NCBI GenBank assembly: GCA_002709645.1
Contig: PAQG01000006.1
Span: forward strand, 37,982-101,981
Direction of reading: 5' to 3'
DNA: 64,000 nucleotides
Source: Acidimicrobiaceae bacterium
Lineage (GTDB): Bacteria > Actinomycetota > Acidimicrobiia > Acidimicrobiales > UBA8592
Shown here: piece after piece, positions 1-64,000 of the stretch
Position numbering within the stretch: the first letter of the stretch is position 1
Layout: the number at the start of each line of letters is the position of its first letter
The notes under the pieces: generated by a model
The model's input: the letters and a program-made list of their open reading frames with translations, nothing else
Told to the model about the DNA's origin: nothing
Database searches by the model: none
Translations under genes and position numbers: made by a program

Positions 1-810
1 ACAGTAATCATTGATGAACCCGCAAACCGAATCCGAAGATTTACACTAAATCGACCTGAAAAACGAAATGCGCTAAATAATGAGATCCGAAATGAACTCT
101 TTGATGGACTTCGGAAAGGAGATCAAGATAAAGAGATCTCTGTGATGATAATTCGCGGCTCAGGTGAAGCATTTTCGGCGGGATATGACCTTTCCCAACC
201 AAATGACGCTGTTGAACGGTCAATAGCGAAAACTGATGGATGGTGGTCTAGGCACGTCGTAAATAACTGGTTTGAAATATGGGATATGTCAACTCCTGTC
301 ATCGCACAAGTCCATGGTTGGTGTCTCGCTGGCGGAACTGAGTTAGCTAATGCTTGCGACCTTATATACGTTGCTGAAGACGCTAAGATCGGTTATCCAC
401 CTGTTCGATTAATGTCTCCACCTGATATGCAGTGGCAAACATGGATGATGGGTCTTCGCCGGGGTATGGAGGCTCTACTTACCGGAGATCATATGACAGG
501 TATTGAAGCCGTGACATCAGGAATGGCTAATCGTTCATTTCCAGAAGCCAAACTAGATTCCGAAGTACTACAAATAGCTACTCGAATATCAAAAATACCA
601 AACGACCTTCTCGCTCTAAATAAACGTGCCGCCCACCGTGCAATGGAAGCTGCAGGTATTAGAAATGGGATCCGATCTACTGCTGATATTCAAGCTCTTG
701 GATTCCACCAGCGTTCATCGAAAGAGTATATGGGACAACTCGGAAAACGAGATTTAAAAGATAGTCTGAGTGAACGCGACCGTGATTTTGGTGATTACCG
801 AGAAGAATAG
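1..810 (+). CDS. Enoyl-CoA hydratase/isomerase family protein (5' truncated by window edge)
   Basis: Frame 1 is open from base 1 (TVIIDEPANRIRRFTLNRPEKRNALNNE...), which joins the listed ORF at 142; crotonase signatures NRPEKRNAL, GSGEAFSAGYDLS and HGWCLAGGTELA. Confidence 0.9.
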   Translation, partial: TVIIDEPANRIRRFTLNRPEKRNALNNEIRNELFDGLRKGDQDKEISVMIIRGSGEAFSAGYDLSQPNDAVERSIAKTDGWWSRHVVNNWFEIWDMSTPVIAQVHGWCLAGGTELANACDLIYVAEDAKIGYPPVRLMSPPDMQWQTWMMGLRRGMEALLTGDHMTGIEAVTSGMANRSFPEAKLDSEVLQIATRISKIPNDLLALNKRAAHRAMEAAGIRNGIRSTADIQALGFHQRSSKEYMGQLGKRDLKDSLSERDRDFGDYREE

Positions 811-935
811 AAAATCACAAAGTTTACGAAATGATTACTTTTCCCCAAAAATGTCAACTTTTAACTCGGAATCGGTTAGTTTGAACACTGGCTATGAACA
901 GTGACGCTCGTCACAGATAAAGTTCATATCTAAGC

Positions 936-953
936 ACCCAACAAAAGTTGGGT
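936..953 (+). promoter_or_regulatory. Leader hairpin ACCCAAC-AAAA-GTTGGGT upstream of the substrate-binding protein gene
   Basis: 7-bp perfect stem with 4-nt loop, ending about 22 nt before the TTG start; a second hairpin GTGAC-GCTC-GTCAC lies at 901-914. Confidence 0.45.
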
Positions 954-975
954 TTGAAATAAAGGGGGAGGACCC

Positions 976-2523
976 TTGAGAAAAAGCAATTTATTAAAGC
1001 TTCTTTCTATTATCTTCGCTTTCGCTCTTATCGCAGGTGCCTGCGGTGGCGACGACGATGATAGTGGAAGTAGCAGTGATAGTAGTGCCTTAGATGACAG
1101 CTCTGAAGCAGAAGAAGAAGCACCTGCAGAAGAAGAAGCATCTGAGGAAGAAGAAGCAGAAGCACCTGCAGAAGAAGAAGCACCTGTAGAAGAAGAAATT
1201 CCATTGGGAGTAGTAGAATGTACTGGTACTGCTGATGACTCAACCATGGGTGATGGTTCTTGTTTATGGGAGTCAATTGTTGATGGTGGCGCAGTAGCTG
1301 CTGATGAAAGTGCTGAGCCTATCCTTATCACGCTGGTGAATATTGAAGGTACCCCTGTTGGTTCCTTCCCAGAAATTCGTGAAGGTGCGGAAGCAGCTGT
1401 TCAGACAATCAACGAAACTATGGGTGGTCTTAATGGGCGTCCATTTGAACTTGATTCCTGTGTACACGGGTTAGATCCAAACGAAGCAACTGCTTGTGCT
1501 AACGAGATTGCCGACGCGCAACCTAACTTGCACATTCAAGGTATTGACTTCTTCAACCCTGTGTTATGGCCAACGCTTGTTGGGGCTGGTCTTCCAGTTC
1601 TGCAAACCGTTCCGATCTTCATTGAGGACTTCGACACCGAAGGTATTCTCTCAACTGAAGGTGGATGTGTTTCTTCATTCCCAACAGCTATGGAATACGC
1701 AGTTGAAACTCTTGAAGCAGATAAGTTTGTAATTATCTACTCAAATACTGCTCCTGGTCTCGTATGTTACGCAGACACTGAAGAGCGTATGATTAAGCAA
1801 CTTGAAAATGAAGGCAAGATCGCTGACGGTGACTGGATTGGTGTCGTAGACGCTTCTGGTGACCCAACAGACAATGATGCTGTTGTTCAGCAAGTTATGG
1901 ACTTCACATCTGGTGCTTCTAATGCCTGGGTATTCTTTGGTATTCAAGCTTCTGACTGTAACGAAATCATGTCAGCTCTAGCCGCTAACGGCTATGAGGG
2001 TGGTATCGCCACTTCTGGTGCTTGCCGTGACGATTCCGTTCTGGCGAACCCAGCTTCTGCTGGCGTTCACTTCGGAAGCAACCTCGGAATTCCAGAGCGT
2101 CCTGATCTGTGGTCTGACTATAAAGTCAAGTACTACGAATGGCGTGAAGCTAGCCTTGACCGTTTCGGTCCTACCGTTCCGCAATCAGCTTTCATGGAAG
2201 TTGCACACGATGTTGTAATTACTGGACTGTTGCAAATGATCATGTTTGGTGCACAAGGTGGGGACGTAGATAATGACCCTGCTGGTTTCATTGACTTCAT
2301 GGCAACACAATCCAACATGCACCGCGCAGGTTCAGAAACACCACTTAACTGCACAACCAACTCAAGCGAATTCGTTTCAGTTTGTGCAAAGGACATGGGT
2401 TACTATGTCTGGAGTGGACCTGGCGGACAGTTTGAATATGGACCTCTTGGACCTAACAACCTCGACTCTTCAGAACTTATTCTGCGAGCCGCGGAAGGTA
2501 ATCCACGTCCAGCAGCAGGCTGA
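976..2523 (+). CDS. ABC transporter substrate-binding lipoprotein (branched-chain amino acid/amide type, LivK-like)
   Basis: Lipobox-like LIAGACGG, acidic low-complexity linker, then periplasmic-binding fold (ITLVNIEGTPVGSFPEIREGAEAAVQTINETMGGLNGRPFEL); followed by permease and ATPase genes. TTG start preceded by GGGGGAGG. Confidence 0.88.
   Translation: MRKSNLLKLLSIIFAFALIAGACGGDDDDSGSSSDSSALDDSSEAEEEAPAEEEASEEEEAEAPAEEEAPVEEEIPLGVVECTGTADDSTMGDGSCLWESIVDGGAVAADESAEPILITLVNIEGTPVGSFPEIREGAEAAVQTINETMGGLNGRPFELDSCVHGLDPNEATACANEIADAQPNLHIQGIDFFNPVLWPTLVGAGLPVLQTVPIFIEDFDTEGILSTEGGCVSSFPTAMEYAVETLEADKFVIIYSNTAPGLVCYADTEERMIKQLENEGKIADGDWIGVVDASGDPTDNDAVVQQVMDFTSGASNAWVFFGIQASDCNEIMSALAANGYEGGIATSGACRDDSVLANPASAGVHFGSNLGIPERPDLWSDYKVKYYEWREASLDRFGPTVPQSAFMEVAHDVVITGLLQMIMFGAQGGDVDNDPAGFIDFMATQSNMHRAGSETPLNCTTNSSEFVSVCAKDMGYYVWSGPGGQFEYGPLGPNNLDSSELILRAAEGNPRPAAG
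1108..1199 (+). repeat. In-frame purine-rich imperfect tandem repeat (GAAGAAGAAGCACCTGCA-like) encoding EEEAPAEEEAS...
   Basis: Repeated gaagaagaagc(a)cctgca units visible in the sequence; encodes the acidic linker of the substrate-binding protein. Confidence 0.75.
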
Positions 2524-2560
2524 TACACGCATAAATTACTTAAATAAGTAAAAAATAGTG

Positions 2561-2586
2561 GCGGCGCAACTGAGAAGTTGCGCCGC
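2561..2586 (+). terminator. Strong hairpin (attenuator/terminator) between substrate-binding protein and permease genes
   Basis: GCGGCGCAACT-GAGA-AGTTGCGCCGC: 11-bp perfect stem with GNRA loop, followed by tgctgctttt. Confidence 0.75.
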
Positions 2587-2669
2587 TGCTGCTTTTCCGG
2601 CTATACAATAGTTCGTGTCTATACGGCTCAATATTGCCGGATGCGCTAATAAATTAGGGGGAAATATTA

Positions 2670-4826
2670 ATGTCAGCTTTTCTGGTGGCTTTAATTGCAG
2701 GTATCGGAGCTGGGGCTCTATACGCCATGTTGGGCTCTGGAATCGTTGTCGCGTTCCGTGGTTCAGGAGTAATCAACTTTGGCCATGGGGCTGTAGCTGG
2801 CTATACCGCTTATTCCTTTGATGAACTTAGAGAAAGCGGAAGCCTATATTTACCTTGGTTTGATCCAATTCCAGAGTTTGGTTTCCTCCAAACACTTCGA
2901 ATAAATAACCTCCCCGTTCGAATAGACATTTTCGATAATGTCACCTTGGCAGAGAAACCTAATCTTGCAATTACTTTCATAATATGTCTTCTAATGTCTG
3001 CATTCCTTGGCCTCCTCATGCACTTTCTGGTTTTCAGACCTCTACGGAACTCCCCAACCCTAGGTAAAGTAATTGGCTCTATCGGTGTGTTTCTATATCT
3101 CAGCTCAATGTGCGCTGTTCACTTTGGCGGACAGAATCGCTATGACGAAGGATTCACCGGCTTTAACAGTACTTCTGGTGCTGTCAAAAACTTCCTTGGA
3201 CTCGGTGGGACAATACCAAGATCGAATTTCTGGCTCTTCGGTGCAGCTATAGTAATGTGTGTTGCCGTTTGGGCGCTATACAGGTACTCAAGATTCGGGA
3301 TAGCTACAAGAGCAGCTGACGAAAATGAAAAAGGGGCTGCTCTTCTTGGTTACTCCCCCCAATTTCTCGCTGGTGCTAACTGGGTGCTCGCTTCAGTAAC
3401 GGCTGGTGTCGCCGGAATTCTCTTCCTACACAAAACGCAACCAGCACAAATAGCTTTATTCGTTGTCGGCGGTTTAGGGGCAGCTCTATTCGGAAACCTC
3501 ACTTCTATCCCCGGAGCTACAATGGGTGGACTCATCATCGGTATGATCGCAAGCGGTGGAGTTGAGTTAACTACCAATAGTTGGTGGCCAGAGATAATCC
3601 CAGGTGATGGCGTAAGAAACTTCATGCCGTTGCTAATCATTATTCTGGTCTTGTATTTCCGAGGTGACAAACTCCCTATCCGTGGATCCATCAGCATCGG
3701 AAGGCAACCTCGCGCCCCAACAAGCACCAATGTAATTATTGGAGCTATCGCTGCACTTGGGATAGGTCTTCTCCTATCAAATATCTTCGTATCCAAATGG
3801 GAAGCTGTTCTAACAACAACCATCATCGCTATCGTATTTATGTACAGCCTTACTGTATTAATTGGCTTCTTAGGGCAGATCTCATTAGTCCAATGGACCA
3901 TTTCAGGACTAGCTGCATACGTAATGATTCGACTGATGGCAGATGGAACCAAAATTCGAGAAACAGATTTTGTCACCAATACAGGATGGGGCTGGCCTAC
4001 CGTCCTCGCATTTATTGCTGCCATTGCAGTCGCTGTAATTTTCGGACTCCTTGTAGGACTCCCAGCACTTAGAATTCGTGGCGTACAACTTGCTGTAGTT
4101 ACCATCGCAGCCGTTATCGCAGTTGAAAGCCTTCTCCTAAGAAACCCTCCACTAATGGGTGATGGGTCAGTATCAGTTAACCCAACACCATCCCCTAATT
4201 GGTTTGGCCAATATGTTGGCGGCTTCAACCCCAATACAGCGAGAACAGATTACTGGAAATTCAGTCTCTTTATAATAATAATCGCCGGCTTAATTGGTGT
4301 CGGAGTAGCGAACTTGCGCCGTGGTCAAATAGGTAGACGCTTTCTAGCAATACGGGCTAACGAACGTGCAGCCGCTGCAGCAGGCATAAATGTTGCGAAC
4401 ATGAAACTTCTCGGATTTGGAATTTCATCCGGAATCGCAGCTATCGCCGGCTGCATGCTTGCTTATAAACTTCCAGGGCTCCAAACAGACCAATTTGAGA
4501 TATTCGGTGGTTTGGCACTACTTGCCTTTGCCTATTTAGGAGGAATCACAACTGTTTGGGGTGCCATTGTTGGTGGTTGCCTGATTGCAGGTGGTTTACT
4601 GCCTGAGTTCCTGGGAGTTCACTTCGAATCGGTCGATACTGGTCTTATTAACGCTGTGGGAGCAATCGGTCTAGTCGTAAACGCAAAAGTAACTAACGGA
4701 GAAGGAGTTGCTCTCCTACAAACTGACCTTGCGAAAAATACTTTAGCTGCGTTGCGGCGAGAACCAGATGAAACTGAAGAAGCAGAAGAAAATTCAAATA
4801 ACGACACCGAAGAGGTAACAGCATGA
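2670..4826 (+). CDS. Fused branched-chain amino acid-type ABC transporter permease (LivH-LivM in one polypeptide)
   Basis: 718 aa; N-terminal LivH-like half (ALYAMLGSGIVVAFRGSGVINFGHGAVAGYTAY) and C-terminal LivM-like half (GFLGQISLVQWTISG, RRFLAIRANERAAAAAGINVANMKLLGFGISSGIAAIAG). Confidence 0.88.
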   Translation: MSAFLVALIAGIGAGALYAMLGSGIVVAFRGSGVINFGHGAVAGYTAYSFDELRESGSLYLPWFDPIPEFGFLQTLRINNLPVRIDIFDNVTLAEKPNLAITFIICLLMSAFLGLLMHFLVFRPLRNSPTLGKVIGSIGVFLYLSSMCAVHFGGQNRYDEGFTGFNSTSGAVKNFLGLGGTIPRSNFWLFGAAIVMCVAVWALYRYSRFGIATRAADENEKGAALLGYSPQFLAGANWVLASVTAGVAGILFLHKTQPAQIALFVVGGLGAALFGNLTSIPGATMGGLIIGMIASGGVELTTNSWWPEIIPGDGVRNFMPLLIIILVLYFRGDKLPIRGSISIGRQPRAPTSTNVIIGAIAALGIGLLLSNIFVSKWEAVLTTTIIAIVFMYSLTVLIGFLGQISLVQWTISGLAAYVMIRLMADGTKIRETDFVTNTGWGWPTVLAFIAAIAVAVIFGLLVGLPALRIRGVQLAVVTIAAVIAVESLLLRNPPLMGDGSVSVNPTPSPNWFGQYVGGFNPNTARTDYWKFSLFIIIIAGLIGVGVANLRRGQIGRRFLAIRANERAAAAAGINVANMKLLGFGISSGIAAIAGCMLAYKLPGLQTDQFEIFGGLALLAFAYLGGITTVWGAIVGGCLIAGGLLPEFLGVHFESVDTGLINAVGAIGLVVNAKVTNGEGVALLQTDLAKNTLAALRREPDETEEAEENSNNDTEEVTA

Positions 4827-5647
4827 CGAACATACTGGAAACAAACGACCTGACGGTAACATTTGGAGGGCTTAACGCTTGCGACCACGTTGACCTAGCA
4901 GTACCAACCGGAAAATTCGTTGGGCTAATCGGACCTAATGGTGCTGGAAAAACAACGTTTATTGATGCAATCACTGGATATGTTCCAACCTCAGATGGGA
5001 ACGCTGTATTTGATGGTAACGATATTGGCGAACTTAAGCCACACGAAAGAGCGCAGAGCGGATTGGTACGAACATTCCAATCGCTTGAACTCTTTGAAGA
5101 TCTTACAGTCAGAGATAATCTCCTCGTCGCCGCTTATCCCACACGGTGGTATACATTCATCGCAGACATGTTTCATTTATCTAGACAAGATAAAGAAATT
5201 GAGGAGCGCGTTAATTGGGCACTAAATATTATGGGACTCAACGACGTTAGCGATTCAATGCCAACTGACCTTAGTCATGGACGAAGAAAATTAGTTGGTG
5301 TTGCCAGGGCCTTAGCAGCAAAACCAAAACTTATCCTTCTTGATGAGCCTGCAGCTGGATTGGATACAGCGGAAAGCCAAACTCTCGGTGGACACCTTCG
5401 GGAATTTCTCAACCATGATATGTCTGTATTCCTTATCGACCACGACATGGGCCTAGTCCTCAGCGTATGTGATTTCATATATGTTCTTGACTTTGGCAAG
5501 ATCATCGCATCTGGAACCCCTACAGAAATTAGAGAAAGCGCTGCCGTGAAAGCCGCTTACTTAGGTGAGGAAGCTGGAGAAATCCAGGTCCAAGAAGGTG
5601 AAAGAATGCGAAGCCAACAACATGAGTCAGGGGAAGATAATGACTGA
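4823..5647 (+). CDS. livG: Branched-chain amino acid-type ABC transporter ATP-binding protein (LivG-like)
   Basis: Walker A GPNGAGKTT, Walker B LILLDEPAAGLD; ATGA overlap with the upstream permease. Confidence 0.9.
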   Translation: MTNILETNDLTVTFGGLNACDHVDLAVPTGKFVGLIGPNGAGKTTFIDAITGYVPTSDGNAVFDGNDIGELKPHERAQSGLVRTFQSLELFEDLTVRDNLLVAAYPTRWYTFIADMFHLSRQDKEIEERVNWALNIMGLNDVSDSMPTDLSHGRRKLVGVARALAAKPKLILLDEPAAGLDTAESQTLGGHLREFLNHDMSVFLIDHDMGLVLSVCDFIYVLDFGKIIASGTPTEIRESAAVKAAYLGEEAGEIQVQEGERMRSQQHESGEDND

Positions 5648-6413
5648 TATAACCACTGAATCATCTTCAAGTGCAAATGGAACTAATCTCGTTGAAGTAA
5701 AAAATCTATCGGCTGGCTATGCAGGTGTTGCAGTAATCAGAGGTGTAAATATCCATGTAGGAAAAGGTGAAGTTGTGGCACTTCTGGGTCCAAATGGTGC
5801 TGGAAAAACTACCACCCTCCTTACTACATCTGGCCTACTCAAAGCACTTGAAGGCTCTGTTACTGTCTTAGGAGAACCATCTAACTTTAGTGCACCTCAC
5901 AAGACAGCACGATTAGGGCTAGCACATGTTCCAGAAGATCGATCTTTATTCTTCGGTTTAACCGTCCAAGAAAATCTTCGTCTTGGTTTAAGAGGGAAAA
6001 GAAGTGAACAGGCTGCTGGATACGAATCAGCACTAGATCTACTCCCCGCACTTCGCCCCCTAATGAATCGTAGAGCCGGTCTTCTCTCTGGTGGTGAGCA
6101 ACAAATGCTAGCAATGGCTAGAGCTTTAGTATCAAATCCGAAAGTACTTCTCGTAGATGAAATGAGTCTAGGCTTGGCCCCAATTATCGTTGAACGACTT
6201 CTGCCTATTGTTCGAAATATCGCCAATGAAACAGGTGCAGGGGTTCTAATAGTTGAACAGCACGTTCACCTTGCTCTTGAAGTCGCTGACCGAGCTTATG
6301 TCATGAGCCATGGAGAAATTGTTCTTGAGGGAGCTGCAGAAGAACTGAAGCAAAGACAAGATCTCCTTGAAGCTAGCTATCTCGGTGGCGAACTCGATGA
6401 GGAGACAGTATGA
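5640..6413 (+). CDS. livF: Branched-chain amino acid-type ABC transporter ATP-binding protein (LivF-like)
   Basis: GPNGAGKTTTLLTTSGLL, LSGGEQQMLAMARAL, LLVDEMSLGLAP. The listed ORF starts at 5565; ATG 5640 with upstream GGGGA and overlap with the livG stop is the more likely start. Confidence 0.9.
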   Translation: MTDITTESSSSANGTNLVEVKNLSAGYAGVAVIRGVNIHVGKGEVVALLGPNGAGKTTTLLTTSGLLKALEGSVTVLGEPSNFSAPHKTARLGLAHVPEDRSLFFGLTVQENLRLGLRGKRSEQAAGYESALDLLPALRPLMNRRAGLLSGGEQQMLAMARALVSNPKVLLVDEMSLGLAPIIVERLLPIVRNIANETGAGVLIVEQHVHLALEVADRAYVMSHGEIVLEGAAEELKQRQDLLEASYLGGELDEETV

Positions 6414-7330
6414 ATCACAACCGAATCTTCTCCTATGCACACTTCGCAATGGCAGCGGGATACCTCACTTTCGCCTTGGTAGGCCCTTGGTCAAAAAGAG
6501 GAGACTCTAGTTTCGGGGCATTTAGTAGTGATGGAGGTACAGGATTTGGAACCATCGGAGTAGTACTTGGGGTAATCCTTCTCCTACTTGCAGTTCTGCG
6601 AATTAACGGGCAAAAACAAGTTGTTCCCGGTTTAGGAGTAGAACAGTTAACAGTCATAGTAGGGATTGCAGCATGGCTAAATCTCATATGTTTCATAGTT
6701 GGATGGCTTCCAATCTTTGAAGAAGGAACTGGAAGAAGACGAGGAGTTCCAGGCACTGGATGGGGTGTCGTAGGAGGGTACTTCACTGTTTCACAGATTC
6801 CGTTATTGCTCTCACCAATGACTTTGGGTATTCCAAGCCCCAGTAAGGGAATCAAGGCTATTAAGGAACAAACACGTCAACTGTATTCTGCTATTACCGT
6901 TCTTTGTGGAGTTGGCCTGATTGTTTTCCCATATATGGCATGGGTTAAAAGCGGCTCAGTGGAATTAAGCGCACTCGATGGGAGAAACAATAACCCTACG
7001 GAACCAGATGCAACTTACACGATTCTTACTGATTCAGGGCCACGATTTGGTTATCTCCTTCTAGCCATTGGAGCTGTCATAATTGTGGCGGGTCTAATGC
7101 GTCTCCGCCCTCAAGGACTAGCTGAACCAGGTCCCAATATGCTTTTGTCACACTGTCTTTTGGGTGCTGGCCTATTGACGCTAACGATGCCTTTGGGAAT
7201 TATCATCGCCTGCCTTCAGAGAAGTGGACTAGATATAGGAATTGGTACTTGGCTTACTTTCGCTGCCAGCCTTGTCCTCATCGGATTAGCGATAGGTGAG
7301 AATAAAGCCCGTGACGCTGTTGGCGTCTGA
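6410..7330 (+). CDS. Multi-pass integral membrane protein of unknown function, terminal gene of the liv-type operon
   Basis: 306 aa with several hydrophobic segments; ATGA start/stop overlap with livF; no family recognised. Confidence 0.7.
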   Translation: MNHNRIFSYAHFAMAAGYLTFALVGPWSKRGDSSFGAFSSDGGTGFGTIGVVLGVILLLLAVLRINGQKQVVPGLGVEQLTVIVGIAAWLNLICFIVGWLPIFEEGTGRRRGVPGTGWGVVGGYFTVSQIPLLLSPMTLGIPSPSKGIKAIKEQTRQLYSAITVLCGVGLIVFPYMAWVKSGSVELSALDGRNNNPTEPDATYTILTDSGPRFGYLLLAIGAVIIVAGLMRLRPQGLAEPGPNMLLSHCLLGAGLLTLTMPLGIIIACLQRSGLDIGIGTWLTFAASLVLIGLAIGENKARDAVGV

Positions 7331-7358
7331 CCCTTCAGAACTAATAAGCATTAGAAAT

Positions 7359-9185
7359 CTACCAAGTGTCAATCATCGGACGGTTTTTCCCTCTTTCAGA
7401 GTTACCTGAAGATGTTGCTTTCAAAGCACTCGAAATCCACCGACGTGATTCCATCGGATCGATAACGTCATCTATCTCAAAATGATCTGCCATGCTAATC
7501 CCTTTACCAACTTCATACATGCGTTCAACTAGAGATTGATAAGCCTTATCTCGTTCCTCAAGGTCCTCTATCGCCTCAAGCTCTTTCCGGTAACCTAACT
7601 TCACTGCCCCTTCTAAACCCATACCGCCGAACTCTCCAGTAGGCCAAGAAATAGTAAAGAGAGGAAATTTAAAACCTCCTGAAGCCATAGCCTGGGCCCC
7701 AAGACCATATGCTTTCCGAAGGACAATTGTGCATGTTGGCACAGAAGTAGATCGTGCTGTTACGAACATCCGACTTACGTGTCTCACTAAACCAGTTTTT
7801 TCAGCTTCCGGCCCAACCATAAACCCAGGCGTATCACATAGATTAATAATTGGTAGGCCAAAAGCATCGCAAAGTTGCATAAAACGCGCTGCTTTGTCAG
7901 CAGCATCACTATCTATCGCTCCACCTAAATGCACTGGATTATTAGCAATCACACCGACTGGCTTTCCTTCTATGCGCGCTAATGTAGTAACAATTCCCGC
8001 TCCAAAGTCTTTTCTAATCTCAAGTAACGAATCGGTATCGAACATCACCTCAATAACTTCGCGGATGTCATATACGCGTAATCTATTTTCTGGAATAATG
8101 TGCCTCAATTCTCTCTGGTCTCCACAATCCCAATCTGGAACTGGCCCCTGAAAATATGAAAGGTATTTTTTTGCAACTTTTACCGCTTCTTCTTCGTCTT
8201 TAACGCTTATATCCACTACCCCATTGGGGCGTTGAATTTCCATAGGTCCTATTTCTTTGGGGTCGTAAGCCCCTAATCCCCCACCTTCAATCATTGCTGG
8301 ACCACCCATACCAATATTTGAGTTTTCGGTAGCAATAATCACATCGCAACAACCAAGAATCGCTGCATTTCCAGCAAAACAATATCCAGAATTAATTCCT
8401 ATCAGAGGCACTAGTGCAGAAAGTTCTGCCCAGAGGCCAAAAGCAAGACAATCAAGTCCAGCAACTTGCATACCGTCGGTATCTCCTGGTCTTCCACCAC
8501 CGCCTTCGGTAAAGAAAATCACTGGAAGTTTCCACCGCTTAGCTATTTCAAATAGACGATCCTTTTTACGATGATTCTGGCCACCTTGTGTGCCTGCTAG
8601 AACTGTATAGTCGTAAGACATTACGACACATTGCGTTTTATTTTCGGAGAACAAATGCCCATTTACTTCTCCTATGCCAGCAATCATTCCATCAGCAGGA
8701 GTATTTAGTATCAAATCTTCTAGGGTGCGTCTTTTTCTTTGCGGAGCGATAGCAAGCGGCCCATATTCAATATAAGGAACACCATCTACCAAGTCATCTA
8801 AATTCTCTCTGGCAGTTCTTTGTTTCGTAGCCCGACGTTTCTCTACAGCATTTGGCCGCTGATGATCATGACCTAACGCATGTCTTTCGTTCACCTCAGC
8901 AAGGTCATCTCTTATAAAATCAAGATCTACCTGAGCGACAGCAACTTCACTAGTATTTGATATTTCCTTGAATTCTAGGGAGATTAGAGCTTGATCTTCT
9001 AAGACTGTCTCCCCTGCTTCAACGTGGATCCCTTCAACAACCCCACTTGATGTAGCCATAACTTCGTGTTCCATTTTCATAGATTCAAGCAACGCTATCC
9101 TCTGACCAACTGTTACTTCAGCACCTATTTCAACATCCACTAAAAGCACAGTGCCTTGGATAGGTGAGCCGATTTCAGAAGTCAC
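7359..9185 (-). CDS. Acyl-CoA carboxylase: N-terminal biotinyl domain fused to carboxyltransferase
   Basis: Biotinylation motif ESMKMEHEV near the N-terminus, then carboxyltransferase signatures (GGGGRPGDTDGMQ, GYCFAGNAAILG, LCDTPGFMVGPEAEKTG, RKAYGLGAQAMASG). Confidence 0.88.
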   Translation of the reverse strand: MTSEIGSPIQGTVLLVDVEIGAEVTVGQRIALLESMKMEHEVMATSSGVVEGIHVEAGETVLEDQALISLEFKEISNTSEVAVAQVDLDFIRDDLAEVNERHALGHDHQRPNAVEKRRATKQRTARENLDDLVDGVPYIEYGPLAIAPQRKRRTLEDLILNTPADGMIAGIGEVNGHLFSENKTQCVVMSYDYTVLAGTQGGQNHRKKDRLFEIAKRWKLPVIFFTEGGGGRPGDTDGMQVAGLDCLAFGLWAELSALVPLIGINSGYCFAGNAAILGCCDVIIATENSNIGMGGPAMIEGGGLGAYDPKEIGPMEIQRPNGVVDISVKDEEEAVKVAKKYLSYFQGPVPDWDCGDQRELRHIIPENRLRVYDIREVIEVMFDTDSLLEIRKDFGAGIVTTLARIEGKPVGVIANNPVHLGGAIDSDAADKAARFMQLCDAFGLPIINLCDTPGFMVGPEAEKTGLVRHVSRMFVTARSTSVPTCTIVLRKAYGLGAQAMASGGFKFPLFTISWPTGEFGGMGLEGAVKLGYRKELEAIEDLEERDKAYQSLVERMYEVGKGISMADHFEIDDVIDPMESRRWISSALKATSSGNSERGKNRPMIDTW

Positions 9186-9195
9186 TACACACCAA

Positions 9196-9585
9196 TTACT
9201 CTGATGGCGTTGGTAGTTGATTCAAGTAAGTCGGTAAGTCAAAATAGTCACGCCAGAGTGTAATTTCTCCATTTACTATTTCAAAAATACCAGCACAGGG
9301 CATCTCAACCCATCCGTGTGGCCATAGAAATTTATCCAATCTTTCATTCATAACCGTTGAACCAGTACATGTTTGCCTATACGTGATCCACTCAATCTGT
9401 TCGCATCGACCCATCATGGGTTGAAGTTGCTGGGAAATTGCATCACGCCCAAAAACTTTTCCCATCGGGACATTGTCATATTCACAGTCTTCGCTCAAAA
9501 AAGAAGTTGCCTGCTCTAAATCCATTTCATTAATGCAGTCAATAAATTTCGTGACTATTTCATCTGGTTCCATCTGGTCATTCAT
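9196..9585 (-). CDS. SnoaL-like/NTF2-fold polyketide cyclase or limonene-epoxide hydrolase family protein
   Basis: Small cone-fold protein: VTKFIDCINEMDLEQATSFLSEDCEYDNVPMGKVFGRDAI...VNGEITLWRDYFDL. Start at MNDQMEP preferred over the listed 9603. Confidence 0.75.
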   Translation of the reverse strand: MNDQMEPDEIVTKFIDCINEMDLEQATSFLSEDCEYDNVPMGKVFGRDAISQQLQPMMGRCEQIEWITYRQTCTGSTVMNERLDKFLWPHGWVEMPCAGIFEIVNGEITLWRDYFDLPTYLNQLPTPSE

Positions 9586-10250
9586 GGTGCAGTACCCCCC
9601 CATTGATCCCAGTGCAAAACCGTCTCTAACGGCGGTCGTTTCGCAGGTTTAAAATCAGTACCTATTGAATATCCGCAAGTAATGAGCGCACACTGGGTAA
9701 AGGCTTCATAGTCAATACCCAGAATTTCTGCTGCTTGCTCTTCAAACATCAAATGAATTGTTGTCCATGCAGTCCCAAGCCCCCTTTCACGTGCAGCGAG
9801 CATAAAACTCCATGCTCCAGGCAAAATAGAACCCAACATCGCAGCAGAGGCCATTGACGGCAGCCCTTCATATCTGCCGGGCAAAATCGGAATCATCATA
9901 ACAGGAACTTTCTCAAAATGTTCAGCTAAGTAAGCTGCAGAACTCTGAACCCTACTTTGTTGTGAGATTCGTTCTTGATCATCTCCTTTATAGGCAGTCT
10001 CTACATTTCCTTCCATCTGGGTATAGAGTTCCCACCCTTGTTTATAGAGGTTAGCTAGAGCTTCACGTTGGCCTTGATCAGTTACTACTAGCCATTGCCA
10101 GCCTTGGGAATTTGAGCCGGTTGGTGACTGCAGAGCTGCCTCCAAACATTCTTTAATTACTTCTGGTTCAACTTGTTTCTCAAAATCTAAGCGCTTCCGA
10201 ACCGCTCTAGTAGTCGAGAGGACTTCATCAACTGTTAAATTAAGTTTCAT
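9582..10250 (-). CDS. Nitroreductase family protein
   Basis: VLSTTRAVRKRLDFEKQVEPEVIKECLEAALQSPTGSNSQGWQW...RGLGTAWTT; paralogous to 14737-15414. Confidence 0.88.
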   Translation of the reverse strand: MKLNLTVDEVLSTTRAVRKRLDFEKQVEPEVIKECLEAALQSPTGSNSQGWQWLVVTDQGQREALANLYKQGWELYTQMEGNVETAYKGDDQERISQQSRVQSSAAYLAEHFEKVPVMMIPILPGRYEGLPSMASAAMLGSILPGAWSFMLAARERGLGTAWTTIHLMFEEQAAEILGIDYEAFTQCALITCGYSIGTDFKPAKRPPLETVLHWDQWGGTAP

Positions 10251-10281
10251 TTTTTCTCCTTATGTATGAATATATTAAACA

Positions 10282-11076
10282 TCAATCTTCTTCTAATTTG
10301 CTTTGGTATTGATAACTTCGATGGGTTCGCCCACCAGCTACGAGAAGGTTCCTCCCAGTAACCCACCGAGCAGCAGGACTCGAAAGGAATACTACGGCAC
10401 CAGCAATATCCTTTGGCGCACCAAGAAACCCAAGCGGAATCGAAGAAGCGATCTCATCTTCGGCGCCATTGACTCCAAGAACTTCAGCGAACATCTCTGT
10501 TGCAACAGGGCCGGGAGAAACAGCATTGACTCGAATTTTTGGAGCCAGTTCTATTGCTAGAGTCTCCGTCATGTTTAACATTGCTGCTTTCGCAGCAGCA
10601 TATGGTCCGGTATAAGGCGAGCCTCTCATTCCCGCTCCAGAAGAAATATTAATAATTGATCCTCCTTCGCCCATTCGCTTAGCTGATGCTTTCGCTCCTT
10701 GAAATGCAGTCGTTAAATTCAGCTCTATTTGATCCCGAAAGACTTCATCTGGGGTATCAATAAGCTTACGTGTTTTCTTTTCATTAGACCCTCCGACATT
10801 ATTTACCCATACATCAATTTTGCCAAACGTGTTGACTGTTAAATCAACTAACTCATCTGACCTATCTCTAATATCCGCTGCAAAGATAAGCGCTTCTTTC
10901 CCACGCTCTTCCACACCTTTCGCTGTTTCCTCTAGATCTTCCTGCCTCCTAGCGTTAACAACTACATTGCAACCTGCTTCCGCTAGCCCCCAAGCTATCC
11001 CCCTGCCGATCCCCTGACCTGAACCAGTCACGACAGCCACTTTACCTTCCAACTTGAAATCGTCTAAGAGCCCCAT
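10282..11076 (-). CDS. SDR family oxidoreductase
   Basis: TGSGQGIGRGIA, NNVGG, YAAAKAAMLNMTETLAIELAPKIRVNAVSPGPVATEM. Confidence 0.93.
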   Translation of the reverse strand: MGLLDDFKLEGKVAVVTGSGQGIGRGIAWGLAEAGCNVVVNARRQEDLEETAKGVEERGKEALIFAADIRDRSDELVDLTVNTFGKIDVWVNNVGGSNEKKTRKLIDTPDEVFRDQIELNLTTAFQGAKASAKRMGEGGSIINISSGAGMRGSPYTGPYAAAKAAMLNMTETLAIELAPKIRVNAVSPGPVATEMFAEVLGVNGAEDEIASSIPLGFLGAPKDIAGAVVFLSSPAARWVTGRNLLVAGGRTHRSYQYQSKLEED

Positions 11077-11188
11077 TAGCCCTCTCTTTCTAAGATCTTT
11101 ACCTTGTTGAAGATTACTCGCATAGAGGCTCTACGAGAAATCTGTTTTGGACAGGATGTTCTCTTCATCCTCGCACTATTCTCAGACC

Positions 11189-12049
11189 ATGGGCAGAATG
11201 TCAGAGAAAGTAGCAGTAATAGTTGGAGGCGCTAGCGGTTTCGGCCTTGCATGTGCAGAACTCTTCGCATCTGAGGGAGCAACCGTAGTAGTCGCTGGAC
11301 GTAGAGGCGATGTAGCAAAAAAAGCCGCGAAAGAATTTGATGGCGTAGGAGTCACATGGGATATAACTGACTTTGAACAAGGAAAAGCGGTTAAAGACGA
11401 CATTATGAAAAATTTTGGTCGTATCGATGCTGCAATAAATTTCGCTGGTTACGATGACGTCCTCCCTATTAGCCAAATCACCCCAGACCACCTAGAACCA
11501 ATGGTTAACGTTCAATTTAATGGTGCGATTTATTTCCTTAGATTCATGTGTAATGCGATGGCAGAATCTGGAGGAGGATCAGCTATTTTGTGTTCATCTT
11601 TAACAGCGCATAACCCAAATGTCGGGAGAGTTGGGTACGCCGGTTCTAAAGCTGGCCTTGAGTACGTAGCAAAACTCGCAGCTGTTGAATACGGAAACAC
11701 GCAAGTCCGAATTAACTGCATCGCCCCACATGTCATTGAGACAGCAATGACTTCTGAGATGTTCAAAATTCCCTTTGCTGTTGAAACAGTTCGACTACAA
11801 ACTCCACTTAAAAGAATGGGACATGTTGAAGATGTTGCTAACTGCGCGCTCTACCTTGCTTGTGATGAATCTAATTACGTAAATGGGGAAACAATTCGTG
11901 TGGATGGTGGAGCTCACACCCAAAAATTACCATCAGATATCGATTACGCTCTGTTAGGAATCGCTAGACCTAATTTAGCAGCAGGATTCCCGCGTGCTGC
12001 CATACCTGACTGGTACAAAGACGAGCTTAATAATTCTGACGATCACTAA
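11189..12049 (+). CDS. SDR family oxidoreductase
   Basis: VGGASGFGLACAELFA, NFAGYDD, YAGSKAGLEYVAKLAAVEYG; listed ORF starts at 11147, MGRMSEKVAV (11189 or 11198) more plausible. Confidence 0.9.
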   Translation: MGRMSEKVAVIVGGASGFGLACAELFASEGATVVVAGRRGDVAKKAAKEFDGVGVTWDITDFEQGKAVKDDIMKNFGRIDAAINFAGYDDVLPISQITPDHLEPMVNVQFNGAIYFLRFMCNAMAESGGGSAILCSSLTAHNPNVGRVGYAGSKAGLEYVAKLAAVEYGNTQVRINCIAPHVIETAMTSEMFKIPFAVETVRLQTPLKRMGHVEDVANCALYLACDESNYVNGETIRVDGGAHTQKLPSDIDYALLGIARPNLAAGFPRAAIPDWYKDELNNSDDH

Positions 12050-12918
12050 ATGTTTGATACCCAAATTTGATTAAGAAATGCAATTACTTCTCCAGAGAAG
12101 ACATCATTTTTATCTCCAGCGACCATATGCCCCGCACCGCTGACATCTACAAAATCTGACTGCGGAAATTTCTCTAGAAACTCTTGAACTTCATCCTCAG
12201 TTACTAGGTCACTCATTTTCCCTCGAACCAAAAGAGTCGGGACTTTAATATTGCTCATCACTTCATTTAACAGTTGAGTATTTCTCATGTCAGGATTTTT
12301 TTCATTTCTCTCTGAAGAGATAAAGGTTGGATCCCAGTGCCAAAACCAACGATTACCGCGTTTTCGAAGATTCTTCTTTAGACCTTCCAAATCAGTGGGT
12401 TTCTTTCGGTATGGATTATATTCTGCTAAGACTTCAGCGACTTCTGAGAGTGAAGCGAACCCTACTTCTGAATGTTTCAACATAAAATCTTTTACTCTCT
12501 CCGCACCATTAACGTTCATATTGGGAACTACATCAACGAGGACGAGAGCGGATATTGAACCTGGGCGCATACGCCCCTCAAGATACATACCAACCAATCC
12601 ACCTAAAGAAGCGCCAACCAATACTGGACAAATTCCAATTTCCTCTAGAACAAATACAATATCCTCACTAAATTGACTTAATTCATACTCGCTATTTTTA
12701 GACCAGTCCGATCTACCATGCCCACGCAAATCGAGAGTGATGGCGAACACCCCAATATCCGCTAATCGTCTAGCAGTAGAGTCCCAGGAGTGACGTGTCT
12801 GCCCACCTCCATGGAGAAGCAGAACTGATCTGTCGGAGATAGGACCCCATAAGTCAGCTTCTATCTTTATGCCCGATGAAGTCGTAAATCTTTCCGTTAC
12901 TGGCATGAATTCATTCAT
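12046..12918 (-). CDS. Alpha/beta hydrolase
   Basis: LLLHGGGQTRHSWD, LDLRGHGRSDW, LVGASLGGLVGM, VSGAGHMVAGD. Confidence 0.92.
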   Translation of the reverse strand: MNEFMPVTERFTTSSGIKIEADLWGPISDRSVLLLHGGGQTRHSWDSTARRLADIGVFAITLDLRGHGRSDWSKNSEYELSQFSEDIVFVLEEIGICPVLVGASLGGLVGMYLEGRMRPGSISALVLVDVVPNMNVNGAERVKDFMLKHSEVGFASLSEVAEVLAEYNPYRKKPTDLEGLKKNLRKRGNRWFWHWDPTFISSERNEKNPDMRNTQLLNEVMSNIKVPTLLVRGKMSDLVTEDEVQEFLEKFPQSDFVDVSGAGHMVAGDKNDVFSGEVIAFLNQIWVSNI

Positions 12919-12926
12919 AGACAGTA

Positions 12927-14105
12927 TTAAGAAATAGTTCCTGAATCACGAAGTTTAGTGATTTCTTCCAATGTGAACCCAATCCCATATAAGAGTTCAT
13001 CGGTATGTTCACAATAAGTTGGCGCAGGAGAAGGCTCTTGTCCGATATCACCATTAAATGTTGCTCCTTGGCGAGGAACACGAATTTGACCTATAACCGG
13101 ATGTTCCTTTACTTGAACGGAATCAACTGCAACGACATGAGGGTCGTCTGCCACTTCTGCTGGATCAAGAACACGGACCGCAGGAACATCAGCTAGTTGA
13201 CATTTCTCCACAGCCTCTTCAGTAGAAAAAGCGCTAAGCATCTCATCAAATGCCTGATACCAATCAGTAAAGTTCTTACTTCGGTTACTAGCCGAAGAGA
13301 AGCGTTCATCAGTGGCAAGGTCAATTCTGTCAAGCGCACTGCAAACAGCCTCCCATTGGCTGTCAGTTCCTGCTGTTACCGAGACCCAACCATCAGAGGT
13401 TGAAAAAAGCTGATATGAGTTCAAAAGGTTTGGCAAGTGCAACGCATCTTCATCAAGAAGAGTTTCATGCATCATCATGTCAGGCCAATTAAAAGCGATG
13501 TTTGCTTCAAGCATTGAAACTTCAACATGCTGGCCCTTGCCAGTTAGATTTCTTGCAAATAACGCTGCAGTTATAGCTTGCGAAGTAGTCAATGCTGCGA
13601 CTTTATCTGCAACCATTCCCCGAATTAGGTTCGGAGTTGAGTCAGCTTTCTGCGCGCCTGCCCACCCAGAAAGTGCTTGAATGACTGGGTCGTAAACTGG
13701 TCGTCCGCTATAAGGTCCTGTTGAACCAAACCCTGACGAAGAAACATAAATAAGCGAAGGATTTCTCTCCATTGCATCTTCAACAGAGAATCCTAATCTT
13801 GCCACAGCACCAGGTCGAAAACCTTCAATAAAAACATCAGACTCCAGAAGAAAAGCCCATAGAATTTCTTTCGCTTTCTTCTGAGATAGATCTAAACCAA
13901 TAGATCGTTTCCCAGCATTGGCATTAGCAAACCAACCGGACATGTTATTTTTTCTACTCCCATACATGCGAAGGTCATCACCACCAGTAGTGTTCTCAAC
14001 CTTTATAATTTCCGCCCCTTGCGTAGCTAGAAGATGGGTAGCCCCTGGAACGGCAATCATTTGAGCTAATTCAACTATTTTTATTCCAGCTAAAGGACCT
14101 GACAT
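12927..14105 (-). CDS. CaiB/BaiF family (class III) CoA-transferase
   Basis: LAGIKIVELAQMIAVPGATHLLATQGAEIIKVE, NAGKRSIGLDL, YVSSSGFGSTGPYSGRPVYDPVIQALSG. Confidence 0.93.
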   Translation of the reverse strand: MSGPLAGIKIVELAQMIAVPGATHLLATQGAEIIKVENTTGGDDLRMYGSRKNNMSGWFANANAGKRSIGLDLSQKKAKEILWAFLLESDVFIEGFRPGAVARLGFSVEDAMERNPSLIYVSSSGFGSTGPYSGRPVYDPVIQALSGWAGAQKADSTPNLIRGMVADKVAALTTSQAITAALFARNLTGKGQHVEVSMLEANIAFNWPDMMMHETLLDEDALHLPNLLNSYQLFSTSDGWVSVTAGTDSQWEAVCSALDRIDLATDERFSSASNRSKNFTDWYQAFDEMLSAFSTEEAVEKCQLADVPAVRVLDPAEVADDPHVVAVDSVQVKEHPVIGQIRVPRQGATFNGDIGQEPSPAPTYCEHTDELLYGIGFTLEEITKLRDSGTIS

Positions 14106-14126
14106 TACTCCCCCAATTATCGTTGA

Positions 14127-14657
14127 TTACCCATGAGAATAGAAGGAAGGGTCTTCACTAGGGTCAGAAGTTAGATTTACTGGACAATCATTCGCTATGT
14201 CAAGGACAGCCAAGATCCTCCCCACACCGAGGCAAAATCCAATTAACGCTAATAGTTCTAAAATTTGCTGGTCAGAGAATATTGTCTTCGCTCGTTCCCA
14301 GAACTCATCATCATTTCGCATTGCCACATGATCAAAAACAAACCTTTCAGCCATCTCTGCAGCTAATCTCTCTTGTTCTGTAAATGCGCCAATCTCATCG
14401 TATTCTGCGACTCGATGGTAAAGTTCATCCTCTAAACCTTGCTGCATCGCCGATGCAGACCGAGTATCAAGTCATATATGGCAATCATTTATTTGTGCTA
14501 TCCGCATACGGGCAACTTCACGGACTCTCGTATCCAAGGAAACCTTTGTATAGAGCGCATCACCTGTGATCCCGATTCCTTTACCTACATTGGGCTGCAG
14601 GTACCAAAGCCGACTCCGTTCTAAACCTTCACCTTCTGGAATATTGATTCGTGCCAT
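14127..14657 (-). CDS. Carboxymuconolactone decarboxylase/AhpD-like protein with in-frame UGA; candidate selenoprotein (CxxU)
   Basis: Listed ORFs 14472-14657 and 14127-14447 are in the same frame (start difference 210 nt). Reading through the single TGA at 14472-14474 gives MARINIPEGEGLERSRLWYLQPNVGKG...VREVARMRIAQINDCHI[U]LDTRSASAMQQGLEDELYHRVAEYDEIGAFTEQERLAAEMAERFVFDH..., a full-length CMD/AhpD-like fold with TGA at the second Cys of CxxC. Confidence 0.72.
14438..14471 (-). promoter_or_regulatory. Putative bacterial SECIS element immediately downstream of the in-frame UGA
   Basis: Minus strand after TGA: CTTGATACTCGGT-CTGCATC-GGC-GATGCAG-CAAG; 7-bp perfect upper stem, loop beginning GG 21 nt after UGA, plus possible CTTG/CAAG lower stem. 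Confidence 0.55.
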
Positions 14658-14736
14658 ACTGCCCCCTACTCGTATCTAATCTTGTCACTTATACTTTAGC
14701 TTGACCACTAGGCGAGAGAAAGACTAAAGAGAAGGC

Positions 14737-15414
14737 ATGGAAGAATTCAATCTCAATGAAATAGACCGGCTACTAACTACGACTAGAGCTGTAAGAAAAC
14801 GACTTGATCTGGAACGTGAAGTACCCCGAGACCTGATCCTTGATTGCGTTAGAGTCTCAACACAAGCACCTGCTGGGGGCAATTACCAAAAATGGCGGTG
14901 GGTTATAGTTGATGACCCAGACAAAAAACAGATTATCGCAGATGCATATCGAGAAGCGTATGCACCTTACATTGAAGCGCAGAAGAATGCTGTCACAGAT
15001 AAGACCTTAAATGACCCAACCCTTACGAAAATAATGTCCTCAAGCGATTATCTAGCTGAGATACTTGAAAAAGTCCCAGTACTTGCTATTCCATGCTCTA
15101 TAGGAACACCGGCTGATATGGAAGGGAGTTTAGGAGGTGGACTCCAAGGATGGTGGGGATCTGTTCTCCCTGCTGTCTGGAGCTATATGCTCGCTGCTCG
15201 TGCTAGAGGACTTGGCACAGCTTGGACAACTCTTCATCTTCGCTATAGCGAACGAGTCGGTACTGCACTTGGGATTCCAGATACGGTAACACAATTAGCT
15301 TGTATCCCAACTGCATACTACTCAGGAGAAAGTTTCCGGCCAGGGAAACGCAAACCCGCTGAACAAATTACCTATTGGAATTCATGGAAGGAAACTGAGA
15401 TACATTCAAGCTAG
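14737..15414 (+). CDS. Nitroreductase family protein
   Basis: LTTTRAVRKRLDLEREVPRDLILDCVRVSTQAPAGGNYQKWRWVIVDD...RGLGTAWTTLHL; paralog of 9582-10250. Confidence 0.88.
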   Translation: MEEFNLNEIDRLLTTTRAVRKRLDLEREVPRDLILDCVRVSTQAPAGGNYQKWRWVIVDDPDKKQIIADAYREAYAPYIEAQKNAVTDKTLNDPTLTKIMSSSDYLAEILEKVPVLAIPCSIGTPADMEGSLGGGLQGWWGSVLPAVWSYMLAARARGLGTAWTTLHLRYSERVGTALGIPDTVTQLACIPTAYYSGESFRPGKRKPAEQITYWNSWKETEIHSS

Positions 15415-15710
15415 TCTTTAATCTCTCCGTGCTGTTCAGCAGTTTTTTCGTGATGTCGTATAACTTCATCTACGATTAGTCGGAAGACCTTCTCTCCAAA
15501 TGAAGGGTCCATCCCTACCATTTGAGCTATCTTATGCAATTGCGCAATTTGCTGCTGTTCACGCTCTGGATCAGCAGCAGGTAAATTATTCTCTGCCTTG
15601 AACTGACCAACAGCTTTTGTTATTTCAAATCTTTCAGCCAATAAACGAATTAATTGTTCATCTAATCCATCTATTCGCTCTCTATATCCGCCTAAAACGT
15701 CGTTATCCAT
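15411..15710 (-). CDS. Chorismate mutase, AroQ-type
   Basis: YRERIDGLDEQLIRLLAERFEITKAVGQFKAENNLPAADPEREQQQIAQL; start at MDNDVLG preferred over the listed 15770. Confidence 0.85.
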   Translation of the reverse strand: MDNDVLGGYRERIDGLDEQLIRLLAERFEITKAVGQFKAENNLPAADPEREQQQIAQLHKIAQMVGMDPSFGEKVFRLIVDEVIRHHEKTAEQHGEIKD

Positions 15711-15895
15711 AGAACTCTCTAACCTCGTTACCCCGTAATTCTCATCTCTCTTAGGAGTGAACCTACACACTACTAGATGACCAGAGTCCTCGTGTTTGTT
15801 TACATTTAACCTAGTAAAAATAGTTTCCGTGAAAAACTTGAGGAAAAGTTACCCTCAGAATGGAGATTCGTTGAATGTCATGACAACATCGGATC

Positions 15896-16807
15896 ATGAT
15901 CTCTTCTACTGAAACTTTTAATGGAACCTGGCCATACAAACCAAGATTTTGCTCTGCGGCCGGCTTTCAACAGCATTATGTTGATGAAGGTGAAGGAGAG
16001 ATAATCATCTGCCTTCATGGAGAGCCAACTTGGGGATACCTGTATAGGAACATGATTGAACCATTATCGAAAGATTACCGAGTCATTGTTCCTGATCATA
16101 TGGGATTCGGTAAAAGTGAAACGCCAACAAACCGTGACTATACCTTAAAAACCCATACAGAGAATTTGAGTGCTCTCATAGATCACCTTGGATTAAATTC
16201 AATCACACTGGTCATGCAAGACTGGGGCGGACCTATCGGCACCGCGTTCGCTATTAGGAATCCGGAGAGGGTAAGTCGTTTAGTGTACATGAACACACTC
16301 GCTGGATATGGCGAAGTCCCCAAAGAGGTAACCCGAATCCGTGATTCTGAGTGGTTCACCTGGATCGGTGAAGGTTTAGAAACTGGAAGAACAGAAGCTG
16401 TTTTAAGAAATGCTGGGTCAACGGTCTTATCGATTATGAAACGCCTTGGTTTCTCTAACACAAACGTTATCAACGACACCTGGATAGAAGCTTATAGCGC
16501 ACCCTTCCCTGACTATGAAAGTTCTATCGGGGCATACGAATTCCCTATTGACGCCTATCTCGGGAGAATAGCCGATTACGTCATCGAAGGAGCTAGCGAT
16601 CTTAAGAACCTTACGTCTAAACCAGCGATTCTTATTGAAGGCTTAGAGGACAAGGCAATTCCCCCAGAGTTTGCGATTGCTGACTTCAAATCGCTTTGGC
16701 CTTCCTCCCCTGTTATTGAGCTTGAAGGGGTTGGGCATTTTTGCCAAGAGGATGTCCCAAGAATTTTGGTAGCTTGCATTCAACAATTCATGCAATCAAA
16801 TAGATAG
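15896..16807 (+). CDS. Alpha/beta hydrolase, haloalkane dehalogenase-like
   Basis: CLHGEPTWGYLYRNMI, VPDHMGFGKSETP, LVMQDWGGPIGTAFAIRNPERV (Asp nucleophile context), GVGHFCQEDVP. Confidence 0.83.
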   Translation: MISSTETFNGTWPYKPRFCSAAGFQQHYVDEGEGEIIICLHGEPTWGYLYRNMIEPLSKDYRVIVPDHMGFGKSETPTNRDYTLKTHTENLSALIDHLGLNSITLVMQDWGGPIGTAFAIRNPERVSRLVYMNTLAGYGEVPKEVTRIRDSEWFTWIGEGLETGRTEAVLRNAGSTVLSIMKRLGFSNTNVINDTWIEAYSAPFPDYESSIGAYEFPIDAYLGRIADYVIEGASDLKNLTSKPAILIEGLEDKAIPPEFAIADFKSLWPSSPVIELEGVGHFCQEDVPRILVACIQQFMQSNR

Positions 16808-16837
16808 GAACAAAAAGTACGCCAAAAGAAATTAATT

Positions 16838-18526
16838 ATGACGAATTTAGAAAAAATAACCCTAGAAACTCAAATGGCTATTCGAGGGGTTGGTGGACAA
16901 TGGGAAATCACCACCGAAGAAGTTTTAGGTGAGAATTGCATAGTTTTCAAGAACCGACATCGCAATATTGGTGAAATGCTTAAAGCGAATACATCGCAAT
17001 GGGCAAAGAGAGAATGCCTTGTACTAGGTGACAACCGAATATCATACAAAGAAATGCAGGACAGAGTTGAGTCCACCGCCTACCGCTTGCAAAGCATGTA
17101 CGGAATCAAGAAAGGAAATAGAGTCGCAATTCTGGCAGCAAATTGCCCTGAGTGGGTTGTTAGTTTTTTCGCTGCAACACAAATTGGTGCCATTGTTTCA
17201 GCCCTCAATGGTTGGTGGACCGAAACCGAAATCGGGCATGCTATTGAGTTGACCGACCCTTCAGTAATTATTGGAGATACCAGACGATTAGCCCGAGCTG
17301 GATCTCTTCTGAACGAGTTTCCAGTGGTTGACATTGAAGACTCCCCAGATTTTTTTGAACCAACAGGAGAGAAGGCCATTGAGATAGTGCTTGATGAGGA
17401 TGACCCTGCATTAATTCTTTTTACTTCTGGAACAACTGGAAAGTCCAAAGGGGCTCTTCTGTCCCACAGGAGTCTTATCGGTTTTGTTGATGGAACTATT
17501 CATAACGGTTATGAGAAAAAACTAATCGCACTCAAATTATTAGATATTGACCCCTCTACCCTTCCTTCTAATCAGGACGTTGTTTTAGCGACCTCTCCTT
17601 TGTTCCATATTTCTGGCTTACCTGCCGGCGTACTCATGAATCTGGCAAATGGTGCAAAAATTATTTTCCGGTCTGGCCGATTTGATCCCGCTGACGTACT
17701 TCGATTAATAGAAGAGGAAAGAATTACGAATTGGACTGCTATCGGTGATATGGGGCCTCGTGTAATGACCCATAATGATTTCGCAAGCAGGGATACTTCT
17801 TCACTAACTAGAGTAAGTAGCGGAGGGGCTCATTTATCTGAGAATATGCAACAGTTGATAGCAGAGCATTTCCCCCAAGCAGCTGGAGCTATTGGGCAAG
17901 GCTATGGAAGTAGCGAATCATGTGCGGTTATCACCTCAATTGGTGGGCAAGATTTTAAAGATCACCCATCTTCTGCGGGGCGTGCTTGTTTAGGAGTTGA
18001 AATTGAGATACGGGATACTGAAAATAATCCTGTTCCTGACGGAGAAGAGGGAGAGATCCATGTGAGATCAGCGTATTCAATGCTCAAGTATTGGGGAAAC
18101 CCTCAGGCAACAACTGAAACACTAAAAAGCGGTAGATGGTTAGCTATGGGCGATATAGGAAAAATGATTGATGGAAGACTTTACATCAATTCAAGAGCAA
18201 GAGATATGATCATAAAATCTGGCGAAAATATCTACCCAGTTGAGATTGAACACCGACTAGAAAGTCACCCAGATATCCATGAAGTTGCTGTTCTCGGCGT
18301 AGACCACATGCAGAAAGGACAGGAAGTCAAAGCTGTTGTTGTATTGACACCTAGTGGCAAGTTTGAAATTGATGTTTTTATAGAATGGTGCAAGGAGACA
18401 TTGGCTGGATACAAGATTCCTGACCACTGGGAGCATCGAATTGACCCACTCCCAAGGACGGCTAGTGGGAAAGTTATTAAAGGTGGTTTAACTGGTGACC
18501 GTGAAGTGAGTGACTACGAAGACTAA
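16838..18526 (+). CDS. AMP-dependent acyl-CoA synthetase/ligase
   Basis: ALILFTSGTTGKSKGALLSH, GQGYGSSESCAVIT, INSRARDMIIKSGENIYPVEIE, PRTASGKVIKG. Confidence 0.93.
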   Translation: MTNLEKITLETQMAIRGVGGQWEITTEEVLGENCIVFKNRHRNIGEMLKANTSQWAKRECLVLGDNRISYKEMQDRVESTAYRLQSMYGIKKGNRVAILAANCPEWVVSFFAATQIGAIVSALNGWWTETEIGHAIELTDPSVIIGDTRRLARAGSLLNEFPVVDIEDSPDFFEPTGEKAIEIVLDEDDPALILFTSGTTGKSKGALLSHRSLIGFVDGTIHNGYEKKLIALKLLDIDPSTLPSNQDVVLATSPLFHISGLPAGVLMNLANGAKIIFRSGRFDPADVLRLIEEERITNWTAIGDMGPRVMTHNDFASRDTSSLTRVSSGGAHLSENMQQLIAEHFPQAAGAIGQGYGSSESCAVITSIGGQDFKDHPSSAGRACLGVEIEIRDTENNPVPDGEEGEIHVRSAYSMLKYWGNPQATTETLKSGRWLAMGDIGKMIDGRLYINSRARDMIIKSGENIYPVEIEHRLESHPDIHEVAVLGVDHMQKGQEVKAVVVLTPSGKFEIDVFIEWCKETLAGYKIPDHWEHRIDPLPRTASGKVIKGGLTGDREVSDYED

Positions 18527-18535
18527 AGATCGTTC

Positions 18536-20698
18536 TTAGTTAAAGTCAAGTAACTCGTCTTCGGTTATGCGGTGAACGTCTATCGGGATTGCACTCATTA
18601 TTGGCAAACCAGTGATCCGGTCATACCCAGAATCAGATGTCACAAGACGGTTAGTTGGAGTCCCGATATCCCTGACTTTCTCATCTGTCAAGGAACGACC
18701 TCCCCAGGAGTGAGACATTGCAACAACGCCTTGTTTTATATCTTTATCGATTTCTGCGACACCAACTACCGACGAACGGGGTGATGTTATCCGTAAAAGA
18801 TCTCCAGGTTCGGCACCAAGGTTTTTAAGGTCGTCAGGGTGTACATACGCATAATTAGTCGTTGCTACACGTGCTAACCCTGGTAGTTCAGACCCTAGCG
18901 AGTTAAGCGCATGTTTGAGTCGTCTACCCACTAATAGGAAAGGGAATTCAGAATCGCTGAAACTTCCGAGAAGGTCACTTCCAGATTTTTCATTTCTAAC
19001 CTCTTGAAGTTCTGAATAAACATCTTGGGGGCAAACAGCAAATTTTGCATCATTGGCTGAATCCGCTGGCAGAACAATAATTGGATTGTCATGAATCACT
19101 CCCCGATTTTTTCTCCATTCATTTATAGGTAGACGGGAATTTCCATACACATAATCTATGACGTCACCATCGGTCAATGAAGTTTCAATTGGTAGCTCCC
19201 CACCCGGCAAAACGATTTTTGTGCCTATCCTTTTCGCTAAACCTACGAAAACTTCCCATTCATTTAGAACGTCATCGCCCGAGTCAATAACTCTGTCGGT
19301 GTAGTTTGTGTAAACAGCTGGGAATCGTCTATCCATAACATTTGGAACATCTTCTCTCTCTAATTGCAATCGTGGGGCGAAAATGTAATCAGACAGCTCT
19401 GCAGTGGCTGTCATCCGATGGTCAATGACGACTAGCAACTCCAAACTTTGAAGGGCGTCAAGAGTTTTTTTCTGATCGGGCCAAGCTTGCACAGGGTTGC
19501 CTCCTGACACGATTAATGCTCGAACCTGTCCATCGCCTTCCAAAAGAATTTCATCGTTTAGAGCATTAGTTAGCATTTCATCAGCAAGACCATATAGCCC
19601 TCGCACACGGTGTGGGGCCCCTGGGGTTGGATTACTTGGTGCTTTGACTTGTGCGCGGCGTGTATCGCCGGGTGAAAGCATATAGGGACTTTCCAGGGTC
19701 TCTCCCTCTTTCAAAACCCGTCCACAGAGAACATTTAGTGTAAGCGTAAGCGACTCCATCAGTGTCCCGTGAGGAGCCATATTTGGCCCTGTTCCAGAAC
19801 CTGCTGTTCCTTTGGGTCCTTCTGCAAAAATTCTCGCAGCAATTTCAATATCCTCAGGCGAAACCTCACAACGAGTGGCCGCATATTCAGCAGTAAAAGG
19901 ACCAACTCCCCCCTTCAAGAGATCAAGCTGGTCAGGTTCAACAAATTCATCACAAAACTCTCTGTCATATAAATTATTGCTGAGAATAACATTGACTATT
20001 GCAGATAGAAGGGTGGGGTCTTCGCCAGGCTTCACCTGCAACCAAAGGTCAGCCTGTTTGGCTAATTCACTTCTCCTTGGATCAATTACTATTAATTTCA
20101 GACCTCTTTCTTTCGCTTCTCGAAGCTTTACGAAAGGATCGGTTCCTTGAAGCCCACTTGCCGGCCCATAACTAGAAACTAGCGGGTTATACCCAACTGC
20201 TAGTAAAACATTTGCGTCGGAAAAATTTTGCCACCCTGCCTCCCATGAACCCAAACGAAGGAGTGAACTCCTATGAGCAGGTTGATCTATGGTCAGAGAA
20301 GTGTAGAAGGAAGGTGAGCCGAAACCTGTGTGCCATGATGAAGCTACGGCGACACCCACACTATTTTGATATGCCCCCGTTCCGATATACGTTGCCACGG
20401 AACGGGGGCCATATTTTGAAATAATTTTTTCAAGTTTCTGAGCTATTTCATCCAAAGCATCAGCTGATGAAATCGGGTCAAAAACTCCAGAAGGGGTTTT
20501 CCTAAGAGGAAACCTAAGACGACTAGGACTATGAAACTGGTCTGCCAATTGCCGTCCCTTTATACACGAAAAACCTTTGAAGAGCGGATCGCTCCTGTCA
20601 GCTCGGACGTTAACGATTTTACTACCATCTTCAACATCAATTTCCATTGGGCAAGCTGCATGGCAAACGCGACAGAATGTTTTTTTCGTTTCAATCAT
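18536..20698 (-). CDS. Molybdopterin-dependent oxidoreductase (formate dehydrogenase/nitrate reductase-like superfamily)
   Basis: N-terminal Fe-S motif CRVCHAACPMEIDVEDG...GFSCIKGRQL; molybdopterin-binding and C-terminal dinucleotide-binding regions (HPDDLKNLGAEPGDLLRITSPRSSVVGVAEI). Confidence 0.9.
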   Translation of the reverse strand: MIETKKTFCRVCHAACPMEIDVEDGSKIVNVRADRSDPLFKGFSCIKGRQLADQFHSPSRLRFPLRKTPSGVFDPISSADALDEIAQKLEKIISKYGPRSVATYIGTGAYQNSVGVAVASSWHTGFGSPSFYTSLTIDQPAHRSSLLRLGSWEAGWQNFSDANVLLAVGYNPLVSSYGPASGLQGTDPFVKLREAKERGLKLIVIDPRRSELAKQADLWLQVKPGEDPTLLSAIVNVILSNNLYDREFCDEFVEPDQLDLLKGGVGPFTAEYAATRCEVSPEDIEIAARIFAEGPKGTAGSGTGPNMAPHGTLMESLTLTLNVLCGRVLKEGETLESPYMLSPGDTRRAQVKAPSNPTPGAPHRVRGLYGLADEMLTNALNDEILLEGDGQVRALIVSGGNPVQAWPDQKKTLDALQSLELLVVIDHRMTATAELSDYIFAPRLQLEREDVPNVMDRRFPAVYTNYTDRVIDSGDDVLNEWEVFVGLAKRIGTKIVLPGGELPIETSLTDGDVIDYVYGNSRLPINEWRKNRGVIHDNPIIVLPADSANDAKFAVCPQDVYSELQEVRNEKSGSDLLGSFSDSEFPFLLVGRRLKHALNSLGSELPGLARVATTNYAYVHPDDLKNLGAEPGDLLRITSPRSSVVGVAEIDKDIKQGVVAMSHSWGGRSLTDEKVRDIGTPTNRLVTSDSGYDRITGLPIMSAIPIDVHRITEDELLDFN

Positions 20699-20813
20699 TG
20701 CTTTTTTGAATTTTCATTATTTTCTTTATAACGATTCAACGCGAGTTTATACGATCTTCTCTAGAATATCCCTCTAAGGTGGCGAATGCCGCTAGAAGGT
20801 GAGAGTGTTAAGC

Positions 20814-21656
20814 ATGAGCTATGAATGTTTTGAAGTAACAGAAATTGAAAATGTCGCCCACGTCCAACTGAGTCGAGGTGACAGTCTAAATACTATGATT
20901 CCTGCTTTCTGGAGTGAGTTGCCAGAAATTATTAACGCTATAAGCGATGAGGGTAAGGCTAGAGCCATAGTCATCTCTTCAACTGGACGACATTTCTGCG
21001 CTGGCATGGATCTATCTGTATTCACAAGTGGTGGCCTAAACGACGGGAAACGCTCTGAAAGAGGGAGAAGTAACGCCATCACTCGAGGTGGCGCTCTTCA
21101 CTTACAAGAAAGTTTTACTTGTTTCGAAAAAGCTAGAATGCCCGTCTTGACTGCTATTCAAGGTGGTTGCGTCGGTGGTGCAGTCGACATGGTTACTGCT
21201 GCCGACATGCGTTATGTTTCTGAAGATGCTTGGTTCTGTATACAGGAAATTAATATAGGTATGACTGCTGATGTTGGGACGCTACAAAGACTTCCTAAAT
21301 TAATTCCTGAAGGAATTGCTCGAGAGTTAGCTTATACAGGACGGCGAATGTCTGCTCAGAGAGCATTAGAGGTAGGTCTAGTAAACCAAATTTTTCCATC
21401 TCACGAAGAACTTGTTGAAGGGGTGCTAGCGATTGCTGCAGAGATTGCAACCAAATCCCCTCTTGCGATCTGGGGGACAAAGGAAAGCGTGAACTTTACA
21501 AGAGATCACTCAGTGGCGGATAGTTTGAATTTCATAGCGACTTGGCAAGCTGGAATGTTCCAGCCACAAGATATGGCTGCAGTCTTTGAAGCTCAGGCAA
21601 GGAATGAAGAACCAGAATTTGATGACCTACCTCCCGTCCGAAAGGGTTTGGGCTAA
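20814..21656 (+). CDS. Enoyl-CoA hydratase/isomerase family protein
   Basis: VISSTGRHFCAGMDLSVF, AIQGGCVGGAVDMVTAADMRY, GTLQRLPKLIPEGIARELAYTGRRMSA. Confidence 0.93.
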   Translation: MSYECFEVTEIENVAHVQLSRGDSLNTMIPAFWSELPEIINAISDEGKARAIVISSTGRHFCAGMDLSVFTSGGLNDGKRSERGRSNAITRGGALHLQESFTCFEKARMPVLTAIQGGCVGGAVDMVTAADMRYVSEDAWFCIQEINIGMTADVGTLQRLPKLIPEGIARELAYTGRRMSAQRALEVGLVNQIFPSHEELVEGVLAIAAEIATKSPLAIWGTKESVNFTRDHSVADSLNFIATWQAGMFQPQDMAAVFEAQARNEEPEFDDLPPVRKGLG

Positions 21657-23245
21657 CCTGCAAGAAGTCTTCGTCCTATAAGTTTCAGACACAATGCCTC
21701 ATCGGCTCCTTCAAAAATTGAAAGCACGCGAGCATCAACAAAAAGACGGCTAACTACGTATTCTTCTGCGTATCCGAAACCACCGTGTATTTGCATTGCC
21801 TCTCTGGTTACCCACTCAGCAGCTTTACATGCATAGGCTTTAACCATTGCTGCTTCTAAAGTACCTGAGCCGGTGGACATAAGTTCGCCTACCTTATAGG
21901 TGTACTGACGGCAAGCCTGAATAAGCGCCGCCATGCGTCCTAGCTTGATTTGCGTAAGTTGATAGCCTGACAAAGACTGGCCAAAAACCTTACGTTCTTC
22001 GGAGTATTTCAATGCCTCTTCATAAGCTCTTTGCATTACTCCAACAGCCCGTGCAGCCGTTTGTAATCTGCCATTTTCAAAACCCGCCATCTGTAGATAA
22101 AAACCTCTGCCTTCTCCATCTGGGCCACCGATAAGAGCTTCGGCTGGAACCTGCCAATCCTGAAATGATATTTCGTAGCTGTGCATCCCTCTATACCCAA
22201 GTGTTGGAATCGCCCTACCTTGCATACGCCATCCGGAGTCTTGCTTCAAGTCAAAGCTATGTCCTGCAATTTGCTCTTTTCTTACGACAAAAACGCTAAG
22301 GCCTCGATGACCTATAGATAAATCAGGATTCGTCCGGGCAAGAACCATTAAGAGATCAGCTCGTCCCGCGAATGTACACCAGGTTTTTACACCGTTAAGT
22401 TCCCAGATCTCATCGCCTTTTTTCCGAGCGGTGGTAGTTATAGACGCAACATCACTGCCATGGTCCGGTTCGGTAACCGCCACTGCTGACATACTTCTTC
22501 CAGAAGCTATCTCAGGCAAAAAATCTTTCTTTTGTTTTTCTGTTCCTCCATTTTCTATAGCCCTAGCTAGAATTTCAGGCCGGGTTATAAGTGACCCTCC
22601 GATGCTTAAAGATGCTCTAGAAAGTTCTTCGGTCGCTATTACCATCGCATGCATATCCTGAGTCGACCCAGTAGCACTCCCCCCATATTCAACAGGAATA
22701 GATAATCCGAAACATCCAAGGTCTGCTAAACCACTAATAATTGACTCTGGAACATCCAAATCTTGCCGATGTACTTCCTCAGCTACATTCATAATATGAT
22801 CGCGGCCAAAACGTCGAAAAGTTTCAGCGACGAGTTCCATGTCATCATTTAGGCTTAGTTTCCCTTGATTTTGGAAGTTCTGCGCATACAACGCCGGTGT
22901 TCCATGACTCGTAACGTATGCACGAATAAGTTCGAGATCGGAATTATCTAATTCCCATGTTTCCTCACGCCCAAAGGAAATAGTAGCTACTGACCGCAGT
23001 ACATCTGCGCAAAATATTTCAACTATTTGGCTCTCTTTGGGTCCATTGTCCGCGTAATCTAGAAAGCTTTCTGCGATCACATGTGCAGAACTAGCATGAG
23101 CAAGCTCATAAAGAAAGGCTTGATTCTCTTCGGGTTTTCCCTGCGACCGAAGATGAGACAATCCAGAATCAACAATGTTTTTTGCGCTCTTGAGAGCATC
23201 CGAAGCTTTCTTATGATCCACGGTCTCCCTCCAATCACAGATCAT
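21653..23245 (-). CDS. Acyl-CoA dehydrogenase family protein
   Basis: AVTEPDHGSDVASITTTA, ELNGVKTWCTFAGRADLL, MQIHGGFGYAEEYVVSRLFVDARVLSIFEGADE; start uncertain (listed 23293). Confidence 0.92.
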   Translation of the reverse strand: MICDWRETVDHKKASDALKSAKNIVDSGLSHLRSQGKPEENQAFLYELAHASSAHVIAESFLDYADNGPKESQIVEIFCADVLRSVATISFGREETWELDNSDLELIRAYVTSHGTPALYAQNFQNQGKLSLNDDMELVAETFRRFGRDHIMNVAEEVHRQDLDVPESIISGLADLGCFGLSIPVEYGGSATGSTQDMHAMVIATEELSRASLSIGGSLITRPEILARAIENGGTEKQKKDFLPEIASGRSMSAVAVTEPDHGSDVASITTTARKKGDEIWELNGVKTWCTFAGRADLLMVLARTNPDLSIGHRGLSVFVVRKEQIAGHSFDLKQDSGWRMQGRAIPTLGYRGMHSYEISFQDWQVPAEALIGGPDGEGRGFYLQMAGFENGRLQTAARAVGVMQRAYEEALKYSEERKVFGQSLSGYQLTQIKLGRMAALIQACRQYTYKVGELMSTGSGTLEAAMVKAYACKAAEWVTREAMQIHGGFGYAEEYVVSRLFVDARVLSIFEGADEALCLKLIGRRLLAG

Positions 23246-23308
23246 CGTCCTGATAGTTGGTTTCAGTGTAGGTCTCTGATGCTTCTCCGGCACTCTTGAA
23301 GGCCGAAT

Positions 23309-25012
23309 TCAATTTTCAGTTTTGCCCTTTACTTCAAGACTTTCAAGAATTTGCACACGGCCATGTTCAGGATCTAATTCAATGCACGTCCCATCCTCAA
23401 TTTCATCAAATGCGTTGGAGACACCGATAATTGCGGGGAGATTGAATTCACGTGATAGTACTGCAGCGTGACACATTGCGCCTCCTTCTAGAGTTACCAA
23501 ACCACCGGCGATAGAAAGCACCATATTGTATGCGGGCGAAGTGGTTCTCGTAACAAGGATCTCTCCTGGCTGTAAACGTTCCAATGCTTCATGAGCATTT
23601 TCTGCGACTCTGGCAACCTGTCGATATTTACTCTTACCTATACCTATACCTAGTAATTCTTCGTTAACAGTTCGTTTATCTTGTTCAATTGGGTCATTCC
23701 CTTCGCCCATCCCTAGTTCAGAAAGGATTTTTTGTACGGTCCTCACTGCCATCGACAAATGCTTAGGCAAAGCACCTACAGGAGGTGGTTTCTCTACTTT
23801 TCCCAATACCAGTGGAGGATCCAACAATTTTTGCTGCGATCTAAGTCGCGCACGTTCCGACAATTCAGTTGCAGTCGGCCCACTCTTGTTGGAAATAAGT
23901 TCAGGCAACTCTTCAGTTGTTAATTCAAAAATATGCGCTTCATGTGCAATCCGCCCAGATCGTTTGAGCCGTAATCCTGCTTCAAGCATCCCTAACCGCA
24001 ATAAACCACATGGCCATTCGACAGTAATTGGTCCATTGTCATCGCGTAAATCCATGGCCTCGCGAGCTTGGAAAAGAAGGTCATCAAAATGTTCATAGTC
24101 TTCAGCAGGTATTCTGCTGCGAACCGAATTTACTTCTATCCCAAATTCATGTGTTTCAGATGTAGTTAAACTCTCACTGGCAAGGATAGTAGCCAGAATA
24201 ACTTCTGGAGATTCTTTCAATGTCGGAGAGTCTATGTCATATCCTCCATAAAGCACTGACCCGTGAAAACGCAGATATGCATCTAATTTTTCTGATGTTG
24301 AAGCTGAAATACCCGCTACTTCATCTAAAGAGGAAGGTGTGATACCTGATTGCTTAATTTCTATGGATATTTCATTAAGAGCTTGAAGGGGTTCAGACGT
24401 TGAAGGAGAAGCTCCAGCAAGCAATGCGAGAAGTTGGTGACTGGGAATACCCCAAACGGAACCTTCAACGAGGAATCTACCTATAGGCCCTAGGTCGTAA
24501 CAATGAAGTCGAAAATGCTCATCGAAAGTCTTTCGAAGGTGATCGATCAGATTTGCAAGATGCATCCCAAGAGCAGCATCATCAAGATCTAGCAGGTTAG
24601 TATCTTGAAAATCTAAATTCTTAGCAACCAAAGAAGGCCTACCTACTTCCTTCCATGTATTAATAACTTCTGAAACTTGCGAATTCTTTAAAAAGCGTTT
24701 TGCTGCTTTCTCTCGACGCCGAAATTCCGGATGTAATCGTGCCACTAACCAAAGAAGGATAAATGGAGGTTGCCTTACTGCCGGACGGTCAGGAAATATT
24801 AAAGGCCTCATTCTGCTGTACCAAAATCCATTTACGAATCTGATACTCAACGTGTCAGCAGGAATACCTATATTTGCCCATTCGCGCCGGTAGACCTCCT
24901 CTACTGCTGTTCCGACAAGTTCCCGAGCTATTGGAGTAGTTCCACCGGGAAAATGGGATCTATCCAACTGCCAAAATCCGGGTCCCGGTGGATCAAAATC
25001 TAAATCTTCCAC
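23309..25012 (-). CDS. PEP-utilising enzyme mobile (swivelling phosphohistidine) domain protein
   Basis: C-terminal GEILVTRTTSPAYNMVLSIAGGLVTLEGGAMCHAAVLSREFNLPAIIGV; no ATP-grasp nucleotide-binding domain recognised in the N-terminal part. Confidence 0.75.
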   Translation of the reverse strand: MEDLDFDPPGPGFWQLDRSHFPGGTTPIARELVGTAVEEVYRREWANIGIPADTLSIRFVNGFWYSRMRPLIFPDRPAVRQPPFILLWLVARLHPEFRRREKAAKRFLKNSQVSEVINTWKEVGRPSLVAKNLDFQDTNLLDLDDAALGMHLANLIDHLRKTFDEHFRLHCYDLGPIGRFLVEGSVWGIPSHQLLALLAGASPSTSEPLQALNEISIEIKQSGITPSSLDEVAGISASTSEKLDAYLRFHGSVLYGGYDIDSPTLKESPEVILATILASESLTTSETHEFGIEVNSVRSRIPAEDYEHFDDLLFQAREAMDLRDDNGPITVEWPCGLLRLGMLEAGLRLKRSGRIAHEAHIFELTTEELPELISNKSGPTATELSERARLRSQQKLLDPPLVLGKVEKPPPVGALPKHLSMAVRTVQKILSELGMGEGNDPIEQDKRTVNEELLGIGIGKSKYRQVARVAENAHEALERLQPGEILVTRTTSPAYNMVLSIAGGLVTLEGGAMCHAAVLSREFNLPAIIGVSNAFDEIEDGTCIELDPEHGRVQILESLEVKGKTEN

Positions 25013-25092
25013 GAAATTGCTAACTCCTTAACCCACAAGAAAACTCTTCAATCATGGTATGCGAATCTCCTAGTTGTAGCTAGTTTAAAGGG

Positions 25093-25962
25093 ATGAACCA
25101 TGCCCCTCTTACAGCTGGAATTCACCTACCTCAGGCAGGTCCTGCCGCTTCCGGAGATTCCATAACAGAGGTAGCGCAATTTGCTGAAGAACTAGGCTTC
25201 AGAGATGTTTGGGTCAGTGATCACTTAGTCATCCCCTCTAAAGCTAAATATCCTCCATCTGCCTATGTATATGAACCTTTAGCAGTTATGGCTTGGGTTG
25301 CAGCTCAAACGGAAAAGGTTGGGATTGGAACCACCGTTCTAGTCTTACCGATGCGAAATCCAACAGTTACTGCAAAATCTCTAGCTTCAATAGACCAATT
25401 GAGCGGGGGTCGAGTGATACTTGGAACAGCTGCTGGATGGCTTAAAGCAGAATTTGATGCGCTCGGGATCCCATTCGATGAGAGGGGGCCACGTACCGAT
25501 GAAGCACTGGAGATTATCCAATGCCTTTGGAAAGAAGACCCTATTTCAGGTTCATTCCCGATCCATGGTGCAGAGTTCAAAGAGATGAGAGCCAAACCCC
25601 AACCAGTCACCGAAATTCCCATTTGGATAGGTGGTCATGCTGATGTTGCCCTTCGAAGAGCAGCACGAATAGGTAACGGTTGGCATGGAGCATTTCTCTC
25701 CCCTAGCGAGACATCAAAGATAGTGAAGAAGTTACAATCTTTTAAACGTAAGGATAATTTCGTCATTTCAATGCGAACTAATTGGGACCCTCTTGAGGAT
25801 GACATTAACCGAATCTTGTCCGAAATTAATGAATACGTTGAAGCTGGCGTAACCCATTTTGTTCCAGAACCAAGACAAAAAAACAGAACGGAATATATAA
25901 CCTCAGTAGAGATTCTTGCTGACCTTTTTAGTCAATCAGGGATCCATTTATCAAATAATTAA
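25093..25962 (+). CDS. LLM class flavin/F420-dependent oxidoreductase
   Basis: VAQFAEELGFRDVWVSDHLVIP, TVLVLPMRNPTVTAKSLASIDQLSGGRVILGTAAGWLKAEFDALGIPFDERGPRTDEALEII. Confidence 0.92.
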   Translation: MNHAPLTAGIHLPQAGPAASGDSITEVAQFAEELGFRDVWVSDHLVIPSKAKYPPSAYVYEPLAVMAWVAAQTEKVGIGTTVLVLPMRNPTVTAKSLASIDQLSGGRVILGTAAGWLKAEFDALGIPFDERGPRTDEALEIIQCLWKEDPISGSFPIHGAEFKEMRAKPQPVTEIPIWIGGHADVALRRAARIGNGWHGAFLSPSETSKIVKKLQSFKRKDNFVISMRTNWDPLEDDINRILSEINEYVEAGVTHFVPEPRQKNRTEYITSVEILADLFSQSGIHLSNN

Positions 25963-25983
25963 GAGCTAAACTCCCAATTATTC

Positions 25984-26418
25984 TCAATGCCCCTCACCAG
26001 AAATCACGTTTTCCCTTGTAGGAACCTTAATTCCTACATACCAAACACCAAATATGCCAACAGCCCCAACAAGAAAACGTACCCACGCTTGATTTATTGC
26101 AAATACAATACTGAAAAACACTGCTATTGACATCATTGCAATGGCTACGAACTTTGATTTTCTTGGCATACCTAAACCCGACCTATGGTCCTGAACAAAT
26201 TTTCCAATTCCAGGTAATTGGAGAACCCACTGCTCGAACCGCGGACTTGATTTAGCAAAACACCAAGCAGCCATAATCATAAAAACCGTTGTTGGCATCC
26301 CTGGAATCAGAACCCCGATAAACCCAAGAGCCACAAAGAAAAACCCTAAAATTAAAAGAAGATATCTAAGAAGATTAGATGCAACTATCTGGTCTTCTTT
26401 TTCGTTTTTATCACTCAT
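25984..26418 (-). CDS. YbaN/DUF454 family small membrane protein
   Basis: GFFFVALGFIGVLIPGMPTTVFMIMAAWCFAKSSPRFEQWVL...HRSGLGMPRKSKFVAI. Confidence 0.85.
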   Translation of the reverse strand: MSDKNEKEDQIVASNLLRYLLLILGFFFVALGFIGVLIPGMPTTVFMIMAAWCFAKSSPRFEQWVLQLPGIGKFVQDHRSGLGMPRKSKFVAIAMMSIAVFFSIVFAINQAWVRFLVGAVGIFGVWYVGIKVPTRENVISGEGH

Positions 26419-26492
26419 ATTTCTAATCCACCCTAGTCCTTTCGAAATGATTTCCGTTAGTAGTAACAGAGTAACTCTTGTATGCTCAGAAC

Positions 26493-27257
26493 ATGGGAGA
26501 ACATATTGCTATAGAAGAACTCATTGATTTATCAGGAAAACGCGCTCTTGTAACTGGAGGCTTAAAAGGAATAGGAAAATCAATTGCCTCCAGGCTTTCT
26601 GAATGTGGGGCAACGGTTTTAGTTGCTGATAATGATTCAAACGTCAAGAACGAGTCTCCAAGCGACCAACTTAATTTCATTGAATGCGATATTACTGATA
26701 ATAGCCAGTTAGTTAAAGCTATTAACACAGCAGCTGGAAATGACGGGCTTGATTTCCTTATTAATAATGCTGGCATTTTCCCAACAACTGGCCCGATAGA
26801 ACAAGTAACAGATCAATTCATTAGCAGAATGCTGGAAGTAAATGTCCGAGCGCAATTTAGCTCATCCCGTGAAGCTTCAAAAAAAATGAATCATGGTGGA
26901 GCCATAGTAAATATCTCATCAATAGCTGCTCTTCGAGGCGGGGCAAACATTAGTGCATACAGCACATCTAAAGCCGCAATTATTGGTTTAACTCAATCAT
27001 TCGCTCAAGAGCTTGGCCCTAAAGGAATCCGAGTCAACGCTATTGCACCTGGAATTATTGACACCCCAGGAGTGCAGGAACAATTGGAACCACTAAAAGC
27101 GGGAGGACTTGATATCAATGCTGCCATATCTGCCAACCCTCTACGTTCAAGTGGAAAACCGGATTACATTGCTAGAGCAGCACTATTTTTAGTTTCAGAC
27201 TTGGCAGAATTCATAACCGGTCATCTTCTAGTTGTAGATGGCGGAGCGACTGCATAA
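26493..27257 (+). CDS. SDR family oxidoreductase
   Basis: ALVTGGLKGIGKSIASRL, NNAGIFPTTG, YSTSKAAIIGLTQSFAQELGPKGIRVNAIAPG. Confidence 0.92.
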   Translation: MGEHIAIEELIDLSGKRALVTGGLKGIGKSIASRLSECGATVLVADNDSNVKNESPSDQLNFIECDITDNSQLVKAINTAAGNDGLDFLINNAGIFPTTGPIEQVTDQFISRMLEVNVRAQFSSSREASKKMNHGGAIVNISSIAALRGGANISAYSTSKAAIIGLTQSFAQELGPKGIRVNAIAPGIIDTPGVQEQLEPLKAGGLDINAAISANPLRSSGKPDYIARAALFLVSDLAEFITGHLLVVDGGATA

Positions 27258-27271
27258 CGAAAGTAATAAAT

Positions 27272-28546
27272 ATGAAGAAAACCACAGTTCAAGAAATAAA
27301 AGAGAAAATTCATTATGAGATTTCTCGTACTGCACCACCTGAAGGGTTTCCAAAATTTCATGATATCCCTAGAGGTCGATATATTTCTGAGGAGTTCTAT
27401 AATCTTGAACAAGAATTCGTCTTCGCTAATTCATGGGTTATAGCTGGCCGTGAAGATGATGTCCTAGAACCCGGCGATTTCATCACATTTAAAAAACTCG
27501 GAGAACCTATGCTCATCATCCGAGGAAAAGATGGCAAAGTCCGTTGTTTCTACAATACCTGCCAGCATAGAGGCGCACCAGTAGTCAGAGATGAGAAAGG
27601 CTCATCTAAGAGACTACGTTGCCAGTATCATTCTTGGAGCTACGACATTACCAATGGGGCACTGGTGGCAGTCCCCGATGAACATGACTTTGTAGATCTA
27701 GATCGGACTGAACGTTGCTTACCTCAAGTAAGCTGCGAAACTTTCGCTGGATTTATCTTCATTAATAAAAACCCGAAAGCAGAACCCTTAAATGAGTCTC
27801 TCGGGAAAGCTCGTGAAATGCTAGATCCGTTGGACTGTGAATCGTTAAAAGAGGTCTACCGAGAAAGCATGATCATACCTTGCAACTGGAAAGTGACGGC
27901 TGAAGCTTTCCTTGAGGTTTACCATTTCAAACACATCCACTCAAACAAAGAAGGTTGGGCCACTCTTGATAGCAAAAGAGCCGCTATGGGGCTCTACCGT
28001 GGTGGACATAGTCGAATGATCACTGGTTATTCTGATCAACATGTACAAAAATCAAATATGGAAGCATGGGATGACTGGAAGCCTCTTGATAACGGAGATT
28101 TTAAAACTGTTCAATCAACCAATCAGGATTTCCTCAACATGCTTGACTGCACAAGCACCGCTGTGAGCTATTTCCCTAACACTATTATCCCATTGGGAGC
28201 ATTTGGGTTCCCAATCCTTCTATTCTGGCCAATTGATATTCGTACTACTCTTCTTGAATGGTTCTATTACGCACCACAAGACTGGGAAGGTGACGAACTC
28301 CCATTGCACTGGAAAATCAGATCAAAACAATTTAATCAGATAATGGATGAAGATAAGTACAACATGGCACCCATGCAGGAATCTCTTGAGTCCAAAGCGT
28401 TTACAGGGGTTCCCATCAATTATCAAGAACGAAGGATATGGCATCTGCATGAAGAGATAGACCGGATGATAGGCGTTGAACGGATCCAAGAAGAATTAAG
28501 AATGGATCAACTTATGGAACCATATCTTGAAAACAGCGATGTTTGA
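27272..28546 (+). CDS. Aromatic ring-hydroxylating oxygenase, Rieske alpha subunit
   Basis: Rieske motif CQHRGAPVVRDEKGSSKRLRCQYHSWSYD; EVYHFKHIH mononuclear iron region. Confidence 0.93.
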   Translation: MKKTTVQEIKEKIHYEISRTAPPEGFPKFHDIPRGRYISEEFYNLEQEFVFANSWVIAGREDDVLEPGDFITFKKLGEPMLIIRGKDGKVRCFYNTCQHRGAPVVRDEKGSSKRLRCQYHSWSYDITNGALVAVPDEHDFVDLDRTERCLPQVSCETFAGFIFINKNPKAEPLNESLGKAREMLDPLDCESLKEVYRESMIIPCNWKVTAEAFLEVYHFKHIHSNKEGWATLDSKRAAMGLYRGGHSRMITGYSDQHVQKSNMEAWDDWKPLDNGDFKTVQSTNQDFLNMLDCTSTAVSYFPNTIIPLGAFGFPILLFWPIDIRTTLLEWFYYAPQDWEGDELPLHWKIRSKQFNQIMDEDKYNMAPMQESLESKAFTGVPINYQERRIWHLHEEIDRMIGVERIQEELRMDQLMEPYLENSDV

Positions 28547-29012
28547 TTTTCAAGAGATATATCATATTGGGATAAGAGTTCCTGATCTATCAGAAGCAAT
28601 GAAAGAGATGGGAACTTCTTTAGGAGTGACATGGGCTGAACCTGTTGAGACTCCTGGACAGTCAATTTGGACACCTGAAATGGGGCAGATGAGTTTGCCT
28701 CTTAAATTTGTATATTCATGTGAAGGGCCCCAGCATCTTGAGCTGCTGGAGGGTCCTAAGGACTCCATCTGGGATGGCAGAAAGGATCCGGGAGTTCACC
28801 ATGTTGGAGTTTGGGTTGATGATGTAGCTCAAGAGACAGAACGCTTCATGAAACAAGGATGGACATTGATCGCTGCTGGAGTTTCACCAGACAAGGGTTA
28901 CGGTGGGTACACATATGTTGCACCCCCTAGTGGAACTATTGTTGAATTAGTATCACTGGCGATTAAACCAAGATTTGAACGTTGGTGGGCTGGTGGGTCT
29001 CTAACTAAGTAA
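28539..29012 (+). CDS. VOC (glyoxalase/bleomycin-resistance) family protein
   Basis: YHIGIRVPDLSEAMKEMGTSLGVTW...VHHVGVWVDDVAQETERFMKQGW...VELVS; start overlaps the Rieske stop. Confidence 0.85.
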   Translation: MFDFQEIYHIGIRVPDLSEAMKEMGTSLGVTWAEPVETPGQSIWTPEMGQMSLPLKFVYSCEGPQHLELLEGPKDSIWDGRKDPGVHHVGVWVDDVAQETERFMKQGWTLIAAGVSPDKGYGGYTYVAPPSGTIVELVSLAIKPRFERWWAGGSLTK

Positions 29013-29913
29013 AAAGAGCAAACAATTCCTGAAACGCTATGAATTGACCTCCACTAGTTGATGATGGGACAAGAATGGGATTCTCCAAACCAGCTTCATA
29101 CCACTTTTCTAATCCTTCCTTTACTTCAGTAGCCGACCCATAAAGTGTCACGTCACTAAGCCAGTCATCAGTCATCAAATTTGCTAAGGCTTCATAATTT
29201 TTTTGAGATATTGCCTCTTCAATACTTTCCATCTCTTTCTGGTATCCGGAAGCTTTCCAATAATTACGATAATTAGGAAGATTTACATACATCATGAGCG
29301 TTTTCCGATTTACTGCAGCAGCTGCCTCTCGATCCTCAGAGATACAAGTTGGGATCATACCACCAATAAAAAAATCATCCCGAATATTTGAATTTAACCT
29401 CATCCTTTCCAACGAACCAGCTAATGCGCTTCTAGCACCATTAGCAAGAACAACTCCATCACTTATTTCAGCCCCTAAGTTCATCATACGGTCTCTCATC
29501 GCAGCGATAATAATGGGAGGCAATTCACCCACTCTCTCAGCTTCTTTGAAAATTTGAACAAAATTTTGCATATCCGACAAAGGTTTACCCGTCGTAAGCG
29601 ATAGGCAATCATTCATTGGACCATGGCTTACACCGACACCAAAGCGAAATCTTCCATTTGATACCTCATGGATAAAAGAAGCAGAAGATGCATAATCATG
29701 GGGGTGTCGAGTATAGATATTTACTATTGAGGTTCCGAAAGGGATTTGGCTCGTTCTTTCAGCAATACCCTGACATAAACCCATAGCGTCGCCAAAGCTC
29801 GGACAGTAAATCCCAGAGAAACCCCTCTCTTCAATTTCAACTGCTAAATCTAAAGTAACTGCCCGCCGTCCCGGAACCGCAGCGAGCGATACAGATGGGA
29901 TTCTATTACTCAA
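29005..29913 (-). CDS. LLM class flavin/F420-dependent oxidoreductase
   Basis: AVEIEERGFSGIYCPSFGDAMGLCQGIAERTSQIPFGTSIVNIYTRHPHDYASSASFIHEVSNGRFRFGVGVSHGP; listed ORF begins at 30045 inside the upstream ACAD, so a TTG near 29913 is more likely. Confidence 0.85.
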   Translation of the reverse strand: MSNRIPSVSLAAVPGRRAVTLDLAVEIEERGFSGIYCPSFGDAMGLCQGIAERTSQIPFGTSIVNIYTRHPHDYASSASFIHEVSNGRFRFGVGVSHGPMNDCLSLTTGKPLSDMQNFVQIFKEAERVGELPPIIIAAMRDRMMNLGAEISDGVVLANGARSALAGSLERMRLNSNIRDDFFIGGMIPTCISEDREAAAAVNRKTLMMYVNLPNYRNYWKASGYQKEMESIEEAISQKNYEALANLMTDDWLSDVTLYGSATEVKEGLEKWYEAGLENPILVPSSTSGGQFIAFQELFALFT

Positions 29914-31120
29914 TTCGCAACCCAGAGATAGCACGACTGATAACAAGTTGTTGTATCTGCTCGGTTCCTTCAAAAATATCGTGGATCTTCGCGTCTCTGT
30001 GCCACCGTTCAACAGGATATTCCCTGGTGTATCCATAGCCTCCAAGAATTTGGATAGCTCTTTCGGTAGCCCATACGGCTACCCGGCCAGCTTTCAGCTT
30101 CGCCATTGAGCCTTCGGCGTTCTCAAATTTTCCTTGCTTCCCAAGCCAAGCAGCTCTCCAAGCTAGCATCCTTGTCGCATCAATTTCTGTTGCTATGTCA
30201 GCGAGCATAAAAGCTATGCTTTGATTCTTAATGATAGGCTTTCCGAAGGCATAGCGTTCCTTAGCATATTCCAGTGAGTACTCATAAGCGGCTCTGGCGA
30301 CCCCAATAGCCTGGGCAGCGACTGCAGGCCTCGTGGCTTCAAATGTTTGCATAGCAGCTTGAGCGTTACCCTTTTTACCTGCTCGCACTCTAGCTAAACG
30401 TTCATCAAGTTTTTCTTTACCTCCGAGTAAACAACTACCAGGGACTTTCACATCATCTAAGACAACTTCAGCTGTATGACTTGCCCGAATCCCATGTTTC
30501 TTGTATTTTTGCCCCTGACTCAGCCCTGGAGTATCAGGCGGAACCACGAAACTCGAATGGCCTTTAGAACCAAGCTCTGGATCGATTACTGCAACTACTA
30601 CGTGAATATCTGCAATCCCACCGTTCGTAATCCAAGCTTTAGTTCCATTTAAAGTCCATTCATCTTTTGCTTCGTCATATTTAGCTGAAAGCCGATATCC
30701 ACCTACATCTGATCCAGCATCTGGCTCTGATGCGCAGAAAGCCCCAAGTTGAAGATTTTGCGCATCCCCATAACACTGAGGCACCCATTCCATTACTTGT
30801 TCACTAGTTCCAGAAGCAAAAATCCCTGCTGCTGCAAGTCCAGAACCCATAATTGCCATTCCAATTCCTGCATCACCCCAAAATAGTTCTTCAATCGCAA
30901 CTGGCATTGTTAAACCCGTTGGGTCGTTTGTCATAGCTTCAGCCATAAATTCCCAACCATAAAGGCCTATTTCAGCAGCCTGCTTAACTATCGGATAAGG
31001 GAATTCTTCCTTCTCATCCCATTCTTCAGCAGCAGGCCTAACAACTTCTTCGGCGAACCCATGCACCCAATTCTGGATCCCAATCTGGTCATCATTCAAC
31101 TCAAGTGAGAATTCAGCCAT
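29906..31120 (-). CDS. Acyl-CoA dehydrogenase family protein
   Basis: FCASEPDAGSDVGGYRLSAKYDEAKDEWTLNGTKAWITNGGIAD, IQILGGYGYTREYPVERWHRDAKIHDIFEGTEQIQQLVISR. Confidence 0.95.
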   Translation of the reverse strand: MAEFSLELNDDQIGIQNWVHGFAEEVVRPAAEEWDEKEEFPYPIVKQAAEIGLYGWEFMAEAMTNDPTGLTMPVAIEELFWGDAGIGMAIMGSGLAAAGIFASGTSEQVMEWVPQCYGDAQNLQLGAFCASEPDAGSDVGGYRLSAKYDEAKDEWTLNGTKAWITNGGIADIHVVVAVIDPELGSKGHSSFVVPPDTPGLSQGQKYKKHGIRASHTAEVVLDDVKVPGSCLLGGKEKLDERLARVRAGKKGNAQAAMQTFEATRPAVAAQAIGVARAAYEYSLEYAKERYAFGKPIIKNQSIAFMLADIATEIDATRMLAWRAAWLGKQGKFENAEGSMAKLKAGRVAVWATERAIQILGGYGYTREYPVERWHRDAKIHDIFEGTEQIQQLVISRAISGLRIE

Positions 31121-31265
31121 TTACAAATTACCTCTTTACCAATAAGTTCATCTTCCAAATTAACCCCTTGAAGATGAGATTAAAAATACTCCACCAGATT
31201 ACATCTCATTGTTTCTTGCCTTCTTGCATCATTCAAGCAGTAAACGGCATTACCATTTCTAAACA

Positions 31266-34200
31266 ATGACTGAAAACCACCCATCTAAGAAATTGGCGAA
31301 ATCATATATCCCATCTGAAGCAGAAGAGGCCATCAGTGCACTGTGGTCGCAAGTAGGAGCATTTCAGTCAAAAGCTGCTTCAAATAACAGGAAACCTTAC
31401 TCCATTGTGATTCCTCCACCGAATGTAACTGCAGCGCTACATTTAGGCCACGCGTTAAATAACACCATCCAAGATGTTCTTATTCGATATCACCGAATGG
31501 CTGGGTTTGCCACTATGTGGATGCCAGGCACTGACCATGCTGGAATAGCGACTCAGGCAGTGGTGGAGAAGCGATTGCTCAACGATGGAACGTCACGACT
31601 GGAGATCGGCAGAGATGCCTTTATTCAAAGGACTCAAGAGTGGAAAGACGAATACGAAGGAATCATTATTGACCAACTCATAGCTATGGGAGCTTCATGC
31701 GATTTCGATCGTACTCGATTTACGATGGATGAAATATGTGCAAACGCTGTTCGGCATGCCTTCTACACCTTGTTTCAGGATGGACTAATTTATCGCGGTA
31801 AACGTTTAGTTAACTGGGATCCCGTTTCTATGACTGCTTTAGCTGATGATGAAGTAGAAATGGAAGAAGTCGAAGGATTTATGTGGTACCTGAAATACCC
31901 CCTTGATGATGGATCAGGACATGTAACAGTCGCAACCACTCGCCCAGAAACCATGCTTGGGGACACGGCCGTAGCTGTCAACCCCAATGATTCCCTTGCT
32001 AATGATTTAGTGGGGAAAATGGTCCGATTACCGATCGTTAACCGGTTAATTCCAATCATTGCCGATGATTATGTCATCATGGCTGATCCAGAAAGTGAAG
32101 ACTCCAAAGCACGATATGCTTCCGGGTTCTTAAAAGTTACACCGGCACATGACCCTAATGACTGGGATATAGGACTTCGGCATGATCTACCTGTTATTAA
32201 CATCATGGGTCCAGATGCGAAAATTTCAAATCATTATGGCTGGGAAGATATCTCCGAGGAGTCTTCTAAGTTCATTGGGTTAACCAGAGAAGAAGCCCGA
32301 GAGGCTGTAATTGACTGGTTCAATGGCAATAATCTCCTTGAGGAAATTAGGCCTTACACTCATTCGGTTGGTCACTCTTATCGCAGCCATGTCCCCATTG
32401 AACCTTGGTTAAGTTCCCAATGGTACGTGGCCGTAACAGACGATCGTTTGCGAGGCTCCGCTTTACGAGCTCAAAACGAATCTCAAGTTCCTCCTCTCCC
32501 AGATGACGTCACGATAAGATCAGACTTAAAAGGCGATGGAGATCTTTCATTTGCTCCACAAAGATATGCCAGAACATACCATTCGTGGCACGAAGGGATC
32601 CGAGACTGGTGCATCTCACGTCAATTGTGGTGGGGACATCAAATTCCAGTTTGGGTACGTTTGGTTCCGGTGGAGAAAAGCCCTGTTCCTTTAAATACCG
32701 AAGGTTTGGATGTCGGTATCACTATTGAAAGCGAATGGACTCTAAAGGGTGCTGCTCACATGATTCGAGAAATTGGTGATGACATGATTGAAGAAGCCAT
32801 ATGTGTCCCCCCAGAAAATACGTTAAAGCGAATCGACTTAAACACACCAATTTCAGAAATTGAACTGATCTCTCAGATTGAAGACGAGGGATTCACCCGT
32901 GACCCTGATGTCCTTGATACCTGGTTCTCGTCAGCGCTCTGGCCACTTTCGACTATGGGCTGGCCATGGCCTGAAGATTTTCCTGAGACTGAAGGACTTC
33001 TTGAATTCTATAACCCCACCTCCGTCTTATCGACAGCGCGCGAAATCATAACCTTATGGGTTAGCCGAATGGTTATGTTCAATCGCTATTTTCTAAATGG
33101 GCAATTACCTTTTGAGGATGTTTTTATCCATGCAATGGTTCAGGATGGACATGGTCAGAAAATGTCAAAAAGTCTTGGGAATGGTGTAGATCCCCGCGAC
33201 ATCATATTTAGCCATGGCGCAGATGCTATGCGCTTTACTTTGGTTCAAATGACTACAGATACACAAGATGTGAGAATGCCAGTTGAAATGGTTTGCCCTC
33301 ATACGGGGATAGCATTTAAGCCAGAGTTTGTAGCTACTCCGGAAGGATACCTAGTTGCTGCACCTATACAATCTTCCCCTGAAGACGGTACGAAGAAAAT
33401 GGTAAGCGCTTATGGTGCAACTTCCGGTTCTGCCGAACCTGATGACCTTACTCCCTTGGCAAGAAACACTTCATCAAAGTTTGATCTAGGGAGGAATTTT
33501 GCAAACAAACTTTGGAATGCAACGCGCTTCGCTTTAGGAAGGATTGATACCTCACCTGATATAAGAATTTCCCTAGATTCTCGCCCATTTGCCGATAGGT
33601 GGATAGTCGCTCGTTTAGCTAAGACCGTCACGGCACTAGAGAGTGCCTTAGCTTCTTACCAGTTTAATACCTTCGCCGACACTCTTTACGATTTTGTTTG
33701 GCATGATGTTTGTGATCGTTATTTAGAAGTTATAAAACCAACGATTGACAATGACCCTCAACAGCAGGCGATTCTTGCAAACATTCTTGATGCGGTACTT
33801 AGAATAATGCACCCTGTTTGCCCATTTGTTACAGAAACTCTCTGGCCTCATGTACGAGAAGCAAAACGATCAGACCTAGATGAAATTGCACTACCTGACT
33901 CAGAGATTCTTGCTGTCGCTGATTGGCCAAAGGTTACTCCTGATAATTTAAGCTCTAACGAAATACTAGAAACTTTTGAAAGAGCCAATAATCTTGTTGG
34001 TCTTCTTCGGTCAGCCCGCGCTGAACAAAAAGTTAAACCCAAACAAATGATTCAACTTCATGTTTCACGAACTATCCACGATCTCTTAGATTCTACGAAT
34101 GGATTCATAGAGGTTCTTGCTGGAATTGAAGAGGTCACCATTCTTGATAAAACTGCTGACCTGAAATCAACTCTTTTAACGTTTGAAGGTGAAGAGATCC

Positions 34201-34427
34201 GAATTTCTGGACTTGTAAATGAGGTTGACCTTGAGGCTCAAAAAAATCGGTTAACTAAGTTAGTTGAAGATAAACGGAAACAAGTGACAGGATTTCAGAC
34301 TCGACTTAAGAACCCAGGTTATTTACAAAATGCTAAACCTGACGTGATTGCAGAAACAAGGAAGATGCTTCAAGAGGCTGAAGCTGATTTGCTAGCAGCA
34401 GAGAATTCGTTGAGAAACTTAGAGTAG
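31266..34427 (+). CDS. valS: Valine--tRNA ligase
   Basis: IPPPNVTAALHLGHALNNTIQDVLIRYHRMAGFATMWMPGTDHAGIATQ, KMSKSLGNGVDPRDI, TTRPETMLGDTAVAVNP, C-terminal coiled coil. Confidence 0.96.
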   Translation: MTENHPSKKLAKSYIPSEAEEAISALWSQVGAFQSKAASNNRKPYSIVIPPPNVTAALHLGHALNNTIQDVLIRYHRMAGFATMWMPGTDHAGIATQAVVEKRLLNDGTSRLEIGRDAFIQRTQEWKDEYEGIIIDQLIAMGASCDFDRTRFTMDEICANAVRHAFYTLFQDGLIYRGKRLVNWDPVSMTALADDEVEMEEVEGFMWYLKYPLDDGSGHVTVATTRPETMLGDTAVAVNPNDSLANDLVGKMVRLPIVNRLIPIIADDYVIMADPESEDSKARYASGFLKVTPAHDPNDWDIGLRHDLPVINIMGPDAKISNHYGWEDISEESSKFIGLTREEAREAVIDWFNGNNLLEEIRPYTHSVGHSYRSHVPIEPWLSSQWYVAVTDDRLRGSALRAQNESQVPPLPDDVTIRSDLKGDGDLSFAPQRYARTYHSWHEGIRDWCISRQLWWGHQIPVWVRLVPVEKSPVPLNTEGLDVGITIESEWTLKGAAHMIREIGDDMIEEAICVPPENTLKRIDLNTPISEIELISQIEDEGFTRDPDVLDTWFSSALWPLSTMGWPWPEDFPETEGLLEFYNPTSVLSTAREIITLWVSRMVMFNRYFLNGQLPFEDVFIHAMVQDGHGQKMSKSLGNGVDPRDIIFSHGADAMRFTLVQMTTDTQDVRMPVEMVCPHTGIAFKPEFVATPEGYLVAAPIQSSPEDGTKKMVSAYGATSGSAEPDDLTPLARNTSSKFDLGRNFANKLWNATRFALGRIDTSPDIRISLDSRPFADRWIVARLAKTVTALESALASYQFNTFADTLYDFVWHDVCDRYLEVIKPTIDNDPQQQAILANILDAVLRIMHPVCPFVTETLWPHVREAKRSDLDEIALPDSEILAVADWPKVTPDNLSSNEILETFERANNLVGLLRSARAEQKVKPKQMIQLHVSRTIHDLLDSTNGFIEVLAGIEEVTILDKTADLKSTLLTFEGEEIRISGLVNEVDLEAQKNRLTKLVEDKRKQVTGFQTRLKNPGYLQNAKPDVIAETRKMLQEAEADLLAAENSLRNLE

Positions 34428-34447
34428 CGGCACCTACAAATTTGGTT

Positions 34448-35467
34448 CTATTTCTCTTGATTGATCCAGACTGTCCTTTGTGGAAATGGCATCTGTATTC
34501 CTTCAGCGTCAAAAGCTTCCTTGAGACGGATACGTAACTCTCGAGCTACTGCCCATTGCTCAGATGGATCTGTCTTTGCAACTAACCGGAGAGTGATTCC
34601 ATCAATTCCGAGGTTCTGAACCCCCACAACCTGTGGCTCTTCTATTATGTCACCAGCTGTAAATGTTTCGTCTTCCCAGAGCTCAACAGCTACACGCTTC
34701 ATAACATCTTGTGCGTGTCGTAAGTCAGTGTCATACGCTACATCAACATCTAGAACTGCGCGTGACCACACTTGGGATCGGTTTCCTACTCGTGCTATTT
34801 CTCCATTGGGGACGTACCAAACACTTCCATTCGTATCTCTAAGGATTGTTGTGCGTAACGTCATGCGCTCAACAGTTCCCGATGCGATCCCAACGTCTAC
34901 TGAATCTCCAACCCCATACTGATCCTCGACAAGCATAAACATGCCCGAAAGAAAATCTTTTACAATTGACTGGGCTCCGAAACCGACAGCAACGCCTACT
35001 ATTCCTGCACCGGCAATAAGCGGTCCTAGATTAACGCCTATCTCCCCGAGTGCCATTAGGGCGACAACCGTCCAGATTGCAAGGTTTGCAATGCTGGACA
35101 AAACTGAGGTCAAAGTTTCTGTCCTGGCTTTCGTCCTTAATTCGGCTTGTTCATCGCGAAGTACTTTCCCAGCTTTTACTTTCCCTTTAATTTTTTGAAG
35201 TTGTGCCAATGCCCTGCTTTGACGTTCATCTGTTAAACGCTCCCCAAAGTGGGTAATAGTTTTCCGCATCAAGCGAGAAGCAATAAAACCTGCGAGCACA
35301 ACAACGATTATTGTTAAGGGTTTATCAACTGCCCACCCGATAATTGATGAAAGAGTTTTATTCCCTGATGCGTCGAAGACCCACTCACAAATCTGCCCGG
35401 GATCATTCCCACATGCATCAATTAACTCATTATTTCCTGACTGGTATGCGAATAATTCTCTGATCAT
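34448..35467 (-). CDS. Mechanosensitive ion channel (MscS family)
   Basis: LGPLIAGAGIVGVAVGFGAQSIVKDFLSGMFMLVEDQYGVGDSVDVG...TTILRDTNGSVWYVPNGEI. Confidence 0.92.
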   Translation of the reverse strand: MIRELFAYQSGNNELIDACGNDPGQICEWVFDASGNKTLSSIIGWAVDKPLTIIVVVLAGFIASRLMRKTITHFGERLTDERQSRALAQLQKIKGKVKAGKVLRDEQAELRTKARTETLTSVLSSIANLAIWTVVALMALGEIGVNLGPLIAGAGIVGVAVGFGAQSIVKDFLSGMFMLVEDQYGVGDSVDVGIASGTVERMTLRTTILRDTNGSVWYVPNGEIARVGNRSQVWSRAVLDVDVAYDTDLRHAQDVMKRVAVELWEDETFTAGDIIEEPQVVGVQNLGIDGITLRLVAKTDPSEQWAVARELRIRLKEAFDAEGIQMPFPQRTVWINQEK

Positions 35468-35571
35468 GCAAAAAGGGTAGATAGTGAATGAGGTGAGCTA
35501 GGTGATGGTGATAAAAAAAATTCTGAATGTTCTGTGTTTCTAGCTAATTTCTCACTTTTAATAGATTTTGA

Positions 35572-35597
35572 TATAATATTTCTATGAATTTCATAGA
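35572..35597 (+). promoter_or_regulatory. Putative promoter -10 (TATAAT) with overlapping perfect palindrome TCTATGAA-T-TTCATAGA upstream of the mod operon
   Basis: TATAAT at 35572-35577; 8-bp-arm inverted repeat at 35581-35597; ATAGATTT repeated at 35561 and 35593. Confidence 0.6.
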
Positions 35598-35611
35598 TTT
35601 AGGAGTTTAAA

Positions 35612-36001
35612 ATGACTAACTTACGAATTGGTCAGGTCGCCTCACTTCTTGCATTAAGCGTTGATACTGTGCGGTCATGGATTGATGAAGGAAAAATTCC
35701 TGCCACAAGAACCGACGGTGGCCACCGAACTATAAGAGGCATTGATCTAGCACATTTCCTTCGGGAGTCCTACCAAGTGGCTCCCGATGAGAACACCCAC
35801 CTTTCAGCACGAAACCGTTTCGTCGGTTTAGTCACAAAAACCACCAAAGATGGAGTTATGGCCCAAATTGAGATCCAAGCTGGTGGTCACCGCTTCGTAT
35901 CTCTAATTTCTGCCGAGGCCGCAGAATCTATGGGGCTTGAACCGGGAGTTATTGCCGCTGCCGTTGTAAAATCAACAAACGTAGTAGTAGAACTTCCGTA
36001 A
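35612..36001 (+). CDS. Helix-turn-helix (excisionase/MerR-like) plus molybdate-binding TOBE domain regulator
   Basis: N-terminal LRIGQVASLLALSVDTVRSWIDEGKIPATRTDGGHRTI (HTH); C-terminal LSARNRFVGLVTKTTKDGVMAQIEIQAGGHRFVSLISAEAAESMGLEPGVIAAAVVKSTNVVVEL (TOBE); followed by modABC. Confidence 0.9.
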   Translation: MTNLRIGQVASLLALSVDTVRSWIDEGKIPATRTDGGHRTIRGIDLAHFLRESYQVAPDENTHLSARNRFVGLVTKTTKDGVMAQIEIQAGGHRFVSLISAEAAESMGLEPGVIAAAVVKSTNVVVELP

Positions 36002-36010
36002 TCAAGCCAC

Positions 36011-36757
36011 ATGATTACTTTTCAAAACTTCCGCTACTTTTCCCGCCTGAACGCTCCCCTAGCAATTGTTTTATTTCTAACCCTTTCATGTGGCTTGTCC
36101 GAGAACTCACTTCATGTAATGGCAGCATCCTCATTAACAGAAGCTTTTGAAGAAATAACAGAAGAATTCGAAAAGGAAACCCAGTTTGAAATTTCATTAA
36201 CCATTGCTGGAAGTGCTTCCCTTGCATCTCAAATTGAGGATGGAGCCAAAGTTGATGTCGTAGCTTTGGCAGATGAAGAAACTATGGCACGACTAGCTGA
36301 TACAAGAAGAATTGAGAGAGAAAACCTAGAAATCTTTGCTACTAACTACCTTGTTCTAGCCACCCCCTTGGAGAACCCTGGATCAATAGAAAACATCAGG
36401 GACCTCAAAGGAAGCGTCTCGGCAATTTGCGCTCCTCAGGTTCCTTGCGGGAAATTATCTTTTCAACTCGCTGCTCAAGAAAACGTAGATTTAAACCCCT
36501 CATCTTTTGAACCAAGCGTTAGATCCGTAAGAACAAAAATTGAATTGGGAGAAGTAGACGCAGGTCTTATTTACATAACCGATGTTAATTCAAGAATTAA
36601 TTTCATTCCCATTGAACAATCTGAGCAACTTAAAACAAATTATCCGATTGCATCCATTCAGGATGGGAAAATAGGATCAACAGATTTTATAGAGTTTGTA
36701 CTCTCTCCAGTCGGACAAAAGATCTTAAAGAAATACGGGTTTGGTGTTCCCTCATGA
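36011..36757 (+). CDS. modA: Molybdate ABC transporter substrate-binding protein
   Basis: Lipobox-like SCG; VMAASSLTEAFEEITEEFEKETQFEISLTIAGSASLASQIEDGAKVDVVALADE. Confidence 0.92.
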   Translation: MITFQNFRYFSRLNAPLAIVLFLTLSCGLSENSLHVMAASSLTEAFEEITEEFEKETQFEISLTIAGSASLASQIEDGAKVDVVALADEETMARLADTRRIERENLEIFATNYLVLATPLENPGSIENIRDLKGSVSAICAPQVPCGKLSFQLAAQENVDLNPSSFEPSVRSVRTKIELGEVDAGLIYITDVNSRINFIPIEQSEQLKTNYPIASIQDGKIGSTDFIEFVLSPVGQKILKKYGFGVPS

Positions 36758-37548
36758 TGAGAAGAGAATCAAGGTCAATTCCTCCCCTTCTTTGGACCGG
36801 CGCACTTATTACTTCTATCTTCCTCATCGTGCCATTCATCGGGTTATCACAAAGAACGCCATGGTCTATGTTCTTCCAAATCGTAAGTGAAGATGATGTC
36901 GTTCAATCCATCACATTGTCTCTGATCGTTGCCACATCTGCAACAATTATTTGTTTCCTACTTGGCCTTCCTTTGGGTTGGGTTTTAGCAAGAAGCCAAG
37001 CAAGAGGTCTGAAAGTAATAAGAGCAATAGTTCTGCTACCAATGGTTCTACCTCCAGTTGCTGGCGGTACCGCTTTATTATTTGCCCTAGGAAGAAAAGG
37101 TTTCATCGGCGAGAAATTAGATAGCTGGTTTGGCATAACATTGCCATTTACTACTGCTGGAGCAGTCGTTGCAGCAACATTCGTCTCTCTCCCTTTTTTC
37201 GTTTTAGCAATTGAAACAGCAGCATCTCAACTTGACCCACAGTTTGAAGAAAGCTCATTAAGTCTTGGTGCTACCCCAACACGAACTTTTTTTACCACAT
37301 CTCTTCCAATGGTAAAGTCAGCCATTTTTGCAGGCATAGCTTTATCCTGGGCTCGGGCCCTAGGAGAGTTCGGTGCGACAATAACTTTTGCAGGTGACAA
37401 TCCTGAAAGAACCCGCACACTCCCGTTGCAACTTTTCGTAGCGTTGGAAACCAATCCTGAACGAGCAGTGGTTCTCGGAATGCTCATGGTGGTTATATCC
37501 CTATCTGTACTAGTTGCCCTTCGGGGAAGATGGATAGGAACACAATGA
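36754..37548 (+). CDS. modB: Molybdate ABC transporter permease
   Basis: LGLPLGWVLARSQARG, LPMVLPPVAGGTALLFALGRKGFIG, LSWARALGEFGATITFAGDNPERTRTLPLQLF. Confidence 0.93.
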   Translation: MMRRESRSIPPLLWTGALITSIFLIVPFIGLSQRTPWSMFFQIVSEDDVVQSITLSLIVATSATIICFLLGLPLGWVLARSQARGLKVIRAIVLLPMVLPPVAGGTALLFALGRKGFIGEKLDSWFGITLPFTTAGAVVAATFVSLPFFVLAIETAASQLDPQFEESSLSLGATPTRTFFTTSLPMVKSAIFAGIALSWARALGEFGATITFAGDNPERTRTLPLQLFVALETNPERAVVLGMLMVVISLSVLVALRGRWIGTQ

Positions 37549-38606
37549 GTACAGTTCAGCTTTCGGGGTCAACCAATCTAGAAAAAAAACAATTTGAATT
37601 CTCTCTTAATACAAACAACAATAACCGCGTTTCTATAATTGGCCCTAACGGAGCTGGGAAGTCCACCCTGTTAAGAGTTATAGGAGGTCACCAACCCTTA
37701 GAAACTGGGACCCTGAGGGTCAATGGCGCTCTAGTCGATGCCCCCAGCGAGAAAATTTTTACACCCCCACATAAACGACATATCGTCTTACAACATCAAA
37801 ACGGAGGAGTGTTCCCCCACCTATCTGTCCAAGACAATATTGCTTTCCCCTTCCGGTCAAAGAAATATTCTAAAAGAAAAGCCCGTCTACGCATATCAGG
37901 CATTCTCAAAGAATTTGACCTACAGGCTATTCAGACACGCTTTCCGCATTCACTTTCAGGCGGGCAAAGAGCTCGAGTGGCTCTTGCCAGATCTGTAGCT
38001 AGTAATCCGGATTTCCTTTTGCTTGATGAACCTTGCGCTTCACTTGATGTTGAAGCGACCGCAGAAATCCACCAGCACCTTCGCTGCTTAGAAGCGACAT
38101 TGCTTATAGCTACACACAATCCCATCGAAACTATGAAATTGACTGATTACATCATCGCTATTGAACAAGGAAAAGTAATCCAACAAGGAAATATTAAAGA
38201 GCTAACGTCCAAACCAGCCACACCATGGATAAGTAAATTCCTAGATTTGAATCTCGTATCTGGAAAGGCAACCGGTTACGACTTGGAGCTCAGCAATGGC
38301 GAACGATTGCACCTACCCAGAAAACATTTTGGCCCTGTCCAAGTCAGCTTCCCTAGCTCCTCGATCGCAATCCACACAGAAGAACCAACTGGCTCCCCTA
38401 GAAACAGGTGGGAAGCTACTGTTTCAAGCCTGAACACTGATGGAGATCTAGTCAGGATCAGTCTGAACGGTTCTTTTTTTTCTCGTGCAACTATTACGGA
38501 TACCTCATTTAAGGAATTAGGAATTAAATTAGGGAGTCATTGCTGGGCATCAATAAAGTCAACTGAATTAATGGTGCTTCCATCTATGGATCCTGATACA
38601 AAGTGA
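37545..38606 (+). CDS. modC: Molybdate ABC transporter ATP-binding protein
   Basis: IGPNGAGKSTLLRVIGG, LSGGQRARVALARSVASNPDFLLLDEPCASLD, C-terminal TOBE-like region; listed start 37530. Confidence 0.92.
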   Translation: MSTVQLSGSTNLEKKQFEFSLNTNNNNRVSIIGPNGAGKSTLLRVIGGHQPLETGTLRVNGALVDAPSEKIFTPPHKRHIVLQHQNGGVFPHLSVQDNIAFPFRSKKYSKRKARLRISGILKEFDLQAIQTRFPHSLSGGQRARVALARSVASNPDFLLLDEPCASLDVEATAEIHQHLRCLEATLLIATHNPIETMKLTDYIIAIEQGKVIQQGNIKELTSKPATPWISKFLDLNLVSGKATGYDLELSNGERLHLPRKHFGPVQVSFPSSSIAIHTEEPTGSPRNRWEATVSSLNTDGDLVRISLNGSFFSRATITDTSFKELGIKLGSHCWASIKSTELMVLPSMDPDTK

Positions 38607-39091
38607 GTATGGATATATTTGCCACTGCTGACCTCCTTGATGCTTTCCCAGAAGCTGAAGTTCTGCCGTTAAGATTTTTCTCATATGGACAGAGAACAAA
38701 ATTTTATGGCAAAGCAGTCACTGTAATAGCCCCAGAAGATAACACGCTTGTCCGTCAAATGTTGGAGTCCGAAGGTCGCGGGAAAGTTCTGGTCGTTGAT
38801 GGAGAGGGATCTCTCAATTGCGCACTGCTTGGAGATCGCCTCGCCGCTCTAGCAATAGAGAACAATTGGCATGGCGTAATTATCAATGGTTGCATAAGAG
38901 ATTCAGATGCCATCCAGGACATGCCGATTGGAATAAAGGCGATAGGAACAAATCCACGAAAGAGCATAAAACGCGGGTTAGGGGAAGTTGGCACGAGAAT
39001 TCAAATTGCTGACACCCAGTTAAATACTGGATCTTGGATCTATGCAGACAGCGACGGCGTTATCATCGCAAAGAAAAATCTCCTCACATAA
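38603..39091 (+). CDS. RraA family protein (RNase E inhibitor/aldolase-like fold)
   Basis: TADLLDAFPEAEVLP, VVDGEGSLNCALLGDRLAALAIENNWHGVIINGCIRDSDAIQDMPIGIKAIGTNPRKS; GTGA overlap with modC. Confidence 0.88.
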   Translation: MSMDIFATADLLDAFPEAEVLPLRFFSYGQRTKFYGKAVTVIAPEDNTLVRQMLESEGRGKVLVVDGEGSLNCALLGDRLAALAIENNWHGVIINGCIRDSDAIQDMPIGIKAIGTNPRKSIKRGLGEVGTRIQIADTQLNTGSWIYADSDGVIIAKKNLLT

Positions 39092-39123
39092 CTCCTTGAT
39101 TTTGAAAAAATTTCCAACAACTA

Positions 39124-39153
39124 TTGACACGGGTGTAGTTACACGGCTGTAAT
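39124..39153 (+). promoter_or_regulatory. Putative nrdAB promoter (TTGACA-18 bp-TGTAAT) with tandem ACACGGSTGTA operator-like repeats
   Basis: TTGACA 39124-39129, TGTAAT 39148-39153; ACACGGGTGTA 39127-39137 and ACACGGCTGTA 39141-39151; inner palindrome GTGTA-GT-TACAC. Confidence 0.55.
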
Positions 39154-39293
39154 TAGGTTCCAGCGGTTTTTCAAAGAAGAAAAGCCATGGGGAATCAAAG
39201 ATACAAATCCTTCACAAATAGGAATGCGTTTTCTTTGAAAATAGAACTAGTTGAAACTGGTTCTCTAGTTGGGGACATTTGAGGAGAGAAACG

Positions 39294-41846
39294 ATGGCAT
39301 TATCTGAACCATCTATAAAGAAAGAAAACCAAACTGAAGGGGCAGAATCTGACCAGCTCAACGAAATTGAGAACGGGAATGTTCAGCCCATAGCCGAAGT
39401 AGCAGAAGACAAAGAATCACCTGCGTCGCAGAGTCAAAATAGCGCTACTCTTCCCCAGAATACTGGCATGCGTGTCCGCAAAAGAAACGGGGACCTTGAA
39501 CAAGTAGACGTAAACAAAATAGTTAACGCAGTAGCCCGATGCGCAGAAGGGCTGAAAGGGGTAGACCCTATGCGTGTAGCGACAAGAACAATATCGGCGC
39601 TCGCAGATGGCTCTACCACCCGTGAACTTGATGAACTTTCAATAAGAACAGCAGCGGGATTAATCGTTGAAGAACCTCGATACTCTCGACTAGCGGGACG
39701 ATTGTTAGCTACATATATTGATAAAGAGGTAAGAAACCAAAACATACCCTGGTTTACTGAATCTGTTACGAGAGGACACGAACTAGGTGTAATTGGTGAT
39801 AATGCTCTAAATTTTGTGTTAGATAATGCTTCAACATTAAACGCCGCTATCAACTCTGATCGCGATAGAAACTTTGAATTTTTTGGCCTCCGCACTGTAT
39901 ATGACAGGTATCTTCTCCGCCACCCAGAGACACGAGAAGTCATAGAAACTCCTCAGTACTTTTTCTTGAGAGTAGCCTGTGGACTCTCACAGGATGTTAA
40001 TGAGGCTGTCGCTTTCTATGATCTAATGTCATCTTTGGCCTACCTTCCCTCAAGCCCCACTCTTTTCAATTCAGGCACAACCCACCAACAACTCTCGAGT
40101 TGCTACCTACTTGACTCTCCTGAAGATTCACTAGAGGGTATTTACAAGCGCTACACCGACATCGCTCAACTCTCTAAATTCGCAGGAGGAATTGGCGTTG
40201 CTTGGCATCGCATCAGAAGCAAGGGAAGTCTAATCCAAGGTACTAATGGCCTTTCAAATGGCATAGTCCCTTGGCTCAAAACCCTTGATAGCTCTGTAGC
40301 TGCAGTAAATCAAGGTGGCCGTCGCAAGGGCGCTGCTTGTATCTATCTTGAAACTTGGCATGACGACGTTGAAGAGTTTCTTGAATTAAAACAAAATACA
40401 GGTGACCATGCACGACGGACCCACAATCTAAATATTGCTAACTGGGTTCCAGATTTATTCATGGAGAGAGTTGAAAATAATTGGAAGTGGAGTTTGTTTG
40501 ACCCGAAAAGAGTTCCTCACCTAACAGACCTTTTCGGGGAAGAATTTGAAAAAGCATACATAGAAGCAGAAGAAGCAGAGTTATACGAACGCCAAGTTGA
40601 TGCTCGTGAACTCTATTCAAAGATGATGAGAACTCTCGCAGAGACTGGAAATGGTTGGATGACTTTCAAGGATTCATCTAACCTCAAATGCAACCAAACT
40701 TCAAACTTGAGAAAGGACAACGAGAGAAACGGAGAGACACGCGTTGTCCATTTATCTAATCTATGTACTGAGATAATTGAAGTAACGAACCAGTCCGAAA
40801 CAGCTGTCTGTAATCTAGGGTCGCTAAATCTTGGATCCTTCGTAGCTGAACAAGAAACGCCTGCTTTTGATTTTGAAGAACTCGGGAAAACAGTACGACA
40901 AGTAGTTCCTTTTCTAGACCGAGTAATTGATATTAATTTCTACCCAATTAATGAGGCCGGCAACTCAAATAACCAGTGGCGACCAGTAGGTCTAGGAATG
41001 ATGGGATTACAAGACGTCTTCTTTAAGATGCAAATCCCATTTGACTCAGAAGAGGCGAGAACAATTTCTTCAAAAATAAGCGAAGAGATTTACTATAACG
41101 CTCTTTGGGCATCTACCGAACTAGCAGAACTAAATGGTCCCCATGAAACGTATCCTCTAACAAGAGCAGCCCAGGGTGATCTTCAATTTGACCTTTGGGA
41201 TGTAAAGCCTTCTAATACGGAAAGGTGGCAAGAACTTCGCAGCAAGATTTCTGAACATGGTTTAAGGAATTCTTTAATGATTGCTATTGCCCCCACTGCA
41301 ACAATTGCCTCAATAGCAGGCTGTTACGAATGTATTGAACCACAGGTTTCTAATCTTTTTAAACGTGAAACTCTCTCTGGGGAGTTCATGCAAATAAATA
41401 AATACCTAGTTAAAGAACTTCAAGAAAGAGACCTTTGGGACGAAGAAATGCGAACCGAATTGATTCGGAATGAAGGGTCGGTGCAGGATGTAGACCGTAT
41501 CCCAGAGGATCTAAAAGAAATCTACCGAACAGCATGGGAACTCCCCATGAAATCTCTAATTGAAATGGCAGCAGACCGAGGTGCCTACATCGATCAAAGC
41601 CAATCCCTAAACCTCTTTATGGAGTCTCCAAACATAGGCAAGCTCAGCTCAATGTACATGTACGCTTGGAAACAAGGTCTTAAGACTACTTACTATCTCC
41701 GGTCACGGCCTGCGACAAGAATAAACCAAACAACGGTGAGTTCAAATAAACCAAGCCCTGACGGTGGAGAGAAACAGGGATTCATGGACGACGATGCACT
41801 TGCCTGCTCTCTTGAAAATCCAGAATCTTGCGAGTCTTGCCAATAA
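39294..41846 (+). CDS. nrdA: Ribonucleoside-diphosphate reductase alpha subunit (class I)
   Basis: ATP-cone RVRKRNGDLEQVDVNKIVNAVARC; SSPTLFNSGTTHQQLSSCYLL; GVAWHRIRSKGSLIQGTNGLSNGIVPWLKTLDSSVAAVNQGGRRKGAACIYLE; C-terminal CESCQ. Confidence 0.95.
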   Translation: MALSEPSIKKENQTEGAESDQLNEIENGNVQPIAEVAEDKESPASQSQNSATLPQNTGMRVRKRNGDLEQVDVNKIVNAVARCAEGLKGVDPMRVATRTISALADGSTTRELDELSIRTAAGLIVEEPRYSRLAGRLLATYIDKEVRNQNIPWFTESVTRGHELGVIGDNALNFVLDNASTLNAAINSDRDRNFEFFGLRTVYDRYLLRHPETREVIETPQYFFLRVACGLSQDVNEAVAFYDLMSSLAYLPSSPTLFNSGTTHQQLSSCYLLDSPEDSLEGIYKRYTDIAQLSKFAGGIGVAWHRIRSKGSLIQGTNGLSNGIVPWLKTLDSSVAAVNQGGRRKGAACIYLETWHDDVEEFLELKQNTGDHARRTHNLNIANWVPDLFMERVENNWKWSLFDPKRVPHLTDLFGEEFEKAYIEAEEAELYERQVDARELYSKMMRTLAETGNGWMTFKDSSNLKCNQTSNLRKDNERNGETRVVHLSNLCTEIIEVTNQSETAVCNLGSLNLGSFVAEQETPAFDFEELGKTVRQVVPFLDRVIDINFYPINEAGNSNNQWRPVGLGMMGLQDVFFKMQIPFDSEEARTISSKISEEIYYNALWASTELAELNGPHETYPLTRAAQGDLQFDLWDVKPSNTERWQELRSKISEHGLRNSLMIAIAPTATIASIAGCYECIEPQVSNLFKRETLSGEFMQINKYLVKELQERDLWDEEMRTELIRNEGSVQDVDRIPEDLKEIYRTAWELPMKSLIEMAADRGAYIDQSQSLNLFMESPNIGKLSSMYMYAWKQGLKTTYYLRSRPATRINQTTVSSNKPSPDGGEKQGFMDDDALACSLENPESCESCQ

Positions 41847-41867
41847 GCGAAAAGGAAACACTACATA

Positions 41868-42962
41868 ATGGCCCTAGCCGACGAGAATAACTACGCACTT
41901 ACCTCAGATGATCTGAGTATTGACGAGGGGATGAGTGCTGCAGAAAATCCAGCGAGAAGACCGGATAACATACTTGACCCTGGATTTGACCTGACTCTAC
42001 GACCAATGAAATATCAAATCTTCTTTGACATGTACAAGGATGCTATAAAAAATACATGGACTGTTGACGAAATAGACTTCGCCGATGACCATGTAGACCT
42101 GAGGAGTATGTCTCCAGCCGAGAAACACCTTATAAGCCGCCTAGTCGCTTTCTTTGCTACTGGAGACTCAATAGTCTCAAACAACTTAGTCTTAAACCTT
42201 TATAAACATATAAATGCTCCTGAAGCAAGAATGTACCTAAGTAGGCAACTTTACGAAGAAGCACTTCATGTTCAGTTCTACCTGACACTTCTAGATTCAT
42301 ACATCCCAGACATGAAAGAGCGCGAAGAAGCTTTTGCTGCAATACATAACATCCCATCGATACGACAGAAAGGCGAATTCTGCTTTAAGTGGATGGGAAC
42401 GATGGATTCAGTCGATGAATTAAAAACAGAAGAAGACCAAAGAACATTTCTAAGAAATCTCATTTGTTTCGCTGCCTGCATAGAAGGCCTTTTCTTCTTT
42501 GCTGCTTTCGCATACGTATATTTCCTAAGGAGTAAAGGGCTCTTAAATGGACTAGCAGCAGGAACCAACTGGGTCTTCAGAGATGAAAGCGCTCATATGA
42601 ACTTCGCTTTTTCAGTGGTTGAAACTGTTCGACAGGAACAACCTGAGCTATGGACAGCTGAATTAACGAATGATATCAAGGAGATGCTTAGCGAAGCTGT
42701 TGAGTGTGAAATGCGTTTCGCAGATGATGTTCTTGGGGGTGGGATTAATGGTATGAGCCTTTCTGACACTCGTGAGTATCTGCAATTTGTAGCTGACCAG
42801 CGGCTAATGCAACTCGGCATAGAACCAATCTATAATTCAAAAAACCCCTTTGACTTTATGGCATTACAAGATGTTCAAGAACTTACCAATTTCTTCGAAA
42901 AAACGGTAACCGCATATCAAGTAGGCGTTGAGGGCGAAGTAGCCTTTGACGAAGAATTCTAG
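41868..42962 (+). CDS. nrdB: Ribonucleoside-diphosphate reductase beta subunit
   Basis: FATGDSIVSNNLVLNLYKHINAPEARMYLSRQLYEEALHVQFY, FRDESAHMNFAF, C-terminal FFEKTVTAYQVGVEGEVAFDEEF. Confidence 0.95.
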   Translation: MALADENNYALTSDDLSIDEGMSAAENPARRPDNILDPGFDLTLRPMKYQIFFDMYKDAIKNTWTVDEIDFADDHVDLRSMSPAEKHLISRLVAFFATGDSIVSNNLVLNLYKHINAPEARMYLSRQLYEEALHVQFYLTLLDSYIPDMKEREEAFAAIHNIPSIRQKGEFCFKWMGTMDSVDELKTEEDQRTFLRNLICFAACIEGLFFFAAFAYVYFLRSKGLLNGLAAGTNWVFRDESAHMNFAFSVVETVRQEQPELWTAELTNDIKEMLSEAVECEMRFADDVLGGGINGMSLSDTREYLQFVADQRLMQLGIEPIYNSKNPFDFMALQDVQELTNFFEKTVTAYQVGVEGEVAFDEEF

Positions 42963-42989
42963 TTCTCCAGTCCCCCAACTGGACCTAGC

Positions 42990-43017
42990 CAAGCCCAGTG
43001 CGAAAGCACTGGGCTTG
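42990..43017. terminator. Intrinsic terminator-like hairpin between convergent nrdB and meaB
   Basis: CAAGCCCAGTGC-GAAA-GCACTGGGCTTG, 12-bp perfect stem with GNRA tetraloop, followed by agctatttt. Confidence 0.85.
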
Positions 43018-43025
43018 AGCTATTT

Positions 43026-44012
43026 TCACTCTTCTTTTCTAAACAGTTGGATAATCCTTTCTGCAGCCTGAAACGGAGAAAGCCCATCATTTAAAATTTC
43101 TTCCTCTATCTCTAGAACAATGGAGGCAATTTCTGGCTTTTCTTTCAGATTATTGATCAATTGGTCTTCAACCAATGCCCACATCCACCGGATTTGCTGA
43201 CGAGAACGACGCTTCTCCCAATTACCATTTCCTAGCATATGATCTTGGTAAATATCGATCTGCTCCCAAATAGCTGGGATACCTTGCCCTGTAAGACCAG
43301 AACACGTAACAACCGGTGGATTCCATTCAGTATTTGCTGAACTAAGAAGTGTCATTGCTGACTGATAATCACGAGCAGACTGTCTTGCACGCAATTCATT
43401 TTCCCCATCAGCCTTATTCACCGCAACTAAATCAGCTAACTCCAAAACACCTTTTTTTATTCCTTGAAGGGAATCTCCAGACCCTGGAAGAAGTAACACT
43501 AAAAAGAAATCAACCATCTCTGAAACAATCGCTTCGCTTTGGCCAACTCCTACTGTTTCAATGAGAACGACATCAAAACCTGCTGCTTCAAGCACCAGTA
43601 TTGTTTCCCTAGTTCCTTTTGCTACTCCTCCTAGAACTCCAGAAGAAGGTGAAGGTCTAATGAAAGCATTTGGATTGCTTGAGAGTCGATCCATTCTAGT
43701 TTTATCTCCAAGTATTGAACCGCCAGAGATAGAACTTGAAGGGTCAACGGCAAGGACCGCAACTTTATGACCCAACTCAGTCAGATACGTTCCGAATTCA
43801 TCAACAAATGTACTTTTCCCCACACCGGGAGAACCAGTAATTCCTATCCGACGAGAACCTCCAGCATGCGAAGTGATACTTGCTAACAACTCACTCGCCT
43901 TATCCCTATCATCTGGGGTAGAACTCTCAACAAGTGTGATCGCTTTAGCCAGCCATGTCCTGTCACCTGAAAGGACACCGGCGATAACCAGTTCCAATTC
44001 AGAAGTCTCCAT
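43026..44012 (-). CDS. meaB: Methylmalonyl-CoA mutase-associated GTPase (MeaB/ArgK)
   Basis: RRIGITGSPGVGKSTFVDEF, VLAVDPSSSISGGSILGDKTRM, NAFIRPSPSSGVLGGVAKGTRE, LIETVGVGQSE. Confidence 0.95.
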   Translation of the reverse strand: METSELELVIAGVLSGDRTWLAKAITLVESSTPDDRDKASELLASITSHAGGSRRIGITGSPGVGKSTFVDEFGTYLTELGHKVAVLAVDPSSSISGGSILGDKTRMDRLSSNPNAFIRPSPSSGVLGGVAKGTRETILVLEAAGFDVVLIETVGVGQSEAIVSEMVDFFLVLLLPGSGDSLQGIKKGVLELADLVAVNKADGENELRARQSARDYQSAMTLLSSANTEWNPPVVTCSGLTGQGIPAIWEQIDIYQDHMLGNGNWEKRRSRQQIRWMWALVEDQLINNLKEKPEIASIVLEIEEEILNDGLSPFQAAERIIQLFRKEE

Positions 44013-44017
44013 AGTAA

Positions 44018-46189
44018 TTAACCGATCTTATTGAGAAGCTCTATAGCAGCCGCAGATATCACAGTACCAGGTGGGTATATCGCTGAAGCGCCCGCATCGT
44101 ATAACGCCTCAAAGTCTTGAGGAGGAACAACTCCACCAACAACAATTAGGATGTCCTCTCTCCCCAACTCTGATAAAGCATCTTTAAGTTGCGGAACGAG
44201 AGCTAAATGTCCAGCCGCTAAAGATGATACTCCTACTACATGCACATCCGCTTCAACGGCTTGTTTAGCAGCTTCTTTTGGGGTTTGGAACAATGGCCCT
44301 ATATCAACGTCAAAACCAAGATCTGCGAAAGCAGTAGCAATGACTTTTTGGCCTCTATCATGCCCATCCTGGCCTACTTTCGCTACAAGTATTCTTGGAC
44401 GACGCCCATTTTGCTTCTCAAACCTTTCAGTTTCTACTCGAACCGATTCGATTTGCTCGTTTTCTTCTCCCACTTCGCTTTTATACACTCCCGAAATAAT
44501 TTGTATTTGCGATCTATGACGACCATACACCTTTTCTAGCGCATCACTGATCTCTCCGACAGTTGCAAATTGTCTAGCAGCATTAATAGATAGCTCAAGA
44601 AGGTTTCCATTTCCAGAAGCTCCATTTGTTAAATGCTCGAGAGCAGCGTCACATGCCTCTTGATCTCGACTCTGCCGTAAGTCTACTAGTTGCCGAATTT
44701 GAGCAGCTTGAACCTCATGATTATCAACTTGAAGAATATCCACCTCATCTTCTTGGTCTAAACGGAACTTGTTCACGCCTATGACTGGCTGAGTCCCTGA
44801 ATCAATTCTAGCTTGAGTCCTCGCTGCCGCTTCTTCAATTCGAAGTTTTGGAATTCCTAATTCAATAGCTTTTGCCATCCCTCCTGCTTCTTCAATTTCA
44901 TTAATGTGCTCCCAAGATCGGCGCGCTAGGTCATGAGTTAAGCGTTCAACGTAGTATGAGCCTCCCCATGGATCTACAACACGACAGGTTCCAGATTCGT
45001 GTTGTAAGAAAAGTTGAGTATTCCGTGCAATACGAGCACTGAAATCTGATGGCAATGCCAATGCCTCATCAAAGGAATTTGTATGAAGTGATTGTGTATG
45101 TCCTTGTGTCGCAGCCATCGCTTCAACACATGTTCGCACGATATTTGTGTACACATCCTGAGCGGTGAGGCTCCATCCAGATGTCTGACTATGCGTTCTT
45201 AATGACAGTGATTTGGGATTTTGAGGATTGAATTGGCGAACTAATTTTGCCCATAACAAACGTGCAGCTCTTAATTTTGCAACTTCCATAAAGAAATTCA
45301 TTCCGATACACCAAAAGAAACTAAGCCGAGGAGCAAATTGGTCAATATCCAACCCTGCTCCTAAACCAGCACGGATATATTCGACTCCATCTGCAAGGGT
45401 GTACGCCATCTCAAGGTCAAGAGTGGCTCCCGCTTCTTGCATGTGATAGCCAGAAATTGAGATTGAGTTGAATCTTGGCATTTCTTTTGAAGTAAATGAA
45501 ATAATGTCAGAAATTATTCTCATTGAGGGCTTAGGTGGGTAAATAAATGTATTCCTCACCATGAATTCTTTCAAGATATCATTTTGGATCGTTCCAGCTA
45601 GTTGTTTTGGGGCTACTCCCTGTTCTTCTGCAGCGAGTACATAGAGAGCGAGTATTGGTAACACTGCCCCATTCATGGTCATTGAAACACTCATTTTGTC
45701 TAGCGGTATTCCATCAAACAACTGACGCATATCAATTATTGAGTCAATAGCTACTCCTGCCATCCCAACATCACCAGATACCCTTGGATTATCTGAGTCG
45801 TACCCTCGGTGAGTAGGCAGATCAAATGCAACTGAGAGACCTTTTTGCCCTGCAGCAAGATTTCTTCTGTAAAAGGCATTCGACTCTGCTGCCGTGGAGA
45901 ATCCGGCATATTGTCTTATCGTCCAGGGCTGATTGACGTACATGGTTGGATACGGACCTCTAAGGTACGGAGGAAAGCCAGAATAGGTATCTAGAAAATC
46001 AAGATTGGCTACATCTTCCTGGCCATAAATTGGATGCACTGGTATCCCCTCAGGAGTAAGCCAGTCACTTTCTTCATTAGTGGCATTTGAGAATTCACTG
46101 AAATCAGAAAACCAATTTTCTCTATCTATTTTATTGATGTTTTTTTCTAACCCAAGAGGTACCGAGCCAAAGTCAGGAATCATTGTCAT
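44018..46189 (-). CDS. Methylmalonyl-CoA mutase large subunit
   Basis: [56 protein letters not shown]; cobalamin-binding [15 protein letters not shown]; listed ORF starts at 46255 but the start near 46189/46183 fits the overlap with mutA. Confidence 0.95.
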
Positions 46190-47636
46190 TAACTCCCTCT
46201 TGGGAAGATAAATCAGAAATGCGAAAAGTTGATCTTGCTTGCATAGCCAACTCATCTGGCATTCTTAATGAATCGGGATAAGGATCTCTTTGTAACTCTG
46301 TTTTCTCTGGTTCAAGAAATTCGTTAACCCCTATAAGAACCCGTCCTTTGGTTTTAATTTGTTCTTTATATTGCTCACGATTCTCCAAAATTGAATTCTG
46401 GAAAGAACCGGAAATGATCTCCTGAATTATGCCACCATTTTTTTCAAGTAACTGAAATTTTTCCCAAGCCCTTTGAGCAATTTGATCCGTTAAAGACTCG
46501 ACGTACCATGAGCCACCTGCAGGGTCAATTACTTTATGGAGATTTGACTCTTCCATTAAAACAAGTTGCGTATTTCGAGCAAGCCTCATGCCGAAGTCAT
46601 CGGGAATACCAAAAGCACTGTCAAAGGGGGGAAGAGAGATAAAATCAGCCCCTCCTGTTGCTGCAGAAAAACAACCAACGGTTGTGCGAAGTAAATTTAT
46701 CCAAGGATCACTTTGCGAAATTAGAAATTGTGGAAATGAAGCTTGGGTCTTTAAGTTGACATGATCCACTCCGCAAACCTGACCTATCCGACTTATTAGG
46801 ATTCGCAATGCCCGAATTTTTGCAATATCGAAAAACTGGTCTGTTCCTATTGAAACCACAACATGAATCTGGCTAAAAGCTTCAGCAAGAGGCATACCTG
46901 CCCTATCCATATTTTGGAGATAACCAATTATAGAAGAAGAAATACCGGCTAATTCTGTTATTGGATCTGCTCCAGCTTCGGCATAAGATAAGCCATCCAC
47001 ACGGAAGGTTACTGCCTTCTGAAAATCTTGATGAACTCTCAGAGCCAGGCTCCCACCAGCATCTAGCTCACTTTTGATGCCAGTTGGGTCTTGACAATTT
47101 CTGAATAACTCACCTATTGGGTCAAGACTTAGTTCAAAGATAAAATCTTCAGCAACTTTGCCCTTTGATTCAATAAATTCAAGAAAGCTCTTAGCATTAC
47201 TCAAACTGTTAAATGAATTTGTTGGTGCGACACCGGCGATATTTAGCAGAACGCCGTCTAAGAGTTTCTCAAATGCATTTGAGTCAACTTCAGAAAGAAC
47301 TAATTCAATGCTATTAGTTCCTTTCTCTAAGTCATTCAGAATCGCTGCATTACTTTCTTCCAGTGAATTAACCCAATAACGTTGTCGGATATTCCACCCA
47401 GATAATTGGCCAGTAAGATTAGATGCTCGCCTATTTATTCCTTGAGTTGGGTAACTCAGATCTTCTATTTCGCCTTGGCGAATATACATAGGTTCCGTAC
47501 GAATTCCCGAGCCTAAATCTGTATAAAGCAACTCTTCGAATAGATTCTCTGTAACAACAGATTTAGCGGCATCTATCCAAGCATCATACGTTGGGAGATC
47601 AGCTCCGTCTAAAAAATTCATTACGTCGTCAGCCAT
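46173..47636 (-). CDS. Methylmalonyl-CoA mutase small subunit
   Basis: [76 protein letters not shown]; immediately upstream of the large subunit. Confidence 0.9.
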
Positions 47637-47725
47637 GTTTCTACCTTAGGCGTTTCTACATACTGAATGGCAACATTATTGTCATCGCTTGAACTTGTTC
47701 ATGGCTTTGCTTAGAAACAAATCGC

Positions 47726-47741
47726 TGTGACATTAACCACA
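47726..47741 (+). promoter_or_regulatory. CRP/FNR-like box TGTGA-CATTAA-CCACA upstream of the cNMP-binding protein gene
   Basis: One mismatch to TGTGA-N6-TCACA; about 107 nt upstream of the preferred start codon. Confidence 0.4.
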
Positions 47742-47847
47742 GTGACAAAAGACACGGCTCTTTCAAGAGCAACGGGTTCCAAATTGAGGCAAACTAGTCT
47801 TAGAGGTTCATCGCGTGATGAATTACCCCCCAAAGCAAGGAAATAAA

Positions 47848-48249
47848 ATGCCTAAGAAATTACCCCACCATCTCCAATATGCTGAGTTCGCTTTCGCTGC
47901 TACAGCTACTTCTGAAGAACTTCGTACTCTCTGTAGATTAACAACAAGAATTGATGTCAAAAAAGGAAGTGTCCTAATGCACCAAGGGGCCTTTGGCAAT
48001 GAAGTTCTACTTTTGGTTCACGGCCAGTTAGTTGTTGAGAAAAATGGCGAATTAATAGCTTCAGTTGCACCTGGTGCAGTTGTCGGAGAAAGGGCCGTCA
48101 TACTAAACGAGCCACGTGATGCCACTGTCCGAGCAGCGTATGATTCGACTATTCTCGCTATGTCTCGAAGCGAATTCAACACTCTTCTAGCTGAGTGTCC
48201 AAGTATTGCCAGAAACATTCTTGAAGAAGCACTTACCCGAGCCGGTTAG
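47848..48249 (+). CDS. Stand-alone cyclic nucleotide-binding domain protein
   Basis: VKKGSVLMHQGAFGNEVLLLVHGQLVVEKNGELIASVAPGAVVGERAVILNEPRDATVRAAYDSTILAMSRSEFNTLL; no HTH downstream. Start MPKKLPHH with AGGAAA upstream (listed 47815). Confidence 0.88.
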   Translation: MPKKLPHHLQYAEFAFAATATSEELRTLCRLTTRIDVKKGSVLMHQGAFGNEVLLLVHGQLVVEKNGELIASVAPGAVVGERAVILNEPRDATVRAAYDSTILAMSRSEFNTLLAECPSIARNILEEALTRAG

Positions 48250-48309
48250 TGCATAGCTGGCACAGCAAAATCATTCGCTTCGTTTGATATTTGAAACCAT
48301 AATCATTTA

Positions 48310-49128
48310 ATGGAAAAACTGACAACGATGCTGGTTAGGAAATACAGAATCGTTAAGATTCGGCTTTACATGGGCTCCATAATCCCCATACTGCAACGCT
48401 TTCTCACTAGGATCTATCACAACTTTGTTAACTTCGGTTTAGGTAGGCGGATTAATTTCAGCGCCATACGAAAAGTTAATGTACCAACTATCGGCGGGCG
48501 CATCCTTTTAAATGCAATAGGCGGGGTTTTGATTTCAATTGGAGCGACGATGGTAATCTTGGCCAAGCTAGGGGCCACAACTACTGATGTTCTCCTCACT
48601 GGGATTAAGGAACAAACTGGGATTTCAATTGCTGGGGCATCATTTGGGTTTCTTGCTATTTTATTTGTCATTATGGCTGTAACTCGATCAGAAATTGGTC
48701 TGGGAACTGTAGTTGTGCCACTTTCGGTTTCCACAACATTTACATTTTCCTTTTTGATTATTCCAGAGCCGCATAATTTAAGTGCTCAATTGCTCTACTT
48801 CCCTACTGGGCTTGTGGTTATAGCGACTGGTGTAGGTATAGGAGCTAGCGCTGGGATTGGAATGGGTGCATACGAATCAATATGCCATCGGATATCAGAT
48901 ATTAATGGATGGCATCCGCAACTAGTTCGCCTTTTCTGGGAATTAATTGTTCTTGGGGTCGGAATCTCTCTTGGTGGAGCATTTGGCGTGGGTACCATAA
49001 TCGCAGCTATCGCTACTGGCTGGATATTGCAATATATGAATTCTGTAATCGGGGATTACCTACTTGGGCGTCGTATAAGAACAAATTGCGAACAACCATT
49101 AGCTCAAGGACATACCTATGAACTCTAA
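48310..49128 (+). CDS. YczE/YitT-like integral membrane protein
   Basis: ILLNAIGGVLISIGATMVILAKLGATTTDVLLTGI...GVGIGASAGIGMGAYESICHRISDINGWHPQLVRLFWELIVLGVGISLGGAFGVGTIIAAIATG. Confidence 0.75.
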   Translation: MEKLTTMLVRKYRIVKIRLYMGSIIPILQRFLTRIYHNFVNFGLGRRINFSAIRKVNVPTIGGRILLNAIGGVLISIGATMVILAKLGATTTDVLLTGIKEQTGISIAGASFGFLAILFVIMAVTRSEIGLGTVVVPLSVSTTFTFSFLIIPEPHNLSAQLLYFPTGLVVIATGVGIGASAGIGMGAYESICHRISDINGWHPQLVRLFWELIVLGVGISLGGAFGVGTIIAAIATGWILQYMNSVIGDYLLGRRIRTNCEQPLAQGHTYEL

Positions 49129-51997
49129 TGCAATTGTCAGCATCAATGATCCGGGAGCCGTACCTTACGTTGATGTTTCAGTGAAAAATTTTGGTGAAGT
49201 TTTAGCAACAACCCAAAACATCACTGAACAAGGGTGGGTAGTTATGACTCCAGCAGGTCCCTTAGTTGTTGGTTATAGCCAGATAAAGAGAATTCTCAGA
49301 AACCCCGAATGGATCTCGCTCCTTTCTAGTGTTTCGATGCTTGACCAAATGGAAACAAGCACTACAGATATAAATAAGATTTTAGAACAGGCTCAAAGAG
49401 TAATCCCTGAAATTCCTGCATCTGTCAATTTCAGGCCGAATGTGCTATCTGTCGAAGGTGAAGATCACAAACGTCTTAGGCGACTTGTGAATGCATCATT
49501 TACTACGGGCAATACCTCTAAGTATCGAGAATTTATGCGTTCCCATGCTCGCATGCTTTTATCTAAAGTAAGCGACTCAGGTAAAGGTGAACTCGTTTCC
49601 GAATTCTGTAGACCCTACCCTGTCCCGGTAATCTGCCGTGTCTTAGGCGTTGATGATTCAGACTGGAAATTATTTGACGAGTGGGCTGACATTATTTTTT
49701 CTGCTTTAGATGCTGACGTAGAGTCAGTGATTGGACGGTTAGGAGAAATCTCACGAGCGCAGCAGGAACTTGATTCGTATGTCCAAAAATTAATCGTTGA
49801 CCGTGTTGAGAATCCAGCAGATGATCTATTAACTGAATTAGTAACAAGTCACTACAATCAAGATCGCCTTTCTCATGATGAATTAAGTGCCATGACTGAA
49901 GCAATACTTCTCGCTGGAACAGATACAACGCGGAATCAACTTGGGGCATTGTTAGCTGTGCTAGCTGACCATCCCGAGCAATATCGTGCTTTGCGAAATG
50001 ACCCCTCTTTAGTGCCAGCAGCCGTAGAAGAGTCTCTAAGATATATCAGTGCTGTAAGAACTACAGGCCGACTAGCATCTAAAGATCAAATTCTCGAAGG
50101 AATTCACTTCCCAGCAGGGTCAACTGTATTACTCGGTCTCCATGCTGGTGGATTATCCGAAGCCGCTGACCATGGATTTGAATTCAATATACTCCGAGAG
50201 AGCAACTGCCCTCATTTAGCTTTTGGATCTGGCGCCCATCATTGTTTAGGAGCTTCACTAGCACGAGCAGAACTACAAGAGGCATTAAGTGCATTTGTCG
50301 AAATAGTTCCAGCTTATGAATTAACATCTCCCATCTCTTGGAAACCTTTATCCATGGGAATCTGGGGTCCTTCTAGTCTTGAGGTACGAATAGTTGATGA
50401 AGCACCAAAAAGAGATAATCCTTTCATATCAACAATTAAAGAGGAAATTGAAATACAAGATGAGGAAGAAATCCGCCGCATAGATCAGTGGATTCGCGAA
50501 GCTTCAATCTCAAGAAAAATTCTTAGAAGCTCGATACCTAATCTCATTCGGAAACCAAAATTTCCCCCTATTGGTCGCCTTCTAGTAACTATTTTCAGAT
50601 TTGGGAAAGAGTTTATTACATGGAAAATACTGGACCGCCACAAAGAAGAAAAACAGGCACTGTTATATTCACGATTCCGAAAAGCTGCAGAACTTCAGGG
50701 GCCAACCTATGTAAAATTAGCTCAATTGATTTCCGCCGCTGAAGGGGTATTTCCAGAACCACTTGTCTCAGAATGCAAGAAATGCAGAGATCAAGTTTCG
50801 CCAGAACCCTGGAGCAAAATTGCCAAGGTGTTACATAGCGAACTTGGAAACGAGGAGAAGTCTTTTTCCCATATTTCCGAAAGCCCAATTGCAGCTGCTT
50901 CAATCGCTCAAGTTCACGAGGCTGTTCTTCTAAATGGTTCTCCTGTAGTAATTAAGATTCAAAGACCTGGTATTCGGAGAAAAATAGCAACTGATCTAAA
51001 AGTTATGGCTTGGATCGCCCCAAAGTTAATTGGGAAAATTCCAGTAAGTGCGTTAGCGAATCCTCCCGCACTTGTTGAGCTTTTTGCTGAAACTATTGCG
51101 GAGGAGCTTAATTTCAAACTTGAGGTAGCAAATCTATTTGAAATAGAGAGAGTACTATCAGCAAACCTAAAACACTTATGGGAGATACCTACCCCAGAAC
51201 TTAACTTAGTTACGGAAAGAGTCATTGTGATGAGCAGAATTTCCGGAATTTCTTTAGGAGAGTCAATTTCTAGAGGAGTAAGCCCTAGAAAAACATCAAT
51301 AATATTCCGGCAAATGGTTGAAGGGCTTCTTGAAGGAGCTGTTATCCATGGCGTGTTCCATGGCGATTTCCATGCCGGCAACGTGTTCCTTAATTCTTCT
51401 GACAAAATTGGACTGGTTGATTTTGGTATTACTGGAAGACTTGAGGGAGAAAGACGGTTGGCTTTCCTTCGTTACGTCGTAGGGATCATGACAGGTGACG
51501 TTGAATCTCAAGTGTTAGGAATAAAAGACTTGGGTGCTTTCCCAGAAGATTCAGATATTGGACTAATTATTAACGAATTCCAGCTTGAACGGAATAATTT
51601 TGACCCGTTAGAACTGTCAGAAGATGAATTCATTAATGAGTTTCGAACAATCATCAAAAACCTGTTAGCAGAAGGCGCTCGAATACCGAAAGAGTTGATG
51701 CTCTTTGTGAAAAATTTTGCTTACCTATCATCAGTTATGCAGGAATTAGACCCAGAAATGGATTTGTTATCAGAATTCCTTGAGGTAGCTTCTGGTTTCT
51801 TCGGCAGAAATGGTGTTCGAGTCGCGACTGAAATTGGTTTCTCTTTAAGTGCTGAAGACGTTACTGATATGACATTTAGACGAGTAGCTGGGTTACGAGA
51901 GAATGTTTCCACTCTCACTTGGAAAGAATTAGGAGAGCGAAGGAACTCTCTTCTAGGAAGAATGGACCGAAGGTCCATCAAGAAAATAATTGATTAG
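49118..51997 (+). CDS. Cytochrome P450 fused to ABC1/UbiB (AarF) atypical kinase
   Basis: N-terminal P450: AGTDTTRNQL (I-helix), EESLRY (ExxR), FGSGAHHCLGASLARAEL (heme Cys). C-terminal UbiB: GPTYVKLAQLIS, SPIAAASIAQVHEA, PVVIKIQRPGI, HGDFHAGN, LVDFGITGRL. One uninterrupted 959-codon frame. Confidence 0.93.
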   Translation: MNSNAIVSINDPGAVPYVDVSVKNFGEVLATTQNITEQGWVVMTPAGPLVVGYSQIKRILRNPEWISLLSSVSMLDQMETSTTDINKILEQAQRVIPEIPASVNFRPNVLSVEGEDHKRLRRLVNASFTTGNTSKYREFMRSHARMLLSKVSDSGKGELVSEFCRPYPVPVICRVLGVDDSDWKLFDEWADIIFSALDADVESVIGRLGEISRAQQELDSYVQKLIVDRVENPADDLLTELVTSHYNQDRLSHDELSAMTEAILLAGTDTTRNQLGALLAVLADHPEQYRALRNDPSLVPAAVEESLRYISAVRTTGRLASKDQILEGIHFPAGSTVLLGLHAGGLSEAADHGFEFNILRESNCPHLAFGSGAHHCLGASLARAELQEALSAFVEIVPAYELTSPISWKPLSMGIWGPSSLEVRIVDEAPKRDNPFISTIKEEIEIQDEEEIRRIDQWIREASISRKILRSSIPNLIRKPKFPPIGRLLVTIFRFGKEFITWKILDRHKEEKQALLYSRFRKAAELQGPTYVKLAQLISAAEGVFPEPLVSECKKCRDQVSPEPWSKIAKVLHSELGNEEKSFSHISESPIAAASIAQVHEAVLLNGSPVVIKIQRPGIRRKIATDLKVMAWIAPKLIGKIPVSALANPPALVELFAETIAEELNFKLEVANLFEIERVLSANLKHLWEIPTPELNLVTERVIVMSRISGISLGESISRGVSPRKTSIIFRQMVEGLLEGAVIHGVFHGDFHAGNVFLNSSDKIGLVDFGITGRLEGERRLAFLRYVVGIMTGDVESQVLGIKDLGAFPEDSDIGLIINEFQLERNNFDPLELSEDEFINEFRTIIKNLLAEGARIPKELMLFVKNFAYLSSVMQELDPEMDLLSEFLEVASGFFGRNGVRVATEIGFSLSAEDVTDMTFRRVAGLRENVSTLTWKELGERRNSLLGRMDRRSIKKIID

Positions 51998-52070
51998 ATT
52001 ATGCTCAATCCCGTCGGATAACCTTTCGCTTTTCCAGAAAAAATCTGGCTTAATTTAAATAGGAGATTGC

Positions 52071-52448
52071 GTGGATATTTACGAGAAACCTGTTATTCAA
52101 ATTCCTTCAAGTGAACCACCTGAAGAGCTTGTAATTGAAGACCAGGTTGATGGAGAAGGGAACGAGTGCACATCGGGCCAGCTTATCAGCGTGGACTACG
52201 TAGGGACATCATGGTCCAATGGAGTCGAATTTGATTCTTCTTGGTCTAGAGATGAAGTTTTCACCTTTACAGTAGGAATCGGACAAGTTATTGAAGGATG
52301 GGATGAAGGATGTCTAGGAATGCGCGTTGGCGGGAGAAGAATGTTGACTATCCCACCAGATAAAGCGTACGGAGAGCACGGTGCTGGTGGAGTTATTGGT
52401 AGAAATGAAACCCTTGTCTTTGTAGTTGATCTTCGAAGTATTGGTTAG
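52071..52448 (+). CDS. FKBP-type peptidyl-prolyl cis-trans isomerase
   Basis: GQLISVDYVGTSWSNGVEFDSSWSRDEVFTFTVGIGQVIEGWDEGCLGMRVGGRRMLTIPPDKAYGEHGAGGVIGRNETLVFVVDL; GTG start. Confidence 0.95.
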   Translation: MDIYEKPVIQIPSSEPPEELVIEDQVDGEGNECTSGQLISVDYVGTSWSNGVEFDSSWSRDEVFTFTVGIGQVIEGWDEGCLGMRVGGRRMLTIPPDKAYGEHGAGGVIGRNETLVFVVDLRSIG

Positions 52449-52461
52449 TTACGGAGTCTTT

Positions 52462-53304
52462 ATGAACAAAAAACCACTTTTAGGAAAGGTCGCTGTCGTT
52501 ACAGGATCTAGCCGCGGAATAGGAAAAGGAATAGCAGTTGGCTTAGGTGAATTAGGAGCAACTGTTTATATAACTGGTCGATCGTCAGGAACTGGACCAT
52601 TAACAATTGACGCAACTGCTTCGTTAGTTGATGAAGCAGGTGGTAAAGGCGTCCCAGTTGAAATTGACCTTGGGAAGGATGATGAGATACAAGGCTTATT
52701 TGAAAATATACGTAAATCAGAAGGACGTCTTGATATCCACGTGAATAATGCCTTCAAAATCCCTAATCCACCAGTTTGGGGAGGAAAATTCTGGGAACAC
52801 CCAATACAAATTTGGGATGATCAGGTCGGTATCGGACTTCGTTCCGCGTATATAGCAAGTGTCCATGCGGTTAGGTTAATGATGGAACAGGACGATTCCA
52901 TTCGGTTTATGGTCAATATTTCTTCAAGCGGGTCAGAACGTTACGCCTTAAGCGCTAGCTACGGAATTGCTAAAATGGGAACCGATAGATTAACAAGAGA
53001 TTTCGCAATTGAAGGGAAAGAGGACGGATTATGTGTTATTGGACTCTGGCCAAGTCAAGTTCTAACAGAATTTATTGTCGAAAGCATTGAAAAAGGCGAT
53101 ATTGAACTTGACGAAGAGAATTCAGAAACACCTCTTTACACAGGGCGAGTTATTGGCGCACTAGCAATAGACCCAAACAGGTATGAGAAAAATGGGCAGG
53201 TTCTCACGACTGCAGAAGTTGCAGTCCACTACGACATCAGTGATGAACGCGGGAAACAACCTAAAGGAAAACGAAACCCTAAGATGTATCGGGAAACTAT
53301 ATAA
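52462..53304 (+). CDS. SDR family oxidoreductase
   Basis: AVVTGSSRGIGKGIAVGLGELGATVYITGR, DIHVNNAFKIP, YGIAKMGTDRLTRDFAIEGKEDG. Confidence 0.92.
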   Translation: MNKKPLLGKVAVVTGSSRGIGKGIAVGLGELGATVYITGRSSGTGPLTIDATASLVDEAGGKGVPVEIDLGKDDEIQGLFENIRKSEGRLDIHVNNAFKIPNPPVWGGKFWEHPIQIWDDQVGIGLRSAYIASVHAVRLMMEQDDSIRFMVNISSSGSERYALSASYGIAKMGTDRLTRDFAIEGKEDGLCVIGLWPSQVLTEFIVESIEKGDIELDEENSETPLYTGRVIGALAIDPNRYEKNGQVLTTAEVAVHYDISDERGKQPKGKRNPKMYRETI

Positions 53305-53323
53305 CGGCAGTCCGCATTTATAT

Positions 53324-54178
53324 CTACTGAATAGTTGATGACCCTCCGGGGGCTTCGACAAGACGCTGAGGAGGAGAATGCGTTCCAGGTTCTCGACTTC
53401 TCACAATGCAAGATTGACTACCTATTGCGCATAAATTTCCCTCTTGTGACCAAATATGAATTACTCCATGGCCAAACCCATTAGAAATAGCGTCTACTCG
53501 TATATCAAGTAGATACCAGTCACTAGGGGCAATATCTATGACTCGTAATGTGTTATCTAAGCTTGTTGAACCCGCTCTTCCTCCTTGCGTAAAACTAATC
53601 CCCATTGGAACATAATCCCCTAGAACGGCAAAAGAAGCAGCAGAAGGTTCTAAAAGCTCTGGCATCCTACTCCAGACCGCAATTCTCCCAGGTTCTATCT
53701 CTGCCGGTTCGGTGGCTCCAACAGGAATTGCCCATCTTTGCTCTATTCTGGAATCCAAGGAATCTGTAACTTCAGAGAAACGCTCTCGAACTGGGCAAGA
53801 CTCAGGTTCCCTAACTTCCGGAGGTAAACCGTATGATTTATCATCCGGATAACTGCGCGAACCTAAAGCCGCATTAACAGTGATGATTTCCGTTCCGCCA
53901 ACATGACCTACAGCTCTTGCTTGAGTTGTTTTCTTTCCATGAACTGCTAATGTCACATCAAAATCAACAACTGTTCCTACTTTCGCAAAGAGAAGATATT
54001 GGGCTGTAGCCCAAACTACAGGTCTTCCGCTCGTTCCCTCCATCGCAGCTATAGCAGCGCCTAGTCCGCTCCCTCCAAACATAGCTCTATGACCAGTTGA
54101 TATACCTTTAGATACCGGCAAATGCCACCTATGTGGGTTATGAGAAGGTTCTAAACCCAGCCAGTTGCGCGCATCCAC
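53324..54178 (-). CDS. Acyl-CoA thioesterase-like (hot-dog fold) protein
   Basis: MFGGSGLGAAIAAMEGTSGRPVVWATAQYLLFAKVGTVVDFDVTLAVHGKKTTQARAVGHVGGTEIITVNAALGSR, TesB-like pattern. Confidence 0.7.
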   Translation of the reverse strand: MDARNWLGLEPSHNPHRWHLPVSKGISTGHRAMFGGSGLGAAIAAMEGTSGRPVVWATAQYLLFAKVGTVVDFDVTLAVHGKKTTQARAVGHVGGTEIITVNAALGSRSYPDDKSYGLPPEVREPESCPVRERFSEVTDSLDSRIEQRWAIPVGATEPAEIEPGRIAVWSRMPELLEPSAASFAVLGDYVPMGISFTQGGRAGSTSLDNTLRVIDIAPSDWYLLDIRVDAISNGFGHGVIHIWSQEGNLCAIGSQSCIVRSREPGTHSPPQRLVEAPGGSSTIQ

Positions 54179-54201
54179 ACCTCTGACAATACCTCATTTA
54201 C

Positions 54202-55056
54202 TCACAGAACTTTGTTTAATTCTCTCATAATCCCTTCAGAAATCCGGCTTGGATCTTCCATCGGAGCAAAATGTGTAAGATCAGAATAAAGTTCCAAATT
54301 TCCCTTGGAAAGTTGGGCAACGATTTGTGGGGCGATAATTGCTGGACCTTCCTGATCCCCACTTGCTGCTACAGTCACAGGAAGATCCACAAGGTGCAAC
54401 GAATCGAAAATTGTCGTAACCGAGTTCTCAAATACTTGTGCTTCTATTTCGCCTCGGCATTTAAGAATAACCCCGTCCTTATGATCACGAAAACCATAGT
54501 TTACATATGACCAAAGAGATTCTTCATCAACAATTGAGAAAGGAGGCCTAGATGCATATCGTTTAAATGCTTCTTCTCGAGAGCTAAAAATCTCCTTACG
54601 TTTCCTTGCTGATACAGCAAGACTTCCACCTTTAGACATCTCAGGGGTAATAGCTTCACCCCCTATAACAATTGGTTCAAACAGCCAAGCAGCCCTAAAT
54701 GTCTCTTGTTGCATTTGCTCAGCTAGTAAAATACTGCTGCCACCCATACTATGCCCGACTGCAAACGGCGATGTAAGATTTAGGTAATCTATTGTGGCTA
54801 GGACATCTTCTGCCATCCCAGTCCAGTCCATGGTTATTTCTTCTGAAACAAAACTATTTCCGTGACCCCGAAAATCTATCGTTACACACCGAAAGTTATT
54901 TACCATCCTTGAGCAGATAGGGTCCCAATACCTTCCATGAAAACCTGTTGCATGACAAAAAAGAACATCAGGTCCAACTCCACCATAATCATGTGCGCAA
55001 ACCTTAACTCCGTCACTTGAGTCAATTAAAATCTCTTTTGGTAATTTCAACATCAT
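54202..55056 (-). CDS. Alpha/beta hydrolase
   Basis: LFCHATGFHGRYWDPICSRM, IDFRGHGNS, FAVGHSMGGSSILLAEQ. Confidence 0.92.
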   Translation of the reverse strand: MMLKLPKEILIDSSDGVKVCAHDYGGVGPDVLFCHATGFHGRYWDPICSRMVNNFRCVTIDFRGHGNSFVSEEITMDWTGMAEDVLATIDYLNLTSPFAVGHSMGGSSILLAEQMQQETFRAAWLFEPIVIGGEAITPEMSKGGSLAVSARKRKEIFSSREEAFKRYASRPPFSIVDEESLWSYVNYGFRDHKDGVILKCRGEIEAQVFENSVTTIFDSLHLVDLPVTVAASGDQEGPAIIAPQIVAQLSKGNLELYSDLTHFAPMEDPSRISEGIMRELNKVL

Positions 55057-55122
55057 TACTCCGCGGTAACACTGTAACGGTGTTTTTCCACACGGACTGT
55101 TATGAAAATTTTTCTAGCTAAA

Positions 55123-55437
55123 TTAATTCGCTGCTGTCCGGTGACGCCGCAACCCAATAACAGGGGTAGTTGGAGCATACCCAGCTTCCGCACGTTCTAT
55201 TTCAGACTCTCCACCCCAAAAACCAAGCTCTCTCTGATGCCTTGCATAAGTTTGACAATCAGCAAGGACCTCACATTCAAAGCAAACTTTGCGGGCTCTA
55301 TTCTCTCTACGCTCACGCGCAGCAGGACGTTCACCAGGCGGAGGAAAGAATAGTTGTGACTTTCCTTGACACCCAGCATTCTCCATCCACCAAGGTCTGG
55401 TGCTCTGCGGTGCTTGGACTTCAATTGCTGTCATCAA
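55123..55437 (-). CDS. WhiB family Fe-S transcriptional regulator
   Basis: C(QGKSQLFFPP)...KVCFECEVLADCQTYARHQRELGFWGGESEIERAE: four-Cys pattern and GFWGG-type turn. Confidence 0.95.
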   Translation of the reverse strand: MMTAIEVQAPQSTRPWWMENAGCQGKSQLFFPPPGERPAARERRENRARKVCFECEVLADCQTYARHQRELGFWGGESEIERAEAGYAPTTPVIGLRRHRTAAN

Positions 55438-55562
55438 TTGTCCTTCTGAGTGCCTCTACTCACATGCTCAATCTATGCTGTAATTACATTTTTGTCATTA
55501 TCTTCTTTATGAATAGTTACGATGCACCTATCTTGAATAACGATGGATAAAAGATCTACGCT

Positions 55563-56498
55563 CTAAACATCCAAAGCAACTTTGATAGCTCCCTCACTTC
55601 TCGTTCTTGCAACGTCAAAAGCTTCAGCGGCGCCATCAAGCGGAAAGCGGTGAGTGATCAACGCTCTTGATAATTCTGGTGTATTAGCTAAGATTTTCGC
55701 TGCTATCTCAAAGTCTCTTCTCCCTTTAGTATGACCATATGTTATAGATGGGACTAGCGAAATTTCTCGCATCCCCATTTCCATTCCAGGTAACTGAACA
55801 GGGCTCCAATAAGTCGCTGGGATAGCCACTGAACCCCCTTTCTCACAGAGACTCACTGCCTGAACCAAAGCACTACTCGTCCCTGCGGCTTCAACAACTA
55901 CGCTTGCCGGTTTTCCTTCTCCACTTAATGCACCCAACTGAAGACCTGCCTCAATTTGATGAGGGTGCCGAGCTTCAAGTTCCACTTCTGCTCCGAAATA
56001 CTTCGCAACGGCAACACAACATAACCCAATCGTCCCACCGCCAACGACTATCACCCTGCCCGTATTATTAACATTGACGCGAAGAAGGCTTCGCACAGCA
56101 ACTGCTAACGGCTCAACAAGAAAAGCTGCCCCTATATCTACAGTTGAGTTCAATGGGACGAGGAAGCGTTCAGGTACAACAATCTTTTCTGCCATCCCAC
56201 CATCAATTCCTATCCCCATCGTATTCGGAAGCGCTATCTCACAATAGGGTTGATCTCCCCCGAGACAGTCAAGGCATGTTCCGCATGAAAGCATCGGTTC
56301 TATCGCCACTTCTTTCCCATTAGGGGCAATACCTGCTATTTCATGGCCAGGAGTGACATTCATCATCCCAGAATCAATAAGGTGGAGGTCCGAGCCACAG
56401 ATACCTACTGACCTAACTGCAATAACAACACCATCCCCAATTGGGTTAGCTACGTCACAGACTTCTATTTGGTTATTTCGTACTTTAATGGCTTTCAT
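55563..56498 (-). CDS. Zinc-type alcohol dehydrogenase family protein
   Basis: VGICGSDLHLI, PGHEIAGIAPNGKEVAIEPMLSCGTCLDCLGGDQPYC, VIVVGGGTIGLCCVAVAKYFGAEV. Confidence 0.92.
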   Translation of the reverse strand: MKAIKVRNNQIEVCDVANPIGDGVVIAVRSVGICGSDLHLIDSGMMNVTPGHEIAGIAPNGKEVAIEPMLSCGTCLDCLGGDQPYCEIALPNTMGIGIDGGMAEKIVVPERFLVPLNSTVDIGAAFLVEPLAVAVRSLLRVNVNNTGRVIVVGGGTIGLCCVAVAKYFGAEVELEARHPHQIEAGLQLGALSGEGKPASVVVEAAGTSSALVQAVSLCEKGGSVAIPATYWSPVQLPGMEMGMREISLVPSITYGHTKGRRDFEIAAKILANTPELSRALITHRFPLDGAAEAFDVARTRSEGAIKVALDV

Positions 56499-56619
56499 GT
56501 AATCATTCTTATCCATCTTCCATAATTAGTTAAGTAAGAAAGAGAATTTCTCACATAACCGTAAACTTGAAGAAAGACACAAAACGCATAAATCCCAAAT
56601 ATTCGGCCAAACTAGAACT

Positions 56620-57522
56620 ATGTCAAAGGACTGTGAAATGCTCAGCAAAATAAATAGGGAAGACTGGGTTAAAATCTCACCAAAAATTAATCCTACTAAG
56701 CTTGAATCAGAAGATATTCTAGGTGTACCCGCATTTGAAATTAACGAAATTTTTATACCGCTTTGTAAAAGGATTTTGTCTGGGCCAGTACTTGAAGAAA
56801 ATTTCGGAAATGAAAACAAATACCCATACATAATAGGAGTAACCGGAAGCGTAGCTGTTGGTAAAACAACCTTTGCTAGAGTCCTCAAAGAAATACTGAG
56901 AAACCCTCCTTACAATTTTGTTACAGAAGTAGTCTCAACTGATAATTTTCTTTTCTCAAACGAAACTCTAAACAAAAATCAAGCCCTTCATCGCAAAGGA
57001 TTTCCAGAGAGTTTCAATTACCCAGCAATTATTAATTTTCTTCAAATCGCAAAAAACTATGCATCAGTTGAAATACCGATCTACTCCCATCACACCTATG
57101 ACATTACTGATCAAACTCAGACAATCCCTCCAACACAAATCCTAATTATTGAAGGCATCAATATCCTTCAACATCCACCCCACATAGTTAGTGATTCTCA
57201 ACAAGAGATCATTAGAGATTACTTAGATTTTTCTATATACCTTGATGCCGAAGAAGAAACCATCAAACAGTGGTACACAAGCAGATTTTTAAAGTATTGC
57301 GAAAAAGCAAGTTCTAGCGACGAGTCATTTTTCACGCAATTCAAGAATTTAACCCAAAATCAAGCTACAGCATTAGCTGCAAACATTTGGGAGACCATCA
57401 ACAGCCCTAATCTGCACAACCATATTGGACCATCTATCGAATTCGCTAATTTAATTCTTTCAAAAGAAAAGGATCACAGCATTAATTACTTGCAAGCTTT
57501 ACCCGAATGGTTCTCCCGTTAG
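56620..57522 (+). CDS. coaA: Type I pantothenate kinase
   Basis: IIGVTGSVAVGKTTFARVLKEIL, VSTDNFLFSNETLNKNQALHRKGFPESFN, IYSHHTYDI, LIIEGINILQ. Confidence 0.92.
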   Translation: MSKDCEMLSKINREDWVKISPKINPTKLESEDILGVPAFEINEIFIPLCKRILSGPVLEENFGNENKYPYIIGVTGSVAVGKTTFARVLKEILRNPPYNFVTEVVSTDNFLFSNETLNKNQALHRKGFPESFNYPAIINFLQIAKNYASVEIPIYSHHTYDITDQTQTIPPTQILIIEGINILQHPPHIVSDSQQEIIRDYLDFSIYLDAEEETIKQWYTSRFLKYCEKASSSDESFFTQFKNLTQNQATALAANIWETINSPNLHNHIGPSIEFANLILSKEKDHSINYLQALPEWFSR

Positions 57523-57575
57523 AGATGAACTGTTTAACCACTTGAAGTAACATGAATGTGGCTAGAGGAGGAAAA

Positions 57576-58430
57576 ATGGCTATTAACTTGGATGCAATAG
57601 GCGTTGAGAGCGAACCGTTTGAAAGTTCATGGAATTCCAAAGACTGTCTTCTATACAGTCTCGGGGTTGGTGCTGGTGTGACTGACCCCACGGGCTTTGA
57701 ATTAGAATTCACTACCGAGAATACACAAGACGTTGAACAGAAGTCACTACCTACGATGTGCGTAGTTCTAGGTGGTACAGGGGGGCGTGGTCCTCTAAGT
57801 GAATTAGGTGACGTGAACTACTCAAAAATGGTCCATGGGGAGCAAGGAATTATTCTTCACAAACCCCTTCCAACAAGCGCTAGGATTTTATCTACTAGCA
57901 AGATTTCCAATATCTACGATAAAGGAAAAGCTGCTTTAGTGATACTTGAGACGACTGCGACTGACACCGAAGATAATCAACCTTTATTTACAAACATAAG
58001 TAAACTGTTTTTCAGAGATGAAGGGGGTTGGGGAGGTGAACGAGGACCGGTAGACAAGGTTGAGTTTCCCGATAGGGGCCCTGATTCTGTTGCATCCTAT
58101 GAGACCAGAACCGACCAAGCACTTCTCTACCGCCTCAATGGAGATCGAAACCCATTGCATTCTGATCCCTCCTTCGCCGCTTTAGGCGGATTCCCTAAAC
58201 CAATTCTCCACGGGCTCTGTACATACGGCTTTACCGGTAGAGGGTTAGTCCATCTCATCTGTGATGGAGACCCCCATGCATTTAAGAGTATGGATGGTCG
58301 GTTTAGCTCACCGGTAATACCGGGTGAGACCCTTGATATCCATGTATGGGACGATGAAGGAACATTCAAATTTAGAACATTCGTAGGAGACAGGATCGTT
58401 CTAGACAATGGGATTATGACAACAAGATAA
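57576..58430 (+). CDS. MaoC-like double hot-dog dehydratase/hydratase
   Basis: TDQALLYRLNGDRNPLHSDPSFAALGGFPKPILHGLCTYGFTGRGLVH; listed start 57552. Confidence 0.9.
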   Translation: MAINLDAIGVESEPFESSWNSKDCLLYSLGVGAGVTDPTGFELEFTTENTQDVEQKSLPTMCVVLGGTGGRGPLSELGDVNYSKMVHGEQGIILHKPLPTSARILSTSKISNIYDKGKAALVILETTATDTEDNQPLFTNISKLFFRDEGGWGGERGPVDKVEFPDRGPDSVASYETRTDQALLYRLNGDRNPLHSDPSFAALGGFPKPILHGLCTYGFTGRGLVHLICDGDPHAFKSMDGRFSSPVIPGETLDIHVWDDEGTFKFRTFVGDRIVLDNGIMTTR

Positions 58431-58447
58431 TTTGAGGCAGGTAACAA

Positions 58448-59086
58448 ATGAAACTTGGAAACCCTTTTCTTCCTCGAATGCCAGACAAAGAGTCGGCCTT
58501 GCCGGGAAGAAATACTCCAATCTCTATTTCTGATGAGCACTTTGTTCTAAAAACATCCCAAACTGTTGAAACGGGGCAGGAACTTGAAGTAGCGATGTTC
58601 GGAATGGGGTGTTTCTGGGGTGCTGAACGTAAATTCTGGGAAATAGCTGGTATTACAACTACATCGGTTGGATATGCGGGAGGATACACCCCGAATCCCC
58701 TCTACGAGGAAGTCTGCTCTGGAATGACAGGCCATAATGAAGTCGTCAGATTAATATTTAACCCCGCAAAGGTTTCTTACAATCAACTGTTGAAAGTCTT
58801 CTGGGAGAATCACGACCCTACTCAAGGAATGCGCCAGGGAAACGATATCGGAACTCAATATCGAAGTGGAATCTATTGTTTTGACAATCAGCAAATTGAA
58901 AACGCTCAAGAGTCAAAAAGCATCTTTCAAACAGAGCTTAGGGCAAAGGGGTATGGGGAAATCACTACCGAAATTATACAGGCACCTATTTTTTACTTTG
59001 CTGAAAATTATCATCAACAATATCTTGGGAAAAACCCCCATGGCTATTGTGGTCTAGGAGGCACAGGTGTTACCTGTTCTCTCTAA
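58448..59086 (+). CDS. msrA: Peptide-methionine (S)-S-oxide reductase
   Basis: [78 protein letters not shown]. Confidence 0.96.
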
Positions 59087-59109
59087 CTCCTCAATGGGTC
59101 AAAAATTTG

Positions 59110-60366
59110 TTAGGAACCAAACACCACCCTGAATTCAATTCTCCGGTTATCAGCTCTGTCCTGCGCCGTAACTTCAGGGTCTATCTTTAGTCGAGTTTCC
59201 CCATAACCAATTGCGCTAATCCGGCTGGGATCTACACCTTTTGAAATCAAGAATTCCATAACCGCCTCTGCCCTGCTCTTGCTCAGGTCTAGATTAATAT
59301 CTTCAGGGCCATCTGTGTCAGAATGGCCTTCAACTTCAAGATTGCCTTCAGGGTTTTCTATCAGTATCTCTGCAATACGTTCTAAAACTGGTTTTGAACT
59401 TTCAGCGATAAACGGACTTCCTACTGCGAAAAGAACTGGGTCAGACCCCACTATCTGATTTAAGGCAATCTCAGTTTTAATGGTCCCAGGAATTAAGACA
59501 TTATCAATGACATGGATAACGCCACCCACTGCTTCGATATCTGTATTCAGAATGGAAGCTCCTTCTATGACGAACCCTATTTCGTTTACTTCGGAAATAG
59601 TTAGTGTCTCACCTTTCAGAGTAGTCAAAGTTATCCCATCCGAGAAACTTTCCGAGAGCAGCGTGTCTGAAGCGATATGGAATTGAAGAATGTCGCTTAG
59701 TTGCACCAATTGTGCAAATTCCTGAAGGGCAGTTATATCTAGTGCTTCCATCGCTGAATTTGTAGGAGCAAATATCGTTATTGACCCTACTTCTTCTCCT
59801 ACTTGTTCTTCAATACCAGCAGCAGAGAAAAAATCATAAACCTGACTTAATTCGGGAGTATCCCTCATAACCTCAAATACTGTTCTTTGAGAGCCTTTAA
59901 TAATGAGCTGGTCTACTATTTTCACTCCTAAAGATTCAAATTTTGCCAAGACGCGATTTCGCTCTATTTCATCTTGTATCTGACCTGAAATCTCTAGATT
60001 GATTATTGACAAATCAACTCCGGTCAATATTTCAAACTCCGCACTCACAGTTCCTTCTGGCATGAGTTGATTTGAAGCGACGATTAGGGCATCAGCGAGT
60101 GCTTGAGCGTTTACTGCGCCAGTTAGCGCTATTCCATTTTCTGAGTAATTTGCATAAGCAACTATTGGAGCATTTTGAGCAATTGATTCTGGGGCGACAG
60201 GTGTCAGAGGTATTGGGGTAGGTTCTGGTTGCAAATTATTCGAATTTCCATTAATAGCCGATATCTCTATATCCGTTCCACTATCACCCCAAGCCAATAG
60301 TCCAACAAACGCCGTTACAGCCCCGAAAACAAAGACTCCGATATTTCTTACAATTGTCCTTGTCAT
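59110..60366 (-). CDS. Membrane-anchored protein combining a fasciclin (FAS1) domain with a C-terminal OmpA domain
   Basis: N-terminal TM; FAS1 (SITIFAPTNSAMEAL...LQFHIASDTLL...GGVIHVIDNVLIP); OmpA (LEVEGHSDTDGPEDINLDLSKSRAEAVMEFLISKGVDPSRISAIGYGETRLKIDPEVTAQDRADNRRIEFRV). Confidence 0.9.
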   Translation of the reverse strand: MTRTIVRNIGVFVFGAVTAFVGLLAWGDSGTDIEISAINGNSNNLQPEPTPIPLTPVAPESIAQNAPIVAYANYSENGIALTGAVNAQALADALIVASNQLMPEGTVSAEFEILTGVDLSIINLEISGQIQDEIERNRVLAKFESLGVKIVDQLIIKGSQRTVFEVMRDTPELSQVYDFFSAAGIEEQVGEEVGSITIFAPTNSAMEALDITALQEFAQLVQLSDILQFHIASDTLLSESFSDGITLTTLKGETLTISEVNEIGFVIEGASILNTDIEAVGGVIHVIDNVLIPGTIKTEIALNQIVGSDPVLFAVGSPFIAESSKPVLERIAEILIENPEGNLEVEGHSDTDGPEDINLDLSKSRAEAVMEFLISKGVDPSRISAIGYGETRLKIDPEVTAQDRADNRRIEFRVVFGS

Positions 60367-60737
60367 TTCACTTTCACTCCAACGCTAAGTATGTCAGACC
60401 CTAAAGTAACCGATTCCGTCCTTATTTGAACCGTAGTGGATTTTAACTCTGATCGATTGTTCAAAGAGTCACCATTGAGATCATCTGGCCAAAAAGCTCT
60501 TATCAAGAAAAAGAGGATTAACCCTACCAAAGCCCAGAGTACGATACTTCGTAGTAAACGGATCCATAGTCGATCTAATCGCGCCCTAACAATAGGATCT
60601 TTCCCTGTCGCCCCATAGTGGGAAATGTGCCCAGTCCATTTTTGCCCATCCCAAAATCTTGCTTCGTATCTCCCCGTAGGGTCCGCATACCACCCCTGAT
60701 CAAGAAGTGGAGGTGGAGGAAACTCTGGTCGGATCAC
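60363..60737 (-). CDS. DUF2510 domain-containing membrane protein
   Basis: PPLLDQGWYADPTGRYEARFWDGQKWTGHIS followed by a TM helix; ATGA overlap with the FAS1-OmpA gene. Confidence 0.88.
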   Translation of the reverse strand: MIRPEFPPPPLLDQGWYADPTGRYEARFWDGQKWTGHISHYGATGKDPIVRARLDRLWIRLLRSIVLWALVGLILFFLIRAFWPDDLNGDSLNNRSELKSTTVQIRTESVTLGSDILSVGVKVK

Positions 60738-60820
60738 TCCCCCAGATTACTTCTCCTTCATACATTATTGAGGTCACTACTCCAGGAACATTCACCTTCC
60801 TCTAGTAAATTGGTCTTTTA

Positions 60821-61975
60821 CTAATTCTCCTCGGCGAGATTTCTTCTATGTTGAGGTTTAGTAGTGTAATCGCGACTTTTCCATTGAATTTGCTGCCCAG
60901 TCAAAGATAGGATCATTGACCAAATAAGGGTTGCCCCCCAAAAGAGCATTGCGAATGGGTGAAAAATAACTCCCCAGAGAGGGTCACGGCCGGTTGTTGA
61001 AGTAATGAACCTCCCAAGAACTAGAAGCACAACTTGCCAAAGAACTTCCATAGGAACAGTGGCGCCGAAAAATCCAGCTAGTAATCGCAAAAAAGGCAGG
61101 GCCATCAATGGTGCTATAAAAAAAGCGACAAACAATGAAAGTGAAGTGCGGTAACTTAAAGCACCGTATGCATTTTTAGAGAAGCCTCTCCAGATATCAG
61201 CAAACCCTGAATACCACGTTGTTGCGGCTAAATCTGTACCATTAATAAGACGCTGATGATGACCAGATGCCTTGACTGATCGAGCCAGTTGCACATCATC
61301 AACAATATGTGCCGGGTGCGCAGCATGGCCGCCAGATTTATCATAAGCATTTCTAGTAACGCCTATAAATGGCCCAAAAGCTAGTGCGACATCGGGGTTT
61401 GAACTCCGATGAACTAACGATGCAGGAAATAGCGCAAGAACCGCATGGTTTACTATCGGCAGCAAGATTCTGCTAGCGAGAGAAGAGCCTCTATTTCTAA
61501 GAAGCGAAGCCACCATATCCACTTTCTGTTCTTCCATTACTTGGAGTACGGAGGAGATAGCTATTGGTTCTAGAACCGCATCAGCATCTATGAAAAAAAA
61601 GACTTCCCCTGTTGCATGTTGCGAGAGTTGATGGCATGCCCAATTTTTTCCGGTCCATCCATTTGGCAAAGGAGAACTTGGAATCAACTTCACTCTTTCC
61701 CCAATAGACTCAACAATGGTCTTTGTCCTATCCGTTGAATGATCATCCAACACAACAATTTCTATATTTGGGTGATCCTGGGTTAATAACGAGCGTAAAC
61801 AATCACCTATAAATCCCTCTTCATTTCTAGCTGGAATAAGCAAACTCACTTTTTTGTTTGAATATGATTTCACTTTCTTCGGACGCAGGATCACACGAAG
61901 ATTCCATAGGATAAGTCCTAATTGGCATACGAGTAACAAAGTAACGAACCGGCCAAAAATAAATTCCCAAGTCAT
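60821..61975 (-). CDS. Glycosyltransferase family 2 protein (membrane)
   Basis: KVSLLIPARNEEGFIGDCLRSLLTQDHPNIEIVVLDDHSTDRTKTIVES, FFIDADAVLEP, C-terminal TM helices. Confidence 0.92.
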   Translation of the reverse strand: MTWEFIFGRFVTLLLVCQLGLILWNLRVILRPKKVKSYSNKKVSLLIPARNEEGFIGDCLRSLLTQDHPNIEIVVLDDHSTDRTKTIVESIGERVKLIPSSPLPNGWTGKNWACHQLSQHATGEVFFFIDADAVLEPIAISSVLQVMEEQKVDMVASLLRNRGSSLASRILLPIVNHAVLALFPASLVHRSSNPDVALAFGPFIGVTRNAYDKSGGHAAHPAHIVDDVQLARSVKASGHHQRLINGTDLAATTWYSGFADIWRGFSKNAYGALSYRTSLSLFVAFFIAPLMALPFLRLLAGFFGATVPMEVLWQVVLLVLGRFITSTTGRDPLWGVIFHPFAMLFWGATLIWSMILSLTGQQIQWKSRDYTTKPQHRRNLAEEN

Positions 61976-62010
61976 TTTTCCACCTGCACAGCTCCGAAAA
62001 ATTTAAGTGG

Positions 62011-62622
62011 CTATATCATGCCACCGGTAAGTCTATTCCATTCATTATTGCGTTCAATTTTTTTCGTTCTAGGCTCATCAATTTTGCGTTTAACGCCAAC
62101 AAGAGCGAATAACCCGATTGGAATAAGTATCCGAGAAGTTGAATATCCAAAGAAAGGTGCCAGACCTACTGCACAAACAATCACAGCAACAGTTGTTGGC
62201 ATGAATTTCCTTACCGATAACCAAATGAAAACAGAAAAGCCAATACCAACTATTGAAGACATTGGCAACAACGTAGCTGTAAAGCCACCAACAGGAGAAA
62301 GTCCCTTCCCTCCTATGAATTTCAGCCAAACTGGAAATCCATGGCCAAGAAGAAGGAAAAAGCCTGCGAGAGCAATTACATACTTACTCTCTTGGGAAAC
62401 AATCGCTGCTACAAGTATTCCTTTCCCAAAATCTCCTAAGAAAACAATGGATCCCCACTTATGTCCAACAGTATGAAAAACATTTCTCGCACCAACATTA
62501 CCTTCACCAACTTCACGAACATCAACGTTCCTAATCTTTTGACCTATGAGATAAGCGACAGGAATAGATCCAATGAGATAAGCAAATAATGCAAAGAAGA
62601 AATATGGAAGAACAGTATTCAT
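62011..62622 (-). CDS. plsY: Glycerol-3-phosphate acyltransferase PlsY
   Basis: YLIGSIPVAYLIGQKIRNVDVREVGEGNVGARNVFHTVGHKWG, GHGFPVWLKFIGGKGLSPVGG. Confidence 0.93.
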   Translation of the reverse strand: MNTVLPYFFFALFAYLIGSIPVAYLIGQKIRNVDVREVGEGNVGARNVFHTVGHKWGSIVFLGDFGKGILVAAIVSQESKYVIALAGFFLLLGHGFPVWLKFIGGKGLSPVGGFTATLLPMSSIVGIGFSVFIWLSVRKFMPTTVAVIVCAVGLAPFFGYSTSRILIPIGLFALVGVKRKIDEPRTKKIERNNEWNRLTGGMI

Positions 62623-62637
62623 AATAAGTAGTCCTAA

Positions 62638-62662
62638 TGGTGATGATATAAGATCATCACCA
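62638..62662. promoter_or_regulatory. 10-bp perfect hairpin TGGTGATGAT-ATAAG-ATCATCACCA in the plsY/APH divergent intergenic region
   Basis: Direct inspection; followed at 62671-62684 by the inverted repeat TTGTTC-TG-GAACAA. Confidence 0.5.
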
Positions 62663-62759
62663 AAGAAACATTGTTCTGGAACAAGTTCAAATTCCGTATT
62701 TTGAGTTATTCATCTGAAGAAATTTTCCTATCGGAAGAAATCCGATCTACGCTGCAGCA

Positions 62760-63794
62760 ATGGGAAAAGGAAGCAATGCAGGTATTGATGAAACTAACGT
62801 GTCCAACTGGCTTGCTGACCAAACCGATGTTGTAGGAGAATTAAATTTTCAAATTGTTACTCATGGACGTTCGAACCTAACGTACATTCTTGAAGACGAA
62901 ACCAGCACTAAATGGATTCTCCGCCGGCCACCCACTGGTCATGTACTTGCTTCAGCACATGACATGAACCGAGAGTACAAAATTATTTCAGCTCTTGGGA
63001 AAAGCAACGTACCAGTGCCTAGAGCTATTGGGATGTGCCAAGATGAAGCAGTAACTGGTGCTTCTTTCTTTGTTATGGATTTCGTGGAAGGAAATATCAT
63101 AAAGGACTTAGAAGCTGCTCAACAGTTCTCTCCGGAGGAACGTAAAATTCAGAGCAAATCACTCGTTGAGGTTCTGGCTACTCTTCATAATGTGAACCCA
63201 GAGGAGGTAGGGCTTGGTGACCTTGGCAAACGAGAGGACTATATTGCTCGCCAACTGCGTAGGTGGAAGCGACAGGTTGATGAGGGTTCTGACCGCTCCC
63301 TTCCTTTATTTCACGAGTTGCATAGAAATCTTGAAGGTAGAATTCCACCTCAAATTGGGTACGGAATCGCCCATGGCGATTACCGATTAGACAACTGCAT
63401 GATCGGTTTAGATAATCAAGTTGCTGCAGTCCTTGATTGGGAGTTGTGCACACTTGGAGATGTGCTCGCTGATCTGGGAGGAATGTTGATGTGGTGGGGT
63501 GAAAGGGATAGCTCTAAGGCACTTATGAGTGATGCACCGACAATTGCAGAGGGTTATATCTCTCCAGATGAAGTCGCTAATATGTACGAGAGTTTCTCTG
63601 GTAGGGACTTGTCTAATTTACCTTATTACATTGCTTTCCAATATTGGAGATTAGCTGCCATTACTGAAGGTGTTCGCGTTCGTTTCACAGCGGGAGCTAT
63701 GGGAGATAAGGATATCGGAGATGAAATGGCGGGGTTTGAAATCCGTATTGATGGTTTATTGGAAGCTTCTTTAGCGAAGTTACAAGAATTGTAA
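62760..63794 (+). CDS. Phosphotransferase (APH/ACAD10-like) family protein
   Basis: QIVTHGRSNLTYILEDETSTKWILRRPPTGHVLASAHDMNREYKIISAL, GIAHGDYRLDNCMIG, AVLDWELCTLGDVLADLG. Confidence 0.92.
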   Translation: MGKGSNAGIDETNVSNWLADQTDVVGELNFQIVTHGRSNLTYILEDETSTKWILRRPPTGHVLASAHDMNREYKIISALGKSNVPVPRAIGMCQDEAVTGASFFVMDFVEGNIIKDLEAAQQFSPEERKIQSKSLVEVLATLHNVNPEEVGLGDLGKREDYIARQLRRWKRQVDEGSDRSLPLFHELHRNLEGRIPPQIGYGIAHGDYRLDNCMIGLDNQVAAVLDWELCTLGDVLADLGGMLMWWGERDSSKALMSDAPTIAEGYISPDEVANMYESFSGRDLSNLPYYIAFQYWRLAAITEGVRVRFTAGAMGDKDIGDEMAGFEIRIDGLLEASLAKLQEL

Positions 63795-63799
63795 TGGTC

Positions 63800-64000
63800 T
63801 TATAGTTCTCTGAAGAACTTCTGTATATCGCTTACAGCTAGATACGGTTTCTCTGCTGCTGCAAAGTGGCCACCTTCAGGCATGACAGTGTATTGACGGA
63901 GGTCGCAGTAGGTTTCAAGGGTTGACTTTGGTAAGTGGACTACATCCTTGGGGAAAACAGCAACAGCGGATGGAGCTTCCATACGGGGCATCCTGTCGTG
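63800..64000 (-). CDS. Alpha/beta hydrolase, epoxide hydrolase-like, C-terminal fragment (runs off window end)
   Basis: HDRMPRMEAPSAVAVFPKDVVHLPKSTLETYCDLRQYTVMPEGGHFAAAEKPYLAVSDIQKFFREL; frame is open to base 64000. Confidence 0.75.
   Translation of the reverse strand, partial: HDRMPRMEAPSAVAVFPKDVVHLPKSTLETYCDLRQYTVMPEGGHFAAAEKPYLAVSDIQKFFREL

Follow-up and report, generated by a model that had tools for sequence, protein, structure and literature searches.

Does one protein of this locus join a cytochrome P450 to an ABC1/UbiB-type ATPase domain, as an initial annotation had proposed, and what might such a protein do? We addressed these questions in a window of 64,000 nucleotides (contig PAQG01000006.1) and in related genomes. 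The window belongs to a genus of marine Acidimicrobiia whose public genome bins carry the labels Acidimicrobiales, Acidimicrobiaceae or 'Candidatus Microthrix sp.'.

Domain organization of the P450-UbiB protein

The reading frame at 49118-51997 runs on the plus strand from ATG to stop (959 codons) and encodes a protein of 959 residues. Residues 1-425 form a complete P450 and residues 457-959 a complete UbiB/ABC1 domain, with a short variable linker (426-456) between the two. The features are as follows:

49118..50392, plus strand: cytochrome P450 domain, residues 1-425 (PF00067, PDB matches, stand-alone relatives)
49913..49939, plus strand: P450 I-helix oxygen-activation motif AGTDTTRNQ, residues 266-274 (invariant in 13 aligned copies)
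50030..50041, plus strand: P450 ExxR motif, E305-R308 (invariant in 13 copies)
50222..50245, plus strand: P450 heme-binding loop FGSGAHHC, residues 369-376 (cysteine ligand C376 invariant)
50393..50485, plus strand: hypervariable linker, residues 426-456 (low identity, varying length)
50486..51994, plus strand: UbiB/AarF/ABC1 domain, residues 457-959 (PF03109, alignment with stand-alone UbiB)
50714..50725, plus strand: KxGQ-type motif, here KLAQ, residues 533-536 (invariant in the genus)
50891..50902, plus strand: alanine-rich nucleotide loop AAAS, residues 592-595 (ASAS in some copies)
50954..50956, plus strand: catalytic-type lysine K613 in VIKIQRP (alignment of genus copies)
51359..51382, plus strand: HGDFHAGN catalytic loop, residues 748-755 (invariant in the genus; HGDLHGGN in stand-alone relatives)
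51419..51427, plus strand: DFG metal-binding motif, residues 768-770 (alignment of genus copies)

An HMM scan, the check suggested at the outset, confirmed the fusion on a single polypeptide. In Pfam, p450 (PF00067) matched residues 108-394 (E 2.3e-23; 83.1 bits against a cut-off of 22.8) and ABC1 (PF03109) matched residues 556-796 (E 6.9e-48; 163.3 bits against a cut-off of 22.9). Solved P450s in the PDB align from residue ~105 to ~425, and stand-alone P450 relatives cover residues 15-425 at about 40-46% identity. The corresponding alignment of the UbiB half, to stand-alone UbiB proteins of Acidimicrobiia, runs from residue 457 to near the C-terminus at about 36-46% identity, and the solved structures nearest to this half are ABC1-family chains. 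Both domains are complete, including the UbiB domain, which had been described as near-complete. Pfam matches were confined to p450 and the kinase-like ABC1, Pkinase and RIO models. With no flavin or iron-sulphur reductase domain in the fusion, its P450 is not of the self-sufficient type (CYP102/CYP116B). Hydropathy analysis revealed no convincing membrane helix in the protein. Full-length AlphaFold modelling with seven close sequences reached a mean pLDDT of 37.5, too poor to define a domain interface.

The P450 and UbiB motifs quoted in the initial annotation are all present, and across 13 aligned copies they are invariant or nearly so, the heme loop reading FGSGxHHC. Judged by its heme cysteine loop, ExxR and the I-helix acid-alcohol pair (AGTDTT), the N-terminal half is predicted to be a member of the cytochrome P450 superfamily; the I-helix motif AGTDTTRNQ is also found in the stand-alone P450 relatives. 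The C-terminal half is likewise assigned to the UbiB/ABC1 family by an ABC1 match over the cut-off together with the Lys, HxD and DFG motifs. Its ExD motif reads ELN in the window's species and ELD in nearly all others. The KxGQ position reads KLAQ in every fusion copy; we rejected KLAQ (for KLGQ) as a hallmark of the fusion because some stand-alone UbiB relatives share it. The TIGR01982 UbiB model spans residues 510-885 with a score of 235.8 against an equivalog cut-off of 487.55, so that the fused UbiB counts as a member of the family rather than as its ubiquinone equivalog. The fusion also scored below the cut-off of the MABP-1 family model NF050082 (89.1 against 800). An internal start giving a free UbiB protein was considered and rejected: the window copy has no start codon between the end of the P450 and KLAQ, and no internal start codon common to the genus copies was found.

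Conservation and loss of the gene within the genus

The fusion is present in 14 of the 18 genomes of the genus. Twelve separately assembled genomes, each a species, carry the unbroken reading frame, and an assembly chimera, the artefact against which the initial annotation had cautioned, is therefore excluded. Two further copies are broken by assembly only, one by a run of N (G008) and one by a contig end (G014). The genus copies share 68-82% protein identity with the window copy. The linker varies in length and has a mean identity of 23%, compared to 62-85% in the flanking domain regions. Purifying selection acts on both halves: in the pairs that were not saturated, to which all these figures refer, dN/dS was 0.03-0.09 for the P450, 0.03-0.15 for UbiB and 0.14-0.57 for the linker.

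In the window's own species, the fused gene was the only full member of the ABC1 family to be found; the one other hit was a weak partial kinase match. A second copy of the whole locus in the same genome bin (L030, G000:C27) was rejected as a paralogue. Its DNA is 96.3% identical to that of a different species in the genus, so that it most likely represents contamination of the metagenome bin. Note that the window's genome (G000) contains about 22 P450 genes in 1.83 Mb, many for such a small genome.

The genes around the fusion are:

47815..48249, plus strand: small cyclic-nucleotide-binding domain protein, conserved neighbour (PF00027; genus synteny)
48310..49128, plus strand: multi-pass membrane protein, upstream (YczE-like by eye, without Pfam match)
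52071..52448, plus strand: FKBP-type prolyl isomerase, conserved neighbour downstream (PF00254; genus synteny)
52426..53304, plus strand: short-chain dehydrogenase (SDR), conserved neighbour downstream (PF00106; genus synteny)

The membrane-protein frame overlaps the start of the fusion by 11 nt. Its gene occurs in only part of the genus, with presence and absence independent of the fusion, and the FKBP gene is variably present as well. We dropped the attempt to infer a pathway from the neighbours, which are general lipid/acyl-CoA and housekeeping genes.

The gene is absent from a close sister genome (G015; 94% identity in the neighbouring thioesterase). Here mutB, mutA and the cNMP, membrane-protein, FKBP, SDR, thioesterase, hydrolase and WhiB genes follow in order, with no runs of N and without the fusion. 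The alignment blocks stop at window position 49121 and restart at 51958, with about 10 nt between them. In a second genome (G004) both the fusion and the FKBP gene are missing. Two others (G011, G016) lack the neighbours as well as the fusion and are uninformative on gene loss. Two species therefore have a locus that is collinear except for the missing gene, which indicates that gain or loss involves the gene in its entirety. The fusion gene is dispensable in the genus.

Distribution and ancestry of the two halves

The search for this architecture across genomes, also proposed initially, found the fusion confined to the genus, with no instance outside it when 396 class genomes and 398 phylum genomes were screened. 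Orthologous UbiB occurs in about 142 genomes of the class, every one unfused. In trees, the fused UbiB falls in one clade with stand-alone UbiB of the class (100/100) and does not group with the sampled mycobacterial UbiB lineages. The fused P450 shares a subfamily with stand-alone P450s that bear the signature GTDTTRNQL (100/100). Both halves sit on long stems, suggesting that the fusion may be old within the lineage.

Were the two families linked before they were joined? The P450 subfamily and UbiB co-occur in 36 of 41 genomes, a figure to which we give no weight because an unrelated control P450 co-occurs with UbiB in 32 of 37; co-occurrence was dropped as a sign of a link before fusion. 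The stand-alone P450 relatives adjoin genes for alanine dehydrogenase, Lrp and an LLM oxidoreductase, without a UbiB link in most genomes. Among about 47 stand-alone loci in the sister (parent) group of the fused UbiB, none had an adjoining P450.

Separate UbiB-P450 gene pairs elsewhere

UbiB and P450 genes are paired as separate genes in other actinobacteria. A plasmid search identified a pair on the Mycobacterium marinum plasmid pMMRN (L167:11668-14323), in which UbiB overlaps P450 by 14 nt and a divergent TetR gene adjoins. The operon, with TetR, UbiB and P450 as its conserved core, is conserved across about 18 species of Mycobacterium and is also found on one plasmid (loci L167, L186-L205). 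The UbiB-P450 operons of mycobacteria are translationally coupled, many with overlaps of 10-14 nt, and in some two or three tandem UbiB genes precede the P450.

Among about 31 other loci of UbiB paralogues in Acidimicrobiia, three have a co-directional P450 neighbour. One is a TetR-UbiB-P450 arrangement with one 4-nt overlap and one 18-nt gap (G022). In the second (G032; L169:1230-4698), a 747-residue UbiB with a hydrophobic C-terminal region overlaps the downstream P450 by 17 nt. In the third (G165; L254:9937-12616), a P450 of the fusion's own subfamily is followed by UbiB at a distance of about 260 nt, in the same order as in the fusion. This pair lies in a cluster resembling lipid catabolism, with thiolase, MaoC, acyl-CoA dehydrogenase, thioesterase and TetR genes. 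Additional copies of UbiB (L255, L130), of which one is a fragment, are located within about 40 kb in the same genome. By a rough reckoning, the Acidimicrobiia pairs (3 in 60-80 loci) are only in mild excess over chance. In contrast, the mycobacterial operon is a strong case for UbiB-P450 pairing. The recurrence of separate pairs strengthens the case for a functional link between UbiB and P450.

Possible function of the fusion protein

The reading we favour, at a probability of about 0.5, is a bifunctional lipid oxygenase in which the UbiB ATPase would lift a hydrophobic substrate from the membrane and offer it to the P450 on the same chain. The observations behind it are the single polypeptide, the intact conserved active sites, loss as one unit, the variable tether and independent pairing elsewhere. 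Counting against it are the sister UbiB group, in which no locus adjoins a P450, and the dispensability of the gene. The UbiB domain would bind ATP and spend it to pull a poorly soluble isoprenoid-like or other lipid from the membrane, as proposed for UbiB/COQ8 proteins. The P450 would oxidise the lipid as it is presented; we infer ATP-driven presentation, a lipid substrate and hydroxylation as the probable reaction. Electrons would reach the P450 from a separate ferredoxin, since the fusion has no reductase domain. Joining the domains would hold presenter and oxygenase close together and in fixed proportion.

Work on each family provides precedents. According to one proposal, COQ8 uses its ATPase activity to pull CoQ precursors out of the membrane and make them available to other enzymes (PMC8346625). 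UbiB/COQ8 is required for ubiquinone synthesis, analogues of CoQ intermediates stimulate its ATPase, Coq8 associates physically with the hydroxylase Coq6, and trans kinase activity is unproven (PMC7263595). In M. tuberculosis, the hydroxylation of menaquinone MK-9(DH2) has been ascribed to CYP128A1 (PMC6469627). The membrane-lipid or quinone-like substrate suggested in the initial annotation fits this literature. A broader and more tentative extension is that UbiB ATPases may be general substrate-presenting partners of oxygenases, with P450-UbiB modules recurrently serving the oxidation of membrane-held lipids in actinobacteria; the fusion might then be the physical form of such a partnership.

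The main rival to presentation of a membrane lipid is xenobiotic oxidation, in which the UbiB domain would bind a bulky hydrophobic xenobiotic or natural product that the P450 oxidises, for detoxification or resistance. The dispensability of the gene is in keeping with such a role, as is the divergent TetR regulator that adjoins the mycobacterial UbiB-P450 operons, an arrangement characteristic of ligand-inducible responses. Of the solved structures, the closest in sequence is PDB 5yjz, an ATP-binding protein of the ABC1 family, and there is a precedent in MABP-1, a protein without transmembrane parts that binds erythromycin and confers resistance dependent on its ATPase activity (PMC6208485). 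However, no TetR-type regulator adjoins the fusion, the MABP-1 family model scores it at 89, below the cut-off of 800, and the fused UbiB clusters with stand-alone Acidimicrobiia UbiB and not with the sampled mycobacterial lineages. We consider this role rather unlikely.

Less probable still is a specific form of the favoured lipid oxygenase, in which the fusion makes a hydroxylated menaquinone or related prenylquinone, as the menaquinone counterpart of the UbiB-assisted hydroxylations in ubiquinone synthesis. The need for UbiB/COQ8 in that pathway (PMC7263595) and the MK-9(DH2) hydroxylation assigned to CYP128A1 (PMC6469627) point this way. Against it, there is no quinone gene near the fusion, and about 60% of the sampled class genomes have no match of the strength of this UbiB orthologue, which is therefore not part of core quinone synthesis. 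Finally, a tolerated chance joining of two domains that each act alone in unrelated roles accords with a parent UbiB lineage devoid of UbiB-P450 operons and with the P450 neighbourhoods described above, but has the slimmest prospect, given that both halves are intact and constrained at protein identities down to 68%, are lost together, and belong to families whose pairing arises repeatedly and independently.

Comparison with known systems

Mutations in human UbiB/COQ8 members cause disease. The biochemical job of these proteins is still called mysterious (PMC7263595), and the fusion hints that they hand greasy substrates to oxygenases. Together with the mycobacterial operons, it offers a defined, soluble-looking system for testing whether an ATPase presents a lipid to a hydroxylase. 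The fusion apparently represents a new architecture made up of domains from two known families, and extends the range of known P450 fusions to a partner that is not a redox domain. Our search of the open literature for UbiB/ABC1/AarF with cytochrome P450, with subscription papers and preprints outside its scope, yielded no account of either the fusion or the TetR-UbiB-P450 operon, in agreement with the initial annotation, to which no described P450-UbiB fusion was known.

Compared to the UbiB/COQ8/ABC1 ATPases (PF03109), the fusion has the same complete ABC1 domain with K, HGD and DFG motifs and alanine-rich loop, and an N-terminal extension in which the KxGQ-type motif reads KLAQ. It differs in its N-terminal P450, in having no convincing membrane helices and in scoring below the UbiB equivalog cut-off. 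The closest orthologues of its UbiB half are the stand-alone Acidimicrobiia UbiB proteins (about 530-600 residues, often encoded beside nucS), which, unlike the fusion, are unfused and without a P450 neighbour. MABP-1 (Rv3197/MSMEG_1954) is an actinobacterial ABC1-family ATPase that binds a hydrophobic macrolide and has no P450 (PMC6208485). The P450 half shares its I-helix and a similar C-terminal WKP..GI.GP signature with the 'AGTDTTRNQL' class I P450s of Acidimicrobiia, but has diverged from the stand-alone forms in the K'-helix/meander region. CYP102 and CYP116B likewise join a P450 to another domain; their partner is a reductase, whereas that of the fusion is an ATPase. The TetR-UbiB-P450 operon of Mycobacterium (e.g. 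on pMMRN) also pairs UbiB with a P450, but as separate proteins, in reverse gene order and from other subfamilies (28-29% identity, separate clades).
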